From assembly GCA_943329845.2 (NCBI GenBank), contig CALQFM020000018.1:1-59795 (forward strand): a stretch of 59,795 bases of DNA. Direction: 5' to 3'. Below the pieces are notes generated by a model. That model had not been told where the DNA came from, searched no databases, and saw only the letters and a program-made list of their open reading frames with translations. The position numbers and the translations under genes were made by a program. Source of the stretch: Candidatus Kuenenia stuttgartensis (lineage in GTDB: Bacteria > Pseudomonadota > Alphaproteobacteria > SMXS01). Below, in pieces: positions 1 to 59,795 of the stretch (positions are counted from its first letter, which is position 1; every line of letters begins with the position of its first letter).

Positions 1-24
1 ACCGGCGAGATCACCACGCCCTGA
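1..24 (+). CDS. 3' end of a truncated upstream gene
   Basis: Frame 1 reads T-G-E-I-T-T-P and then a double stop (TGA TAG). It is followed 16 bases later by a strong palindrome that would serve as a terminator. That arrangement fits the tail of a rightward gene cut by the window edge. Eight codons are too few to identify a family, so the call rests only on the stop and terminator context. Confidence 0.3.
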   Translation, partial: TGEITTP

Positions 25-40
25 TAGGGAAAGGACGCAG

Positions 41-82
41 ACGATATGCAAAGGGCCCCGATCGGGGCCCTTTGCATATCGT
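41..82. terminator. 42-bp perfect palindrome, probable bidirectional terminator
   Basis: Two 21-base arms (41-61 and 62-82) are exact reverse complements with no spacer. The centre is GGGGCCCCGATCGGGGCCCC-like and the outer arms end in ACGATATGCA/TGCATATCGT. It lies between the end of a rightward gene and the stop of a leftward gene at 126, where a shared terminator is expected. The outer A/T-containing part can act as the U-rich tract on either strand. A protein-binding site is the alternative. Confidence 0.6.
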
Positions 83-125
83 CATGCCGCGGCTCAATGG
101 CCTGTTTTTACTCCGCCCCACTGGC

Positions 126-707
126 CTAGAATCCGACCGCCCTTGACAGCGTTGCCGGGTTGATCCGGATATGCGCCGCAATCGACGGCACGTCGCCCAT
201 GACCACGGCGACAGGCTCGTCGCCGAGCGGGTCGGTGGCTGCGTGGGTCGACAGCGCGTTGCCCGGCAGGAGGCCCTCGAGCGCTTGGGCAAACAGGTCG
301 ACCCGGGGATAGAACTCGCCGCCCGTGCGGAAGAACTTCCAGTGCTGGTGCGCATGGACAGTCGCGACAGGCTCCTTCAGCGTGCCGTCGGTGCGCAGAT
401 AGCCCAGCTCGCGCGCCCGGCGCCGCGCCTGGCGTGCCTCGTTCTTGGCCCGCTCGCGGCTGTCGCCGGTAAGCGCGTCCGAGCCGACGGCGTTAGGGCC
501 GTTGACCTCGTGGCAGGCCAGCGTGCCGGTGGCCGAGTCGAGCACCAGGTCGGCGAAGATGATTCCGTGATCGTCGATCAGGTCCGCCGGATACTCGCGC
601 GGATAGCCCTTGGCCGCCGCGAGCGCGGCGTCGCCGAGGCGCCACTCCTCGATGTCGTTGATCCCGGAGAAGATGTTGCGGATGAACCGGTGGCGCGTCA
701 GGTTCAC
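126..707 (-). CDS. hypothetical protein with an ATP-grasp-like EVNG motif
   Basis: 193 residues from a GTG start that overlaps the stop of the preceding gene in a GTGA tetranucleotide (704-707), which suggests translational coupling. No family is recognised with confidence. Residues about 40-75 read DDHGIIFADLVLDSATG then HEVNGPN, resembling the metal-binding strand of ATP-grasp enzymes (hydrophobic-D, then E-x-N). A basic helix follows (RERAKNEARQARRRARELGY). Only about 70 residues precede this motif, so a complete ATP-grasp fold is absent from this frame. The protein may be a fragment, a permuted relative or something unrelated. Coupling to the DapF-like halves upstream suggests a shared pathway. 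Confidence 0.5.
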   Translation of the reverse strand: MNLTRHRFIRNIFSGINDIEEWRLGDAALAAAKGYPREYPADLIDDHGIIFADLVLDSATGTLACHEVNGPNAVGSDALTGDSRERAKNEARQARRRARELGYLRTDGTLKEPVATVHAHQHWKFFRTGGEFYPRVDLFAQALEGLLPGNALSTHAATDPLGDEPVAVVMGDVPSIAAHIRINPATLSRAVGF

Positions 708-1105
708 GCCACCCGCTCCATGGCCAGCGGAACCAGTTCCACGGCTACAGTCGGCATTTCGACGGCGATTCTGCCACCGGCGGCGGGCGACGTGGCCGGC
801 AGCCCGGCTTGCCGCGGTCCAGCCTGGGACGGGTAGGTCACGAAGCCATCGGCGAACAAATCCTTCAGCCACGGCACCGAGCGTGTCGCGAGGGCGATGG
901 TGGCCAGGCCGGTCTGGGGCGCCCCGCCGTGCCTGCCGTTGGAGTTATGGAATTCGACGACCGCATCGGGACCGGAACCGCTGACGATGGCCAGCTTGCA
1001 GGCGGGGTCCGGGCCCAGCAACTCGCACCGGGCCGCTTCGGGGCTGACTCCGGCCGGCAGCTCGCCAAACACCAGCGCATAGTCGTTGAGCGCCGGCAGG
1101 AACAC
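704..1105 (-). CDS. DapF-fold-like protein, C-terminal half
   Basis: 133 residues from a GTG at 1105. The reading frame is open back to a TAG at 1121-1123 and continues the frame of the next ORF upstream (1121-1645). The segment LNDYALVF, a stretch ending GPDPACKLAIVSG, and HNSNGRHGGAPQTGLATIALA resembles the second lobe of diaminopimelate epimerase-fold proteins, where the last motif normally carries a catalytic Cys. Here Gln-Thr stands in that place, so epimerase chemistry is doubtful. It is either a separately translated subunit or the downstream part of a gene broken by the TAG. Its stop overlaps the next start (GTGA). Confidence 0.45.
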   Translation of the reverse strand: MFLPALNDYALVFGELPAGVSPEAARCELLGPDPACKLAIVSGSGPDAVVEFHNSNGRHGGAPQTGLATIALATRSVPWLKDLFADGFVTYPSQAGPRQAGLPATSPAAGGRIAVEMPTVAVELVPLAMERVA

Positions 1106-1120
1106 GACCCGGCAGCCACG

Positions 1121-1645
1121 CTAGGACCGTTCCTCAGGCGATGCCGCCGGCACCAGCCAGATCTGGGCAATGGTGGCGCCGTCGATCCGCGCCGAAACCT
1201 CGTAAGGACCGTCCGCCACCCCGTACACCATGGTCCGGTGCTTGCCGCCGCCAAGGTAGCCGATCGCCGCCGCGGTCGAGTTGCCGCAGAACACCGGCGC
1301 GGTTGCGCCGTCCGGGGTCGCCTGGAACGTCGAGATGCCGTGCCTGCCGATGACCACTACCTTGCCATAAGCGCACGAAGCGGCGTTCCGGCCGGCGAGG
1401 AGGGCCAGATCGCGGAGGTCCATGGTCCCGGCATCGACATGCTCGTGACGCCGGTCGGCGATGATTCCGGACGTGATCGGCCGGCCGCCCTCGTGGGTAA
1501 GAAACGTCGAAACGATGCCCGTCAACTGCGATGGCCCCCCTCGGCCACATCCTTCGCGAAAGGCGGAAGGAACCCGGCGAACGCGAAAAACACGAGGCGG
1601 CGCGCTGCCCTCGTCGATGCTATGCGCGTTTCTTCCGATCCTCAA
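1121..1645 (-). CDS. DapF-fold-like protein, N-terminal half
   Basis: The recognisable part starts near LTGIVSTFLTHEGG and includes VFCGNSTAAAIGYLGGG, which resembles the CGNG/Cys motif in the first lobe of DapF-fold epimerases and isomerases, then a strand-rich stretch to EERS and a TAG. The first 36 or so residues of the longest frame look noncoding (Arg/Ser/Gly-rich). A TTG at 1525 with a G-rich tract about 10 bases upstream is a likelier start than the ATG at 1645. The same frame continues beyond the TAG into the C-terminal half, so the pair may be one gene with a nonsense codon. Confidence 0.4.
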   Translation of the reverse strand: MRIGRNAHSIDEGSAPPRVFRVRRVPSAFREGCGRGGPSQLTGIVSTFLTHEGGRPITSGIIADRRHEHVDAGTMDLRDLALLAGRNAASCAYGKVVVIGRHGISTFQATPDGATAPVFCGNSTAAAIGYLGGGKHRTMVYGVADGPYEVSARIDGATIAQIWLVPAASPEERS

Positions 1646-1681
1646 ACATATGCGCGGTTGCTTGCCCGCGGCGTCGCGGTG

Positions 1682-2173
1682 TCAGCCTCCGAGAAGCGAC
1701 ATCACCTTGCGGACACGCACGCCATGCCGCCGCTCCTCCTTGCCGTTCTGCCGGAGCAGCCTGGCGGCAGCGTCATTGCCCACGCCGTCGGCCCAGGTGT
1801 TGTAAAGCGCCTCGCCGTCGAATTCGGCGCCGACCAGGGCTTCGAGCACGCCGGCCGTCAGCGCGTCGAAGCCGAGCGCGCCGTGATACGGATTTTCCTC
1901 TGGCGCCGGCACGTCGACCGTCTCTCCCGACAGGATCTTGATCGCCCGCCGCAACCGGTGGGCGTGCGCCCGCTCCTCGCGCCCGTTGCGGCACAGGATC
2001 TCCCTGGCTTCCTGTTTGTCGGTCATGGCGGCAAGCCCGTCATACAGTCCCTGCCCGCTGGCTTCGAGGAACATCATTCCCTTGAGATCGTCGATAGTCG
2101 GCTGCGTCACGGTGAGGAAATAGGCATAGGCGTTCATGCCGTCGGCCGGCATTTGCTTCGGCAATCCGTTCAT
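1682..2173 (-). CDS. ferritin-like (rubrerythrin-type) di-iron protein
   Basis: 163 residues, starting at an ATG with GGGGAG 10 bases upstream. Two four-helix half motifs are visible: EASGQGLYDGLAAM followed by NGREERAHAHR, and EALVGAEFDGEALY followed by NGKEERRHGVRV. Each supplies Glu and E-x-x-H ligands typical of ferritin-like di-iron carboxylate proteins. Such proteins store iron or detoxify peroxide, but the substrate cannot be told from sequence. There is no rubredoxin domain and no signal peptide, so it is cytoplasmic. It is divergent from the SYLF gene at 2349. Family assignment is fairly sure; precise function is not. Confidence 0.75.
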   Translation of the reverse strand: MNGLPKQMPADGMNAYAYFLTVTQPTIDDLKGMMFLEASGQGLYDGLAAMTDKQEAREILCRNGREERAHAHRLRRAIKILSGETVDVPAPEENPYHGALGFDALTAGVLEALVGAEFDGEALYNTWADGVGNDAAARLLRQNGKEERRHGVRVRKVMSLLGG

Positions 2174-2348
2174 CGCTCGTGCTCCCCGTAAATCATCGCA
2201 AATCCTAACACCGATCGGCGGTGGCCGGGAGTCTCTGGTCCCCGGCTGGAGGGGCGAATGGACCGTGGCGCCCCGGGCATCTGGCCATTGACAATTATCG
2301 GCGGCGATTGCCACCCTGAGGTAACGACGCACCGAGAGAGGAAACCCC

Positions 2349-2909
2349 ATGTTCATGTTCAGTCGTCTGAAGGTCACGGCACTGGCCATTTCGTTCGCCG
2401 CCGCCCTGATTGCCGTTCCCGCGCAGGCCGAGGACCACACAGCCGAGCTCGAAGCCAAGGCCGATGCTGCGCTGGTCAAGCTCTATGAAAAGTCCCCCAA
2501 GGCCAAGGAACTGGCCGCGGTCGCCAAGGGCGTCCTGGTGTTTCCGGATATCGGCAAGGGCGGCTTCATCGTCGCCGGCCAGTACGGCAAGGGCCTGCTT
2601 CGCCAGGGCGGCAAGAGCACGGGGTATTTCAGCTCGGCCCAGGGTTCGGTCGGATTACAGGCCGGTATCCAGAAGTTCGGCTACGCGCTTGTGCTTATGA
2701 CCGACAAGGCGGTCAAGCAGCTCAATGCCGCCGACGGATGGGAACTGGGCACCGGCCCGAGCATCGTCGTCGTCGAAGAGGGCGCCGCCGCTAACCTGAC
2801 CACGCGCACCGCGAAGGACGATGTCTATGCCTTCACCTTCGACCAGAAGGGCCTGATGGGTGGGATCGGCATCCAGGGAACGAAGATCACCCGGCTCAAG
2901 CGGCCCTGA
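2349..2909 (+). CDS. SYLF/Ysc84-domain secreted protein
   Basis: 186 residues with a Sec signal peptide (cut after AQA, residue 27). The rest is a SYLF (YSC84, formerly DUF500) domain: KSPKAKELAAVAKGVLVFPDI, GGFIVAGQYGKGLL, GSVGLQAGIQKFGYALVLMT, GPSIVVVEEGA and a terminal DVYAFTFDQKGLMGGIGIQG. SYLF domains bind lipids; in bacteria the exported forms are periplasmic or outer-membrane associated and mostly uncharacterised. GAGAGGAAACCCC precedes the ATG, a leader nearly identical to that of the DUF3096 gene downstream, so the two may be expressed together under stress. Confidence 0.9.
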   Translation: MFMFSRLKVTALAISFAAALIAVPAQAEDHTAELEAKADAALVKLYEKSPKAKELAAVAKGVLVFPDIGKGGFIVAGQYGKGLLRQGGKSTGYFSSAQGSVGLQAGIQKFGYALVLMTDKAVKQLNAADGWELGTGPSIVVVEEGAAANLTTRTAKDDVYAFTFDQKGLMGGIGIQGTKITRLKRP

Positions 2910-2939
2910 TCGCTCTCACCCTTGATGGCCCGGCGACAG

Positions 2940-2963
2940 CGCCGGCCTTGCTTCCGGCCGGCG
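2940..2963 (+). terminator. GC hairpin between SYLF and DUF3096 genes
   Basis: An 8-bp stem (2940-2947 with 2956-2963) closes an 8-base loop TTGCTTCC. There is no U tract, so termination would be weak or factor-assisted. It separates the SYLF gene from the EcfG-like promoter at 2993. Confidence 0.35.
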
Positions 2964-2992
2964 TCCCTGGCGCCCGTGAAATCCGGCCGACA

Positions 2993-3017
2993 GGAACCGT
3001 GTCTATCACACCGCGTT
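2993..3017 (+). promoter_or_regulatory. EcfG-type general-stress promoter
   Basis: GGAAC (2993-2997), a 16-base spacer, then CGTT (3014-3017). This is an exact match to the GGAAC-N16/17-CGTT consensus of the alphaproteobacterial general stress sigma factor EcfG. It lies 29 bases before the DUF3096 start at 3046, which is a normal leader length. Assignment is by motif and position only. Confidence 0.65.
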
Positions 3018-3045
3018 CCTATCCACCTGAGTGGAGAGGAAACCC

Positions 3046-3189
3046 ATGAACGTTGTCATCATCCAGCCTTTGATCGCCCTCATCGCTGGCGTAGTGATCC
3101 TGGTTGCGCCAAAAATCCTCAACTACGTGATCGCCCTCTACCTCATCCTGGTGGGATTGATCGGCCTGTTCCCGAAGTTCTTCGCATGA
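3046..3189 (+). CDS. DUF3096 small membrane protein
   Basis: 47 residues, MNVVIIQPLIALIAGVVIL... to LIGLFPKFFA. The pattern QPLIALIAGVVILVAPKILNYVIALYLILVGLIGL is the DUF3096 signature: two short membrane helices (about 5-21 and 26-43) joined at APK/ILNY. Function of the family is unknown. The start has GGAGAGG upstream, and an EcfG-like promoter lies directly before it, so general-stress expression is likely. The last 47 bases overlap the 3' end of the pyroglutamyl peptidase gene on the other strand. Confidence 0.88.
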   Translation: MNVVIIQPLIALIAGVVILVAPKILNYVIALYLILVGLIGLFPKFFA

Positions 3190-3733
3190 ACGCCATACGC
3201 CGGCGCACGATTGCCTCCATCCCGCGCGCCAGTGAATCGGCGGTGATCCGCCGGGAGAGCGGCGGCACATGCAGGAAAGCGGCGTGGCGTGGCCATCCAT
3301 TCTTCATCCTGAAGCACAACAACCACCAGTAAGTACTATTACAGACATAGCTTCCGGCGTTATCGGATATCCTGAAAGGCAACTTCGCCTGGCGTAGCGC
3401 AAGCCCGGTCTCGGACATGGGCCAGGCGCCGTGCAGCCGCCCCGGTAAACCCGTTCCGGCCAGCCCCCGGTGACGCCGCGCCACACGTTCGACCCGGAGG
3501 CGAGGGCCGCGCGCCAGCCCCGTCAGCATACAGGCGTCCGGATGGTACTTTTCCAGCAGCTCAGTCAGCACCATCGCGGCGCGGCCATGGTCGACCGGCA
3601 GGCGTGCCACGACGACGTCCGGGCCAAGGCGCTTTCCGGCGATACGCGCCGCTTCCCAGCTCGAGTTGTGGCGGTGCCCGCCGAACGGCTCGAATCCGGT
3701 AAGCAACACGACGGGTTTCCGCTGCGCGTTCAT
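3143..3733 (-). CDS. pcp: pyroglutamyl-peptidase I (C15 family)
   Basis: 196 residues. It would remove N-terminal pyroglutamate from peptides in the cytoplasm. Family landmarks are all visible: LLTGFEPFGGHRHNSSWEAA at the N terminus, the catalytic Glu in VERVA (residue 82), the nucleophile Cys in AGSYVCN (131) and the His in FLHVPPL (155). The loop between the VERVA motif and residue 110 is shorter and more basic than usual. The protein is slightly short for the family (about 215). The final 15 codons run antisense to the DUF3096 gene. Confidence 0.82.
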   Translation of the reverse strand: MNAQRKPVVLLTGFEPFGGHRHNSSWEAARIAGKRLGPDVVVARLPVDHGRAAMVLTELLEKYHPDACMLTGLARGPRLRVERVARRHRGLAGTGLPGRLHGAWPMSETGLALRQAKLPFRISDNAGSYVCNSTYWWLLCFRMKNGWPRHAAFLHVPPLSRRITADSLARGMEAIVRRRMAFMRRTSGTGRSIPPG

Positions 3734-3928
3734 CGCTTGAGCTTAGTGCGGTTTGGGGCAAGGCGGAATCGCCTTGCTGCCCGAAAGCCGCGGCAATAGG
3801 CGCAAGAGCGGTTTCCGCCATGGTTGAACCGCCCCATGGGCGTTCCCCCTGCCCGGTCAGGCCGCCACAACACGGTATGCATGCCCGGGCGTGCTGGCTA
3901 TTCTGGCCGCGAGACAGGGGAGGATCCA

Positions 3929-4756
3929 ATGAAGGACTTGAAGAACAAGGTCGCCGTCGTTACCGGCGGCAACAGCGGTATCGGCCTCGGTGTCGCGCGA
4001 GCGCTGGCGGCCGAGGGCGTGCACCTGATGCTGAGCGGCCTGCACGGCGACAAGTCCGAACGTGCGGCGACGGCGTTGGCCGACGAGTACGGTATCCGCG
4101 CCATCGGCGTTGCCAGCGACGCATCGAAGCGCGAGGAGGTCGAGGCCCTGGCGGACCTCGCCTTCAAGGAATTCGGCCACGTCGACATCGTGGTCGCGAA
4201 TGCTGGCGTCGGCCTGCGCGGGGCCATGCACAAGATCAGCGACAACGACTGGGATTGGCTGATGAGCGTCAACGTGCGGGGCACCTACCTGGCGTGCTCG
4301 GCATTCATCCGGCGCTTCATCGAGCAGGGCAGTCCCGCCCACATCCTGATCACCGGCTCGGAGCAGAGCGTCGGCATGACGCCCTATGGCAGCATGCCGA
4401 TCTATGCCGCGTCCAAGCACGCGCTGCTGGGCCTGGCCGACGCCATCCGCAACGACTACGCCGGGAACGGCATCGCGGTCACCCTGCTGTGTCCGGGGCC
4501 GGTGGCCACGGACATCTGGGACATCGAGCGCGACCGCCCGGCCCAGTACGGCCAGCGCGCCGCCTCCAACGAAGAATCGAAGAAGCTGATCATGGAACTG
4601 GGCATGGACGCCAACCTGGTCGGCCGGATGGCGGTCGAAGGCGTCAAGGCGGACGACTTCTACGTGTTCACCCACGAGTACATCCGCGATCTGGTGGAAG
4701 GCCGCTACAGGGAAATGATCGCCGCGCTGGACAAGACCGACGCGTTTTCGAAATAG
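3929..4756 (+). CDS. short-chain dehydrogenase/reductase
   Basis: 275 residues, starting at an ATG preceded by AGGGGAGG. Rossmann motif TGGNSGIG (residues about 12-19), NAG in VVANAGVG, a Ser in TGSEQS and the YAASK catalytic pair, then LLCPGPVATDIW. It is therefore an intact classical SDR using NAD(P)H. The C-terminal 60 residues are longer than minimal SDRs and form a helix-rich cap with HEYIRDLVEGRYREMIAALDK. Substrate unknown. It is convergent with the hydrolase at 4764, seven bases away. Confidence 0.87.
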   Translation: MKDLKNKVAVVTGGNSGIGLGVARALAAEGVHLMLSGLHGDKSERAATALADEYGIRAIGVASDASKREEVEALADLAFKEFGHVDIVVANAGVGLRGAMHKISDNDWDWLMSVNVRGTYLACSAFIRRFIEQGSPAHILITGSEQSVGMTPYGSMPIYAASKHALLGLADAIRNDYAGNGIAVTLLCPGPVATDIWDIERDRPAQYGQRAASNEESKKLIMELGMDANLVGRMAVEGVKADDFYVFTHEYIRDLVEGRYREMIAALDKTDAFSK

Positions 4757-4763
4757 CGCAGGG

Positions 4764-5570
4764 TCAACCCGCTTTCAGCCACTCGATGATGGCGGGATAG
4801 GCTGACCGGTCCTGCATCACGAACAGGTGGCCGCCCTCGAACATTCTCAGTTCGGCGTTGGGTATCCGCGCCGCCATCCGCTCCTGTGTGGCCGCCAGCG
4901 CGATGCCGTCATAGCGACCGCCGCAGACCAGCGTCGGCGCGCTGATCTTGCCCAGACGGTCGAAGGTATCGTGGCCTCGCCGGGCCTCGAGTTGGCGCGC
5001 GCGGCCTTCTGCCCATCCTGGCTCGTGGGCGTGCGCCCTCTCGGTCGCCAGCGCCTGGCCGACGAATTGCGAGACTTCATCGGGATGGGCGGCTTGCCAT
5101 TCCGGCGTCCGCCGCAGGTCGGCAAGCGCGATGCCGCGGCGCGCCCGCTCCTCGGGGCCCAGCCTGGCCATCTCGTGCAGCGGATAGGATGCGTCGCCCG
5201 CGCCGCCGGGTGAGGTCACGCACAGCACCAGCTTCTCGACCCGCTCCGGGTGTCGGATGGCGAATTCCTGCGCCACCATACCGCCGAAGGAATAGCCAAG
5301 CACATGGCAGCGCTGCCAGCCAACCGCGTTGAGCAAGCGGGCGGCGTCGTCGGCATAGTCGCGCATCGTATAGGGCCGGTCCGGCTTGTCGGTCTGGCCC
5401 AGGCCGCGCTGGTCATAGGCCAGCATGTTGAAGTGCTTGGGGAGCGGCGACTGCAACGGACCCAAAGGGTTGCGGAGGTCGCCGCCGGTGCCGCTGATAT
5501 ACAGCAGGCGGTGCCCCTCGCCGGTCATTTCGTAGAAGATCCGGATATCCCCGGCCTGGATGACGGGCAT
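4764..5570 (-). CDS. alpha/beta-fold hydrolase
   Basis: 268 residues from ATG 5570. The canonical triad is visible: nucleophile Ser94 in GYSFGG, Asp in CGGRYDGIA and His in EGGHLFVMQD, with DQRGLGQTDKP after strand 4. The pattern resembles 3-oxoadipate enol-lactonase or haloperoxidase-like esterases, but the substrate cannot be assigned. The start has only a weak ribosome site (GGAGCG). A longer frame back to 5636 has no better signal. Confidence 0.85.
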   Translation of the reverse strand: MPVIQAGDIRIFYEMTGEGHRLLYISGTGGDLRNPLGPLQSPLPKHFNMLAYDQRGLGQTDKPDRPYTMRDYADDAARLLNAVGWQRCHVLGYSFGGMVAQEFAIRHPERVEKLVLCVTSPGGAGDASYPLHEMARLGPEERARRGIALADLRRTPEWQAAHPDEVSQFVGQALATERAHAHEPGWAEGRARQLEARRGHDTFDRLGKISAPTLVCGGRYDGIALAATQERMAARIPNAELRMFEGGHLFVMQDRSAYPAIIEWLKAG

Positions 5571-5656
5571 CAGGCATCGCTCCGCGCGCTGTCTCTCTTT
5601 GCGTGGGAGCCTGCACCGGGCATGATGGGGCCGCAAGCGGCAACAGGGGAAATGTC

Positions 5657-6616
5657 GTGCCTTTCATGTCAAATCTGGATCCCGCGCTGTTCGGGGATAT
5701 GGCGATCGATGCGGAGACGCAGGCGATCAACGCGCGAATCGACGCCGCGCTCGCCAACGCGCCGCCGATCGAAACCGTGCCGCCCAGGGTGATCCGCGAG
5801 GCGCGCGCCCGGGGCGACGGCGTCTTTCCGGCCCGCCCCAGGTCGGCTCGGGCCATGACCCGCGAGATTCGAGGGCCGGGCGGCCCGGTCAGCTTGCGGC
5901 TGGTTGCCCCCGAGCAGCCGCGCGGCGTCTACATGCACATTCATGGCGGCGGCTGGATGAACGGCGCCAACGACCAGAACGACCCGTTGCTGGAGCATCT
6001 GTGCGATCGGCATGGTCTGGCGGTGGTTAGCGCAGGCTACCGCCTGGCGCCGGAGCACCCTTACCCCGCGGCGCCCGACGACTGCGAGGCGGCGGCATTG
6101 TGGCTGGCCGCACACGCGGCTACCCAGTTCGGCACCGATTGGTTCGCCATCGGCGGCGAATCCGCCGGAGCCCATCTGGCGGCCGTGACCATGCTGCGCA
6201 TGCGCGACCGCCACGGCTTCAACTTCCAGGCGGCCAACCTCGTCTACGGCGTCTTCGACCTGGGGCTGACGCCGAGCGTACGCAACTGGGGACCGCGCCG
6301 ACTGGTGCTCAATACCCACACGATCACCTGGTTCCGCGACGTGTTTGCCACTGACCCGGCGACCTGGGCCATGCCGGACGTGTCGCCGATCCATGGCGAC
6401 CTGCGCGGCTTTCCGCCGGCCTTGTTCACCGTCGGCACGCTGGATCCGCTGATCGACGATACGCTGTTCATGCACGCGAGATGGGCCGCCGCCGGCAACC
6501 ACACTGAACTCGAGCTGTTTCCCGGCGGCGCGCACGGTTTCCCTGCGTTCGGCGGCCCGCTGGCGCGGCGCTTCCGCGACCGGGTCGATGCCTTCCTGGA
6601 CCGCTGCCTGATCTAG
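5657..6616 (+). CDS. HSL-family (alpha/beta hydrolase fold-3) esterase
   Basis: 319 residues. It shows HGGGW (residues 96-100, oxyanion hole), GESAG with the nucleophile Ser169, the Asp in GTLDPLIDD and His in GGAHGFP, the hallmarks of bacterial hormone-sensitive-lipase family IV esterases. These cleave short-chain esters in the cytoplasm. The GTG at 5657 is preferred over the ATG at 5666 because AGGGGA sits 7 bases before it. Its stop shares the palindrome CTAG (6613-6616) with the stop of the convergent diguanylate cyclase gene. Confidence 0.86.
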   Translation: MPFMSNLDPALFGDMAIDAETQAINARIDAALANAPPIETVPPRVIREARARGDGVFPARPRSARAMTREIRGPGGPVSLRLVAPEQPRGVYMHIHGGGWMNGANDQNDPLLEHLCDRHGLAVVSAGYRLAPEHPYPAAPDDCEAAALWLAAHAATQFGTDWFAIGGESAGAHLAAVTMLRMRDRHGFNFQAANLVYGVFDLGLTPSVRNWGPRRLVLNTHTITWFRDVFATDPATWAMPDVSPIHGDLRGFPPALFTVGTLDPLIDDTLFMHARWAAAGNHTELELFPGGAHGFPAFGGPLARRFRDRVDAFLDRCLI

Positions 6617-7842
6617 TCCTTACCAGCCGGGTCGTCGGCCAGCGGAATCGGCTCGTCGGTGCCGGTGAATTCGGCGACCTGGTTGCGGCCAGCCGATTTG
6701 GCCGCATAGAGCGCCTTGTCGGCCCGGTTGAGGGCAGGCGTCAGTTCGCTCTCGTCGTCGCGCACCTGGGTGACACCGATGCTGATGGTGAAGCTTACGA
6801 AGCCGGCTTCGGTCGGCGTCCGCAGCCGGGCGATGTCGCCGCGCAGCCTTTCGGCCATCTGTAGCGCATGGTCCAACGACATGCCGGGTAGCAGGATGGC
6901 GAATTCCTCTCCGCCGATGCGGGCCAGCACATCGGTAGCGCGGATTCGGGCCGTGAGCGTCGCCGCCATCGCTTTCAGCACCTGGTCGCCCGCCTGATGT
7001 CCCTGGGTGTCGTTGATCCGCTTGAAATGGTCGGCATCGATGCTCATCAGGCAGCTCGTAGCGCCGTTGCGGCGGGCGCGCCTTACCTCGGTGAAGGCGC
7101 TGTCGAGGAAGCTGCGGCGGTTGAGCAGGCCGGTGAGCGGATCCGTCGACGCCAGTTTCAGCAGGTCCGTGGTGTAACGCACGATACGCCGCACCATGGG
7201 ATTGAAAATGATCCCCGCTTCCATGGCCAGGGTGAGGAAGACCATGGTCAGCATGTAGTTCTGCATCCGCTCCAGCCGGCGCAGCTGCTCGATGGTGTAG
7301 GTGTTGTAGATGCTGACGATCTGCTTCAGTCCCTCATAGACGGCGCCGTCCGCATCGGCGAGCACCAGCGCAAGCTCCCGTCGCATTTCGGCCGAGCCCG
7401 GCCGCGCGGCGGCCACGCGCCGCATGGCGTCGATATAGCCCTCGATCCTGGCCTTGAGATGGGTTTCGCCGAGGTAGACCGACTGCAGCGCAGCGATCAC
7501 CGCTTCCGGCAGCTTGCCCGCCTCCATATGGGCGATCAGTTCCGCGTGGTGGGCGGCAAGATGGTTGGTCTCGCGCAGCAGTTTGTCGCGGGCCGAGAGG
7601 TCGCCATCGGCATATTGCGAGGCATAGCGTGCGGCGAGTTGCACCAGCGTCTGTTGCTGGCCGCTGACCACATTGAGGTAGGTCGAGCCGCCGTTCTCGC
7701 GCAGCACGCGGGTGAAGGAAACATGCGAAGCCACCGCGATCATGGCCAGGATCGCCAGAGCGATGACGTAGCGGAACGTCAGGATACGTCCGGATACTTC
7801 CGGCGCGGCGTCGTTCTCTGCCCTGGAGCGAATTTCCGGCAT
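6613..7842 (-). CDS. membrane diguanylate cyclase with PilJ-like sensor
   Basis: 409 residues. A helix at about 24-44 and a second at about 196-214 bracket a periplasmic, all-helical sensor whose start (STYLNVVSGQQQTLVQLAARYA) matches the type IV pili methyl-accepting/PilJ-type N-terminal domain. The C-terminal GGDEF domain has DPLTGLLNRRSF, the active-site GGEEF (310-314) and an intact RxxD inhibitory site RATD (301-304), so it should make cyclic di-GMP under product feedback. Stand-alone gene with no neighbouring effector. The ligand of the sensor is unknown. Confidence 0.9.
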   Translation of the reverse strand: MPEIRSRAENDAAPEVSGRILTFRYVIALAILAMIAVASHVSFTRVLRENGGSTYLNVVSGQQQTLVQLAARYASQYADGDLSARDKLLRETNHLAAHHAELIAHMEAGKLPEAVIAALQSVYLGETHLKARIEGYIDAMRRVAAARPGSAEMRRELALVLADADGAVYEGLKQIVSIYNTYTIEQLRRLERMQNYMLTMVFLTLAMEAGIIFNPMVRRIVRYTTDLLKLASTDPLTGLLNRRSFLDSAFTEVRRARRNGATSCLMSIDADHFKRINDTQGHQAGDQVLKAMAATLTARIRATDVLARIGGEEFAILLPGMSLDHALQMAERLRGDIARLRTPTEAGFVSFTISIGVTQVRDDESELTPALNRADKALYAAKSAGRNQVAEFTGTDEPIPLADDPAGKD

Positions 7843-7974
7843 TGCCCCCTCCTCGAAGAAGCCGCGGACTCGGCCTAGGACGAATGGCCACTAGCAAGCG
7901 CCGGAACTGGCCGTTGCGCAAGCGTATCCCGTCTCCGGCCGCGGCTGGCGATGACCCAGTCTGGGGAAATGGAC

Positions 7975-8247
7975 CTAGCGGTAATATTCCAGGTAGAAGC
8001 GGGCGCCGGCCTGGGGAAGGATCCGGTGCATCACCACCGGTTCGATGATCGCCGGTGAGTCAGCGGTTACGGTGATCGTCTCGTTCCGTTCGGGAATCTC
8101 GAACACCACCTCGCCCTTCTGCACGACGAGCTTGGCCCACACGCCACTCCGCACCCGATGGTCGTTCTTCATCATGCCCGGCGTGGTCTTGTCGGTGAAG
8201 ACCTGCGTCTTCTGATATGCCCGGACAGCTTCAGGAAGCTCGTGCAT
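7975..8247 (-). CDS. DUF1971 (TehB/cupin-like) small protein
   Basis: 90 residues from the ATG at 8247, chosen over the ATG at 8259 because GGGGAG lies 5 bases upstream. LPEAVRAYQKTQVFTDKTTPGMM, SGVWAKLVVQKGEVVFEI and a final stretch IIEPVVMHRILPQAGARFYLEYYR are typical of DUF1971, a small cupin-like beta fold found alone or fused to the tellurite methyltransferase TehB. Function uncertain. It is cytoplasmic with no obvious operon partner. Confidence 0.82.
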   Translation of the reverse strand: MHELPEAVRAYQKTQVFTDKTTPGMMKNDHRVRSGVWAKLVVQKGEVVFEIPERNETITVTADSPAIIEPVVMHRILPQAGARFYLEYYR

Positions 8248-8500
8248 GCTTCTCCCCATCTTCGCGTGGAAACGGATGTTCCGCCCAAATCCTGCCCAAG
8301 TCGGCGGTCAGCATGCAACCACTGATTTCGAGATCGTGATCTGCGACAGGTCGGTTCACGCCTCATGCGCCAGCGCGCGCATGCGTTTGAGCGGCTCATC
8401 CGGCACGAAGCCAATTCCTCCAGACTGGGGCGCCGTGCGGCGCCCTTCTTTTTTGGCCATCTGCTTTACGTGTGACATGGGCACGCGCCATAGTCTGGCC

Positions 8501-10276
8501 ATGTCCATCCGACTGTTTGCTTTGCTGCTCCTGCTGATCGCCGCGCCGGCACTCGCCGCAGGGCCCATGCACGGCATCGCCATGCATGGCGAGCCCAAAT
8601 ACAAGGCGGGCTTCCGACACACCGACTACGTCAATCCGGCGGCACCCAAGGGCGGTCGGATCGTCATGTCCAAGGCAGGTTCGTTCGACAGTCTCAACCC
8701 GTTCATCATCCGCGGCCACAGGGCCGACGGCGTCTCTTTGATGTTCGACACGCTGATGACCCGGGGCCTCGACGAGCCGTTTACGCTTTACGGCCTGATC
8801 GCGGAGTCGGTCGAGGTGCCGGAGGACCGGTCCTGGGCCATCTTCCGCCTGCGGCCCGAATCCCGGTTCCACGACGGCAAGCCCGTAACCGTCGATGACG
8901 TGATCTTTTCGTTGGAGACGCTGCGCGACAAGGGACGGCCCAACCATCACACCTACTACTCCCAGGTCACGAAGATCGAGCGGGTCGGCCCGCGCGGGGT
9001 CAAATTCAGCTTCGGCGCGTCAGCCGACCGGGAACTGCCGTTGATCCTGGGGCTGATGCCGATACTGCCCAGGCACTGGTTCAAGAGCCGCGCGTTCGAC
9101 CGGCCGAGCCTGGACGTCATCCCGGGAACCGGACCCTACCGGGTCGAGTCCGTCAATCCGGGGCGCAGCATCACCTACCGGCGCGACCCCAATTACTGGG
9201 GCCGCGACCTGCCGATCAACCGAGGCCGGTACAATTTCGACGTGGTGCGCTACGACTATTTCCGCGACGACGACATGGCGCTCGAGGCGTTCAAGGCCGG
9301 CGCCGTTGACTTCCGAGCCGAGACCAGCCCGCGTAAATGGGCGAGCGCCTACGATGGCAAGGCGCTGCGCGACGGCCGGATCATCATGCGGGTGCTGCCC
9401 AATGGCCTGCCTGCCGGCTTGAATGGCCTGGTGTTCAATACGAGACGGCCGGTGTTCCGCGACATCAGGGTGCGTGCTGCGTTGGTCGAGGCCTTCAACT
9501 TCGAATGGCTGAACCAGAAGCTGTTCTATGGCGCGTATTCCCGGACGCGGGGCGTATTCGACAATTCGGAGCTGTCGGCGCCGCTCCAGCCTGGCAAGGA
9601 CGAGTTGGCGCTGGCCGCCGCGCTTGGGGCATCGGGCCACCCTGCCCTGCGCGCGCCGCTGAAGCCGCCGCCCGTGTCCGCGCGGGGCGACGAAGGGCGC
9701 GGCAACCTGGCCAGGGCCAAGGCGGCGTTCGACGCGCTGGGCTACAAGGTTGTGAAAGGCGCGCTGACCGATCCGAACGGCAAGCCCTTCAGCTTCGAGA
9801 TCATGCTCGATGATCCCGCCAATCTGCGTGTCGCGCAGCAATATGCCCGCGACCTGGCGCGCCTCGGGATCCATGTCGATGCTCGGCTGGTGGACAGTGC
9901 CCAGTATCAGGAGCGGATGACCACCTACGATTTCGACATGGTGGTGTATTTCTGGGGCCAGTCCCTGTCGCCCGGCAACGAGCAGGCGTTCTATTGGGGC
10001 CTGGCGGCCGCCGACAGACCTGGCACGCGCAATTACATGGGCGTGAAGGATCCGCTGATCGACACGCTGGTGGGACGCATCACCGCCGCGCGGACCCGGA
10101 GCGAACTGGTGACCGCCACACGGCTGCTCGACAGGGTGCTGCGCGCCGGCCTCTACGTGATCCCGCTCTATCATCTGCAGGGCGACCGGGTCGCCTACTG
10201 GAACAGGATCGCCATGCCGGCTGTTACGCCCCTGACCGGCTATGTGCCGGAAACCTGGTGGGCGACTGGCAGATAG
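8501..10276 (+). CDS. YejA-type extracellular solute-binding protein (family 5)
   Basis: 591 residues with a signal peptide (MSIRLFALLLLLIAAPALA). The start of the mature protein, GIAMHGEPKYKAGFRHTDYVNPAAPKGGRIV followed by GSFDSLNPF, is the YejA signature of the microcin C/oligopeptide subgroup, and NGLVFNTRRPVFRDIRVRAAL is the conserved family-5 core. It would capture peptides in the periplasm for an ABC importer, but no yejB, yejE or yejF gene is nearby. Start choice is open: an ATG at 8477 would add eight residues. Neither has a good ribosome site. Confidence 0.88.
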   Translation: MSIRLFALLLLLIAAPALAAGPMHGIAMHGEPKYKAGFRHTDYVNPAAPKGGRIVMSKAGSFDSLNPFIIRGHRADGVSLMFDTLMTRGLDEPFTLYGLIAESVEVPEDRSWAIFRLRPESRFHDGKPVTVDDVIFSLETLRDKGRPNHHTYYSQVTKIERVGPRGVKFSFGASADRELPLILGLMPILPRHWFKSRAFDRPSLDVIPGTGPYRVESVNPGRSITYRRDPNYWGRDLPINRGRYNFDVVRYDYFRDDDMALEAFKAGAVDFRAETSPRKWASAYDGKALRDGRIIMRVLPNGLPAGLNGLVFNTRRPVFRDIRVRAALVEAFNFEWLNQKLFYGAYSRTRGVFDNSELSAPLQPGKDELALAAALGASGHPALRAPLKPPPVSARGDEGRGNLARAKAAFDALGYKVVKGALTDPNGKPFSFEIMLDDPANLRVAQQYARDLARLGIHVDARLVDSAQYQERMTTYDFDMVVYFWGQSLSPGNEQAFYWGLAAADRPGTRNYMGVKDPLIDTLVGRITAARTRSELVTATRLLDRVLRAGLYVIPLYHLQGDRVAYWNRIAMPAVTPLTGYVPETWWATGR

Positions 10277-10308
10277 CACACCCAACTGCCCCAGGATGAC
10301 AGAGACGT

Positions 10309-10351
10309 GGAACTGTGATACTGTGGAAACATGAAAAATATCACAGTTTCC
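10309..10351. promoter_or_regulatory. palindromic VapB operator
   Basis: GGAACTGTGATA (10309-10320) and TATCACAGTTTCC (10339-10351) form a near-perfect inverted repeat with one extra T, centred just before and across the vapB start at 10331. GATACT at 10317-10322 could be the -10 element. Placement over the promoter and start fits autorepression by a VapBC complex, as known for this family. Confidence 0.55.
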
Positions 10352-10570
10352 GTGGACGATGAGACGTACCGTAAGGCTCGCATCCGGGCGGCGGAATTGG
10401 ATACATCCGTGTCGGCGATGGTGCGTGAATATCTTGCGTCCGTAACCCGGCGCGAGGATGAGTTCACGCGCCTCGAGCGTATGGAACAATCCGTGCGCGA
10501 GAGGATCAAGGCATTCGATGGCGGCGATCGCCTCAGTCGGGACGAGCTGTACGAGAAACGGCGACCCTGA
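10331..10570 (+). CDS. VapB-type antitoxin
   Basis: 79 residues. The N terminus, MKNITVSVDDETYRKARIRA then ELDTSVSAMVREYL, is a ribbon-helix-helix DNA-binding domain: a beta strand followed by two helices with the typical Ser-Val-Ser turn. The C-terminal half is charged (RREDEFTRLERMEQSVRERI) and would wrap the toxin. The gene ends where the PIN toxin starts, with zero spacing. It should neutralise VapC and repress its own operon through the palindrome at 10309. Confidence 0.82.
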   Translation: MKNITVSVDDETYRKARIRAAELDTSVSAMVREYLASVTRREDEFTRLERMEQSVRERIKAFDGGDRLSRDELYEKRRP

Positions 10571-10993
10571 TTGGCCTGCTTTCTCGACACCAATGTCCTG
10601 CTGTATGCCGTTAGCGTCGGTGCCGGCGCGGCGCACAAGGAAGCGGCCGCCAAGCTACTCCTGCAACGCGACGCGGTCCTTTCAGTGCAGGTGCTGCAGG
10701 AGTTCTACGTTCAGGCGACGCGGACAACCCGGAAAATCCCGCTTTCCCACGAGAATGCCCGAGATCTTGTGACGTCGTGGATGCGGTTTCGTGTCCAGCC
10801 GATGACATTGGCGATCGTCAACCGGGCATTGGACATCCGCGAGGCGTTCGGGTTCTCGTATTGGGACTCGGCGATCATCGCCGCCGCGCAGGCCGCTGGC
10901 TGCGAAATTCTCTATACCGAAGATCTCAACCACGGGCAGGTTGTCGATGGCGTCACCATCGTCAACCCGTTCCGTGATCCGCTGCCGGGTTAG
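10571..10993 (+). CDS. VapC-type PIN-domain toxin ribonuclease
   Basis: 140 residues from a TTG start directly after the antitoxin stop. Four acidic PIN residues are in place: Asp6 (FLDTNVLLYA), Glu44 (LQEFYVQ), Asp99 (SYWDSAIIAAA) and Asp118 (YTEDLNHGQ), so it should be an active Mg-dependent RNase. VapC toxins usually cut initiator tRNA or rRNA; the target here is unknown. TTG plus coupling would keep toxin output below antitoxin. Its stop overlaps the convergent racemase gene by four bases. Confidence 0.88.
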   Translation: MACFLDTNVLLYAVSVGAGAAHKEAAAKLLLQRDAVLSVQVLQEFYVQATRTTRKIPLSHENARDLVTSWMRFRVQPMTLAIVNRALDIREAFGFSYWDSAIIAAAQAAGCEILYTEDLNHGQVVDGVTIVNPFRDPLPG

Positions 10994-12138
10994 ATCGCGC
11001 CGGCCGTCTTAAGCTTCTCGATGTCGGCGCCGCTGAAGCCATAGTCCTTCAACGCCTCCTCATTGTGTTCGCCGGGCATCGGCGACGGCCGCTTCACTTC
11101 CGGCTTGGTGCGCGAGAACCGCGGCGCGGGGCCGGGCTGGCGGATGCCGGCCACCTCGATGAAGGTGCCGCGCTCCTTGTTGTGCGGGTGCTCGTGGACC
11201 TCGTTCATGGACAGCACGGGCGCGAAGCACACGTCGGTATATTCCATGATCGCGCACCATTCATCGCGCGTCCTGGTCTTGAACACCTTCTCGAGCGTCT
11301 GTTTGTAGGCGCGCCACTTGTCCTTGTTGTGCTGATCGGCGAACTCGGCGGCATCGATGCCAGCCTTCTCAACCAGCAGCTTGTAGAACTGCGGCTCGAT
11401 CGAGCCGATCGAGACGTATTTGCCATCCTTGGTCTCGTAGACTTCGTAGAAGTGGGCGCCGGTGTCGAGGATGTTGACGCCGCGCTTGTCGCCGTTCCAG
11501 CGGCCCATGGCCTGCATGCCGTACATGGGCGCCATCAGCAGCGCGGCGCCGTCGACCATGGCGGTGTCGATCACTTGGCCCTTGCCCGATTTGCTCGCCT
11601 CGATCAGCGCGCAGGCGATGCCGTAGGCCAGCATCATGCCGCCGCCGCCGAAATCGCCGACCAGGTTCATCGGCGGCACCGGCTTGCTGTCCTCGCGGCC
11701 CAGGCAGTGCAGCACGCCCGACAGCGCGATGTAGTTGATGTCGTGGCCGGCGACGGGTGCATACGGGCCTTCCTGGCCCCAGCCGGTCATGCGACCGTAG
11801 ATGATCTTCGGATTGCGCTTCATCACCTCGTCCGGACCCAGGCCCAGCCGTTCCATGACGCCGGGGCGGAAGCCTTCGGTGATGACGTCGGCGGTTTCGC
11901 ACAGCTTCAGCACGGTTTCGATGGCCTCGGGCTTCTTCAGATCCAGCGCCAGCGAGCGGCGGCCGCGGTTCAGCACGTCGAAGCGGGCGTTGCCGCCGGC
12001 GGTGGTGCCGCCCCGGACGTTGTCCTTGCGATCGATGCGGATGACGTCGGCGCCCATGTCGGCCAGCATCATGGCGCAGAACGGACCCGGCCCGATGCCG
12101 GCGATTTCAATGACCTTGATCCCCTGAAGCGGACCCAT
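10990..12138 (-). CDS. alpha-methylacyl-CoA racemase (CoA-transferase family III)
   Basis: 382 residues from an ATG preceded by AAGGGAGA. The N terminus, GIKVIEIAGIGPGPFCAMML then ADMGADVIRID, is family III (CaiB/BaiF fold). GHDINYIALSG with His132 and NLVGDFGGGG with Asp162 match the catalytic His/Asp pair of the racemase branch rather than the single Asp of transferases. It would epimerise 2-methylacyl-CoA thioesters for beta-oxidation of branched acids or sterol side chains. No beta-oxidation genes are adjacent. Confidence 0.87.
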   Translation of the reverse strand: MGPLQGIKVIEIAGIGPGPFCAMMLADMGADVIRIDRKDNVRGGTTAGGNARFDVLNRGRRSLALDLKKPEAIETVLKLCETADVITEGFRPGVMERLGLGPDEVMKRNPKIIYGRMTGWGQEGPYAPVAGHDINYIALSGVLHCLGREDSKPVPPMNLVGDFGGGGMMLAYGIACALIEASKSGKGQVIDTAMVDGAALLMAPMYGMQAMGRWNGDKRGVNILDTGAHFYEVYETKDGKYVSIGSIEPQFYKLLVEKAGIDAAEFADQHNKDKWRAYKQTLEKVFKTRTRDEWCAIMEYTDVCFAPVLSMNEVHEHPHNKERGTFIEVAGIRQPGPAPRFSRTKPEVKRPSPMPGEHNEEALKDYGFSGADIEKLKTAGAI

Positions 12139-12265
12139 GGCAGTCTCCCTTTTCCCTGAAGTTCCCGTGTTTTGACCGCTACCATAGAAAGCGGAACAGC
12201 CGAAACCAACAGGAATCGCCTGACGGTTACCCGCTGGAAACACGCAGACGGGGAATGGGAAGGCC

Positions 12266-12706
12266 TCAGCTCGCCAGACGGTCCAGGCGCTCGAGCGCTT
12301 CGCCGACGAGCTGGCCGGAGTAGCTGACCGGATCGGCCCAATAGGCGGCAAGCCGGCCGCCATCGTGGTGGGAGACACACCACACCTCGCCCGCCATGCG
12401 CCAATTGCGATCGTCGGACAGGGTGTAGATCGCTGCCATCTCGAAGCAAGTGATGCTTGGCGCTCCCCAGACCTCGATCACGGCGCTGACGATCCGGCTC
12501 CATTCCGGCACCTGTTCGCCGACGAAGCGCGGGTCATAGGCTTTTCGCCAGATCTCGTGCTTGTCTCCGGCGGCGCTCAGGAAGAACAGGCGCTCGGACC
12601 AGCCCAACATCTCTGTCTGGCGTATGGCGTCGAGTGTGATTCGCTGGAAGCGCGGGCTCAGAGCCTGAAAATGCTCGCCCGTGGTGACGAAATCGCTGTT
12701 GGGCAC
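12266..12706 (-). CDS. hypothetical protein
   Basis: 146 residues from a GTG with GGGGAACGG just upstream. I do not recognise a family. The sequence is globular with no signal peptide or membrane segment. It is rich in Trp (LGWSERL, EIWRKAY, EWSRIV, VEVWGAP-like, NWRMAGEVWC), and the motif SDDRNWRMAGEVWCVSHH reads like a beta hairpin core. Coding-like composition and a proper stop before the racemase promoter support it. It lies between the racemase and aspS on the same strand, without overlap. Confidence 0.55.
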   Translation of the reverse strand: MPNSDFVTTGEHFQALSPRFQRITLDAIRQTEMLGWSERLFFLSAAGDKHEIWRKAYDPRFVGEQVPEWSRIVSAVIEVWGAPSITCFEMAAIYTLSDDRNWRMAGEVWCVSHHDGGRLAAYWADPVSYSGQLVGEALERLDRLAS

Positions 12707-12839
12707 CCCGTTCCCCGCAAAGTTCCTGCATTATGAAGCCGGCGCCCGCCCCGGCGCGCCAACTTCATCTAACGTGGTCGGAGATGCATACGCTAGCGCC
12801 CGGACAACCCAAAATGAGCGGTCTTGCGCCAAGCGCCCG

Positions 12840-14618
12840 TCAGGCCTTCTTCTCCTCCTGCACCACCCTGATGTGCAACTCGCGAAGCTGCTTGTTGGTG
12901 GCAACCGCGGGCGCACCCATCATCAGGTCTTCGGCCTGCTGGGTCATCGGGAACAGGATGACCTCGCGGATGTTCGGCACGTCGGCCAGCAGCATGACGA
13001 TGCGATCGATGCCGGGGGCGATGCCGCCGTGGGGCGGCGCCCCGTAGCGGAACGCGTTCAGCATGCCGCCGAACCGATTCTCGACGTCGTCTTTGGTGTA
13101 GCCGGCGATCTCGAACGCCTTGACCATGATGTCCGGGCTGTGGTTGCGGATGCCGCCCGACGACAGCTCGATACCGTTGCAGACGATGTCGTACTGGAAC
13201 GCCAGGATGTCGAGCGGGTCCTTGTTTTCCAGCGCCTCGAGGCCACCCTGCGGCATGGAGAACGGGTTGTGCGAGAAGTCGACCTTCTTCTCCTTGTCGT
13301 CGTACTCGTACATCGGGAAATCGACGATCCAGCAGAACCGGAAGGCGTTCTCCTCGATCAGGCCAAGATCCTGGCCCAGCTTGGTGCGTGCCAGGCCGGC
13401 CAGCTCGGCGGCCTTGGCGGGAGTGCCCGCGGCGAAGAACAGGCTGTCACCGTCGCCCAGCCCGGTCGCGGCCTTGAGCTGGGCGATGCGGTCGGCGTCC
13501 AGGTTGTTGGCGATCGGACCCTTGCCGCCGCCGTCGGCGAAGATGATGTACCCTAGGCCAGGCGCGCCGTTGCTGCGCGCCCAGTCGTTCATCTTGTCGA
13601 AAAAGCTGCGCGGGCGGTCGGACGACTGGGGCGCGGGAATGGCGCGCACCACCGAGCCACCCTCGATGGCGCGGGCGAACACGCCGAAATTCGAGCCTCG
13701 GAACACCTCGGTCACGTCGGTGATCACCAGCGGGTTGCGCAGGTCCGGCTTGTCGTTGCCGTATTTCAGCATGGACTCGCGGTAGGGAATGCGCGGGAAC
13801 GGCGCGGGCGTGATGTTGCGCGTGGAGAATTCGCTGAACACGCCATGCATCACCGGCTCGATGGCGGCGAACACATCGTCCTGGGTGACGAACGACATCT
13901 CCATGTCGAGCTGGTAGAACTCGCCGGGCGAGCGGTCGGCCCGGGCGTCCTCGTCGCGGAAGCACGGCGCGATCTGGAAATAGCGGTCGAAGCCCGCAAC
14001 CATCAGCAGCTGCTTGAACTGCTGCGGCGCTTGGGGAAGTGCATAGAACTTGCCGGGATGGATGCGGCTGGGGACCAGGAAATCCCGCGCGCCCTCGGGC
14101 GAAGATGCGGTCAGGATCGGTGTCTGGAACTCCATGAAACCCTGGTCGATCATCCGCCGGCGGATGCTGGAGATCACCTTCGAGCGCAGCACGATGTTGG
14201 CATGCATGCGCTCGCGCCGCAGATCCAGGTAGCGGTGCTTCAGGCGGATTTCCTCGGGATATTCCTGCTCGCCGAACACCGGCATGGGCAGTTCCTGGGC
14301 CGCCGACTGGACGGTCACCGCCTGGATGCGCACTTCGATCCGCCCCGTCGGCAGGTCGGCGTTGATGGTTTCAGGCGTGCGCGCGACGACCTTGCCGTCG
14401 ATGGTGACGACGCTCTCGGCCCGGGCGGCCTCGATGGTGTCGAAGCCCGGTTCACCCGCCTCGATCACGCACTGGGTCAGGCCGTAGTGGTCGCGAAGGT
14501 CCACGAACAGCAGATTGCCGTGGTCGCGCTTGCGGTGAACCCAGCCGGAGATCCGGACAATCTGGCCAACATCTTCTTCGCGCAGGTCGTTGCAGGTGTG
14601 CGTGCGGTACGCGTGCAT
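12840..14618 (-). CDS. aspS: aspartate-tRNA ligase (AspRS)
   Basis: 592 residues, full bacterial type: OB-fold anticodon domain (about 1-110), catalytic core with motif 2 [19 protein letters not shown], an inserted GAD domain (about 290-410) and motif 3 [13 protein letters not shown]. It charges tRNA-Asp. The segment [18 protein letters not shown] has His where discriminating enzymes such as E. coli AspRS have Leu, so it may be the non-discriminating kind that also makes Asp-tRNA-Asn for GatCAB. Starts with ATG at 14618 after AAGGAAA. It is divergent from rnd. Confidence 0.97.
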
Positions 14619-14731
14619 CGGGTTGGTTTCCTTCAGTGCGGGCGGGCGTAAAGCACACACTTGGCGGCGATTTGTCAAGCCAAGGACGGGACTGGTGACG
14701 AGCCTCGGGAATGGCTGTATAGGATCGATCG

Positions 14732-15880
14732 ATGAAAGTAATCGAGAAGACTGCCGATCTGGCCGAGATTTGCGCGTCGCTGCGCGATTCGGAGTTCGTC
14801 ACCGTCGACACCGAGTTCATGCGCAGCAACACCTACTGGCCCAAGCTGTGCCTGATCCAGGTCGCCGGAGACGATGGCGCGTGGGCGATCGATCCCTTGG
14901 CCGAGGGCCTGTCGCTGGAGCCGTTCGTCGAGCTGATGGCCAACGACAAGATCCTGAAGGTGCTGCACGCGGCACGTCAGGACATGGAAATCTTCCTGCA
15001 CGATTTCGGCGCCCTGCCCCATCCGGTATTCGACACGCAGGTGGCCGCCATGGTCGCCGGCTTCGGGGATTCGGTGGGCTACGAGACGCTGGTCAATCAT
15101 TTCACCAAGGCGCGGGTCGACAAGTCGTCGCGCTTCGCCGACTGGGCGCGCCGGCCGCTGACCACCAAGCAGGTGCAGTACGCGCTTGGCGACGTGATCC
15201 ACCTGCGCGACATCTACAAGGGCATGGCCAAGATACTGGCGAAGAATGGCCGTGAATCCTGGCTGAGCCAGGAAATGGACGTGCTGATCGACCCGGCGAC
15301 CTATGTGGTCCAGCCTGGCGACGCGTGGCTGCGGCTGAAGCCCAAGAGTTCCAACCGCCGATTCATGGCTTGCGTCCGCGCCGTCGCCGAGTGGCGCGAG
15401 TACCGCGCCCAGAAGATCGATGTGCCCCGCAACCGCGTGATCCGCGACGACGTGGTGCTGGAAATCGCCGCCCATCCGCCGACCACCATGGAAGAGCTGA
15501 AGAGCGTGCGCGGCCTGGCGGAAAACATGGCGCGCGGACCCATCGGCGAGAGCCTGCTGAAGGCGCTGGACGACGCCCGCGCCCTGCCCGAGGACATGCT
15601 GCCGCAGGCCGAGCAGCGCCGGCAGCTGCCGCGCGGCATCGGCCCCATCGTCGACCTGATGCGGGTGCTTCTGAAACTGCGGTGCGAGGAAGAAAACGTC
15701 GCCCAGAAGCTGGTCGCCAACATGTCCGACCTGGAGGAGCTCGCCGCCGACGACAACGCCGATGTCCCGGCCCGCCATGGCTGGCGCTTCGACGTGTTCG
15801 GCAAGGACGCCATCGCCCTGAAGCACGGCAAGCTCGCGCTGTCGATCAAGCGCGGCAACGTGGTGCTCACGGAACTTTAA
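14732..15880 (+). CDS. rnd: ribonuclease D
   Basis: 382 residues. DEDD-type 3'-5' exoribonuclease: [11 protein letters not shown] (Asp26, Glu28), [22 protein letters not shown] and the Exo III motif [13 protein letters not shown]. An HRDC domain follows ([36 protein letters not shown]). It trims tRNA 3' ends. The position next to aspS, divergently transcribed, is common in alphaproteobacteria. The last 60 residues form a beta-rich tail. Confidence 0.95.
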
Positions 15881-15899
15881 GGCGTTCTGCTACAATAAT

Positions 15900-15916
15900 G
15901 ATAACAAACCGTTATC
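15900..15916. terminator. small hairpin between rnd and ppx
   Basis: GATAAC (15900-15905), loop AAACC and GTTATC (15911-15916) form a 6-bp hairpin in an AT-rich patch just after the rnd stop, in the convergent gap with ppx. The stem is weak and has no clear T run, so a terminator role is tentative. Confidence 0.3.
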
Positions 15917-15956
15917 TCGGCGCACGCGGGGATGACGGCGGAGGGGTGAGCGCGCG

Positions 15957-17474
15957 TCAATCGTGCAGGCTGATGGACGGCTGCTTGCCGAGCGTGGAGG
16001 CCAGCAGTTCAAGCCGGCGCTGGACCGATTCACCGGCCATGTACGCGCCGTCCGGCTGCACCACCAGCGTGACGGTCTGGTCGGTCACGTTCAGGTGCGC
16101 CAAGCCCAAAAGTTCCTGAGTGCCGCCCGAGATTCGCTGGGCGAGCCTCAGCGCCAGCCCAACGGCGCGGGCGCGCAGTATCTCCTCGGGTTTGAGCAGC
16201 GATCTCGCCCGGTCGGCCGCGGGATTATCCGGCGAGCCACCGTTGAGCACATAAAGCGCCATGCCGATGAAACACCGGCCCGGATGGTCGGTGCCCAGCA
16301 CCTGGGCCAGCATGATCTGGTCCATGGCAAGCTCCGCCCGGTAGCTGGGGTGGCCGGACCAGGCGATGTCGGACAGCAGGCACACCGCATAGCGCAGCCG
16401 TTTCTCGCGGGTGTTCTCGCGCCGGAACAGCGGGTCGATCCAGCGCATCAGGTCGTCGCCGTGCTCGGGGAAGCGGCTGCGGCGCTGTGCCATCTCACGG
16501 CAGAACGCAAGCAGCGGATCGGCCCGCTTCAGCTCCTCGGGCACGTGATGGAACAGGATACCCTCGCGCAGACCCAGGCCCGAGATGATCACCCGCTTCG
16601 GCGAAACCAGCTTGAGCACCTTCTGCAGGATCAGCGACGCGACCGGCAGCATGACCATGCGTTTCTTGGAGATGCCCGCGGCGAGAATTTCCGCCTCGCT
16701 GACGTGGCTGTTGATGTCGCGCAGGAAGCGGCGGAGTTCTTCGCGCTCGATTTCGTAATTGTGCAGGATGCGAAGCGGATAGTTGCGGTACGCCATGTGC
16801 AGACGGGCGATGGCACGCCAGGTGCCGCCCACCGCGTAGAAGTCGCGCCGGCTGAATTCCTTGAGCCAGTCATGGCCGGCGAGCGCCGCGTCGATCGCCT
16901 TGGTGGCGGCCGCCGTGTCGTTGCCGTAGGCGTCCATCAGCCGCAGGGTGCCCAGCGGGGTCGATTCGCCCCGGGTCACCGCGCCCTTGCGGATGCCGAC
17001 GAGCTCCAGGCTGCCGCCGCCAAGGTCGCCGGCGATGCCGTCGGCCTCGGGGATCGCGGCGATGACGCCCAGCGCGGCGTAGTGGGCCTCCTCGGCGCCG
17101 GAGATGATCCGCAGGCTGCGCCCGCCGGTGATTTCGGTGACCCGCGCGGCGAATTCATCACGGTTGGCCGCCTCGCGCACCGCTGCCGTCGCCACGATGT
17201 CGAGATGCGATACGCGCATTTGGTCGGTCAACGTGACATAGCGGTGGATGGTGTCGATGGCCATTTCCATACCGGCCGGGTCGATCCGCCCGGTGGTCGC
17301 CAGCGCCTTGCCCAGGCCGCAGAAAGCCTTTTCGTTGAAGATCAGCTGGGGAATGCGGCCCTGCAGGTCGAAGGCCACCAGACGCACGGTGTTCGAGCCC
17401 ACGTCGATGACGGCGATCCGCGCCGGCACCTGCCAGACAACTTCCTTGGTCAAGGGTTGAACAGCGACGTTCAT
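15957..17474 (-). CDS. ppx: exopolyphosphatase (Ppx/GppA family)
   Basis: 505 residues from ATG 17474 (MNVAVQPLTKEV). The actin-like ASKHA ATPase fold shows phosphate-1 loop AVIDVGSNTVRLVAF, the catalytic Glu region ISGAEEAHYAALGV, and phosphate-2 GIAGDLGGGSLELVGI. A C-terminal HD-like helical domain follows (FRRENTREKRLRYAVCLLSDIAW). It degrades polyphosphate or pppGpp. It is the last gene of the DUF2066-hdaA-ppk-ppx run, opposing ppk. An AAGGAG lies 13 bases before the ATG, slightly far, so the start is not certain. Confidence 0.94.
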   Translation of the reverse strand: MNVAVQPLTKEVVWQVPARIAVIDVGSNTVRLVAFDLQGRIPQLIFNEKAFCGLGKALATTGRIDPAGMEMAIDTIHRYVTLTDQMRVSHLDIVATAAVREAANRDEFAARVTEITGGRSLRIISGAEEAHYAALGVIAAIPEADGIAGDLGGGSLELVGIRKGAVTRGESTPLGTLRLMDAYGNDTAAATKAIDAALAGHDWLKEFSRRDFYAVGGTWRAIARLHMAYRNYPLRILHNYEIEREELRRFLRDINSHVSEAEILAAGISKKRMVMLPVASLILQKVLKLVSPKRVIISGLGLREGILFHHVPEELKRADPLLAFCREMAQRRSRFPEHGDDLMRWIDPLFRRENTREKRLRYAVCLLSDIAWSGHPSYRAELAMDQIMLAQVLGTDHPGRCFIGMALYVLNGGSPDNPAADRARSLLKPEEILRARAVGLALRLAQRISGGTQELLGLAHLNVTDQTVTLVVQPDGAYMAGESVQRRLELLASTLGKQPSISLHD

Positions 17475-17559
17475 CGGGCTCGACGCACTCCTTTCCGGCG
17501 GCGCCAACCTAGCGGCGAGGCGCCTGTATTGTAAGCCCCAATCGGTGCAATGCAGGCAG

Positions 17560-19731
<2,172 letters not shown>

Positions 19732-19814
19732 CTTCAACCCTCTGCTATCAGGAGAGGCGCAGACGCTAGCCTCCGCCCATGACACTTGTGTGACACTTAT
19801 CCGTCACATCGACC

Positions 19815-20462
19815 CTAGAGACCGAGTATACGTTTCGCGAAGCGCGGCGTAATGGGGCGCTTTTCCTGCAGGGCGGCCCGGTCGAGCCGGAAAACCGCCT
19901 CGCCCAGCGCGGCGAAGGAACGGTCCACCCTGGTCAGGATATAATTCAGCAGGTCCGGCGTGACCGCAAGCTGCCGGTCGGCGAACAGCTTGACGGTTAC
20001 CGCCGCCAGCAGGGCGTCATCCGGTTCGGACAGCGACGCCGCCGGCGCTGCCAGCAGCCGAGACAGCAGGTCCGGCAGGGCTATGCCCCAGTCACGCACC
20101 GGCGTCCGACCGGTGATCAGCAGGCTGCCGCCTTGCTCGCGGGTCCGATTGAACAGGTGGAACAGCGCGGTCTCGTCCCCGATGTGGCCGTTGACGTCGA
20201 GGCAGACGGCGCCCGGCTGACCGCTTTCGCGCAGATGGGTATCCACCGTTCCACCCTCGTCCCAAGCCGCACCGGCGCGCTGTTGCCAGACGCGGGCCAG
20301 GTGGGTCTTGCCGCTGCCGGGCGGACCGTACAGCACCATGCAGGGATAGGGCCATTCCGGCCAGCGGTCGATCCAGCCGACCGCGTCCCGGTTGCAGGAC
20401 GCGACGAGAAAGTCCTCGCGGCCCATGGCCGGCCGGGCTGGAAGGTCGAACGCGAGCTGCAT
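19815..20462 (-). CDS. hdaA: HdaA-like regulatory inactivator of DnaA
   Basis: 215 residues. It has a sliding-clamp-binding N terminus (MQLAFDLPARPAMGREDFLVA), Walker A YGPPGSGKTHLA and a AAA+ core related to DnaA domain III, but no domain IV, as in Hda/HdaA. In alphaproteobacteria HdaA stimulates ATP hydrolysis by DnaA after initiation, with the replication clamp. The expected acidic Walker B reads GAVCLDVNGHIGDE, which is slightly unusual. It begins two bases after the DUF2066 stop, an operon pair typical of the class. Confidence 0.9.
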   Translation of the reverse strand: MQLAFDLPARPAMGREDFLVASCNRDAVGWIDRWPEWPYPCMVLYGPPGSGKTHLARVWQQRAGAAWDEGGTVDTHLRESGQPGAVCLDVNGHIGDETALFHLFNRTREQGGSLLITGRTPVRDWGIALPDLLSRLLAAPAASLSEPDDALLAAVTVKLFADRQLAVTPDLLNYILTRVDRSFAALGEAVFRLDRAALQEKRPITPRFAKRILGL

Positions 20463-20464
20463 GG

Positions 20465-21547
20465 TCAGCGGCGCGGCGACACGTACCAGTCCCCGTCGCG
20501 CTGCGCCAGGTCGAGGCCGTACTGGACCATGGCGGCGGTCAATTGCTCCGGGGGCACGGTTGCGGTCATGGACAGCAGCGCCCGGTGGCTGGCGAGGCTG
20601 ACGATGAGCGGATCCTTGATGATGGACGCCTGTTTCAGCCGCTCCTTGACGGTAATCAGCTCCTTCAGCGACGACAGGTCGAGAATGGCGAGGATCGGCG
20701 TTTTCACCTGGCCGGCCATGGCGTTGCGCTTCCAGCTATAGGTCAGGTTGTCGCCGACGTCGCGGGCGGCCCGGATCAGCATGGCATCGACCGTCTCACC
20801 CGCCAACTGGGCGACCTCGATACTGCTGCTCTGCTCGCCGGCGACACCGTACTGGCGGATGCTCACCGTCAGCTTGGCCTGGCCGCCGCCGCCGCGCAGC
20901 GTGGCGACCGGCACGACGACCTCGCTGGTGCCGTAACGCCGGCCCAGCGCCTCGACCCATGGTCCACCGCCCTGCATCACCTCGCCGACGCCGGGACCCA
21001 TGCCGAGGTCGCCGGCGCGCGGCAGGGTCAGCGACAGCAGGTTTTCCTGCCAGTCCTGGCGCGCCCAGGCGTTCCACCAGGCATTCGACGCACTGATCTG
21101 CGGTCCACCGCTGTCGAATACCGGCAGCACGATGATGGGATTGGCCGGCGCTTCGGCGAACGGGATATTGTAGCGGCCGAGCAGCGAGCGGATGCCGCCG
21201 GGACTGAACGCGACGGTCACCTTGCCGATATAGCGCGTGCTCGAGTAGCGCTCTTCGTCGAATTGCAGGCTCTGCACCAGCCGCGACACGCTGTTGCCGT
21301 CGAGTCTCGGCAGCCTGCCCCGGTCCTCCTTCAGCGTCATGCGGCGCAGCAGCAGGTCGAGCGCGCGGGACTGGGCTTCGCCGATGGCGATGTTGCGCGC
21401 GCCGGCTGCCGTATCGGCGGTGACGTCGACCGGGACTTGCCTGACCTCGAATGAATTGAAATACGTGGCGGCGCGGACCGACCCGCCTCCCATGATGACG
21501 CCCACGCACAGCAGGATGGCGGCGACGGCGACAGATTTTGGGCGCAT
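20465..21547 (-). CDS. DUF2066 exported protein
   Basis: 360 residues from the ATG at 21547, which has GGAGGGG 1-7 bases upstream and is preferred to ATG 21568. A TATAGT lies just before 21568, so the transcript may begin about there. Signal peptide [20 protein letters not shown]. The mature part begins [42 protein letters not shown], the DUF2066 pattern. Function is unknown; the family is nearly always upstream of hdaA in this class. It is divergent from purM. Confidence 0.87.
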
Positions 21548-21671
21548 GCCCCCTCCGAAAATTCCCATGGGCGTACTATACCAAGGCTGGCCCAAGCGCC
21601 CCACAGAATATGGGAGTCGATTTCTCGCCTACAAATCCTTAAGTTCCCGCCGAAACAGCCCCGGAAATGCC

Positions 21672-22724
<1,053 letters not shown>

Positions 22725-22729
22725 TCGCC

Positions 22730-23380
22730 GTGCGCTTCGCCACCCTGATCTCCGGCCGTGGCAGCAACATGCAGGCACTGCTCGAAGCCTGCGCCGCGCC
22801 GGGGCACCCCGCTACGCCCGCCATCGTCATCTCCAACAAGGCGGACGCCGCTGGTCTGGATGTTGCCCGCTCCCATGGCGTGCCAACGCAGGTCATTAGC
22901 CACAGGGATTATCCGTCGCGCCACGATTTCGATGAGGCGCTGCACCGGGCCATCGTCGACAGCGGCGCCGAATTGATCTGCCTGGCCGGCTTCATGCGGC
23001 TTCTGGAGGCCGACTTCGTCAACCGCTGGCGCGACCGCATCCTCAACATCCACCCGTCGCTGCTGCCCGCCTATCGCGGCCTGCACACCCACCAGCGGGT
23101 GCTGGAGGATGGCGTGAGGTTTTCCGGCTGCACCGTGCATTTCGTGCGTCCCGAGATGGACGAAGGCCCCATTGTCTTCCAGGCCTGCGTCCCGGTCCGC
23201 GACGGCGACACCGAGGACAGCCTGGCCGGGCGCGTGCTGGCGTGGGAGCACAAGCTCTATCCCCTCGCCCTGCGGTTGATGGCCGAGGGCAAGCTGCGGG
23301 TCGAAGGCAACACGGTCCACATCGACGCGCCGCTGGCGCTGCAGGACGGACTGATGAATCCGTGTCCCGAGCCTGGCTGA
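22730..23380 (+). CDS. purN: phosphoribosylglycinamide formyltransferase
   Basis: 216 residues. It transfers formyl from 10-formyl-THF to GAR, step three of purine synthesis. LISGRGSNMQALLEAC binds the phosphate; the catalytic Asn and His lie in LNIHPSLLPAYRGLHTHQ and the Asp in RPEMDEGPIVFQ. Start GTG at 22730, just after purM; no clear Shine-Dalgarno sequence, so coupling to purM is likely. It converges on ndk. Confidence 0.95.
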   Translation: MRFATLISGRGSNMQALLEACAAPGHPATPAIVISNKADAAGLDVARSHGVPTQVISHRDYPSRHDFDEALHRAIVDSGAELICLAGFMRLLEADFVNRWRDRILNIHPSLLPAYRGLHTHQRVLEDGVRFSGCTVHFVRPEMDEGPIVFQACVPVRDGDTEDSLAGRVLAWEHKLYPLALRLMAEGKLRVEGNTVHIDAPLALQDGLMNPCPEPG

Positions 23381-23395
23381 GGGTTTACGCCGGGA

Positions 23396-23818
23396 TCAGC
23401 CGACGATTTCGATGCCGCTGAAGAAATAGGCGATCTCGATCGCCGCGTTCTCGAGCGAATCCGAGCCGTGGGCCGAGTTGGCTTCGATGGATTCGGCGAA
23501 GGTCTTGCGGATGGTGCCCTCGGCGGCATTGGCCGGGTTGGTGGCGCCCATCACGTCGCGGTTCTTCTGCACCGCATTCTCGCCTTCCAGCACCTGGACC
23601 ACGACCGGGCCGGAGATCATGAAGGTCACCAGGTCGTTGAAGAACGGACGCTCGCGGTGCACGGCGTAGAAGCCTTCGGCCTGGGCACGGCTGAGCTGGA
23701 TGCGCTTCTGCGCGACGATGCGCAGGCCGGCGCCTTCCAGCAGGGTATTGATCTTGCCGGTCAGGTTGCGGCGGGTCGCGTCGGGCTTCAGGATCGACAG
23801 GGTGCGTTCGGTAGCCAT
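23396..23818 (-). CDS. ndk: nucleoside diphosphate kinase
   Basis: 140 residues, standard size. [33 protein letters not shown] and the active-site His117 in NSAHGSDS are all intact. It equilibrates NDP and NTP pools. It follows pepA and holC on the same strand, with AAGGTAAG before the ATG. Confidence 0.98.
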
Positions 23819-23910
23819 GATGTTCTTACCTTATGGGGACACGCTCGGCGGCTTCTTAGCCGCATCGTCTGTCATGGGCAACCGAAGATTTGGCGACTCC
23901 CGCCGCAGGA

Positions 23911-24354
23911 TCAGGCCTTCTTCTCCCAGCGGCCGTTCTCGTCCTGCTGCCAGTAGACGACCTGATGGCCGGCGCCCTTGTAGTGACGCCAGCGGTCCCT
24001 CGCCGCCTGCTTGGACGGCTCGCTGTCGTTGAACAGGTCGAGGCACCGGCTGAATTCGCCGACATAGGCGGGAATGCGCTCGTCGACCACGACCAGGATG
24101 GCCGCGCCGTTCGGGTTTTCCTCGGCGGTGGTCAGGAAGATCGGCTGATCTTTGGACAGGCCGTCGCGGGCCGCGCCGTGCGGCAGGAACGAGTCCGCGC
24201 TGTAGGTCCAGAGCTGGCTGTTCAGCGCCTCGACCCGCTCGTCGGTTTCGGCCAGCACCACCGCGCGCTGGCTGGAGGCGATGACGCGCTCCAGCAGCTT
24301 CGGCAGCGCGTCTTCCAGCCGGCGGTAGAGATGGTAGAAGCTGACCTCTGTCAC
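23911..24354 (-). CDS. holC: DNA polymerase III chi subunit
   Basis: 147 residues from GTG 24354, six bases after the pepA stop. The N-terminal SFYHLYRRLEDALPKLLERV and then RAVVLAETDERVEALNSQLWTY, FLPHGAA and LTTAEENPNGAAILVVVDE match HolC, which binds SSB and links the clamp loader to single-stranded DNA. The pepA-holC order is conserved across proteobacteria. Confidence 0.9.
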   Translation of the reverse strand: MTEVSFYHLYRRLEDALPKLLERVIASSQRAVVLAETDERVEALNSQLWTYSADSFLPHGAARDGLSKDQPIFLTTAEENPNGAAILVVVDERIPAYVGEFSRCLDLFNDSEPSKQAARDRWRHYKGAGHQVVYWQQDENGRWEKKA

Positions 24355-24360
24355 CGTCCC

Positions 24361-25866
24361 CTATTTGCCTTCGTAGTGGTCCGCGACGAGGCGGTTGAGC
24401 AGGCGGATGCCGTAGCCGGTGCCGCCCTTGGGCACGATCGGGCTTTCCGAATCCGCCCAGGCCATGCCGGCGATGTCCAGATGCGCCCACGGCGTGCCGC
24501 GGCGGATGAAACGCTGCAGGAACTGGGCGGCGGTGATGCTGCCCGCCTTGCCGCCGGTGCCGACGTTTTTCATGTCGGCGATCGGCGAGTTGATCATCTT
24601 GTCGTAGGTGTCGTTGAGCGGCAGCCGCCAGACCTTCTCGCCTTCCGCCTCGCCCGCCGCCGACAGCATCCGGCACAGATCGTCGTCGTTGGAGAACATG
24701 CCGGCATATTCATTGCCCAGCGAGGTGATGATGGCGCCGGTCAGGGTCGCCAGGTCGACGATGAACTGGGGCTTGAACAGTTCCTGGCCGTAATGCAGCG
24801 CATCGGCCAGCACCAGCCGGCCTTCGGCGTCGGTGTTGATCACCTCGATGGTCTGGCCCGACATGGACGTCACCACGTCGCCGGGACGCTGCGCGGTGCT
24901 CGACGGCATGTTCTCGACCAGGCCGACGACGCCGATGGCGTGGACCTTGGCCTTGCGGCCGGCCAGCGCCTTCATCAGGCCGATGACGGCGCCCGCGCCG
25001 CCCATGTCCCACTTCATCATCTCCATGCCGGCGGCGGGCTTGATGGAGATGCCGCCGGTGTCGAAGGTGACGCCCTTGCCGACGAACATCACCGGGCCCT
25101 TCTTCGAACCCTTGTTGCCGTTCCATTCCATGACCACGAGCTGGCTTTCGCGGGCGCTTCCCTGCCCGACGCCCAGCAATGCGCCCATGCCCAGCTCGGC
25201 CATGCGGTCCTCGCCCAGCACGTCGACCTCGACGCCCAGCTTGGTCAGGGTCCGGCAGGCGTCGGCCAGGGTCTCCGGATAGATGATGTTGGCGGGCTCG
25301 CTGACCAGGTCGCGGGTGAGGAAGATGCCCTCGGCGATCTTTTCCAGCGGCTCGAACGCCTTCTTGGCGCCCTTCGGGTCGTCGGTGACGACCACCAGCC
25401 GCTTCACGCTCACGCGGGTATGGTTCTCGTTCTTCTTGGTGAAATATTTCTCGAACGCATAGGACTTGAGCAGCGCGCCATAGGCCAGGTTGGCGGCGAA
25501 ATCGGCCGCCGGCAAGGCCGCGCCCTCTAGCTCGTCCGCGAAGATCATCACCTGCTCCTCGCCCGTGGTCTTGTATTGGCCGAGCGCCGAGCCGCCAGCG
25601 GCCTGCGCGGCCGGCACGGTCACCGCCGACGCTTCGCCGAGGCCAGCGACCAGGATGCGGTTGGCGTCCACATTGGCCGGCGCCAGGATCTCGAAGGACT
25701 TGCCCTTGTCGCCCTTGGTGCGCGAGCCGTCCATGCCGCGCCTGATGGCGCCGCCCGTGCGTGCGTCGAACGCTTCGGCGCTGGGCGAGAGCGTCTTGCC
25801 CTTCAGGGCGAAGACCACCAGCGCGCCGGAAGTCTGATTTCGATCGTCGGTGAAAGAAATGCGCAT
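24361..25866 (-). CDS. pepA: leucyl aminopeptidase (M17)
   Basis: 501 residues. Dinuclear zinc/manganese aminopeptidase: FVGKGVTFDTGGISIKPAAGM with metal Lys/Asp, WDMGGAGAVIGLM, and the NTDAEGRLVLADALHYG signature with catalytic Arg, then an end matching HLDIAGMAW. Cytosolic, removes N-terminal residues. In related genomes it may also be a DNA-binding regulator. The 234-base gap upstream carries the divergent pepA and lptD promoters. Confidence 0.97.
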   Translation of the reverse strand: MRISFTDDRNQTSGALVVFALKGKTLSPSAEAFDARTGGAIRRGMDGSRTKGDKGKSFEILAPANVDANRILVAGLGEASAVTVPAAQAAGGSALGQYKTTGEEQVMIFADELEGAALPAADFAANLAYGALLKSYAFEKYFTKKNENHTRVSVKRLVVVTDDPKGAKKAFEPLEKIAEGIFLTRDLVSEPANIIYPETLADACRTLTKLGVEVDVLGEDRMAELGMGALLGVGQGSARESQLVVMEWNGNKGSKKGPVMFVGKGVTFDTGGISIKPAAGMEMMKWDMGGAGAVIGLMKALAGRKAKVHAIGVVGLVENMPSSTAQRPGDVVTSMSGQTIEVINTDAEGRLVLADALHYGQELFKPQFIVDLATLTGAIITSLGNEYAGMFSNDDDLCRMLSAAGEAEGEKVWRLPLNDTYDKMINSPIADMKNVGTGGKAGSITAAQFLQRFIRRGTPWAHLDIAGMAWADSESPIVPKGGTGYGIRLLNRLVADHYEGK

Positions 25867-26100
25867 CGGGAACTCTTACCTTGTGATTCAGGTACTTCGT
25901 TGTCAGGGGGGATTCCGGTCAGCGGATGTTCCCGTCCGGTTGCATCTTAGCCATCGGCATCGAAATTGAAAGGGAGCACCAGTGGCGCGCGGCAAGGCTT
26001 TCAATCCAGTAGCTTCCGGCTGGACGAACGTGTAGTTACCGGCCACGATGACCCTGTCCCATAAGGATCACCTCACCTGCCTGCCCGTTGGACCCCGTTG

Positions 26101-28386
26101 ATGGCCTGGCTCGATATATTGCGGCGGATGGCGGTGCTGGGCGTCCTTGCCGGCGCCGGCCACGCGCTGCCGGCCGAGGCGCAGACCACGGCCGCCCCCG
26201 AAGAGCCCAAGAAGGCCGTCTGGGCCGCCGACGAGATCATCGTCGATGACAAGGGCGACGTGATCACAGGCAGGGGCAACGTCGAGATCACCTATGAGGA
26301 CAACACCCTCCACGCCGACGAGATCGTCTACGATCGCACCACCGACAAGGCCGTGGCCCACGGCCATATAAGGCTGGTCGACAAGAGCGGCAACGTCTCG
26401 ACCGGCACGTCGCTGGAGTTGACCGGCGACCTCAAGAGCGGCGTGGTGCAGGGCATGTACGTGCTGTTCAAGGACGGCGAACGGCTGGCGGCGAATTCGG
26501 GCCAGCGCGTCGGTGGCGACAAGAACATCCTCGACCATGCCGTCTATTCGGCCTGCGACATCTGCGAGGACGAGCCGGACAAGGCGCCGCTTTGGCAGAT
26601 CAAGGCGATCAAGGTCGTCCACGACGAGAAGAAGAAGACGCTGACCTACCATCACGCCACGCTGGAGTTGATGGGCCTGCCGCTGATTTACACGCCCTGG
26701 CTGCGGCATCCCGACGCCAGCGTGAAGCGCGCCAGCGGCTTCCTGTCGCCCGATTTCGGCACGTCCTCGGTGCTGGGCTTCACCACCGAGCTTCCCTACT
26801 TCTGGAATATCGCGCCGAACAAGGACATGACGATCACGCCCATGTTCACCACGGGCGAGCGCGCCGTGCTGAAAATGGAATACCGCCAGCGGACCAGGAC
26901 CGGCCAGTTCTCGCTCGACGGCAGCGGTACCTATGTCAGCAAGCGCGACAACAACAACAACGAGATTCCGGGCGACGAATTCCGCGGCCACATCTTCGGC
27001 AACGGCCAGTTCCAGATCAACAAGGACTGGCGCTGGGGCTTCGATCTGGCGTTGGCATCGGACGACACCTATCTGCGCCGCTACGACATCTCGCGCGCCG
27101 ACAGCCTGATCAACCACCTGTACCTGGAACGGTTCTGGCAGCAGAGCTACCTGCATATCGGCACCTACGCGTTCCAGGGCCTGCGCGAGGAGGACATGGG
27201 CGGCACCACGCCGATCGCCCTGCCCCTGATCCAGTACAATTTCGTCGGCAAGCCGGGCTGGCTGGGCGGCCATTTCAGCGCCGACGCCAGCATGTCCATG
27301 CTGACCCGCACCGACAGCGCCGATACCGGCCGCATCTCGCTGGACGGACGCTACGAGGTGCCGTTCACCTCGGCGCTGGGCGACATCTACAAGCTGACCG
27401 TCGGCATGCGCGCCGACAGCTATTACCTGCATGGCTGGGAAGACCCGTCGGCGGACGACCTGGTCGCCCAGCCCGACGTGCTGACCGGCAGCGATTTCGA
27501 AGGGCGGTATGTCCCCTATGCCGCGCTGGAATGGCGTTTCCCGTTCATCCGCTATGGCGCGACGTCGCACCAGATCATCGAACCCATGGTCACGGTGGTG
27601 TCGAGCCCGGCGCACGCCAACAACGACGAGATTCCGAACGAGGACAGCCAGGCCTTCGACCTGGACACGTCCAACCTGTTCGCCATCGACCGCTTTCCCG
27701 GATCGGATCGCTGGGAAGGCGGCACCCGCATCGCCTACGGCATGCGCTATCGCTATTACGGCGACAACGGCGTCAAGGCCTCGCTGACCCTGGGCGAAAG
27801 CTACCGGTTCAACCGGGACTTCAGCCTGCCCGCCGATTCCGGCCTGCGCGAGCGCACCTCGGACGTGGTGATGACCGCCATGCTCGGCATTCCGGGCTTC
27901 TTCGACTATTACCACCGCCTGCGCTTCGACGACGACGGCTTCAACCTGGTGCGCAACGAGGGCCTGGTGGTGTTCGGCCCGACCGACTACCGGTTCGCGC
28001 TGGGCTATACCGACATCAAGCGCAACGGCTTCGACCCGACGCTGCCGGACCGCAAGGAGATACGCACCGCCGCCAACGTCAGGCTGTCAAAGTACTGGAC
28101 GATGAACGCCGATTTCGCCTACGACTTCGAGCGCGGCGGTGGTGCCTTGACGGCGGGTGGCGGCTTCACGTACGAAGATGAATGTTTCCGGCTCCGGCTG
28201 CGGGCGCGCCGGGACTTTACGGATGACCGGGACGTGCGGCCGTCGACGTCGGTGGGCTTCCAGCTTATCTTCAAGGTGGTGAGCGACCCGGCGAAGAAGG
28301 ACGAGGATCTTCAGGATCTCCCCTTCAGTCCCACGTTCGGGAATAAATCGAAGTACTACAGGAAAACGGTGAACGGACTAGAATGA
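26101..28386 (+). CDS. lptD: LPS-assembly protein LptD
   Basis: 761 residues with a signal peptide (to about AEA, residue 27). The N-terminal OstA/LptA-like beta-jellyroll domain (about 40-150) begins ADEIIVDDKGDVITGRGNVEITY. The following beta-barrel domain ends with a Lys/Asp-rich tail. Cysteines 152/155 (ACDIC) and 695 (DECF) could form the N-to-C disulfides needed for LptD maturation. It inserts LPS into the outer leaflet with LptE. ATG 26101 is chosen over the adjacent TTG at 26098. Its stop overlaps surA by ATGA. Confidence 0.95.
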   Translation: MAWLDILRRMAVLGVLAGAGHALPAEAQTTAAPEEPKKAVWAADEIIVDDKGDVITGRGNVEITYEDNTLHADEIVYDRTTDKAVAHGHIRLVDKSGNVSTGTSLELTGDLKSGVVQGMYVLFKDGERLAANSGQRVGGDKNILDHAVYSACDICEDEPDKAPLWQIKAIKVVHDEKKKTLTYHHATLELMGLPLIYTPWLRHPDASVKRASGFLSPDFGTSSVLGFTTELPYFWNIAPNKDMTITPMFTTGERAVLKMEYRQRTRTGQFSLDGSGTYVSKRDNNNNEIPGDEFRGHIFGNGQFQINKDWRWGFDLALASDDTYLRRYDISRADSLINHLYLERFWQQSYLHIGTYAFQGLREEDMGGTTPIALPLIQYNFVGKPGWLGGHFSADASMSMLTRTDSADTGRISLDGRYEVPFTSALGDIYKLTVGMRADSYYLHGWEDPSADDLVAQPDVLTGSDFEGRYVPYAALEWRFPFIRYGATSHQIIEPMVTVVSSPAHANNDEIPNEDSQAFDLDTSNLFAIDRFPGSDRWEGGTRIAYGMRYRYYGDNGVKASLTLGESYRFNRDFSLPADSGLRERTSDVVMTAMLGIPGFFDYYHRLRFDDDGFNLVRNEGLVVFGPTDYRFALGYTDIKRNGFDPTLPDRKEIRTAANVRLSKYWTMNADFAYDFERGGGALTAGGGFTYEDECFRLRLRARRDFTDDRDVRPSTSVGFQLIFKVVSDPAKKDEDLQDLPFSPTFGNKSKYYRKTVNGLE

Positions 28387-29639
28387 CCTCGCGTATCAAT
28401 ACGTTAGCCGGAATTCTGCTGCTGCTCGCCGGAGCGGCCGGCACCGCATACGCCCAGTCGCAGAGCGACGTCCAGCGCATCGTCGCGGTCGTCAACGACG
28501 AGCTCATTTCCGAGTACGACGTCAAGGAGAGGATGCAGCTGATCACCTCCACGACGGGCGCCCTGCGCAACCAGGAGGAATACGACCAGCTGCGCAAGAC
28601 CGTCGTCCAGTTGCTGGTCGACGAGAAGCTGCAGCTCCAGGAGGCCAAGGAGCAGAAGATCAACATCACCGACGCCGAGGTGCAGGCGCGGTTCAACGAA
28701 ATGGCCGCGCGCAACAACATCTCCGCCGCCCAGTTCACCCAGGAGCTGTCGCGCATGGGCGCCAGCAAGGACATGATCATGCGGCAGGTGAAGGCCGGCC
28801 TTGCCTGGGAAGAGGTGATCAACGCCCGGCTGCGGCCGTTCCTCGCCATCGGCGACAGCGAGGTGACGGCGTATCTCGACAATCTGAAGAACAACAAGGG
28901 CCAGCCCGAATACCGCATCGGCGAAATCTTCCTCGCCGTCGACTCGCCCGACAAGGACGCCGAGGCCCGGCAGACCGCCGACCGGCTGGTCCGCCAGATC
29001 CGCGAGGGCGCCGAATTCGGCGCCGTGGCGCGCCAGTTCTCGGACGTGGCGACCGGCGCCGTCGGCGGCGACACCGGCTGGGTGATCGGCGACCACATCA
29101 ATCCCGACATCAAGAGCACCGTCCTGAAGCTGCAGGAAGGCCAGGTTTCCGATCCGATCCGCACCACCGCCGGCTACTACATCGTCACCCTCGCCGACCA
29201 GCGCCAGGTGCTGAGCGCCGATCCGGACGACACCCAGATCGAGCTGCAGCAGATCATCGTCAAGACCGGCGCAGACCCCGCCGCCCAGAGCCAGCGCCTC
29301 GCGGCGCAGGCGGCCACCTTGAAGGAATGCAGCGGCGTCCCCCAGCTCGCCAGCACCATGGGCGCCACCGACACCGGCAGCCTCGGCACCGTCCGCCTGG
29401 GCGACCTGCCGCCGCCGGTGAAAAAGGCGATCCGTCCGCTCGACGTGGGCCAGGCCAGTGAGCCGGTCCGCACCGGCACCGATTTCCGCGTGCTGGTGGT
29501 CTGCGGCAAGAAGACCGCCGACGTGAAGGAGCCGAGCCCGGCCGAGATCGAGGACTTCCTCAGCAACCAGCGCCTTGCGATGATGGCGCGGCGCTATCTC
29601 CGCGACCTGCGCCGTGACGCGATCATCGACTACAAGTAG
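28383..29639 (+). CDS. surA: SurA-like periplasmic chaperone/peptidyl-prolyl isomerase
   Basis: 418 residues with a signal peptide (to AYA, residue 24). The SurA N-terminal helical domain (VQRIVAVVNDELISEYDVKERM) is followed by a single parvulin-type PPIC domain (about 175-270: RIGEIFLAVDSP, GAEFGAVARQFSD, GGDTGWV). The second parvulin region is degenerate. It escorts outer-membrane proteins such as LptD. ATG lies inside the lptD stop (ATGA), so expression is coupled. The end overlaps pdxA by 26 bases. Confidence 0.93.
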   Translation: MTSRINTLAGILLLLAGAAGTAYAQSQSDVQRIVAVVNDELISEYDVKERMQLITSTTGALRNQEEYDQLRKTVVQLLVDEKLQLQEAKEQKINITDAEVQARFNEMAARNNISAAQFTQELSRMGASKDMIMRQVKAGLAWEEVINARLRPFLAIGDSEVTAYLDNLKNNKGQPEYRIGEIFLAVDSPDKDAEARQTADRLVRQIREGAEFGAVARQFSDVATGAVGGDTGWVIGDHINPDIKSTVLKLQEGQVSDPIRTTAGYYIVTLADQRQVLSADPDDTQIELQQIIVKTGADPAAQSQRLAAQAATLKECSGVPQLASTMGATDTGSLGTVRLGDLPPPVKKAIRPLDVGQASEPVRTGTDFRVLVVCGKKTADVKEPSPAEIEDFLSNQRLAMMARRYLRDLRRDAIIDYK

Positions 29640-30648
29640 ACGCATCCCGCCGCTCGCGCTCACCATGGGTGAGCCTTCGGGGATCGGCCCCGACATATCC
29701 CTCGCCGCCTGGCTGCGCCGCGACACGGCGAAGGTGCCGCCGTTCTTCCTGCTCGCCTGCCCCGGCCTGATCCGCCAGCGGGCCCGGATGCTGGGCCTGG
29801 ACGTACCGATCCGCGAGATCGCCGCCCCGCATGAAGCCGCTTCGGTTTTCCCCGACGCCCTGCCCGTGCTGCCTCTCGGCCGTTCGGTGCAGGCAAAGCC
29901 CGGCAGGCCGGATCCGGCCAACGCGAAGGCGGTACTCGACTCCATCGAGACGGCGACAGAACTGTTCACCCAGGGTGCGGCCTCCGCCATCGTCACCAAC
30001 CCGATCCAGAAGGCGACCCTCTACGAGGCAGGATTCGAGCATCCCGGCCACACCGAGTTCTTCGAGTTCCTGGCCGGCCACTTCGCCTTCGCCGTGATGA
30101 TGCTCGCCGTGCCTGGCTTGCGCGTCGTGCCTGTGACGGTCCACAAACCGCTGGCGGCAGTGCCGAAGGCGCTGACCACGGACCTGATCGTCAGGACCGG
30201 CCGGACCGTCGCGGCCTCGCTGAAGGACGATTTTGGCATCGCCGCCCCGCGCCTCGCCGTCGCCGGCCTGAACCCGCATGCGGGCGAAGCCGGCACCATC
30301 GGCCGCGAGGAAATCGAGATCATCGCCCCGGCCGTCGCGGCGCTGCGCGCCGAAGGCATCGACGTCAGCGGCCCGCGTCCGGCCGACACGCTGTTTCACA
30401 GGGAGGCGCGCGCCGGCTATGACGCCGCGCTGTGCATGTACCACGATCAGGCGCTGATCCCGCTCAAGACCATCAATTTCCACGAGGGCGTCAACGTCAC
30501 CATCGGCCTGCCCTTCGTGCGCACCTCGCCCGACCACGGCACCGCCCTCGACATCGCCGGCACCGGCAAGGCCGATCCGCGCAGCCTGATCGCCGCGCTG
30601 AAGCTGGGCCGCGACATCGCCCGCGCCCGCCGCCGGATAAGCGCATGA
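29614..30648 (+). CDS. pdxA: 4-hydroxythreonine-4-phosphate dehydrogenase
   Basis: 344 residues from a GTG at 29614, inside the end of surA. PdxA of the DXP-dependent pyridoxal phosphate pathway: [36 protein letters not shown], metal His in [10 protein letters not shown] and [14 protein letters not shown]. The first 10-12 residues before PLALTMGEP are poorly conserved and the true start could be later, but no other good start codon exists. Stop overlaps rsmA (ATGA). Confidence 0.95.
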
Positions 30649-31502
30649 GCCTGCCGCCTTTACGCGACGTCATCGCCCGCTACGGCCTCGCGGCGAAGAA
30701 GTCGCTGGGCCAGAACTTCCTGCTCGACCTGAACCTGACCGCGCGCATCGCCCGGGGTGCCGGCGTCGGGCCGGACTCGGTGGTCTATGAGGTCGGCCCC
30801 GGACCCGGCGGCCTGACCCGCGCGCTGCTGGAAGCCGGCGCGACGGTGATCGCCGTCGAGAAAGACGACCGCTGCATCGAGGCGCTGGCCGAGGTGCAGG
30901 CCGCTTATCCCGGCCGGCTACAGGTCGTGCCCGCCGATGCGCTCAAGGTCGACGAGGCGGAACTGCTGGGCGGCGCCACGGCGCAGGTGGTGGCCAACCT
31001 GCCCTACAACGTGTCGACCGTGCTGCTCGCCAAATGGCTGACGTCGGAGACCTGGCCGCCGTTCTTCTCCAGCCTGACCCTGATGTTCCAGCGCGAGGTG
31101 GCCGACCGGATCGCCGCCCCGCCCGGCGGCAAGGAATATGGCCGCCTGTCCGTGCTCAGCCAGTGGCGCACGTTGCCCAAGCGACTGTTCGACATTCCGC
31201 CGTCGGCCTTCGTGCCACAGCCCAAGATCACCTCGTCGGTGGTGCATTTCAGCGTGTTGAAGGAGCCGGTCGCGCCGGCCGAGCTGCGCGACCTGAAGAC
31301 GGTGGTCGACGCGGCGTTCAACCAGCGCCGGAAAATGCTGCGGTCGAGCCTGAAGGGGTTGGGAGTCGATACGGAACGGCTGCTGGCGGAGGCCGGAATT
31401 GAGCCCACATTGCGAGCCGAGGTGCTGTCGGTGGAGCAGTTCTGCGCGCTGGCGCGGGCGCTGAACGCCATCCTGCAAGCGAAGCCGGCTTGTTCTACCT
31501 AA
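30645..31502 (+). CDS. rsmA: 16S rRNA dimethyladenosine methyltransferase
   Basis: 285 residues, also called KsgA. SAM fold with [41 protein letters not shown], and catalytic motif [25 protein letters not shown] and [11 protein letters not shown] are conserved. It methylates the two adenines of helix 45 in 16S rRNA. ATG overlaps the pdxA stop, completing the lptD-surA-pdxA-rsmA operon. Confidence 0.97.
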
Positions 31503-31571
31503 AGCAGCCAGGCTGAAACCGACCCTTAGTGGACGTACGATTGCCCGTTCATCTTCGACCCACATAGTGAA

Positions 31572-31778
31572 CTATCCATAGACCGCCCACTTAGCCCCGC
31601 CGACAAGCCAGCCAACAACCCAGAAGCCAAGAAACCGTATAAACCATCTGCGGGTGAGCACCTTCCGCGTCGGGTCCTGCGGCTTGTACCAGTGATAAGC
31701 CCAGGGAAAAAAGCTGATTGCGCAGCCAAGCCACGCCAGAATGAATAGCCCGTCAAAAGCGGTGCTGCCCCAATGCAT
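31572..31778 (-). CDS. small two-helix membrane protein of unknown function
   Basis: 68 residues. Two hydrophobic segments, FDGLFILAWLGCAISFFPWAY (8-28) and RFLGFWVVGWLVGGAKWAVYG (48-68), flank a basic loop YKPQDPTRKVLTRRW. The ATG has GAGG immediately upstream. Base composition is visibly more AT-rich than the flanking operon. Family not recognised. Confidence 0.6.
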   Translation of the reverse strand: MHWGSTAFDGLFILAWLGCAISFFPWAYHWYKPQDPTRKVLTRRWFIRFLGFWVVGWLVGGAKWAVYG

Positions 31779-31896
31779 GCCTCGATTCTAGCACTGCCGG
31801 CAGGCGGTTCCGAGGGGCTATGGACGGGTCTAGCCGCCTGTCGGAAACGACCCATTGCGGACATGGAGCGCCTTCCTCGGTGTCGTGTTGAGGGGT

Positions 31897-32418
31897 TCAA
31901 GGCCCACCTTCTACGCCCGGTGCCACCGCGAACCCCTCGGGCCGACCCTGACCCGCAAGCTCATCGATTTCGTCGTTGAAAATCATGAGGTTTTTGTCGA
32001 ATTGCCAACCGTTCATCCCCTGATCAGCTTGGTAAACACCGTTGCTGGCAAGCAAGACGCGAAACCTCTGGCCAGGTATCAGGATCGCTATGTCGCAGGA
32101 CGTCGTGTAAGCGACGGTAATCTCATCTCCCACGACATCACCCTTCCATTTTCGTAGAATCCTGAGATAAGCGACGGGAGCTTGCATGTCCTCTGCTGTC
32201 GCGCTGGAGGTCTCTGCCCCGCTCTGCATTGCCGTGATTACTTCAGCATCCATAACCACAGCTGCACGATCGAATGCCTCCCGGGCGAACTGTCGAACTT
32301 CCCTCTCGGAATAATTGTCAGGGGGAAATTTACATGCGTTGGCCGGACCAGAAATTAGAAGTCCGCTGGTCGTCAGAAGGCCTAATAACAGTAGAACTGG
32401 TGGCCTGATACTGCGCAT
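31897..32418 (-). CDS. secreted protein, possible NTR/OB-like fold
   Basis: 173 residues with a signal peptide ending ANA (residue 28), so the mature protein begins with Cys29 (CKFPPDNYSEREV). It has two further features of TIMP/netrin-like (NTR) domains: an early AFDRAAVVMDAEV strand and YLRILRKWKGDVVGDEITVAYTTSCDIAILIPGQRFRVLLAS. The pairing of Cys29 with the Cys in TTSCD would match. Lipobox rules are not met, so it is probably soluble and periplasmic. It lies in the AT-rich insert. Function is unknown; the fold call is inference. Confidence 0.65.
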   Translation of the reverse strand: MRSIRPPVLLLLGLLTTSGLLISGPANACKFPPDNYSEREVRQFAREAFDRAAVVMDAEVITAMQSGAETSSATAEDMQAPVAYLRILRKWKGDVVGDEITVAYTTSCDIAILIPGQRFRVLLASNGVYQADQGMNGWQFDKNLMIFNDEIDELAGQGRPEGFAVAPGVEGGP

Positions 32419-32470
32419 CCAGCAAGGCTGTCAGCCCGCGATAACGAAGGCAAGTGCTTCCTACCGCCAC

Positions 32471-32529
32471 GTCCGCTTTCCACCCCTTGTTGCCCTTCTG
32501 GCCGACTGCCAACACTCCCAAAAGCAGAC
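32471..32529. repeat. possible dispersed imperfect inverted repeat
   Basis: GTCCGCTTT (32471-32479) and AAAGCAGAC (32521-32529) are inverted with one mismatch, 41 bases apart, in a gene-poor gap after the secreted-protein gene. Short sequences with a GTCCGCTTT core recur between genes in many Rhizobiales and relatives. Only one copy is seen here, so this is weak. Confidence 0.25.
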
Positions 32530-32584
32530 ATTGGGGGCCACATGCCGGAACATCCTGCATGGGATACGCAGATGAAGGAGGCGT

Positions 32585-33214
32585 TCAATCCACCCCGCGC
32601 AAGCGGTTGACGAACTCGGCCATGCCGACCTGTCGCTCGCGGCGGGCGCGCTCGGCGGCCAGGATGGCCTTAACCTTCGCCAGGCTTTCTTCGACGTCCA
32701 CGTTCACCACCACATAGTCGTATTCGGCCCAGTGGCTCATTTCCTCGGATGCCTTCGCCATGCGGGCGGCGACTACCTCGTCGCTATCCTGCGCGCGGGT
32801 CCGCAGGCGTTTTTCCAGCTCCTCGGTCGAGGGCGGCAGGATGAAGATGCGCACCACGTCGGTGCGGGCCTTGCCGGACAGCTGCTGGGTGCCCTGCCAG
32901 TCGATGTCGAACAGCACGTCCCTGCCCGCCTCCAGCGCCGCGAACACCGGCTGGCTGGGCGTGCCATACATGTTGCCGAACACCCGCGCATGCTCCAGCA
33001 GCGCGCCCTCCTCGACCATCCGGTCGAACCGGGCGTGGTCGACGAAATAATAGTCCTTGCCCTCAACTTCCCCCGGGCGCGGCGGACGCGTGGTCACCGA
33101 CACCGACATCGTAATGTCCGGGTCCTGGTCCAGCAGCAGGCGCGAGATCGTCGTCTTGCCCGCGCCCGAGGGCGAGGACAGCACCAGCATCAGGCCGCGC
33201 CGTTGGATGCTCAT
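32585..33214 (-). CDS. gmk: guanylate kinase
   Basis: 209 residues from ATG 33214, which overlaps the yicC stop in ATGA. P-loop LSSPSGAGKTTISRLLL, GMP-binding SVSVTTRPPRPGEVEGKDYYFVD and FDIDWQGTQQL are complete. It makes GDP from GMP. The yicC-gmk coupling is standard. Confidence 0.97.
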   Translation of the reverse strand: MSIQRRGLMLVLSSPSGAGKTTISRLLLDQDPDITMSVSVTTRPPRPGEVEGKDYYFVDHARFDRMVEEGALLEHARVFGNMYGTPSQPVFAALEAGRDVLFDIDWQGTQQLSGKARTDVVRIFILPPSTEELEKRLRTRAQDSDEVVAARMAKASEEMSHWAEYDYVVVNVDVEESLAKVKAILAAERARRERQVGMAEFVNRLRGVD

Positions 33215-34101
33215 TCGATGTTCGCCACCTGCTCGCGCAGCTGGTCGATCACCGCCTTGAGGTCGAGGCCGATGCGCGACAGCGCCGGATCCGACGACTT
33301 GGAGCACACGGTGTTGGCCTCGCGCCCGAATTCCTGGGACAGGAAGTCCAGCTTGCGGCCGGCCGGCCCGCCGTTGTCCAGCAGCTCGGTGGCGGCGAGC
33401 ACATGGGCGCCCAGCCGGTCCAGCTCCTCGCGGACGTCGGCCTTGACGGCCATGTAGGCGGCTTCCTGTGCCAGCCGGTCCTGGTCGATCGGCACGCTCG
33501 AGCCGCTCAGCAGGTCGGAAATCTGCTTGTGGAGCTTTTCGCGCATGGCGCCCGGCTGCTGCGACGGCACGGCGCGCGCCAGCGCGACCAGTTCGCCGAT
33601 GGTGCGGATCTCGTCATGCAGCACCGTGGCCATGCGGGCGCCCTCGCCGCGGCGCATGGCGACAACGCCGCGCAGCGCCTCGGCCAGGCCGGCGAGAAGG
33701 ATTCTGTCGCGTTCGGCGACCTGCTCCTCGGTGAGCGTGGTGTCCTTCACCTCGATCACGCCGCGCAACTCCAGCAGTTCCTCGATGCGCGGCTTCTTCA
33801 AGCCGTGGCGCTTGGCGGCGGCCTTGGCGGCATCGACCAGGCTGTCGAGCACCTGGTTGTTCACATGGACGCCGGCATTGGCGTTGACCCGGTCGAACGT
33901 CAGCACGCAGTTCACATTGCCGCGCGTGAGATGCTCGGCCATCATCGCCCGGGCCGGAATATCCAGGCTTTCAAGGCCCTGGGGCAGCCGCATGCGCACA
34001 TCGAGACCCTTGCCGTTGACGCTTTTGACCTCCCACACCCAGCGATACTCTTGCCACGCGCCGTCGAGGCGGGCGAAACCGGTCATGCTGGCGATGGCCA
34101 T
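33211..34101 (-). CDS. yicC: YicC family endoribonuclease
   Basis: 296 residues. The N-terminal SMTGFARLDGAWQEYRWVWEVKSVNGKGLDVRMRLPQGLE and C-terminal ELDRLGAHVLAATELLDNGGPAGRKLDFLSQEFGREANTVCSKS are the two conserved YicC blocks. Family members are endoribonucleases linked to sRNA and mRNA decay. Its stop overlaps gmk. Upstream the gene faces an SDR on the other strand, separating it from mltG. Confidence 0.94.
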   Translation of the reverse strand: MAIASMTGFARLDGAWQEYRWVWEVKSVNGKGLDVRMRLPQGLESLDIPARAMMAEHLTRGNVNCVLTFDRVNANAGVHVNNQVLDSLVDAAKAAAKRHGLKKPRIEELLELRGVIEVKDTTLTEEQVAERDRILLAGLAEALRGVVAMRRGEGARMATVLHDEIRTIGELVALARAVPSQQPGAMREKLHKQISDLLSGSSVPIDQDRLAQEAAYMAVKADVREELDRLGAHVLAATELLDNGGPAGRKLDFLSQEFGREANTVCSKSSDPALSRIGLDLKAVIDQLREQVANIE

Positions 34102-34161
34102 GGGGTCTCCTGGGTCGTTTCGGTGGGCGCGAACTATATCGCCCTATAACGATTGCCGTCG

Positions 34162-34917
34162 ATGAAAAACCCGAAATCCATCCTGATTACCGGTGCTTCG
34201 AGCGGAATCGGCGAGGCGCTGGCGCTCCGTTACGCGGCGCCTCGCGTGACGCTTCATCTGTGCGGCCGGGACCGGCCGCGGCTCGATGATGTCGCTTCGC
34301 GATGCACCGAGAAAGGCGCGACTGTGTTGGCGGAGGTGATCGACGTCGCTGACGAGGGAGCCACACGCGACTGGACCGAGCGTTGCGACGCCATCCATCC
34401 GCTCGACCTGGTGATCGCCAACGCCGGTGTCGGGATCGGCCAGAGCGAAGGCACGCTGGCGGGCGTCGCCGCGTTGACCTTCGCGGTCAACGTCGACGGC
34501 GTGTTCCATACCGTCCATCCCGCCGCCGAGATCATGCGCCGGCGCCGCCGTGGCCAGATCGCCATCGTCAGCTCGGTCGCCGGCTATCAGGGACTGGCGT
34601 CGACGCCGGCCTACTCGGCGTCGAAGGCGGCGGTGAAGGCCTATGGCGAGGCGTTGCGCGGCTATCTGGAGCCGGACGGCATCGAGGTGTGCGTAATCTG
34701 CCCCGGATTCGTCGCCAGCCGGATCACCGACCGCAACGACTTCGCCATGCCGTTCTTCATGCACGCCGACCGCGCCGCGCGCATCATCGAGCGCGGCCTG
34801 GCGCGCAACCGGGGCCGGATCACCTTCCCATGGCAGATGGTCATCGTCGCGCGGTTGCTGGTGAACCTGCCGATGTGGGCCGTCGACTGGACCGCGCGGC
34901 GCGCACCGCGGAAGTAG
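34162..34917 (+). CDS. short-chain dehydrogenase/reductase
   Basis: 251 residues. LITGASSGIGEALALRY (Rossmann), VIANAGVGIGQ, IAIVSSVAGYQGLASTPAYSASKAA with Ser/Tyr/Lys catalytic residues, and VCVICPGFVASRITDRN. A C-terminal hydrophobic stretch, ITFPWQMVIVARLLVNLPMWAVDW, may associate with the membrane, as in some DHRS7-like SDRs. Substrate unknown. No ribosome site is evident at ATG 34162 or TTG 34153. It runs opposite to its neighbours yicC and mltG. Confidence 0.85.
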   Translation: MKNPKSILITGASSGIGEALALRYAAPRVTLHLCGRDRPRLDDVASRCTEKGATVLAEVIDVADEGATRDWTERCDAIHPLDLVIANAGVGIGQSEGTLAGVAALTFAVNVDGVFHTVHPAAEIMRRRRRGQIAIVSSVAGYQGLASTPAYSASKAAVKAYGEALRGYLEPDGIEVCVICPGFVASRITDRNDFAMPFFMHADRAARIIERGLARNRGRITFPWQMVIVARLLVNLPMWAVDWTARRAPRK

Positions 34918-34945
34918 AATCTCGAAGCTTCTGCGGCCTGACCGA

Positions 34946-35995
34946 CTAGCGGCCGGCGCCCTGACGTTCGAGCGCGCGCCAGTTCTGCACGTTGCGCTGG
35001 TGTTCGGCGTAGGACTTCGAGAACGCGTGGCCGCCGCTGCCGTCGGCGACGAAATACAGGTCTTCGGTTTCCATCGGGTTCAGCACGGCCTTTAGTGACT
35101 CGAGGCCCGGATTGGCGATGGGCGTCGGCGGCAGGCCGACGAACTTGTAGGTGTTGTAGGGCGTATCGCCCTGCAGTTCGGACAGCAGGATCGGCCGGCC
35201 CAGCTTCTCGCCGCCCTTGATGCCGTAGACGATGGTCGGGTCCGACTGCAGCGGCATGCCGGCGCGCAGCCGGTTGACGAACACGCCGGCGATGCGCGGC
35301 CGCTCGGCCGGCACGCCGGTTTCCTTCTCGACGATCGACGCGAGGATCAACGCCTGTTCCGGGGTCTGCAACGGCAGGTTGGGCGCCCGCTTTTCCCACA
35401 GCGTGGCCAGGTTCCGGTCCATGGCGGCGCGCATCCGCGCCACGATGCCGGCGCGGCTGTCGCCAAGGCTGAAATGGTAGGTTTCCGGCAGCAGGCGGCC
35501 TTCCGGCGGCAGCGGCCCGGGATCGCCGTCGAGCGCTGGTTCGGCACGGATCAGCGCGTCCACCTGCCGGACGCTGAGGCCTTCGGCGACGGTGAAGCGC
35601 CGCACCACGGTCTTGCCCGATCGCAGCAGGTCCAGCACGCCGCGCATGGTCGACCCGGGCGGGATCCGGTACTCGCCCGCCTTCAGCTTGCGGTCGGCGC
35701 CGGTGATCTTGGAAGCGACGAGGAACAGCGTGGTGCTGTCGATGACGCCCGCCTCCCTCAGCACCGCCGCCGCGCCGCGCACGCCGGAACCCTTGGGAAT
35801 GACCACGGTGATCTCGGACGCCGGCCCCCTGACCGACTGGATCATCCAGAGGCTGTACCCCCCGATGCCGGCAATGGCGAGCACGAGCAGCAGGAAAAGC
35901 AGCGCCAGCCAACGGCTAAGCCGCCGAGGTTTCGGCCCCGGCTGTTCAAGCGGTGTCTGGAAGGGCCCGGCAGCGGTCGTCGGTTCGTCCGCCAT
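34946..35995 (-). CDS. mltG: endolytic transglycosylase MltG
   Basis: 349 residues. One membrane helix (about 29-51) after a Pro-rich cytoplasmic tail, a LysM-like region (ITVVIPKGSGVRGAAAVL), then the YceG catalytic domain with SIVEKET (catalytic Glu at about 223) and SDPTIVYGI, and YNTYKFVGLPPTPIANPG. It cuts nascent glycan strands. It follows fabF, as in most alphaproteobacteria. Confidence 0.95.
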   Translation of the reverse strand: MADEPTTAAGPFQTPLEQPGPKPRRLSRWLALLFLLLVLAIAGIGGYSLWMIQSVRGPASEITVVIPKGSGVRGAAAVLREAGVIDSTTLFLVASKITGADRKLKAGEYRIPPGSTMRGVLDLLRSGKTVVRRFTVAEGLSVRQVDALIRAEPALDGDPGPLPPEGRLLPETYHFSLGDSRAGIVARMRAAMDRNLATLWEKRAPNLPLQTPEQALILASIVEKETGVPAERPRIAGVFVNRLRAGMPLQSDPTIVYGIKGGEKLGRPILLSELQGDTPYNTYKFVGLPPTPIANPGLESLKAVLNPMETEDLYFVADGSGGHAFSKSYAEHQRNVQNWRALERQGAGR

Positions 35996-36004
35996 GGGCC
36001 GCCG

Positions 36005-37270
36005 TCAGGTGAACTTCTTGAAGATCACGCTGGCGTTGGTGCCGCCGAAGCCGAACGAGTTCGACATCACGGCGCGAACCGGCCGCTCCTTGGCTTTGTG
36101 CGGCACCAGATCCATGCCCATGCAGTTCTCGGACGGGTTGTCCAGGTTCAGCGTGGGCGGCACCACCTGATCGCGCATGGCGAGCAGGCAGAAGATCGCC
36201 TCGACCGCGCCGGCGGCGCCGAGCAGATGGCCGATGGAGGATTTCGTCGACGACATGGACAGCCGGTTGGCGGATGCGCCGAACAGCCGGCGCACGGCGC
36301 CCAGCTCGATCTCGTCGCCCAGCGGCGTCGAGGTGCCGTGCGCGTTGACGTAGTCGATCTCGTCGAGGCCCAGGCCCGAGCGCTTCAGCGCCGCCTGCAT
36401 GGCGCGGAACGCGCCATCGCCTTCCGGCGACGGGGCGGTGATGTGGTAGGCGTCGCCCGACATGCCGTAGCCGACGATCTCGCCATAGATCTTGGCGCCG
36501 CGCGCCTTGGCGTGCTCGAGCTCTTCCAGGATGACGATGCCGGCCCCCTCGCCCATGACGAAGCCGTCGCGGTCCCGGTCATAGGGGCGCGAGGCCTTGG
36601 TGGGCTGGTCGTTGAACTGTGTCGACAGCGCCTTGGCCTGGCTGAACCCGGCCATGCCGATGCGGCAGATCGCCGCTTCCGCGCCGCCCGCCACCATCAC
36701 GTCGGCGTCGTCCAGCATGATCAGCCGGGCGGCGTCGCCGATGGCGTGCGCACCCGACGAACAGGCGGTGACCACCGCGTGGTTCGGACCCTTGAAGCCG
36801 TGCTTGATCTGGATCTGGCCCGAGACAAGGTTGATCAGGCGGCCGGAGATGAAGAACGGGCTGACGCGGCGCGGCCCCTTCTCGTTCAGCGTGGTCACGG
36901 CCTCCTCGATGCCCGGCAGGCCGCCGATGCCCGATCCGATCATACAGCCGGTGCGGATGCGCTCCTGCTCGTCGGTCGGATGCCAGCCGGCGTCCTCGAG
37001 GGCGATGTCCGCGGCGGCGACGCCGAACAGGATGAAGTCATCGACCTTGCGCTGTTCCTTCGGCTCCATCCACTGGTCCGGATTGAACGAGCCGTCGGTG
37101 CCGTCGCCAAGCGGCACGTCGCACGCGATCTTCGCCGCGTAGTCCGTCGTGTCGAATTTGGTGATGGCACGGGCGCCCGACTGACCTTCGATCAGCCGGC
37201 GCCAAGGAATATCGATGCCCGCGCCCAAAGGCGTGACCAGCCCCAGGCCTGTGACCACTACTCGCCGCAT
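36005..37270 (-). CDS. fabF: 3-oxoacyl-[ACP] synthase II
   Basis: 421 residues from ATG 37270 (MRRVVVTGLGLVTPLG); ATG 37288 would add six residues. Thiolase-fold condensing enzyme with active-site Cys in VTACSSGAHAIG, His in YVNAHGTSTPLGD and His in SSTKSSIGHLLGAAGA. It elongates acyl-ACP. It lies directly after acpP in the fab cluster. Complete. Confidence 0.97.
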   Translation of the reverse strand: MRRVVVTGLGLVTPLGAGIDIPWRRLIEGQSGARAITKFDTTDYAAKIACDVPLGDGTDGSFNPDQWMEPKEQRKVDDFILFGVAAADIALEDAGWHPTDEQERIRTGCMIGSGIGGLPGIEEAVTTLNEKGPRRVSPFFISGRLINLVSGQIQIKHGFKGPNHAVVTACSSGAHAIGDAARLIMLDDADVMVAGGAEAAICRIGMAGFSQAKALSTQFNDQPTKASRPYDRDRDGFVMGEGAGIVILEELEHAKARGAKIYGEIVGYGMSGDAYHITAPSPEGDGAFRAMQAALKRSGLGLDEIDYVNAHGTSTPLGDEIELGAVRRLFGASANRLSMSSTKSSIGHLLGAAGAVEAIFCLLAMRDQVVPPTLNLDNPSENCMGMDLVPHKAKERPVRAVMSNSFGFGGTNASVIFKKFT

Positions 37271-37304
37271 CAACGCTGTCCGTTCCATTGCACCCGAGTA
37301 GGAT

Positions 37305-37538
37305 TTAGCTCGCCTGCTCGATGAAATCGACCGCGTCCTTCACGGTGAGGATCTTCTCGGCGGCGTCGTCCGGAATTTCGATGCCGAACTCTTCCTCGAA
37401 CGCCATGACCAGCTCGACGGTGTCCAGGCTGTCCGCGCCCAGATCGTCGATGAAGCTTGCGCCTTCGGTGACCTTGTCCTCGTCAACGCCCAGATGCTCG
37501 ACCACGACCTTTTTCACGCGTTCAGCAACGTCGCTCAT
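37305..37538 (-). CDS. acpP: acyl carrier protein
   Basis: 77 residues. Acidic four-helix protein with the phosphopantetheine Ser37 in [31 protein letters not shown] precedes the ATG. It carries fatty acyl chains for FabD, FabG and FabF encoded around it. A 6-bp hairpin lies in its 130-base leader (37582-37600), possibly a processing or attenuation element. Confidence 0.98.
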
Positions 37539-37667
37539 TTCAGTATTCCCTTGAAGGTTTGTCGTTAAACCGTTGAACACACTGCCAAAGATTCTGGCAG
37601 AATTTACCCGGCAGGTTACCGTTGGTTGCCGTGTCGTATCATAAATCCCTGACCTTTGCCAGCAACC

Positions 37668-38405
37668 TCAAATCATCGCCATGCCGCCGTTTACATGCAA
37701 TGTCTGGCCCGTCACATAGCCTGCCTCATCGGAGGCGAGATAGACCACGGCGGCGGCGATGTCCGGTCCCGAACCCATGCGGCCCGCGGGGATGCGGCCG
37801 ATCAGCGCCTCCCGCGCCGGGCCGGCGATGGCGTCGGTCATGGCGGTCTCGATGAAGCCCGGCGCAACGGCGTTGACCGTGATGTTGCGGCTCGCAACCT
37901 CCTGCGCCATGGACTTGGACATGCCGATCAGGCCGGCCTTCGACGCGGCGTAGTTCGCCTGCCCCGGATTGCCGGTGACGCCCACCACCGAGGTGATCGA
38001 GATGATGCGGCCGAACCGGCGCTTCATCATGCCGCGCAGTACGCCGCGCGACAGCTTGAAGGCGGCCTTGAGGTTGATGTCGATCACCGTGTCCCAGTCG
38101 TCGTCCTTGAGGCGCATGGCCAGGTTGTCGCGGGTGACGCCGGCATTGTTCACCAGGATGTCGACCTGGCCCATGGCGGCTTCCGCCTGGCCGATCAGCG
38201 CATCGACGGCGGCGCCGTCGCCCAGATTGCACGGCAGGATATGCACGCGCTCGCCCAGCGCGGCTGCCACTTCCTGCAGCGCGGCCTCGCGGGTGCCCGA
38301 GACGGCGACCGTGGCGCCCTGCGCGTGCAGCGCCTCGGCGATGGCGCGGCCGATGCCGCCGCTGGCGCCGGTCACAAGGGCCGTCTTGCCGGTAAGGTCG
38401 AACAT
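37668..38405 (-). CDS. fabG: 3-oxoacyl-[ACP] reductase
   Basis: 245 residues. SDR of fatty-acid elongation: GKTALVTGASGGIGRAIAEAL, ILVNNAGVTRDNLAMRLKDDDW, SITSVVGVTGNPGQANYAASKAG and a FabG-typical end GYVTGQTLHVNGGMAMI. The NNAGVTRDN and DxDW signatures distinguish it from generic SDRs. It lies ten bases after the fabD stop, same operon. Confidence 0.97.
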   Translation of the reverse strand: MFDLTGKTALVTGASGGIGRAIAEALHAQGATVAVSGTREAALQEVAAALGERVHILPCNLGDGAAVDALIGQAEAAMGQVDILVNNAGVTRDNLAMRLKDDDWDTVIDINLKAAFKLSRGVLRGMMKRRFGRIISITSVVGVTGNPGQANYAASKAGLIGMSKSMAQEVASRNITVNAVAPGFIETAMTDAIAGPAREALIGRIPAGRMGSGPDIAAAVVYLASDEAGYVTGQTLHVNGGMAMI

Positions 38406-38414
38406 CGGCTTCTC

Positions 38415-39356
38415 CTAGAGGGTCTTGAGCAACGCGTCGATCTCGTCGGGCGTTCCGGCGGCGCTGGCGGTCAACTCCTTGTTGATGCGCTTGGCCATGC
38501 CGGTCAGCGCCTTGCCCGCGCCCAGCTCGATCACCTCGGTGACGCCATTGGCGGCCATGTACTCGACGCATTCGCGCCAGCGGACCGAGCCGGTGACCTG
38601 CTCGACCAGCAGCTTGCGGATTTCATCCGGGTCCGACACCTGCGAGGCGGTGATGTTGGCGACCAGCGGCACGGCGGGCGCCTTGATGGCGACGGCGGCC
38701 AGCGCCTCGGCCATCTCCTCGGCGGCCGGCGCCATCAGCGCGCAATGGAACGGCGCGCTCACCGGCAGCAGCATGGAGCGGCGGGCGCCCTTCTCCTTGC
38801 CGATCTCGATGGCACGCTCGATGGCCTCGCGGTGACCGCTGATCACCACCTGTCCCGGCGCATTGTCGTTGGCGGCAGTGCAAACCTGGCCCTGCGCTGC
38901 CTCGGCGGCGATCTCGCGCGCCACGTCCAGGTCGACGCCGAGCAGTGCCGCCATGGCGCCGACGCCCACCGGCACGGCGCGCTGCATGGCCATGCCGCGG
39001 CGCTTCAGCAAGCGGGCGGTGTCGGCCAGGGTGAAGCTGCCGGCGGCGGCCAGCGCCGAATACTCGCCCAGCGAGTGGCCGGCGACGAAGCGCGCCTTCT
39101 GCGCCAGGTTCACGCCGGCTTCCTTCTCCAGGATGCGCATGACCGCCACGCTCACCGCCATCAGCGCCGGTTGGGCGTTCTCGGTCAGGATGAGCTGGTC
39201 CTCTGGTCCGCTGAACATCAGCTTCGACAGGCTCTGGCCCAGCGCCTCGTCGACTTCCTGGAACACCTCGCGCGCCGTGGCCGAAGCCTCCGCCAGCGCC
39301 TGGCCCATGCCGACGGCCTGGCTGCCCTGGCCGGGAAACGTGAATGCTCGGGTCAT
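38415..39356 (-). CDS. fabD: malonyl-CoA-[ACP] transacylase
   Basis: 313 residues from MTRAFTFPGQGSQAVGMG (ATG 39356); an ATG two codons upstream (39362) is possible. Nucleophile Ser95 in GHSLGEYSALAAAG, His in SAPFHCALM, and an N-terminal GQGSQ oxyanion element. It loads malonyl groups on ACP. First gene of the fab operon, with a sigma-70-like promoter at 39399-39426. Confidence 0.97.
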   Translation of the reverse strand: MTRAFTFPGQGSQAVGMGQALAEASATAREVFQEVDEALGQSLSKLMFSGPEDQLILTENAQPALMAVSVAVMRILEKEAGVNLAQKARFVAGHSLGEYSALAAAGSFTLADTARLLKRRGMAMQRAVPVGVGAMAALLGVDLDVAREIAAEAAQGQVCTAANDNAPGQVVISGHREAIERAIEIGKEKGARRSMLLPVSAPFHCALMAPAAEEMAEALAAVAIKAPAVPLVANITASQVSDPDEIRKLLVEQVTGSVRWRECVEYMAANGVTEVIELGAGKALTGMAKRINKELTASAAGTPDEIDALLKTL

Positions 39357-39398
39357 GTACATCCGATCCGTTGTTGCGGGTCCCCAAGAAGCGCGCCA

Positions 39399-39426
39399 CA
39401 GATAACGCCTCTCCGGCTCGTGTCAA
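39399..39426 (-). promoter_or_regulatory. housekeeping promoter of the fabD operon
   Basis: On the minus strand TTGACA (39426-39421), a 16-base spacer and TATCTG (39404-39399). The -35 is perfect and the -10 shares TAT. A transcript would start about 35-40 bases before fabD. It is back to back with the rpsF promoter. Confidence 0.5.
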
Positions 39427-39453
39427 GCGCCCGACAGAGAATGCAGTCCACGC

Positions 39454-39481
39454 TTGTCAGAGGGAAGTTTTTCCGTATAGT
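39454..39481 (+). promoter_or_regulatory. housekeeping promoter of rpsF-rpsR-rplI
   Basis: TTGTCA (39454-39459), 16-base spacer, TATAGT (39476-39481). It would give an 80-base leader before rpsF, long enough for the S6:S18 autoregulatory structure known in other bacteria, though I could not draw that structure with confidence. Confidence 0.55.
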
Positions 39482-39568
39482 GCGCGCCTTCGCTCCTTGC
39501 CGGTACATGCCGGCTATGCCTGTGCGGCCCGACGGCGGCAGGCAGTGTAACAGCCAGAAGGAGTCCAT

Positions 39569-39937
39569 ATGGCTTACTACGAGCACGTGCTGATCGCGCG
39601 GCAGGATATTTCCAGCCAGGCGGTCGACCAGCTGGCGGAAGAATTCGCCGGCATCATTACCGCCAACGGCGGTCAGGTCACCAAGACCGAGAACTGGGGC
39701 CTTCGGACCCTCGCCTACCGGATCAAGAAGAACCGGAAGGGCCACTACGTCATGATGAACATCGACGCCCCGCCCGCCGCGGTCGCCGAGATGGAGCGCC
39801 TCGAGAAGATCAACGAGGACATCGTGCGCGCCATGACCATCCGCGTCGAAGAGCTGGACGCCGAACCGTCGCCGGTTCTGCGTGTCCGCGACGACCGTGA
39901 CGACCGCCGCGGCGGTCGTGAAGGAGGACGCTTCTAA
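39569..39937 (+). CDS. rpsF: 30S ribosomal protein S6
   Basis: 122 residues. [76 protein letters not shown] is classic S6. The Asp/Arg-rich tail ([13 protein letters not shown]) is a class-typical extension. Strong AAGGAG before the ATG. Its stop overlaps rpsR (TAATG). Confidence 0.97.
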
Positions 39938-40188
39938 TGTCATCCGCAGCCCGTCCGCGCACCGCGCGCCGCCCGTTCTTCCGCCGCCGCAAGAGCTGCC
40001 CGTTCACCGGGCCGAACGCGCCGAAGATCGATTACAAGGATGTGAAGCTCCTGCAGCGCTACGTTTCCGAGCGCGGCAAGATCGTCCCCAGCCGCATCAC
40101 GGCCGTCTCGGCCAAGAAGCAGCGTGAGCTTGCCCGCGCCATCAAGCGCGCCCGCAACATCGCCCTGCTTCCCTACGTCCTGCAATAG
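39937..40188 (+). CDS. rpsR: 30S ribosomal protein S18
   Basis: 83 residues. [65 protein letters not shown] is the S18 signature. It pairs with S6 on the platform. ATG shares a base with the rpsF stop and AAGGAGG lies inside the end of rpsF, so the pair is translationally coupled. Confidence 0.98.
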
Positions 40189-40197
40189 GAGAGCCCG

Positions 40198-40767
40198 ATG
40201 CAAGTCGTACTGCTTGAGCGGGTCGAAAAACTCGGCCAGATGGGCGATGTCGTCACCGTAAAGGATGGCTTCGCCCGCAACTTCCTGCTGCCGAAGAAGA
40301 AGGCGCTGCGCGCCACCACCACCAACCTCGAGTCCTTCAAGGCGCGCCGCGCCCAGCTCGAGGCGTCGAACCTGGAGCGCCGTAAGGACGCCGAGGCCGT
40401 CGCCGAGAAGATGGAAGGCGCCCGTGTCGTCATCCTGCGCCAGGCCGGCGAGAGCGACCACCTCTACGGTTCGGTCAGCCCGCGCGACATCGCCGACGCG
40501 CTGAAGGAAGCCGGCTACACCGTCGAGCGGAACCAGGTCGACCTGGACCGTCCGATCAAGACCACCGGGCGCCACGAGATCCGCGTGTTCCTGCACCCGG
40601 AAGTCGCCATCACCGTGGCCGTTGTCGTCGCCCGTTCCGAGGCCGACGCCAGCAACATGGACCGCAAGCCCGAGGCCGCCGCCGCCGAGGACATGTTCGA
40701 GAGCGAGGAACTCGCCCGTCATGCCACCGACGACCTGGCCGAGGATGAGGCTGAAGAAGACGAATAG
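40198..40767 (+). CDS. rplI: 50S ribosomal protein L9
   Basis: 189 residues. N domain [36 protein letters not shown], long helix, and C domain beginning [14 protein letters not shown]. It is about 40 residues longer than E. coli L9 because of an acidic tail ([23 protein letters not shown]), common in alphaproteobacteria. A strong terminator follows 80 bases later. Confidence 0.97.
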
Positions 40768-40848
40768 GTTTTTCTTAAGGAAGACGACCTGAACCATCGT
40801 CTCCAACAATAAAAACAAACAATAAGAAAACTGAGGAAACTCCCGAGG

Positions 40849-40874
40849 GGCGGCGCAAGCCGCCTTTCTTTTTG
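40849..40874 (+). terminator. intrinsic terminator of the ribosomal-protein operon
   Basis: GGCGGC (40849-40854), loop GCAA and GCCGCC (40859-40864), followed by TTTCTTTTTG. A 6-bp GC stem with a stable GNRA tetraloop and U tract is a textbook rho-independent terminator downstream of rplI. Confidence 0.88.
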
Positions 40875-40964
40875 CCCACGCCGCATCGCCAACCAGCCCT
40901 TTCCGCTTGAGATGGCGCGGTTCCGCTGGCTACTGTTGGTCGATCGATCAAACGGGAGAAAACG

Positions 40965-41423
40965 ATGGACTACCAGGTCGAGAAGGCCGGCGCCGAGCTG
41001 TCGCCGTCGCAGATTGCCGCCCAGTTGGCGTGCGCCAACGTGCTGACGGTCTTCATCCACCTGATCGACGAGAACAGGTCGCTCGAACTCGTAGACCTGT
41101 TCTCGGAAGATGGCGTCATGGAGGCAGTGCCCCATGCCTTCAACGGCCGCAAGCAGATCCGGGAGTTCCTGGCGTCGCGGGCCGGCGGTGCGCCAACCCG
41201 GCGCACGGTCCATGTGCTGTCCAATTCCGCTTTCCGGCACGTGTCGGATCGCGAGGTGCACTGTACCTCGGTGATGACCGTCTTTGCTTATGACGCGTCA
41301 CAGTCGGCGGCCAACCTGATACCGGACTCGCTGTGCAAGCTGGAGGACAGGTTCGTGAAGGATCCGGACGGCGTCTGGCGGTTCGGCCATCACCGACGCA
41401 GTTTCATCGTCCAGAACGGCTGA
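40965..41423 (+). CDS. SnoaL-like/NTF2-fold protein
   Basis: 152 residues with GGGAG before the ATG. The pattern of a leading helix (LSPSQIAAQLACANVLTVFIHLIDENR), LVDLFSEDGVMEAVPHAFNGRKQIREFLASR, TRRTVHVLSNSAF and a final strand PDGVWRFGHHRRSFI is the SnoaL-like nuclear-transport-factor-2 fold. Such proteins act as isomerases, hydratases or ligand binders; the substrate cannot be predicted. Single-gene unit between the rplI terminator and dnaB. Confidence 0.78.
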   Translation: MDYQVEKAGAELSPSQIAAQLACANVLTVFIHLIDENRSLELVDLFSEDGVMEAVPHAFNGRKQIREFLASRAGGAPTRRTVHVLSNSAFRHVSDREVHCTSVMTVFAYDASQSAANLIPDSLCKLEDRFVKDPDGVWRFGHHRRSFIVQNG

Positions 41424-41546
41424 GTCGCTTCACGAGAGAAACTCCCGAAAAGTTCGCTCGGCCGGTGAACCCGGGGTGCCTCGATGGCGTTTGAGTCCGG
41501 TTTCACCGTGTCCGCCACGGAACGCTGACCGATCACCTGTCCCCGT

Positions 41547-41566
41547 TTTTCCACACCTGTGGATAA
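41547..41566. promoter_or_regulatory. paired, face-to-face DnaA boxes upstream of dnaB
   Basis: TTTTCCACA (41547-41555) on the plus strand and TTATCCACA (the reverse complement of TGTGGATAA, 41558-41566) on the minus strand, separated by two bases. The second is a perfect match to the strict DnaA box; the first has one mismatch. Together they make a near-palindrome about 107 bases before the dnaB start. Confidence 0.6.
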
Positions 41567-41672
41567 ATCCCCTGTGTAGGAAATCAAGTTCCTGATATGT
41601 TCACGAGACGGGGTGCCTGCGGTCATGCTCAATAGCGAGCCTTCCGCTCCAGCTAACCGAGGACAAGCGCCC

Positions 41673-43172
41673 ATGCCGTCAGGATTCCAGGAAAGCGCCC
41701 AGCTTGCCGGCTTCGACTCGCCGCAGGGCTATGCAGGGCTGCCGCACAATCTGGAGGTCGAACAGGCGTTGATCGGCGCGATCCTCGTCAACAACGATGC
41801 CTCCAACCGGGTGTCGTTCCTGACGGCGGATCATTTCTTCGACCCGCTGCACCAGCGCATCTACGCCACGGCCATGCGGCTGATCGAGCGCGGCCAGCTG
41901 GCGATCCCCGCGACCCTGAAGACCTATCTGGAAGCAGACGCGGGCCTGAAGGAGGTCGGCGGGCCGCAATATCTTGCCCGGCTGGCCGCCGCCGCGACCT
42001 CGCTGCTCCATGCCGAGGAATATGGCCGGACGATCTACGACCTGTCGCTGCGCCGCCAGCTGATCCTGATCGGCGAGGAAACGGTACAGAACGCCACCGA
42101 CGGCGATACCGAGAACCCGGCCATCCACCAGATCGAGCAGGTCGAGCAGAAGCTGTTCAACCTGGCCGAAAGCGGTCAGGCGGAAGAAGGTTTCAAGCCG
42201 TTTTCCCGTTCGCTGGGCGTCGCCATCGAGAACATCGAGGCGGCGCACAAGCGCGAGGGCAAGCTGACCGGGGTTTCCACCGGCATGCGCGCCTTGGACG
42301 AGTTGCTCGGCGGCCTGCACAGGTCGGACCTGATCATCCTCGCCGGCCGTCCGTCCATGGGAAAGACGGCGCTGGCCACCAACATCGCCTTCAACGCGGC
42401 GAGGCGCTGGCAACGCTCCAAAGTGGAAGGCGAGGATCCGGTGAAGGGCGGCGGCGCGGTGGTCGGCTTCTTCTCGCTGGAAATGTCGGCCGAGCAGCTG
42501 GCGGCCCGCATGCTGTCCGAGCAGGCCGACATTCCCTCGGAAAAACTGCGCCGTGGCGACATGACCTCCGACCAGTTCCGCGCCCTTGTCCGCGCGTCGC
42601 AGGAAATCGAGGACATCCCGCTGTTCATCGACGACACGCCCGCCCTGTCGATCGCCGGCGTGATGTCCCGCGCCCGGCGGCTGAAGCGGCAGCACAATCT
42701 GGGCATGGTGGTGATCGACTACCTGCAGCTTGCCCGCCCGTCCGGCCAGCAGAAGACCGAGAACCGGGTGCAGGAGGTTTCCGAAATCACTCGTGGACTC
42801 AAGGCCTTGGCAAAAACACTTAACGTTCCGGTGCTGGCCCTGTCGCAGCTCAGCCGCTCGGTCGAACAGCGCGAGGACAAACGGCCCCAGCTTGCCGACC
42901 TGCGCGAATCCGGCTCGATCGAGCAGGACGCCGACGTGGTCATGTTCGTCTACCGCGACGAGTACTATCACGAGCGCCGCCAGCCCGAGATGGGCACGCC
43001 CGCCCACCAGGAGTGGCTGGAGCGCGGCGAACGCATCCGCGGCGTGGCCGAGGTGATCATCGGCAAGCAGCGTCACGGCCCCACCGGCGTCGCGCGCTTG
43101 CACTTCACCAAGGAAACCACCAAGTTCGGCGATCTCGCGGAAATGGACCACTTGCCGGATCGTACGTTTTGA
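41673..43172 (+). CDS. dnaB: replicative DNA helicase
   Basis: 499 residues from ATG 41673, chosen because GAGGA sits 9 bases upstream; ATG 41625 is the alternative. N-terminal helical domain (GLPHNLEVEQALIGAILVNN, LHQRIYATAMRLIERG) and RecA-like motor: AGRPSMGKTALATN (Walker A), FFSLEMSAEQLAARML, MVVIDYLQLARP (Walker B), LSQLSRSVEQREDKRPQL and SGSIEQDADVVMFVYRDEYY. It unwinds DNA ahead of the fork. No intein. The stop overlaps the next gene. Confidence 0.97.
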   Translation: MPSGFQESAQLAGFDSPQGYAGLPHNLEVEQALIGAILVNNDASNRVSFLTADHFFDPLHQRIYATAMRLIERGQLAIPATLKTYLEADAGLKEVGGPQYLARLAAAATSLLHAEEYGRTIYDLSLRRQLILIGEETVQNATDGDTENPAIHQIEQVEQKLFNLAESGQAEEGFKPFSRSLGVAIENIEAAHKREGKLTGVSTGMRALDELLGGLHRSDLIILAGRPSMGKTALATNIAFNAARRWQRSKVEGEDPVKGGGAVVGFFSLEMSAEQLAARMLSEQADIPSEKLRRGDMTSDQFRALVRASQEIEDIPLFIDDTPALSIAGVMSRARRLKRQHNLGMVVIDYLQLARPSGQQKTENRVQEVSEITRGLKALAKTLNVPVLALSQLSRSVEQREDKRPQLADLRESGSIEQDADVVMFVYRDEYYHERRQPEMGTPAHQEWLERGERIRGVAEVIIGKQRHGPTGVARLHFTKETTKFGDLAEMDHLPDRTF

Positions 43173-43954
43173 CCACAGCCACCAATCCCGTCGCCAATAT
43201 CGGCCGCGCCACGCTGGACTTCCTGGCCGACGTGGGCCGGATCTGCATCTTCGCCGCCCAGTCGCTGCTCGCGGTGTTCACGCCGCCCTTCTACCTCGCC
43301 AATCTTGGGCGACAGCTCCTGTCGGTGGGCTTCTATTCCCTGCCCGTCGTCGGCCTCACCGCCCTGTTCACCGGCGCGGTGCTGGCACAGCAGATCTATA
43401 TCGGCACCGGCCGCTTCAACGCCGAATCCACGGTGCCGACCATCGTCGTGTTCGGCATCACCCGTGAACTGGGTCCGGTGATCGCCAGCCTGATGGTGGC
43501 CGGGCGCGTCGCCGCCGCCATGGCCGCTGAACTGGGCACCATGCGGGTGACCGAGCAGATTGACGCGCTCACCACCCTCGCGACCAATCCGTTCCGCTAC
43601 CTGATCGCGCCGCGTGTCCTGGCGGCGACCCTGATGCTGCCGATCCTGGTGCTGATCGGCGACATCATCGGCGTCATGGGCGGCTGGCTGCTCTCGACCA
43701 CCGTGCTGGGATACAATTCGGTCGGCTATCTGCAGCGCTCGATGGATTTCCTCGAGACCTGGGACGTGATTTCGGGCCTGATCAAGGCTGGTGTCTTCGG
43801 CTTCATCATCGCATTGATGGGCTGCTACCAGGGTTTCAACAGCAGCGGCGGCGCCCAGGGCGTGGGCCGGGCGACCACCAACGCAGTCGTATCGGCCTCG
43901 ATCCTGATCCTGGCGGCCAACTACATCATCACCTCCATCGTGTTCACCGACTGA
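43169..43954 (+). CDS. MlaE-family ABC lipid-transport permease
   Basis: 261 residues from TTG 43169, which overlaps the dnaB stop (TTGA). Permease with about five membrane helices and the MlaE core SVGFYSLPVVGLTALFTGAVLAQQIY, TRELGPVIASLMVAGRVAAAMAAELGTMRVTEQIDAL, RYLIAPRVLAATLMLPIL. It belongs to retrograde phospholipid or ABC organic-solvent transport systems. No other start codon fits the frame. Paired with the ATPase at 43954. Confidence 0.92.
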   Translation: MTTATNPVANIGRATLDFLADVGRICIFAAQSLLAVFTPPFYLANLGRQLLSVGFYSLPVVGLTALFTGAVLAQQIYIGTGRFNAESTVPTIVVFGITRELGPVIASLMVAGRVAAAMAAELGTMRVTEQIDALTTLATNPFRYLIAPRVLAATLMLPILVLIGDIIGVMGGWLLSTTVLGYNSVGYLQRSMDFLETWDVISGLIKAGVFGFIIALMGCYQGFNSSGGAQGVGRATTNAVVSASILILAANYIITSIVFTD

Positions 43955-44727
43955 TGGCCACGCCCAAGCTCAGCCTGCAGGACGTGCACAAGCGTTTCGG
44001 CAGCAAGGTCGTGCTCGACGGAGTCAGCCTCGACGTCTATCCCGGCGAATCGGTGGTCGTGATGGGCGGCTCCGGCACGGGCAAGTCGGTGATGCTGAAA
44101 TGCGTGCTGGGCCTGATCCAGCCGGACAGCGGACGGATACTGCTCGACGGGAACGACATCACCCATGTTCATGGCCGCGAGCGTGAGCATCTGCTGCGCC
44201 GCTTCGGCATGTTGTTCCAGGGCGGCGCGCTGTTCGACAGCCTGCGGGTGTGGCGCAATGTCTCCTTCGGGCTGATTTCGGCCCAGCGGATGCGCAAGCG
44301 TGATGCGCGCGCCAGGGCCGTCGAGATCCTCGCCAAGGTCGGCCTCGGCCCGGAAGTGGGCGACCTGCGGCCCGCCGAGCTGTCGGGCGGCATGCAAAAG
44401 CGCGTGGCGCTGGCACGCGCCATCGCGACCAACCCGGAAATCATCTTCTTCGACGAGCCGACCGCCGGCCTCGATCCGATCATGGCGGATGTGATCAACA
44501 AGCTGATCATCGAACGGGTACGCGATCTGGGCGCGACCGCGCTCACCATCACCCACGACATGGCCAGCGCCCGCAAGATCGCCGATCGCATCGGCATGCT
44601 GCATGGCGGCAAGATCATCTGGATCGGTCCTGCCGCCGAGGTCGATCATTCCGGCAACCCCTATGTGGAGCAGTTCATCCACGGCCGCGCCGAAGGGCCG
44701 ATCACCATGGCCGTGCGGAGGCAATAG
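43954..44727 (+). CDS. MlaF-family ABC ATPase
   Basis: 257 residues starting inside the permease stop (TGATG). Walker A GGSGTGKSVMLKCVLG, signature LSGGMQKRVALARAIA, Walker B IIFFDEPTAGLDP, and the H-loop THDMASA, all intact. Q-loop FQGGALFDSLRVWRNVSF is MlaF-like. It powers the MlaE permease. The usual MlaD substrate-binding subunit is not in the window. Confidence 0.93.
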   Translation: MATPKLSLQDVHKRFGSKVVLDGVSLDVYPGESVVVMGGSGTGKSVMLKCVLGLIQPDSGRILLDGNDITHVHGREREHLLRRFGMLFQGGALFDSLRVWRNVSFGLISAQRMRKRDARARAVEILAKVGLGPEVGDLRPAELSGGMQKRVALARAIATNPEIIFFDEPTAGLDPIMADVINKLIIERVRDLGATALTITHDMASARKIADRIGMLHGGKIIWIGPAAEVDHSGNPYVEQFIHGRAEGPITMAVRRQ

Positions 44728-46080
<1,353 letters not shown>

Positions 46081-46087
46081 GGGGTCC

Positions 46088-46654
46088 ATGGAAAGCATCG
46101 CCACTCTCGATATCGTCATCGTCGCCGTGGTCGGCCTGTCGGCCATCATCGGCATGTACCGGGGCCTGGTTCGCGAGATTCTGTCGCTGGCGGCGTGGAT
46201 CGGCGCGGGCTGGATCGCCCTCACCCTCTACGAGCCTGCCAAGGAACTGATCAAGCGCTGGATCGACGATCCGCAATGGGCGGGGGTCGTCGCCGGCGCG
46301 GGGCTGTTCGTACTGGCGCTGGTGGCGCTGCTGATCATCGCCGGCTACCTGTCGCGCAACACCAAGCGCGCCAGCCTGCTGGGGCCGGCGAACCGCATGC
46401 TCGGCGTCATCTTCGGCATTCTGCGCGGCGGCGTGGTCGTCGCGCTGGTCTATATCGCCGCGGTTCACATCACCGGTCTTTACGAGGATGAAGGCGCCGA
46501 CGAGAAGGCAAATCCCAAATGGGTGGAAAGTTCGCGCCTGTTGCCCCATGTAAGGGCCGCGGCGCAGGTAATCGAACGCCTGGTGCCCGAGAAGATGCGG
46601 CCTGCCCCCAAGAAAAAACGGCAGGCCCCCCACGACGAATCGGAGGTGCTGTAG
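46088..46654 (+). CDS. cvpA: CvpA family membrane protein
   Basis: 188 residues, GAGGGG before the ATG. Four membrane helices begin LDIVIVAVVGLSAIIGMYRGLVREILSLAAWIGAGWIAL, which is the CvpA signature, and the C-terminal third is soluble and Lys-rich (PAPKKKRQAP). CvpA affects envelope homeostasis and colicin V production. The cvpA-purF arrangement is conserved widely. Confidence 0.92.
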   Translation: MESIATLDIVIVAVVGLSAIIGMYRGLVREILSLAAWIGAGWIALTLYEPAKELIKRWIDDPQWAGVVAGAGLFVLALVALLIIAGYLSRNTKRASLLGPANRMLGVIFGILRGGVVVALVYIAAVHITGLYEDEGADEKANPKWVESSRLLPHVRAAAQVIERLVPEKMRPAPKKKRQAPHDESEVL

Positions 46655-46667
46655 GTGCATTCGGGAA

Positions 46668-46696
46668 CTGACAGGGTACGGGAATCGAGCTATACA
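46668..46696 (+). promoter_or_regulatory. purF promoter
   Basis: CTGACA (46668-46673), 17-base spacer, TATACA (46691-46696). Five of six match at each hexamer and the spacing is ideal. Leader about 53 bases to the GTG at 46756. No purine riboswitch or PurR box is evident. Confidence 0.5.
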
Positions 46697-46755
46697 CCCG
46701 GACGACGGCAGATACCGAACCTGCTTGAGAGGCAACCGGCGGAGTCAGGGCCGAA

Positions 46756-48210
46756 GTGACGGTATCCACTAATCCATTTGACGACGACAAGCTGCACGAA
46801 GAGTGCGGCGTATTCGGCATCTACGGTCATCCGGATGCCGCCGCGCTGACCGTGCTGGGTCTGCACGCGCTGCAACACCGCGGCCAGGAAGCGGCCGGCG
46901 TCGTCAGCTATGACGGCAAGCAGTTCCATTCCGAGCGTGCGCTGGGCCTGGTGGGCGACACGCTGAGTTCGGAAAGCGTCATCGCCTCGCTCCCGGGCGA
47001 CTCCGCCATCGGCCACAACCGGTATTCCACGTCGGGCGGCACCGTGCTGCGCAACGTGCAGCCGCTGTTCGCCGAACTGTCCGGCGGCGGCTTCGCGGTG
47101 GCGCATAACGGCAACCTGACCAACGCGATGACCCTGCGGCGCATGCTGGTCATCAAGGGCGCCATCTTCCAGGCCAGCTCCGATACCGAAGTGATCATCC
47201 ACCTGGTGGCGCTGAGCCAGCAGCCGCGCCTCGTCGACCGGGTGGTCGATGCGCTGCGCCAGATCGAGGGCGCCTATTCGCTGGTGATCCTGACCCAGAA
47301 GAAGATGATCGGCATCCGCGACCCGCTCGGCATCCGCCCGCTGGTGCTGGGTGAGATGGAGGGCGGCGTGCCGGTGCTGGCGTCCGAATCCGTCGCCTTC
47401 GACATCATCGGCGCCAAATACGTCCGCGAGATCGAGCCGGGCGAGATGATCGTGTTCACCGAAAGCGGCATCCAGAGCCTGCATCCGTTCCCGCAGCAGA
47501 AGCCGCGTCCCTGCATCTTCGAGAACATCTACTTCTCGCGGCCGGACACCCTCACCCGCAGCGGCAGCGTCTACGAGATCCGCAAGCGCATCGGCGCCGA
47601 GTTGTCGCGCGAGATGCCGGTCGACGCCGACCTGGTGATCCCGGTCCCCGATTCCGGCACGCCCGCCGCCATCGGCTATTCCCAGGAATCCGGCATCCCG
47701 TTCGAGCTGGGCATCATCCGCAATCACTATGTGGGCCGCACCTTCATCGAGCCGACGGATTCGATCCGCCATCTGGGCGTCCGGCTCAAGCACAACGCCA
47801 ACAAGTCGCAGATCGCCGGCAAGCGGGTGATCCTGGTCGACGACAGCATCGTGCGCGGCACCACCTCGATCAAGATCGTCGAAATGATCCGCAGCGCCGG
47901 CGCCAAGGAAGTGCATATGCGCATCGCCAGCCCGCCGACGACCCATTCGTGCTTCTACGGCGTCGACACGCCCGAACGCCACAAGCTGCTGGCGGCGCGC
48001 ATGAGTGTCGCCGACATGGCACGGCTGATCGGCGTCGATTCCCTTTCCTTCCTCTCCATGGACGGCCTCTACCGGGCCGTGGGCGAGACCGGCCGCAACG
48101 ACCGCCAGCCGCAATACTGCGATGCCTGCTTCTCGGGCGAGTATCCGATCCGGCTGGTCGACCATGACGGCGGCCAGCAATCCCAGCTGTCGTTGCTCGC
48201 GGAAGCATGA
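46756..48210 (+). CDS. purF: amidophosphoribosyltransferase
   Basis: 484 residues from GTG 46756. N-terminal glutaminase with propeptide to EE and nucleophile Cys17 (CGVFGIYGH), HNRYSTSGG, HNGNLTN, then phosphoribosyltransferase with VILVDDSIVRGTTS (PRPP loop) and RIASPPTTHSCFYGVD. First step of purine synthesis. Stop overlaps the SDR gene (ATGA). Confidence 0.98.
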   Translation: MTVSTNPFDDDKLHEECGVFGIYGHPDAAALTVLGLHALQHRGQEAAGVVSYDGKQFHSERALGLVGDTLSSESVIASLPGDSAIGHNRYSTSGGTVLRNVQPLFAELSGGGFAVAHNGNLTNAMTLRRMLVIKGAIFQASSDTEVIIHLVALSQQPRLVDRVVDALRQIEGAYSLVILTQKKMIGIRDPLGIRPLVLGEMEGGVPVLASESVAFDIIGAKYVREIEPGEMIVFTESGIQSLHPFPQQKPRPCIFENIYFSRPDTLTRSGSVYEIRKRIGAELSREMPVDADLVIPVPDSGTPAAIGYSQESGIPFELGIIRNHYVGRTFIEPTDSIRHLGVRLKHNANKSQIAGKRVILVDDSIVRGTTSIKIVEMIRSAGAKEVHMRIASPPTTHSCFYGVDTPERHKLLAARMSVADMARLIGVDSLSFLSMDGLYRAVGETGRNDRQPQYCDACFSGEYPIRLVDHDGGQQSQLSLLAEA

Positions 48211-48923
48211 CCCAGCCACTGTCCGGAAAGATCGCGCTGGTGACAGGCGCTTCGCGGGGCATCGGCTATCAGGCGTCGCTGGCGCTGGCCAAGGCCGGCG
48301 CGCATGTCATCGCCGTCGCCCGCACCGTCGGCGCCCTCGAGGAGCTGGACGATGAAATCCAGGCGGCCGGCGGCTCGGCGACCCTGACGCCGCTCGACCT
48401 GAAACAGGGCGACCTGATCGACCGCATTGGCGGCGCGGTGCACGAGCGCTGGGGCCGGCTCGACATCCTGGTCGGCAATGCCGGCATTCTGGGCGAGCTG
48501 GCGCCGATGCACCACATCTCGCCGAAGGTGTGGGACGAGGTCATCCAGGTGAATTTGACGGCCAACTGGCGGCTCATTCGCGCCTTCGACCCACTATTGC
48601 GCCGGTCTGACGCCGGCCGCGCGCTGTTCATCTCGGCGACGCTGGGACACGTGCCGCGCGCCTATTGGGGCGCCTACGCGGTCTCGAAGGCGGGCCTCGA
48701 CATGATGGTGAAGACCTACGCCGACGAACTCGATGGTACGCCGGTCCGGGTCAACCTGTTCAATCCCGGCCGTACCCGCACCGCCATGCGCGCCAAGGCC
48801 ATGCCGGGCGAGGATCCGGACACCCTGCCAATGCCCGCCGAAATCGTCCCCAGCATCGTCCGGATGGTATCGCCCGACTGGACCGGCCAGGGTGAACTGG
48901 TGAACTGGCGGCAAACTCGCTAG
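48207..48923 (+). CDS. short-chain dehydrogenase, purF-linked
   Basis: 238 residues. KIALVTGASRGIGYQASLAL, DILVGNAGILGELAPMHHI, RALFISATLGHVPRAYWGAYAVSKAGLDMM with Ser/Tyr/Lys, then VNLFNPGRTRTAMRAKAMPGEDP. It overlaps the purF stop, an arrangement kept in many alphaproteobacteria, so it is probably co-translated. The catalytic role is unknown. Its stop shares CTAG with the convergent TPR gene. Confidence 0.9.
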   Translation: MTQPLSGKIALVTGASRGIGYQASLALAKAGAHVIAVARTVGALEELDDEIQAAGGSATLTPLDLKQGDLIDRIGGAVHERWGRLDILVGNAGILGELAPMHHISPKVWDEVIQVNLTANWRLIRAFDPLLRRSDAGRALFISATLGHVPRAYWGAYAVSKAGLDMMVKTYADELDGTPVRVNLFNPGRTRTAMRAKAMPGEDPDTLPMPAEIVPSIVRMVSPDWTGQGELVNWRQTR

Positions 48924-49630
48924 TCCGAAAGATCGGCGGCTCTGGCCGCATCGGCAGCCGCCGCTTCCGTTTGTTCCATTGCCGTGTAGATTTCCGAGCG
49001 GGCCTGGTACGCCTGGGCCGAGCCGTGGTCCTGCGCGATGGCTCTGTTGACGGCGTCCAGTCCCTCGCTGACGCGGCCGATACGGCCATAGGCGGCGCCC
49101 TTGAGAGTGTCGATCTGAACCTGTGCCTGTCTGAGCGCCGACTTGCCGATCTTGCCGACGCGGGTCAGGCTTTCCGCTTGTTGCAGGCTCTGGATGGCCG
49201 CCTCATAACGCTGAAGCTCAAACTCGACCTGGCCACGCAGCAGATAGACGTAATAATCGGGAAACACGTCCATTTTCCGCCGGAGCGGCGTGCCGTCGGA
49301 GAGCTGTACGCGGTGGATCGCCTGGTCCAGATCCGACAGCGCCTCCTGATGGCGGTGGGCGCCGTAGTGGATCGCGGCGCGGGCCACGTACGGATCTCGC
49401 ATCCTGAATTCGGCGCGGGTCAGCTTGCCGGATTCCATGAGCCGCACGAGATTTGTGCAGTAGCCCAGCCTGACCGCGGAGTCGGCCTTCCGGTCCATGC
49501 AGACGGCGTAGGATGACTTGATGTCCAGTGGGGCTTCGGAAGCCTGCACCCGCTGCACCGCCAACGTCACCAATACGACCGCCGTGGCAGCCACTGCTAT
49601 GGTGCGTTTTCCCACGATAATATCCGGCAT
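48920..49630 (-). CDS. exported TPR-repeat protein
   Basis: 236 residues from ATG 49630. N-terminal hydrophobic segment (KRTIAVAATAVVLVTLAVQRVQA) is a signal peptide or anchor. Tetratricopeptide-like repeats follow: PYVARAAIHYGAHRHQEALSDLDQAI, YVYLLRGQVEFELQRYEAAIQSLQQAE, QIDTLKGAAYGRIGRVSEGLDAVNRAI and AYQARSEIYTAMEQTEAAAADAARA. It would act as a periplasmic scaffold. No partner is evident. Confidence 0.75.
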   Translation of the reverse strand: MPDIIVGKRTIAVAATAVVLVTLAVQRVQASEAPLDIKSSYAVCMDRKADSAVRLGYCTNLVRLMESGKLTRAEFRMRDPYVARAAIHYGAHRHQEALSDLDQAIHRVQLSDGTPLRRKMDVFPDYYVYLLRGQVEFELQRYEAAIQSLQQAESLTRVGKIGKSALRQAQVQIDTLKGAAYGRIGRVSEGLDAVNRAIAQDHGSAQAYQARSEIYTAMEQTEAAAADAARAADLSD

Positions 49631-49829
49631 GTCGGCGCTATCTCTATTTATGCGCGCAGCCCTGCGAGGCCCGGTCACTATTTCTTATAAGACGCTGATT
49701 GGCTCGCTGGGTCTGCCGGCCGCGAAATATTCGTCGTTGCCGGCGCGCAAACGATCTGGGGCGCGCGACATGGGCCAGGAGTTCCGGCAATGATGGAACG
49801 ATCTCTGGATCGCCGCCGGGAAAGTCGAG

Positions 49830-51185
49830 TCAGTCCTTTTCCGCGAACGGGTTATCCGACTTCTTCAACCTGATCCGGATCGGGGTGCCCCACATGTCGA
49901 ATGTGTCGCGCAGGCCGTTCTGCAGGTAGCGGATGTAGGACTCCGGCACTTCGTCCGGACGCGAGCAGAAGCACACGAATGTCGGTGGACGCGCCTTTAC
50001 CTGGGTCATGTAGCGCAGTTTCAGGCGGCGGCCTGACGGCGCGGGCGGCGGATGGGCCTGGACTGCGGCGTCCAGCCAGCGGTTGAGCCGCGCCGTCGAG
50101 ATGCGGCTGTCCCATGCTTCGTAGGCCTTCATCACGGCCGGCATCAGCTTGTCGAGGCCCCGGCCGGTCAGCGCGGAAAACTGTACGAACTGCACGCCGC
50201 GAATTTCCGGCATGTCCAGGTCGAGCATGTCCTCGACCTCCTTGAGAACCTCTTTCTTGTTCTCGACCAGGTCCCACTTGTTGAGCGCGACGACCAGCGC
50301 CCTGCCCTCGCGGGCCACAAGACTGGCCAGCACCCGGTCCTGCCGGTCGAGCGGCGACGTGGCATCGACGAGCAGTACCACGATCTGCGCGAACTTGACC
50401 GCGCGCAGGCCATCGGCCACGGACATCTTCTCCAGCTTGTCGATCACCCGGGCCTTGCGGCGCATGCCGGCGGTATCGAACAGCTTGATGCGCTTGCCGT
50501 CGAACTCCCATTCGACCGAGATCGAGTCCCGCGTCAATCCTGCTTCCGGCCCGGCCAGCAGACGTTCCTCGCCGATCAGCGTGTTGATCAGCGTGGATTT
50601 GCCGGCGTTGGGCCGGCCGATGATGGCGAGGTGCAGAACGCCTTCCTCGTATTCGGCGTCCTCCTCCTCGCTGTCCTCGTTCGGGACGATGATTTCGGCG
50701 TGCTCGGAGAGCGCGTCGTAGAGTTCGCCCATGCCCTGGCCGTGCTCGGCGGAGATCTGCACGGGGGTGCCGAGGCCGAGCCCGAACGCCTCCAGGTAGC
50801 CGCTTTCGCCCGCCGAGCCCTCGGCCTTGTTGGCGACCACGACCACCGGCTTGCCGGTCTGGCGCAGCCATTGGGCGAAGTGCTCGTCGAGCGGCGTGAC
50901 GCCGGCGCGGGCGTCGATCATGAACATGACCACGTCGGCGGATTCGACGGCGCGCTCGGTCTGTTGGCGCATGCGCGCTTCCATGGAGTCGTCGTGGACG
51001 TCCTCCAGGCCGGCTGTGTCGATCAACGTGAATTCGAGCCCGGCAATGCGCGCCGCCGCCTCGCGGCGGTCGCGGGTGACGCCCGGCCGGTCGTCGACCA
51101 GCGCCAGGCGCCTGCCGGTCAGCCGGTTGAAGAGCGTCGATTTGCCGACATTGGGTCGGCCGATAATGGCTGCGGTAAAGGACAT
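49830..51185 (-). CDS. der: GTPase Der (EngA)
   Basis: 451 residues. Tandem GTPase domains: [16 protein letters not shown] with DTAGLED and NKAEG, then [16 protein letters not shown] with DTAGMRRKA and NKWD, separated by an acidic linker ([14 protein letters not shown]), and a KH-like C-terminal domain ([21 protein letters not shown]). Essential for 50S ribosome assembly. Adjacent to bamB, as usual. Confidence 0.97.
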
Positions 51186-51195
51186 CTGCTCATCG

Positions 51196-52551
51196 TTACC
51201 GCATCGCCAGCAGTTCGCCGTCGTCGCCCATCAGATAGAGCGTGCCGTTCGCGACCACAGGTTCGATGTAATTCTTCTTGCTGGGTATCTCGATGCCGCC
51301 CAGGAACTCGCCGGTATAGGGCGAGAAGGACGCCAGCATGCCGTTGTTGGTCACCACCAGCAGGCGGTCGCCCGCCAGCACCGGGCCGGTCCAGGTGATC
51401 AGCGCCTTCTTCTTGTTGTTCTTCTTGTAGCGCAGCATGTCGGTGACCCACTTGGCCTTGCCGGTCCGGCGGGACAGACACATCAACTGGTTGTCGGCGG
51501 TCACCACATAGATGTAGTCGCCGGCCACCCACAGCGTCTGGGCGCTGGGAACGTCGTTCTCCCACAGCCGCGAGCCGGTGGTCAGGTCGATGGCGGCCAT
51601 GCGGCCCGAATGGCCGACGGCGAACACCGAGCCGCGGTCGATCACCGGTGAGCCATCGATGTCGTTGAGGGTCGACAGCGCGGTCATGCGGCCGACGCGG
51701 GTGAGCGAATCCGCCCAGGCGACGCGGCCGTTGCTCGACTGCAGCGCGAACAACTCGCCGGAGGAAAACGCGGCGACGACCGTGCCGCCGATCACCGCCG
51801 GGCTGGCCGAGCCGACCAGGCCCGCCGCTTCGGCGATGGCCACATGGGTCCAGACGGTGGCGCCGGTTTCGGCGTTGAGCGCAAAGAGCTGGTTGTCGTG
51901 GGTGGTGACGAAAACGAAGCCTTCCGAGGCGGTCGGCGCGCCACGCAGCGCCACGTCGAACTTCACGCGCCACAGCTCGCCGCCGGTGCGCGGATCGAGA
52001 GCCAGCGCCTCGCCGGTCCCCAGCGTCACATAAAGCTTGCCGTTGTCGTAGGCGATGCCCCCGCCCGAGGCGGTGTCTTCCTTTTCCTTGTCCTTGGGGG
52101 CCTTCAGTCGTTGGCGCCAGGCCACCGCGCCGCTATCGGCGCTGAATGCCGAGATTTCCCAGCCCGAGCCGAGCGCGAACACCATGCCCTGGGCGACGAC
52201 CGGCTGCGACACCAGGTTGCGGTTGGCGGTGGAGCCTTCCACATGGGCGCGCCAGACGATCCGCGGCGACGGCCCGAGCGCCAGATGATGCATGGCGTGG
52301 TTGGCGTAGCCGCCGGCCTGCGGCCATTCCGGATTGGCATAGGGCTGCGGCAGCGTCACCGGCACCGCCTTGAGCGCCTCGTCGGGCGTGACCACATCGT
52401 TCAGCTCGACGATGGACTTGCGCTCGCCTTCGAGGATGACTTTCTTCTCCTTGCCACCGCATGAGGAAAGCAGGGCGATCAACGCGACCGCCGTGACGGC
52501 GGTCCAGCCAACGCTGCGCGTGTAACCGGAATTGCAACGGGACATCGGCAT
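51196..52551 (-). CDS. bamB: outer membrane assembly lipoprotein BamB-like (PQQ beta-propeller)
   Basis: 451 residues from ATG 52551 (GTG 52563 lies right after the previous stop and is an alternative). Lipobox ALLSSC puts the lipid anchor at Cys31. Eight-bladed PQQ-like repeats are visible ([85 protein letters not shown]). BamB aids folding of outer-membrane proteins. The panB-YfgM-like-bamB-der order supports the call. Confidence 0.88.
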
Positions 52552-52563
52552 CAGGCGCACCAC

Positions 52564-53247
52564 CTACTTGGTCTTGTTTTCAGTCTTGATTTCGTCGGCC
52601 GGGACGCCGAGCACGGCCAGCAGCTGCTGCGCCCTCAGCTTGTAGCCGGAATCGGCCGGCGCCTTCTCCAGCAATTCCTTGAACGTCTTCACCGCGGCGT
52701 CGCGCTGACCCATCTTGTACTGGTTCAGTCCCTTGAGCTCCTCGACCGACATGTGCCAGACGTTGTCCTCGCCGGACATGGCCTGGACCCGCTTCTCCAG
52801 CTCCGGTCCGCCGCCGCTTTCGAGCAGAAGCGACGCGGCGTAGTAGCCTGCCAGATCGCGATATACCTTATCCACGCCCGAATCCGCGGCGATGGCGTCG
52901 TACGTAGCCTGTGCAGCCCTGGTGTCCTTCGCCTGATTCTGCAGCTCGGCAACGCGGAAGCGCGCCAGCAGGCCGTAGCTGCCCGAGCCGCCGTCCTTGG
53001 CCACCGCCTGCAGCTTTGGCAGCGCATCGGCGGGCTTGCCCTCGTCGACCAGCGCCACGGCCGCGTCGAAGGCGTCGCCCTGCGTGGCGTGTTCGACCTG
53101 CTTCTGGTCCTCGAGGTAGCGGTATCCCGCGACGAGGCCAATGGCCAGGACGATGACGGCCGCCAGATACTTTCCATAGCGCTGCAGGAAAGTGATGATC
53201 TGCTCTTGGCGGACTTCTTCATCGACTTCGCGGAAGATGTCGCTCAC
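52564..53247 (-). CDS. YfgM-like tetratricopeptide membrane protein
   Basis: 227 residues from GTG 53247 with AGGAGG 7 bases upstream. Short cytoplasmic start (MSDIFREVDEEVRQEQIITFLQRYGKYL), one helix (AAVIVLAIGLVAGYRYL), and a helical periplasmic TPR_21 region (ATQGDAFDAAVALVDEGKPADALPKLQAVA). YfgM is an ancillary SecYEG subunit that delivers chaperones. Directly upstream of bamB. Confidence 0.85.
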   Translation of the reverse strand: MSDIFREVDEEVRQEQIITFLQRYGKYLAAVIVLAIGLVAGYRYLEDQKQVEHATQGDAFDAAVALVDEGKPADALPKLQAVAKDGGSGSYGLLARFRVAELQNQAKDTRAAQATYDAIAADSGVDKVYRDLAGYYAASLLLESGGGPELEKRVQAMSGEDNVWHMSVEELKGLNQYKMGQRDAAVKTFKELLEKAPADSGYKLRAQQLLAVLGVPADEIKTENKTK

Positions 53248-53339
53248 TCATTGACCTCCTACTCGGGAACGGGCGGCTACCTTAGCTTGCGGCCCGAGGG
53301 TTCGCAAACGCTGAGGCGGCCGGGAACCGCGTCGCGGGG

Positions 53340-54155
53340 CTAATCCCGCATGGAATATGTATGCTCGCGCGCGGGGAAACGCCGGGCCTTTACTTCTTCG
53401 GCATAATGGGCCGCCGCCTCGTCGATCGCCGCGCCCCATTCGGCATAGCGCTTGACGAAGGTCGGCGTGGTCGCGAACAGGCCGATCATGTCCTCGGTGA
53501 CCAGGATCTGTCCGTCAGTCCCTACCCCGCCGCCGATGCCGATGACCACGTTGGGCACGCTTTCCGTGACTTTCTCGCCGAGCTCGGCGGCGACCGCCTC
53601 GAGTACGGTGGCGAACGCGCCGGCCTCGGCGACGGCCTTGGCGTCGTCGATCACGTCTTCCCATTCGGCGCGGCGCCGGCCCTTTGCCGCATAGCCGTGC
53701 ATGTTCACCTTCTGCGGCTGCAGGCCGATATGGGCCATCGTCGGGATGCCGCGCTGGACGAGGAACTCGATCGTCGGCGCCATGACCTGGCCGCCTTCCA
53801 GCTTGACCGCCGCGCAGCCGGTCTCGCGCATGATGCGCGAGGCGTTGAGGAACGCCTGCTCCGGCGAAGCCTCGTAGCTGCCGAACGGCATGTCTACGAC
53901 GATGCAGGCGCGCGGCGCGCCACGCATCACCGCCTGGCCGTGCAGGATCATCATCTCCATGGTGACGCCCACCGTATTAGGCAGGCCGTGGATCACCATG
54001 CCGACGGAATCGCCCACCAGCAGCAGATCCACATAGGGATCGAGCAGCTTGGCGACGAGCGCCGTGTAGGCGGTCAGGCAGACCACCGGCTCCTTGCCCT
54101 TGCGCGCCGCGATATCGCGCACGGTAACGTTGCGCTCTCTTTCGAACTTGGACAT
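53340..54155 (-). CDS. panB: 3-methyl-2-oxobutanoate hydroxymethyltransferase
   Basis: 271 residues. Ketopantoate synthesis for coenzyme [85 protein letters not shown], and a C-terminal [15 protein letters not shown] are conserved. Complete TIM barrel. Gene order with der/bamB is common in this class. Confidence 0.97.
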
Positions 54156-54259
54156 GCCTTCTTCCCCGTTCGCTTTTGCTTTGGCTGCCCGGTCGGGCTT
54201 CCGGCGCCTTCATAGCACCTGCGCGCCGCCGCTCCAACGAAGATGACCGGTAGGGCCGG

Positions 54260-54288
54260 TTGACACCGGTCAGCGCGTTTATTATTTA
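54260..54288 (+). promoter_or_regulatory. promoter of the ArsR-SRPBCC operon
   Basis: TTGACA (54260-54265), 17-base spacer, TATTTA (54283-54288). The -35 is perfect and the spacing ideal. It overlaps the ArsR operator repeats that follow, so autorepression is expected. Confidence 0.6.
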
Positions 54289-54316
54289 ACCCATAGGTAA
54301 TTAAACTAATCGGTAA
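54286..54316. repeat. tandem imperfect palindromes, probable ArsR operator
   Basis: TTAACCCATAGGTAA (54286-54300) is followed head to tail by TTAAACTAATCGGTAA (54301-54316). Each reads TTAA then about 6 bases then GGTAA, a degenerate dyad close to the TAACCAATTGGTTA-type sites seen before ArsR-SRPBCC genes. They lie between the -10 and the arsR start. Confidence 0.5.
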
Positions 54317-54322
54317 AGCGAT

Positions 54323-54670
54323 ATGCCGCCCGACCGCCTCAGCGCCACCTTTTCCGCCCTCGCCGATCCGACGAGGCGGGCGATCCTGGCGCGCCTTACA
54401 CAAGGCGAAGCCTCCGTGACCGAACTGGCCAAGCCCTTCGACATGACCATGCCCGCCATCACCAAGCACCTGAAGGTGCTCGAACGCGCCGGTCTGGTCG
54501 CCCGTGGACGCGAGGCGCAGTGGCGCCCCGTTCGGCTGGAGGCCGAGCCGCTGCGCGAGGTGTCGCGCTGGCTGCAGAACTACCGCCGGTTCTGGGACGA
54601 GAGTCTCGACCGGCTCGACGACTATCTCCAGGCTATCCAGAAGGGAGATCCCGATGCCGGACGTCACTGA
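54323..54670 (+). CDS. ArsR-family transcriptional regulator
   Basis: 115 residues. FSALADPTRRAILARLTQGEASVTELAKPFDMTMPAITKHLKVLERAGLVARGREAQWRPVRL is a winged helix of the SRPBCC-associated ArsR branch. No metal-binding Cys cluster is present, so it senses a non-metal signal, or a partner protein. It overlaps the next gene by 17 bases and is likely autoregulated by the repeats upstream. Confidence 0.92.
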   Translation: MPPDRLSATFSALADPTRRAILARLTQGEASVTELAKPFDMTMPAITKHLKVLERAGLVARGREAQWRPVRLEAEPLREVSRWLQNYRRFWDESLDRLDDYLQAIQKGDPDAGRH

Positions 54671-55175
54671 AGCGATCGAGAGCAACCTGATCATCACCCG
54701 CACGCTAGACGCGCCGCGCGGCCTGGTCTGGAAGGCGTTTTCGCAAGGCGAGCACCTCGCCCGCTGGTGGGGGCCGAAAGGTCTCACCTGGGTAAGCGGC
54801 GACCTGGACTTCCGCCCGGGCGGCCGCTTCCTTTACTGCATGCGCGGCGACGGCGGCTACGAGCTCTGGGGCAAGTTCGAATACCGCGAGATCGAGGAGC
54901 CGTCGCGCATCGCATGGGTCAATTCGTTCTCCGATCCTGACGGCGGCACGGTGCGCGCGCCGTTCTTGGCGGATTTCCCGTTGCATGTCCTCAATGTCAT
55001 GACCCTTCGGGAAGATGGCGAGCGCACGATCCTGCGCCTGCAGGGCGCTCCGCTTGACGCCACCGACGCCGAATGGGCCGTTTTCAAGGGCATGCATGCC
55101 TCGATGCAGCAAGGATTCGGCGGTACCTTCGACCAGCTCGATGCGTTCCTCGCCGAGCTGGCGGCGAAGATTTGA
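54654..55175 (+). CDS. SRPBCC/AHSA1-domain protein 1
   Basis: 173 residues from an ATG inside arsR with AAGGGAG before it. ITRTLDAPRGLVWKAFSQGEHLARWWGPKGLTWVSGDLDFRPGGRFLYCMRGDGGYELWGKFEYREIEEPSRIAWV is an AHSA1-like START-fold pocket (WWGP motif). Members bind a hydrophobic ligand or detoxify; the ligand is unknown. Confidence 0.88.
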   Translation: MPDVTEAIESNLIITRTLDAPRGLVWKAFSQGEHLARWWGPKGLTWVSGDLDFRPGGRFLYCMRGDGGYELWGKFEYREIEEPSRIAWVNSFSDPDGGTVRAPFLADFPLHVLNVMTLREDGERTILRLQGAPLDATDAEWAVFKGMHASMQQGFGGTFDQLDAFLAELAAKI

Positions 55176-55186
55176 GGAGCCGGACC

Positions 55187-55657
55187 ATGGACAACCGGAC
55201 TGCCCCTCATCCGCACCAGGACGTTCTCATCGAACGCCGCTTCGCCGCGCCACGCGCCCTCGTCTTCAAGGCCTGGACCGATCCGGCCATGTTGGCCAAC
55301 TGGTGGGGGCCGAAGCACTTCACCAACCCGGTCTGCCGGGTCGACGCGCGGCCCGGCGGCGAGATCTACATCGCGATGCGCGCGCCCGACGGCAACGACT
55401 ACCCGATGAAGGGCTTGTTCCACCAGGTCATCGACGGCGAGCGCATCGTGTTCACCAACAAGGCGGTGAGCCCCGAAGGCGAACCGCAGCTTGAAGGCGT
55501 CTCGATCATCGGCTTCGCCGACGACGGTCGCGGCACCGTGGTCACAGTCTGGAGCAGCGCCATCGGCTTCGCCGAGGAAGCGCCGCAAATGCTCGCCGGC
55601 ATGAACGAGGGTTGGGCGCAAAGCCTTGACCGGCTGCGCGAATTGCTGGCCAACTGA
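55187..55657 (+). CDS. SRPBCC/AHSA1-domain protein 2
   Basis: 156 residues, GAGGAG before the ATG. LIERRFAAPRALVFKAWTDPAMLANWWGPKHFTNPVCRVDARPGGEIYIAMRAPDGNDYPMKGLFHQV is clearly related to the gene just upstream but diverged. Same AHSA1 family, so the two are probably old paralogues kept in one operon. Confidence 0.88.
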   Translation: MDNRTAPHPHQDVLIERRFAAPRALVFKAWTDPAMLANWWGPKHFTNPVCRVDARPGGEIYIAMRAPDGNDYPMKGLFHQVIDGERIVFTNKAVSPEGEPQLEGVSIIGFADDGRGTVVTVWSSAIGFAEEAPQMLAGMNEGWAQSLDRLRELLAN

Positions 55658-55712
55658 GCTGGCGCAGATGTACGCCAGGACTCAGGACCAACCTTCCCGC
55701 CGGAGACAAGTC

Positions 55713-56234
55713 ATGTGGATCATCCTTGCCGTCATCGTCGCCGCGATCGCCGTCGTGCTGATCGTGGCGTCGACCCGGCCGGACACGTTCCGGATCGCGC
55801 GCAGCACCTCCGTGAACGCGCCGCCCGAGGCGATCTACCCGATGATCGCCGACTTCCACCGCTGGACCGAATGGTCGCCCTACGAGAAACTCGACGCCGA
55901 CCTGAAGCGCAGCTATGGCGGCACCGAAAGCGGCGTGGGCGCGACTTATGCCTGGGAAGGCAAGAAGGCCGGCGCCGGGACCATGGAGATCATTGGGGTC
56001 ACGCCGCCCCACCTGATCTCCATCAAGCTCGACTTCACCAAGCCATTCGCGGCCAGCAACGTGGCCGAATTCGCGATGCGGCCCGGGGCCGGCGGTACCG
56101 CCGTGACCTGGTCCATGACGGGCAAGCAGACGCTGATGCCCAAGGTCATGGGACTGTTTTTCAACATGGACAGGTTTGTCGGACGGGATTTCGAGACGGG
56201 CCTCGCCAATATCAAGAGGAACGCCGAACGATAA
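55713..56234 (+). CDS. membrane-anchored SRPBCC (polyketide-cyclase-like) protein
   Basis: 173 residues. One N-terminal helix (MWIILAVIVAAIAVVLIVAS) then RPDTFRIARSTSVNAPPEAIYPMIADFHRWTEWSPYEKLD and SYGGTESGVGATYAWEGKKAGAGTMEII, the Polyketide_cyc2 START fold. The domain would face the periplasm. Follows the two soluble AHSA1 proteins in the operon with GGAGA before the ATG. Confidence 0.85.
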   Translation: MWIILAVIVAAIAVVLIVASTRPDTFRIARSTSVNAPPEAIYPMIADFHRWTEWSPYEKLDADLKRSYGGTESGVGATYAWEGKKAGAGTMEIIGVTPPHLISIKLDFTKPFAASNVAEFAMRPGAGGTAVTWSMTGKQTLMPKVMGLFFNMDRFVGRDFETGLANIKRNAER

Positions 56235-56258
56235 GTTCGCAATCCGGGAGATATGGAT

Positions 56259-56921
56259 ATGAGGAGATTGCTGAGCGCCTGCGCGATTGTCGTCATGACG
56301 TCCGCCGCCGCCATTGCCGCCGAAGACAAGGTGCCGCCGCCGGCGGCCGCGCCGGTTCCCGCGGGGGCCTACACCCTCGACAAGAGCCATGCCAGCCTGA
56401 CCTTCAAGGTCAATCACCTTGGCTTCTCGAACTACACGGCACGGTTCACCAGCTTCGACGCCAGGCTGCAGTTCGATCCGGCGACACCGGCAGCCGCGAC
56501 CATCGAGGCCGCCATCGACGCCAATTCCCTCGAACTGCCCTCGCCGCCTGCCGGCTTCACCGATACGCTGAAAGGCGCGCAGTGGCTCGACACGGCGAAA
56601 TATCCGACCATTACCTTCAAGTCGACGAAGGTGGAGCCCGCCGCTGACAAAACGGCGAAGATCACTGGCGACTTCACCTTGCACGGCGTGACCTGGCCGG
56701 TGACCCTCGATGCCACCTTCAACGGCGGCTATGCCGGCCATCCCATGGATCCGCATGCCCGCATCGGCTTCTCGGCCAGGGGTACGTTCAAGCGGTCCGA
56801 CTTCGGCATCGCCTACGGCGTGCCGGCGCCCGGCACGACCATGGGTGTCGGCGACGAGATCGAGGTGATGATCGAGGCCGAGTTCAGCGGCCCGCCGCTG
56901 GCCGAGGCCGCCAAGAAGTAG
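56259..56921 (+). CDS. YceI family periplasmic protein
   Basis: 220 residues from ATG 56259; ATG 56253 is too close to GGGAG at 56246-56250. Signal peptide to about AIA (residue 20). The lipocalin-like YceI domain reads YTLDKSHASLTFKVNHLGFSNYTARFTSFDARLQFDPATPA to GDFTLHGVTWPVTLDATFNGGYAGHPMDPHARIGFSARGTFKRSDFGIAYG. It binds isoprenoid-like lipids. Last gene of the ArsR unit. Confidence 0.93.
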   Translation: MRRLLSACAIVVMTSAAAIAAEDKVPPPAAAPVPAGAYTLDKSHASLTFKVNHLGFSNYTARFTSFDARLQFDPATPAAATIEAAIDANSLELPSPPAGFTDTLKGAQWLDTAKYPTITFKSTKVEPAADKTAKITGDFTLHGVTWPVTLDATFNGGYAGHPMDPHARIGFSARGTFKRSDFGIAYGVPAPGTTMGVGDEIEVMIEAEFSGPPLAEAAKK

Positions 56922-57104
56922 GCCGTCACACAATCGTCATTGAGTCCTGAAGACACAAGTGGCAGAGTACTTTTACGGGAGGACTACAATATCTATGCGC
57001 CCGGCCGGATCGCCTTCGGGTTCCGGCCCGAAGTTCGTCCGGCGAGAGCAGAGCCTCGCCGCTAAGTGCCGTCTGCCTTGATACAACCGGGGAGAAGAAC
57101 GCAC

Positions 57105-57410
57105 ATGACTTCACGAGCCGTTATCCTGACCATCGCCGGAGCATTGACCATCGCGGTTTCCATACCCGCGATGGCGGCGCCCGTCGCCTCCGCCAACATG
57201 GGTGCCTATTGTCGAGGCGAGGCGGCCAAGGCGTTCAGCGCCCGGCCCACCTATGTCAAATCCACCAGGGCCATGCCGGACCCGGATGGGTCAGCGCATG
57301 TCGACGGCACCTATGAGGACGGCGACGGTCATACCAAGAATTTCCAGTGCCACTACGACGCGAAAGGCAACTTCCTCGATGTGAAGGCCGTCGCGACGGC
57401 GAAGAAGTAG
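57105..57410 (+). CDS. small secreted protein
   Basis: 101 residues, ATG with GGGGAGAAG upstream. Signal peptide to AMA (24). The mature 77 residues contain two Cys (YCRGEAAKAF and NFQCHYDAKGNF), which may pair, and the motif VDGTYEDGDGHTKNFQCHYDAKGNFLDVKA, resembling small periplasmic YXXC stress proteins. No named family recognised. Confidence 0.7.
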   Translation: MTSRAVILTIAGALTIAVSIPAMAAPVASANMGAYCRGEAAKAFSARPTYVKSTRAMPDPDGSAHVDGTYEDGDGHTKNFQCHYDAKGNFLDVKAVATAKK

Positions 57411-57445
57411 CCGTCAGGCATCCATCGTCGAACACCAGGTTCGCG

Positions 57446-58810
57446 TCACACCGACAGCGAGTGCTTCGCCCCGCCTTGCGGGTTCAGGTACGCGTCAAAC
57501 CGGGCGCAGACGTTGCGCACGAACGGACGGCCCCGCGGCGTCAGCCGCAGCCGGTCGGTCCTGAGTTCCACGAACCCGTCATCGTCCTCATGCATGATGG
57601 CGGCGGCGACCTCGCGCACCGCCCTGCCCGCCTCGCCGAAGCGATACGCCACCTCGGTCAGCGATAATTCAAAGTCGCACATCAACCGCTCGATGGCGAA
57701 GGCGCGCGCCCGGTCATCATCGGTCAGCACCCAGCCACGCGCGGTCGCCAGGCCTTCCGCCACCCGCGCCTCGTAGTCGTGGGCCGCCACGGCGTTCTGC
57801 ACATAACCCTGCGGCAGGCGGCCGATGGACGACGCACCCAGGCCGATCAGCGTATCGGCCCTGTCGGTGGTATAGCCCTGGAAGTTGCGGTTGAGCGAGC
57901 CGCCGGCAAGCGCGTCATCCGGCCGCGCGAAATGGTCGAGGCCCAGCGCCACATAGCCTGCGCGCTCCAGCAGCCCGGCCAGCAGCCGCGCCATGGCGAA
58001 GCGCTCCACCGCCCCCGGCAGTGCGCCCTCGTCGATCAACTTCTGGTTGGCGACGCGCTGCGGCAGATGCGCATAGCCGAACACGGCGATGCGGTCCGGG
58101 GCCAGCGACAGCACCCGGTCGATGGTCGTCCGCAGCGTCCGCTCGGTCTGGTGCGGCAGGCCGTATACCAGATCGAGGTTCACCGAGCGCACGCCGCGGT
58201 CGCGGAACATGTCGACGGCGCCCTTCGTCACCTCGTAGTCCTGCATCCGGCCGATGGCCGCCTGTACCGCCGGATCGAAGTCCTGCACGCCCACCGAGAT
58301 CCTGTTGACGCCGATATCGGCCAGCGCGTTGGCCTTTTCCGCCGTCATCAGCCGGGGATCGACCTCGACGGCGAACTCCGCACCCTTGTCCAGCCGGAAC
58401 CGCCGGCGCAGCGACGCACCCAGATGATGGATGTCCTCGGGCTTCAGGATGTCGGGCGAACCACCGCCCCAGTGGATGTGGCGCACCGTATGCTTGCGCG
58501 GCAGCAGCGAGGCGACGGTCGCCATCTCCACATCAAGCGCGCCCAGATAGCGCTCGACGGGCGCATATTGCGGCGTTGCCTTGGTGCTGCAGGCGCAATA
58601 CCAGCAGAGCGACTCGCAGAACGGGATGTGCAGGTAAAGCGACAACGCTGTCCCGTCGGCCAGCTCGCCCAGCCAGCGCCGGTAATCGCCCGGCCCCACA
58701 GCGGCCGAGAAGTGATTGGCGCTCGGATAGGACGTGTAGCGCGGCAGCGCGGCAGCCCACTTTTCGACAAGCGCCGGCTCGATCGGCGTTATGGAGGTGA
58801 AGTGGTTCAT
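57446..58810 (-). CDS. hemN: oxygen-independent coproporphyrinogen III oxidase
   Basis: 454 residues. Radical-SAM enzyme of anaerobic heme synthesis: N-terminal YTSYPSANHF, the cluster C65-X3-C69-X2-C72 (ESLCWYCAC), HWGGGSPDIL, DPRLMTAEKANAL, GVQDFDPAVQAAIGR and GLPHQTERTLRTT. The C-terminal HemN domain is complete. Unlike short HemW it is full length and has the extra Cys after the cluster. An FNR-type box lies upstream. Confidence 0.96.
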   Translation of the reverse strand: MNHFTSITPIEPALVEKWAAALPRYTSYPSANHFSAAVGPGDYRRWLGELADGTALSLYLHIPFCESLCWYCACSTKATPQYAPVERYLGALDVEMATVASLLPRKHTVRHIHWGGGSPDILKPEDIHHLGASLRRRFRLDKGAEFAVEVDPRLMTAEKANALADIGVNRISVGVQDFDPAVQAAIGRMQDYEVTKGAVDMFRDRGVRSVNLDLVYGLPHQTERTLRTTIDRVLSLAPDRIAVFGYAHLPQRVANQKLIDEGALPGAVERFAMARLLAGLLERAGYVALGLDHFARPDDALAGGSLNRNFQGYTTDRADTLIGLGASSIGRLPQGYVQNAVAAHDYEARVAEGLATARGWVLTDDDRARAFAIERLMCDFELSLTEVAYRFGEAGRAVREVAAAIMHEDDDGFVELRTDRLRLTPRGRPFVRNVCARFDAYLNPQGGAKHSLSV

Positions 58811-58870
58811 GCCTGCGACTCCGGCCCGGTGGAATACGGGCGAGTGTGCGCCGGATCGGCGGCCGTGGGC

Positions 58871-58886
58871 ATTGAGCGAACGCAAT
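58871..58886. promoter_or_regulatory. FNR/Anr-type box upstream of hemN
   Basis: ATTGAG-CGAA-CGCAAT (58871-58886). Core TTGAG-N4-CGCAA matches the anaerobox TTGAT-N4-ATCAA at eight of ten positions with the right 4-base centre. It is about 68 bases upstream of the hemN start and also upstream of the small gene at 58908, on the far side of its end. Confidence 0.5.
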
Positions 58887-58907
58887 GAAGTGCGCGGCCC
58901 GAACCGT

Positions 58908-59153
58908 CTACTCGGCTTCGCCGTCCCCATCGAGGCTGTCGAGGAACGCCTCGATTTCCTCCAGGTCGGCGCAGTAGGGATAGTCCTTGTCGCCGAACAC
59001 GATCGCATGGGTTTCCGGGTCGCGCAGCATGTAGCCGCCATGGGCCAGCGCGCGCTTGTCGGGCTTTTCCGCCTTCATCATGTGCCAGCCGCGCCGCACG
59101 GCCAGACGGCGAATACGGCGTTCCACGGCGGCGAGACTGTCGCGGCGGCTCAT
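58908..59153 (-). CDS. small conserved hypothetical protein
   Basis: 81 residues from ATG 59153 with GGAGAAGG upstream. N-terminal basic helix (SRRDSLAAVERRIRRLAVRRGW) and then KAEKPDKRALAHGGYMLRDPETHAIVFGDKDYPYCADLEEIEAFLDSL, a beta hairpin and acidic helix. A recurrent type of short alphaproteobacterial protein of unknown function. Confidence 0.7.
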   Translation of the reverse strand: MSRRDSLAAVERRIRRLAVRRGWHMMKAEKPDKRALAHGGYMLRDPETHAIVFGDKDYPYCADLEEIEAFLDSLDGDGEAE

Positions 59154-59166
59154 CAACCTTCTCCGG

Positions 59167-59469
59167 TCAGCGCTTGCGCACGAACTCGGTGCGCAGGACC
59201 AGGCCCTTGATCCCGTCGAGGCGGCAGTCGATCTCGTCCGGGTCATCCGTAAGCCGGATCGACCGGATGACGGTGCCCTGCTTCAGCGTGGTGCTGGTGC
59301 CCTTCACCTTCAGGTCCTTGATCAGGGTGACCGAGTCTCCGTCCGCCAGGGTGCTCCCGGCCGCGTCTCGGACCACGATTGCACCCGCGTCGCCGACCGC
59401 CGCCACGTCGCCGGCCGGGCGCCATTCGCCGGTCGCTTCGTCATAGACATACTCGTCGTCGCCGGCCAT
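59167..59469 (-). CDS. PhnA-domain protein lacking the zinc ribbon
   Basis: 100 residues from ATG 59469 with GGAGG before it. GAIVVRDAAGSTLADGDSVTLIKDLKVKGTSTTLKQGTVIRSIRLTDDPDEIDCRLDGIKGLVLRTEFVRK is the PhnA/YjdM C-terminal domain. The N terminus, MAGDDEYVYDEATGEWRPAGD, keeps the shape of the preceding region but has no Cys pair, so the usual zinc finger is lost. Function is unknown despite the name. It precedes the small gene at 58908 by 13 bases. Confidence 0.8.
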   Translation of the reverse strand: MAGDDEYVYDEATGEWRPAGDVAAVGDAGAIVVRDAAGSTLADGDSVTLIKDLKVKGTSTTLKQGTVIRSIRLTDDPDEIDCRLDGIKGLVLRTEFVRKR

Positions 59470-59649
59470 GCGCGCCTCCAATGGGGAATGCCCGCCTTCT
59501 GACAGGCGCAGGCCCGGCGCGCAACGTGCAAAACGTCACCCACGGGATTTCCACCTCTTCGACGCGCCAGACAGGCGTCGGCGACCGGTGGGAGGGTCCC
59601 GGCAGGGCGGCGGATGCGGCCAGGAACCCGGCGCGCCGGTCTGCCACTA

Positions 59650-59795
59650 GTGTCCTGAGTCAAAAATTCGCGGACTCGATATCGACTCAATCGTGACAGA
59701 CTCTCCCGGTTTTGGGGAGGCGGTGCGATGGCGGGTCGAGAGTTGCCGGCGGTGGAACTGGACGAGGCTGAGCGGGCGGAGCTGATGTCGCTGGC
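59650..59795 (+). mobile_element. left end of an IS630-family insertion sequence, truncated by window
   Basis: The end begins TAGTGTCCTGAGTC (about 59649-59662). TA is the IS630 target, and the terminal repeat leads through an AT-rich, palindrome-containing 60-base leader (for example around CTCGATATCGAG-like bases at 59678-59690) to a transposase start with GGGGAGG. The right end is outside the window. Confidence 0.6.
59728..59795 (+). CDS. IS630-family transposase, N terminus only
   Basis: MAGRELPAVELDEAERAELMSLA is open to the window end. This matches the start of IS630-type transposases (a short Gly/Arg-Leu-Pro segment, then an L-x-x-x-E-R-x-x-L helix). GGGGAGG is 8 bases upstream of the ATG. 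Catalytic DDE residues are not visible. Confidence 0.6.
   Translation, partial: MAGRELPAVELDEAERAELMSL

Follow-up and report, generated by a model that had tools for sequence, protein, structure and literature searches.

The replicative helicase gene dnaB of Caulobacter crescentus belongs to the DnaA-dependent set of genes and carries predicted DnaA boxes upstream (review PMC8203912, citing Hottes 2005); control of dnaB by DnaA is already known from this organism. The SOS box of Caulobacter is GTTCN7GTTC (PMC9578287, PMC12700426). Joint action of DnaA and LexA has been described for Escherichia coli uvrB, recN and dinJ, where both proteins repress (PMC6015884). Moreover, a double DnaA box of E. 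coli has been modelled in tandem (PMC11317965). A putative SOS box was reported for dnaB of Mycobacterium tuberculosis (PMC8151990). Leptospira dnaB, for which no SOS box is listed, was not induced by UV (0.61-fold; PMC3789691), which counts against an SOS-inducible dnaB. The main texts of the alphaproteobacterial SOS papers PMC12700426, PMC6473078 and PMC13384398 contain no mention of dnaB; in the Caulobacter paper among them, PMC12700426, the gene name has 0 occurrences. Searches of open-licence papers showed no report of LexA control of dnaB in Alphaproteobacteria.

Here we describe the dnaB leader in a 59,795-nucleotide stretch of alphaproteobacterial DNA, called the window. The leader contains a face-to-face pair of DnaA boxes, TTTTCCACA and TTATCCACA, 2 bp apart, and next to it a LexA-type box, GTTCCTGATATGTTC (Table 1). 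As in the Caulobacter DnaA regulon (PMC8203912), predicted DnaA boxes precede dnaB in an alphaproteobacterium. In contrast to Caulobacter dnaB, a putative LexA box stands beside them, none being mentioned in the available part of that review. The presence of predicted DnaA and LexA sites at one promoter resembles E. coli uvrB, which differs from dnaB in being a repair gene and in its repression by DnaA (PMC6015884). A putative LexA site at the replicative helicase gene is shared with M. tuberculosis, where the phylum and the type of box differ and dnaB is partly PafBC-dependent; DnaA boxes at its dnaB are not described in the available part of PMC8151990. The comparison widens DnaA control of dnaB, reported for a single model species, into a predicted pattern that recurs in many families of the class. 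In one lineage, the replicative helicase gene adjoins putative sites for the initiator as well as for the damage repressor.

Table 1. Sites and genes of the window discussed in the text (positions counted from the first letter of the window).
Feature	Position	Strand	Basis
Outer DnaA box TTTTCCACA	41547-41555	+	one mismatch
Inner DnaA box, perfect, TTATCCACA	41558-41566	-	box search
LexA-type box GTTC-N7-GTTC, GTTCCTGATATGTTC	41588-41602	+	pattern search; 21 bp downstream of inner DnaA box
Possible extended -10 element TG-A-TATGTT	41593-41601	+	by eye, within LexA-type box
dnaB, replicative helicase	41673-43172	+	Pfam DnaB_C E 4e-103, DnaB E 1.3e-24
HdaA-like gene	19815-20462	-	TIGR03420 and Pfam Hda_lid

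The dnaB gene lies downstream of a SnoaL-like gene and is followed by mlaE, an ABC ATPase gene and a gene which we take to be RadA-like. On the alignment of leaders, ATG 41673 is probably the start codon, with AGGA at 41660-41663 before it; GTG 41613, from which the reading frame is open, and ATG 41625 are open alternatives. Neither a sigma-70 consensus promoter nor, on the + strand, a terminator-like site was found in 41300-41750. The DnaA boxes sit just upstream of the possible extended -10 element, and the LexA-type box overlies it. Concerning other regulatory motifs, a search of the leader region (41421-41680) found no CtrA sites, and GANTC only at 41422 and 41493.

The DnaA sites together with the adjoining putative LexA site suggest that helicase supply may respond to both replication timing and DNA damage. 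We consider it fairly probable that in this lineage DnaA activates dnaB and LexA represses it in part, which makes the gene SOS-inducible. The dnaB leader would then be a two-input promoter. Immediately before the core promoter, DnaA would occupy the perfect box together with the weaker box on its upstream side and would most likely activate dnaB, so that helicase supply tracks the initiator level. LexA bound to the box over the likely -10 would cause partial repression. Upon DNA damage, RecA-driven cleavage of LexA would release dnaB and provide more helicase for fork restart. In this scheme we infer that both proteins bind, which way DnaA acts, where the promoter lies and that damage induces the gene. 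Activation by DnaA from upstream combined with partial repression by LexA appears to be the simplest reading; DnaA may instead repress dnaB, since both proteins repress at E. coli uvrB, recN and dinJ (PMC6015884). We incline slightly to the broader view that in this lineage the SOS regulon has come to include the replicative helicase, which is still under DnaA, one promoter summing initiation and damage signals and supplying extra helicase for fork restart.

Two collections of dnaB loci were compared. Leader positions count back from where the DnaB match begins rather than from the start codon, and the DnaA box counts cover the 260 nt before that point. Set A comprises 80 loci on named contigs. 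Set B comprises 54 leaders from 60 genomes, nine from the family of the window and the rest one per family. One set B 'leader' (G039) is mostly coding, since its DnaB match begins at query residue 137.

The LexA-type box, which adjoins the DnaA boxes and was omitted from the earlier note, fits the alphaproteobacterial LexA box GTTC-N7-GTTC and looks like a LexA site. The exact pattern is present in seven of the nine dnaB leaders of the family: in all seven from two genera (six of the window's genus, one of the sister genus), with 21-22 bp separating it from the inner DnaA box, and in none of the two from a third genus (G008, G009), both of which have lexA. In the seven leaders, 11 of the 15 columns of the box are invariant, including all eight GTTC letters, and the surroundings are less conserved (8 invariant columns in the 70 nt downstream, 5 in a 36-nt stretch farther upstream than the outer DnaA box); shared ancestry accounts for part of this conservation, because the seven leaders are related. 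Within these seven leaders the putative LexA box appears conserved to a degree comparable to the DnaA box. None of the 45 leaders that set B holds from other families has it (two of the 45 are short, one is largely coding). The absences, like that of a consensus promoter, weigh against the proposed scheme. In set A, exact GTTC/GAAC-N7 repeats precede dnaB in 4 of 76 leaders outside the family, three from Microvirga and one from Rhodovulum steppense; we did not count the repeats of these four as the same element as the box before dnaB in the window.

The Microvirga repeats (GTTCTTGCTTTGTTC or GTTCTTGATTTGTTC; L086, L088, L092) lie between dnaB and a frame identified by eye as rplI-like, some 300 nt upstream of where the DnaB match begins, and are followed by an inverted repeat and a T run resembling a terminator. 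Repeat and terminator-like run possibly belong to a short damage-regulated transcript.

Genome-wide, the exact GTTC-N7-GTTC pattern has 96 matches as compared to 31 for the reversed control, so that many of the matches are not LexA sites. An A/T-rich spacer, counted by eye, is found in 16 of the 96, a group to which the dnaB site belongs together with the sites of lexA, dinB and an imuA-like gene. The box in its dnaB form precedes the SOS genes lexA and dinB of this genome as well as the imuA-like gene (70 bits, below the NCBIfam cut-off of 150), a DEXH helicase gene of the ligase-associated type (truncated where the locus ends, and below its cut-off) and genes for a PA0069-type radical SAM protein, an S24-type repressor and a DUF2147 protein; recA carries a version with one letter changed, as judged by eye. 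Examination of 12 of the 15 other A/T-rich sites gave six with a recognised gene and six without, so the form alone is no proof of an SOS gene. The lexA gene is preceded by GTTC-N7-GTTC in 17 of the 19 loci examined (of 20, L206 being left out), including 9/9 in the window's family. As would be expected of a member of the LexA regulon, the dnaB leader has this pattern near its predicted promoter in the form seen at the genome's own lexA. The Caulobacter SOS box shares the form of the boxes of this genome, including A/T-rich spacers (PMC12700426, PMC9578287), and one Caulobacter box, GTTCttgttatGTTC, is identical to a box found here.

These data bear on an alternative that we regard as unlikely, namely that DnaA acts alone and GTTC-N7-GTTC arose from conserved core-promoter letters or by chance in one young lineage, without LexA binding. 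The second half of the box does overlap the possible -10 element, the box is limited to two genera of one family, and the excess of 96 matches over 31 leaves many that are not LexA sites. However, the first GTTC is located in the promoter spacer and is invariant in 7/7 leaders, and the A/T-rich spacer sets the dnaB site apart with those of lexA, dinB and the imuA-like gene.

Concerning DnaA, the other input of the proposed two-input promoter, perfect boxes occur in 21/80 dnaB leaders of set A and 13/52 of set B, where shuffles average 0.08 and 0.03; allowing one mismatch, the figures are 55/80 and 27/52 against 1.97 and 2.18. Two set B leaders were left out of this comparison as too short, and the counts of set A are not independent, since it is rich in Rhodobacteraceae. 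In either set, no 9-mer is shared by more leaders than TTATCCACA. Of the 43 set B leaders from outside the window's family, 9 contain a perfect box and 18 contain one with up to one mismatch; none at that threshold was found within the 260 nt of the other 25, which counts against the proposed scheme. DnaA boxes before dnaB are therefore common in the class and not universal, and the predicted face-to-face dyad is one local form of this class-wide pattern.

The perfect and the one-mismatch box that the earlier note had described as a dyad upstream of dnaB are both there. As to conservation, the perfect inner box is kept, with 8/9 columns invariant in the seven nearest leaders, and so provides, along with the class-wide enrichment, the conserved box close to the promoter that would be expected of a DnaA-regulated promoter. 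The outer box is weakly conserved (3/9 columns). The tight face-to-face form is found in 3/7 of these leaders, and the dyad geometry was ruled out as a conserved unit. Among 128 dnaB leaders (4 duplicates dropped; L022 and L134 are probably one genome), 70 box pairs were counted as compared to 0.8 in shuffles, among them the inverted 11-nt pitch in four leaders (three of the window's genus, one Aureimonas), an inverted 21-nt pitch in 7 and a tandem 22-23-nt pitch in 10. A perfect box with a weaker one 2 bp away recalls the double DnaA box of E. coli (PMC11317965), which is modelled in tandem, whereas the boxes here face each other; the pair was rejected as an E. coli-type double box (tandem, 2-3 bp), its spacing being 2 bp but its orientation inverted. 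DnaA regulation of dnaB, proposed in the earlier note, is supported by the class-wide comparison and by the Caulobacter review (PMC8203912), and is mostly already known; the face-to-face dyad does not hold as a conserved feature of it.

Placement upstream of dnaB might also be accidental. Closely spaced DnaA boxes are found in sites of the datA or DARS type, in which a DnaA box cluster is accompanied by IHF or Fis sites, and the boxes could be such a titration or nucleotide-exchange site with no role in the transcription of dnaB. The known close spacing in such sites and the differing geometry of the pairs among lineages speak for it; the recurrence of boxes before dnaB in unrelated families and the place of dnaB in the Caulobacter DnaA regulon (PMC8203912) make it very unlikely. 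That the dyad arose by chance is still harder to accept. Single boxes (up to one mismatch) are indeed at chance level in the window, without enrichment (5 against a shuffle mean of 3.37, with 31/100 shuffles reaching 5), but the dyad (up to two mismatches) occurs at a single place in the whole genome of 3,684,334 bases, where perfect TTATCCACA totals 4 and TTTTCCACA 8, the inner box is conserved in the genus, and boxes are enriched before dnaB across the class. That the leader transcript folds into a hairpin or terminator here, as the inverted repeats of the two halves might suggest, is hardly credible given the poor conservation of the outer half and the + strand of 41300-41750 without a terminator-like site.

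The earlier note had also placed HdaA in the window. An HdaA-like gene is present about 21 kb from dnaB, as indicated by matches to TIGR03420 (E 2.9e-32, 112.8 bits, below the model cut-off of 194.8) and to Pfam Hda_lid (36.7 bits, above the cut-off of 27); the PF00308 search returned dnaA only and did not find this reading frame. No DnaA box with up to one mismatch was found near the HdaA-like gene (19815-21604) in the window search, the nearest being at 22896, unlike Caulobacter hdaA, which has up to six (PMC3193534).

The combination of a DnaA box and a LexA box was found at 26 places in 23 of 385 Alphaproteobacteria genomes, as compared to 10 places for the reversed control. At dnaB it is present in 5/5 genomes drawn from the window's family and, among the 385, only in that family; around the other 21 places, flanks of about 1.5 kb were retrieved and contained no DnaB. 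Three joint DnaA and LexA-type sites (L235, L240, L241) are situated upstream of a gene of the DNA polymerase III alpha type (G341), where dprA begins (G363) and in the gap between moeA and lexA (G031), so that further repair genes may have joint DnaA and LexA sites. In the genome of the window, two of the three perfect DnaA boxes outside the dnaB leader, L007 (G000:C36:15975-15983) and L002 (G000:C7:38581-38589), are placed one directly before uvrC and the other before a tRNA-Ala-like sequence, read by eye.
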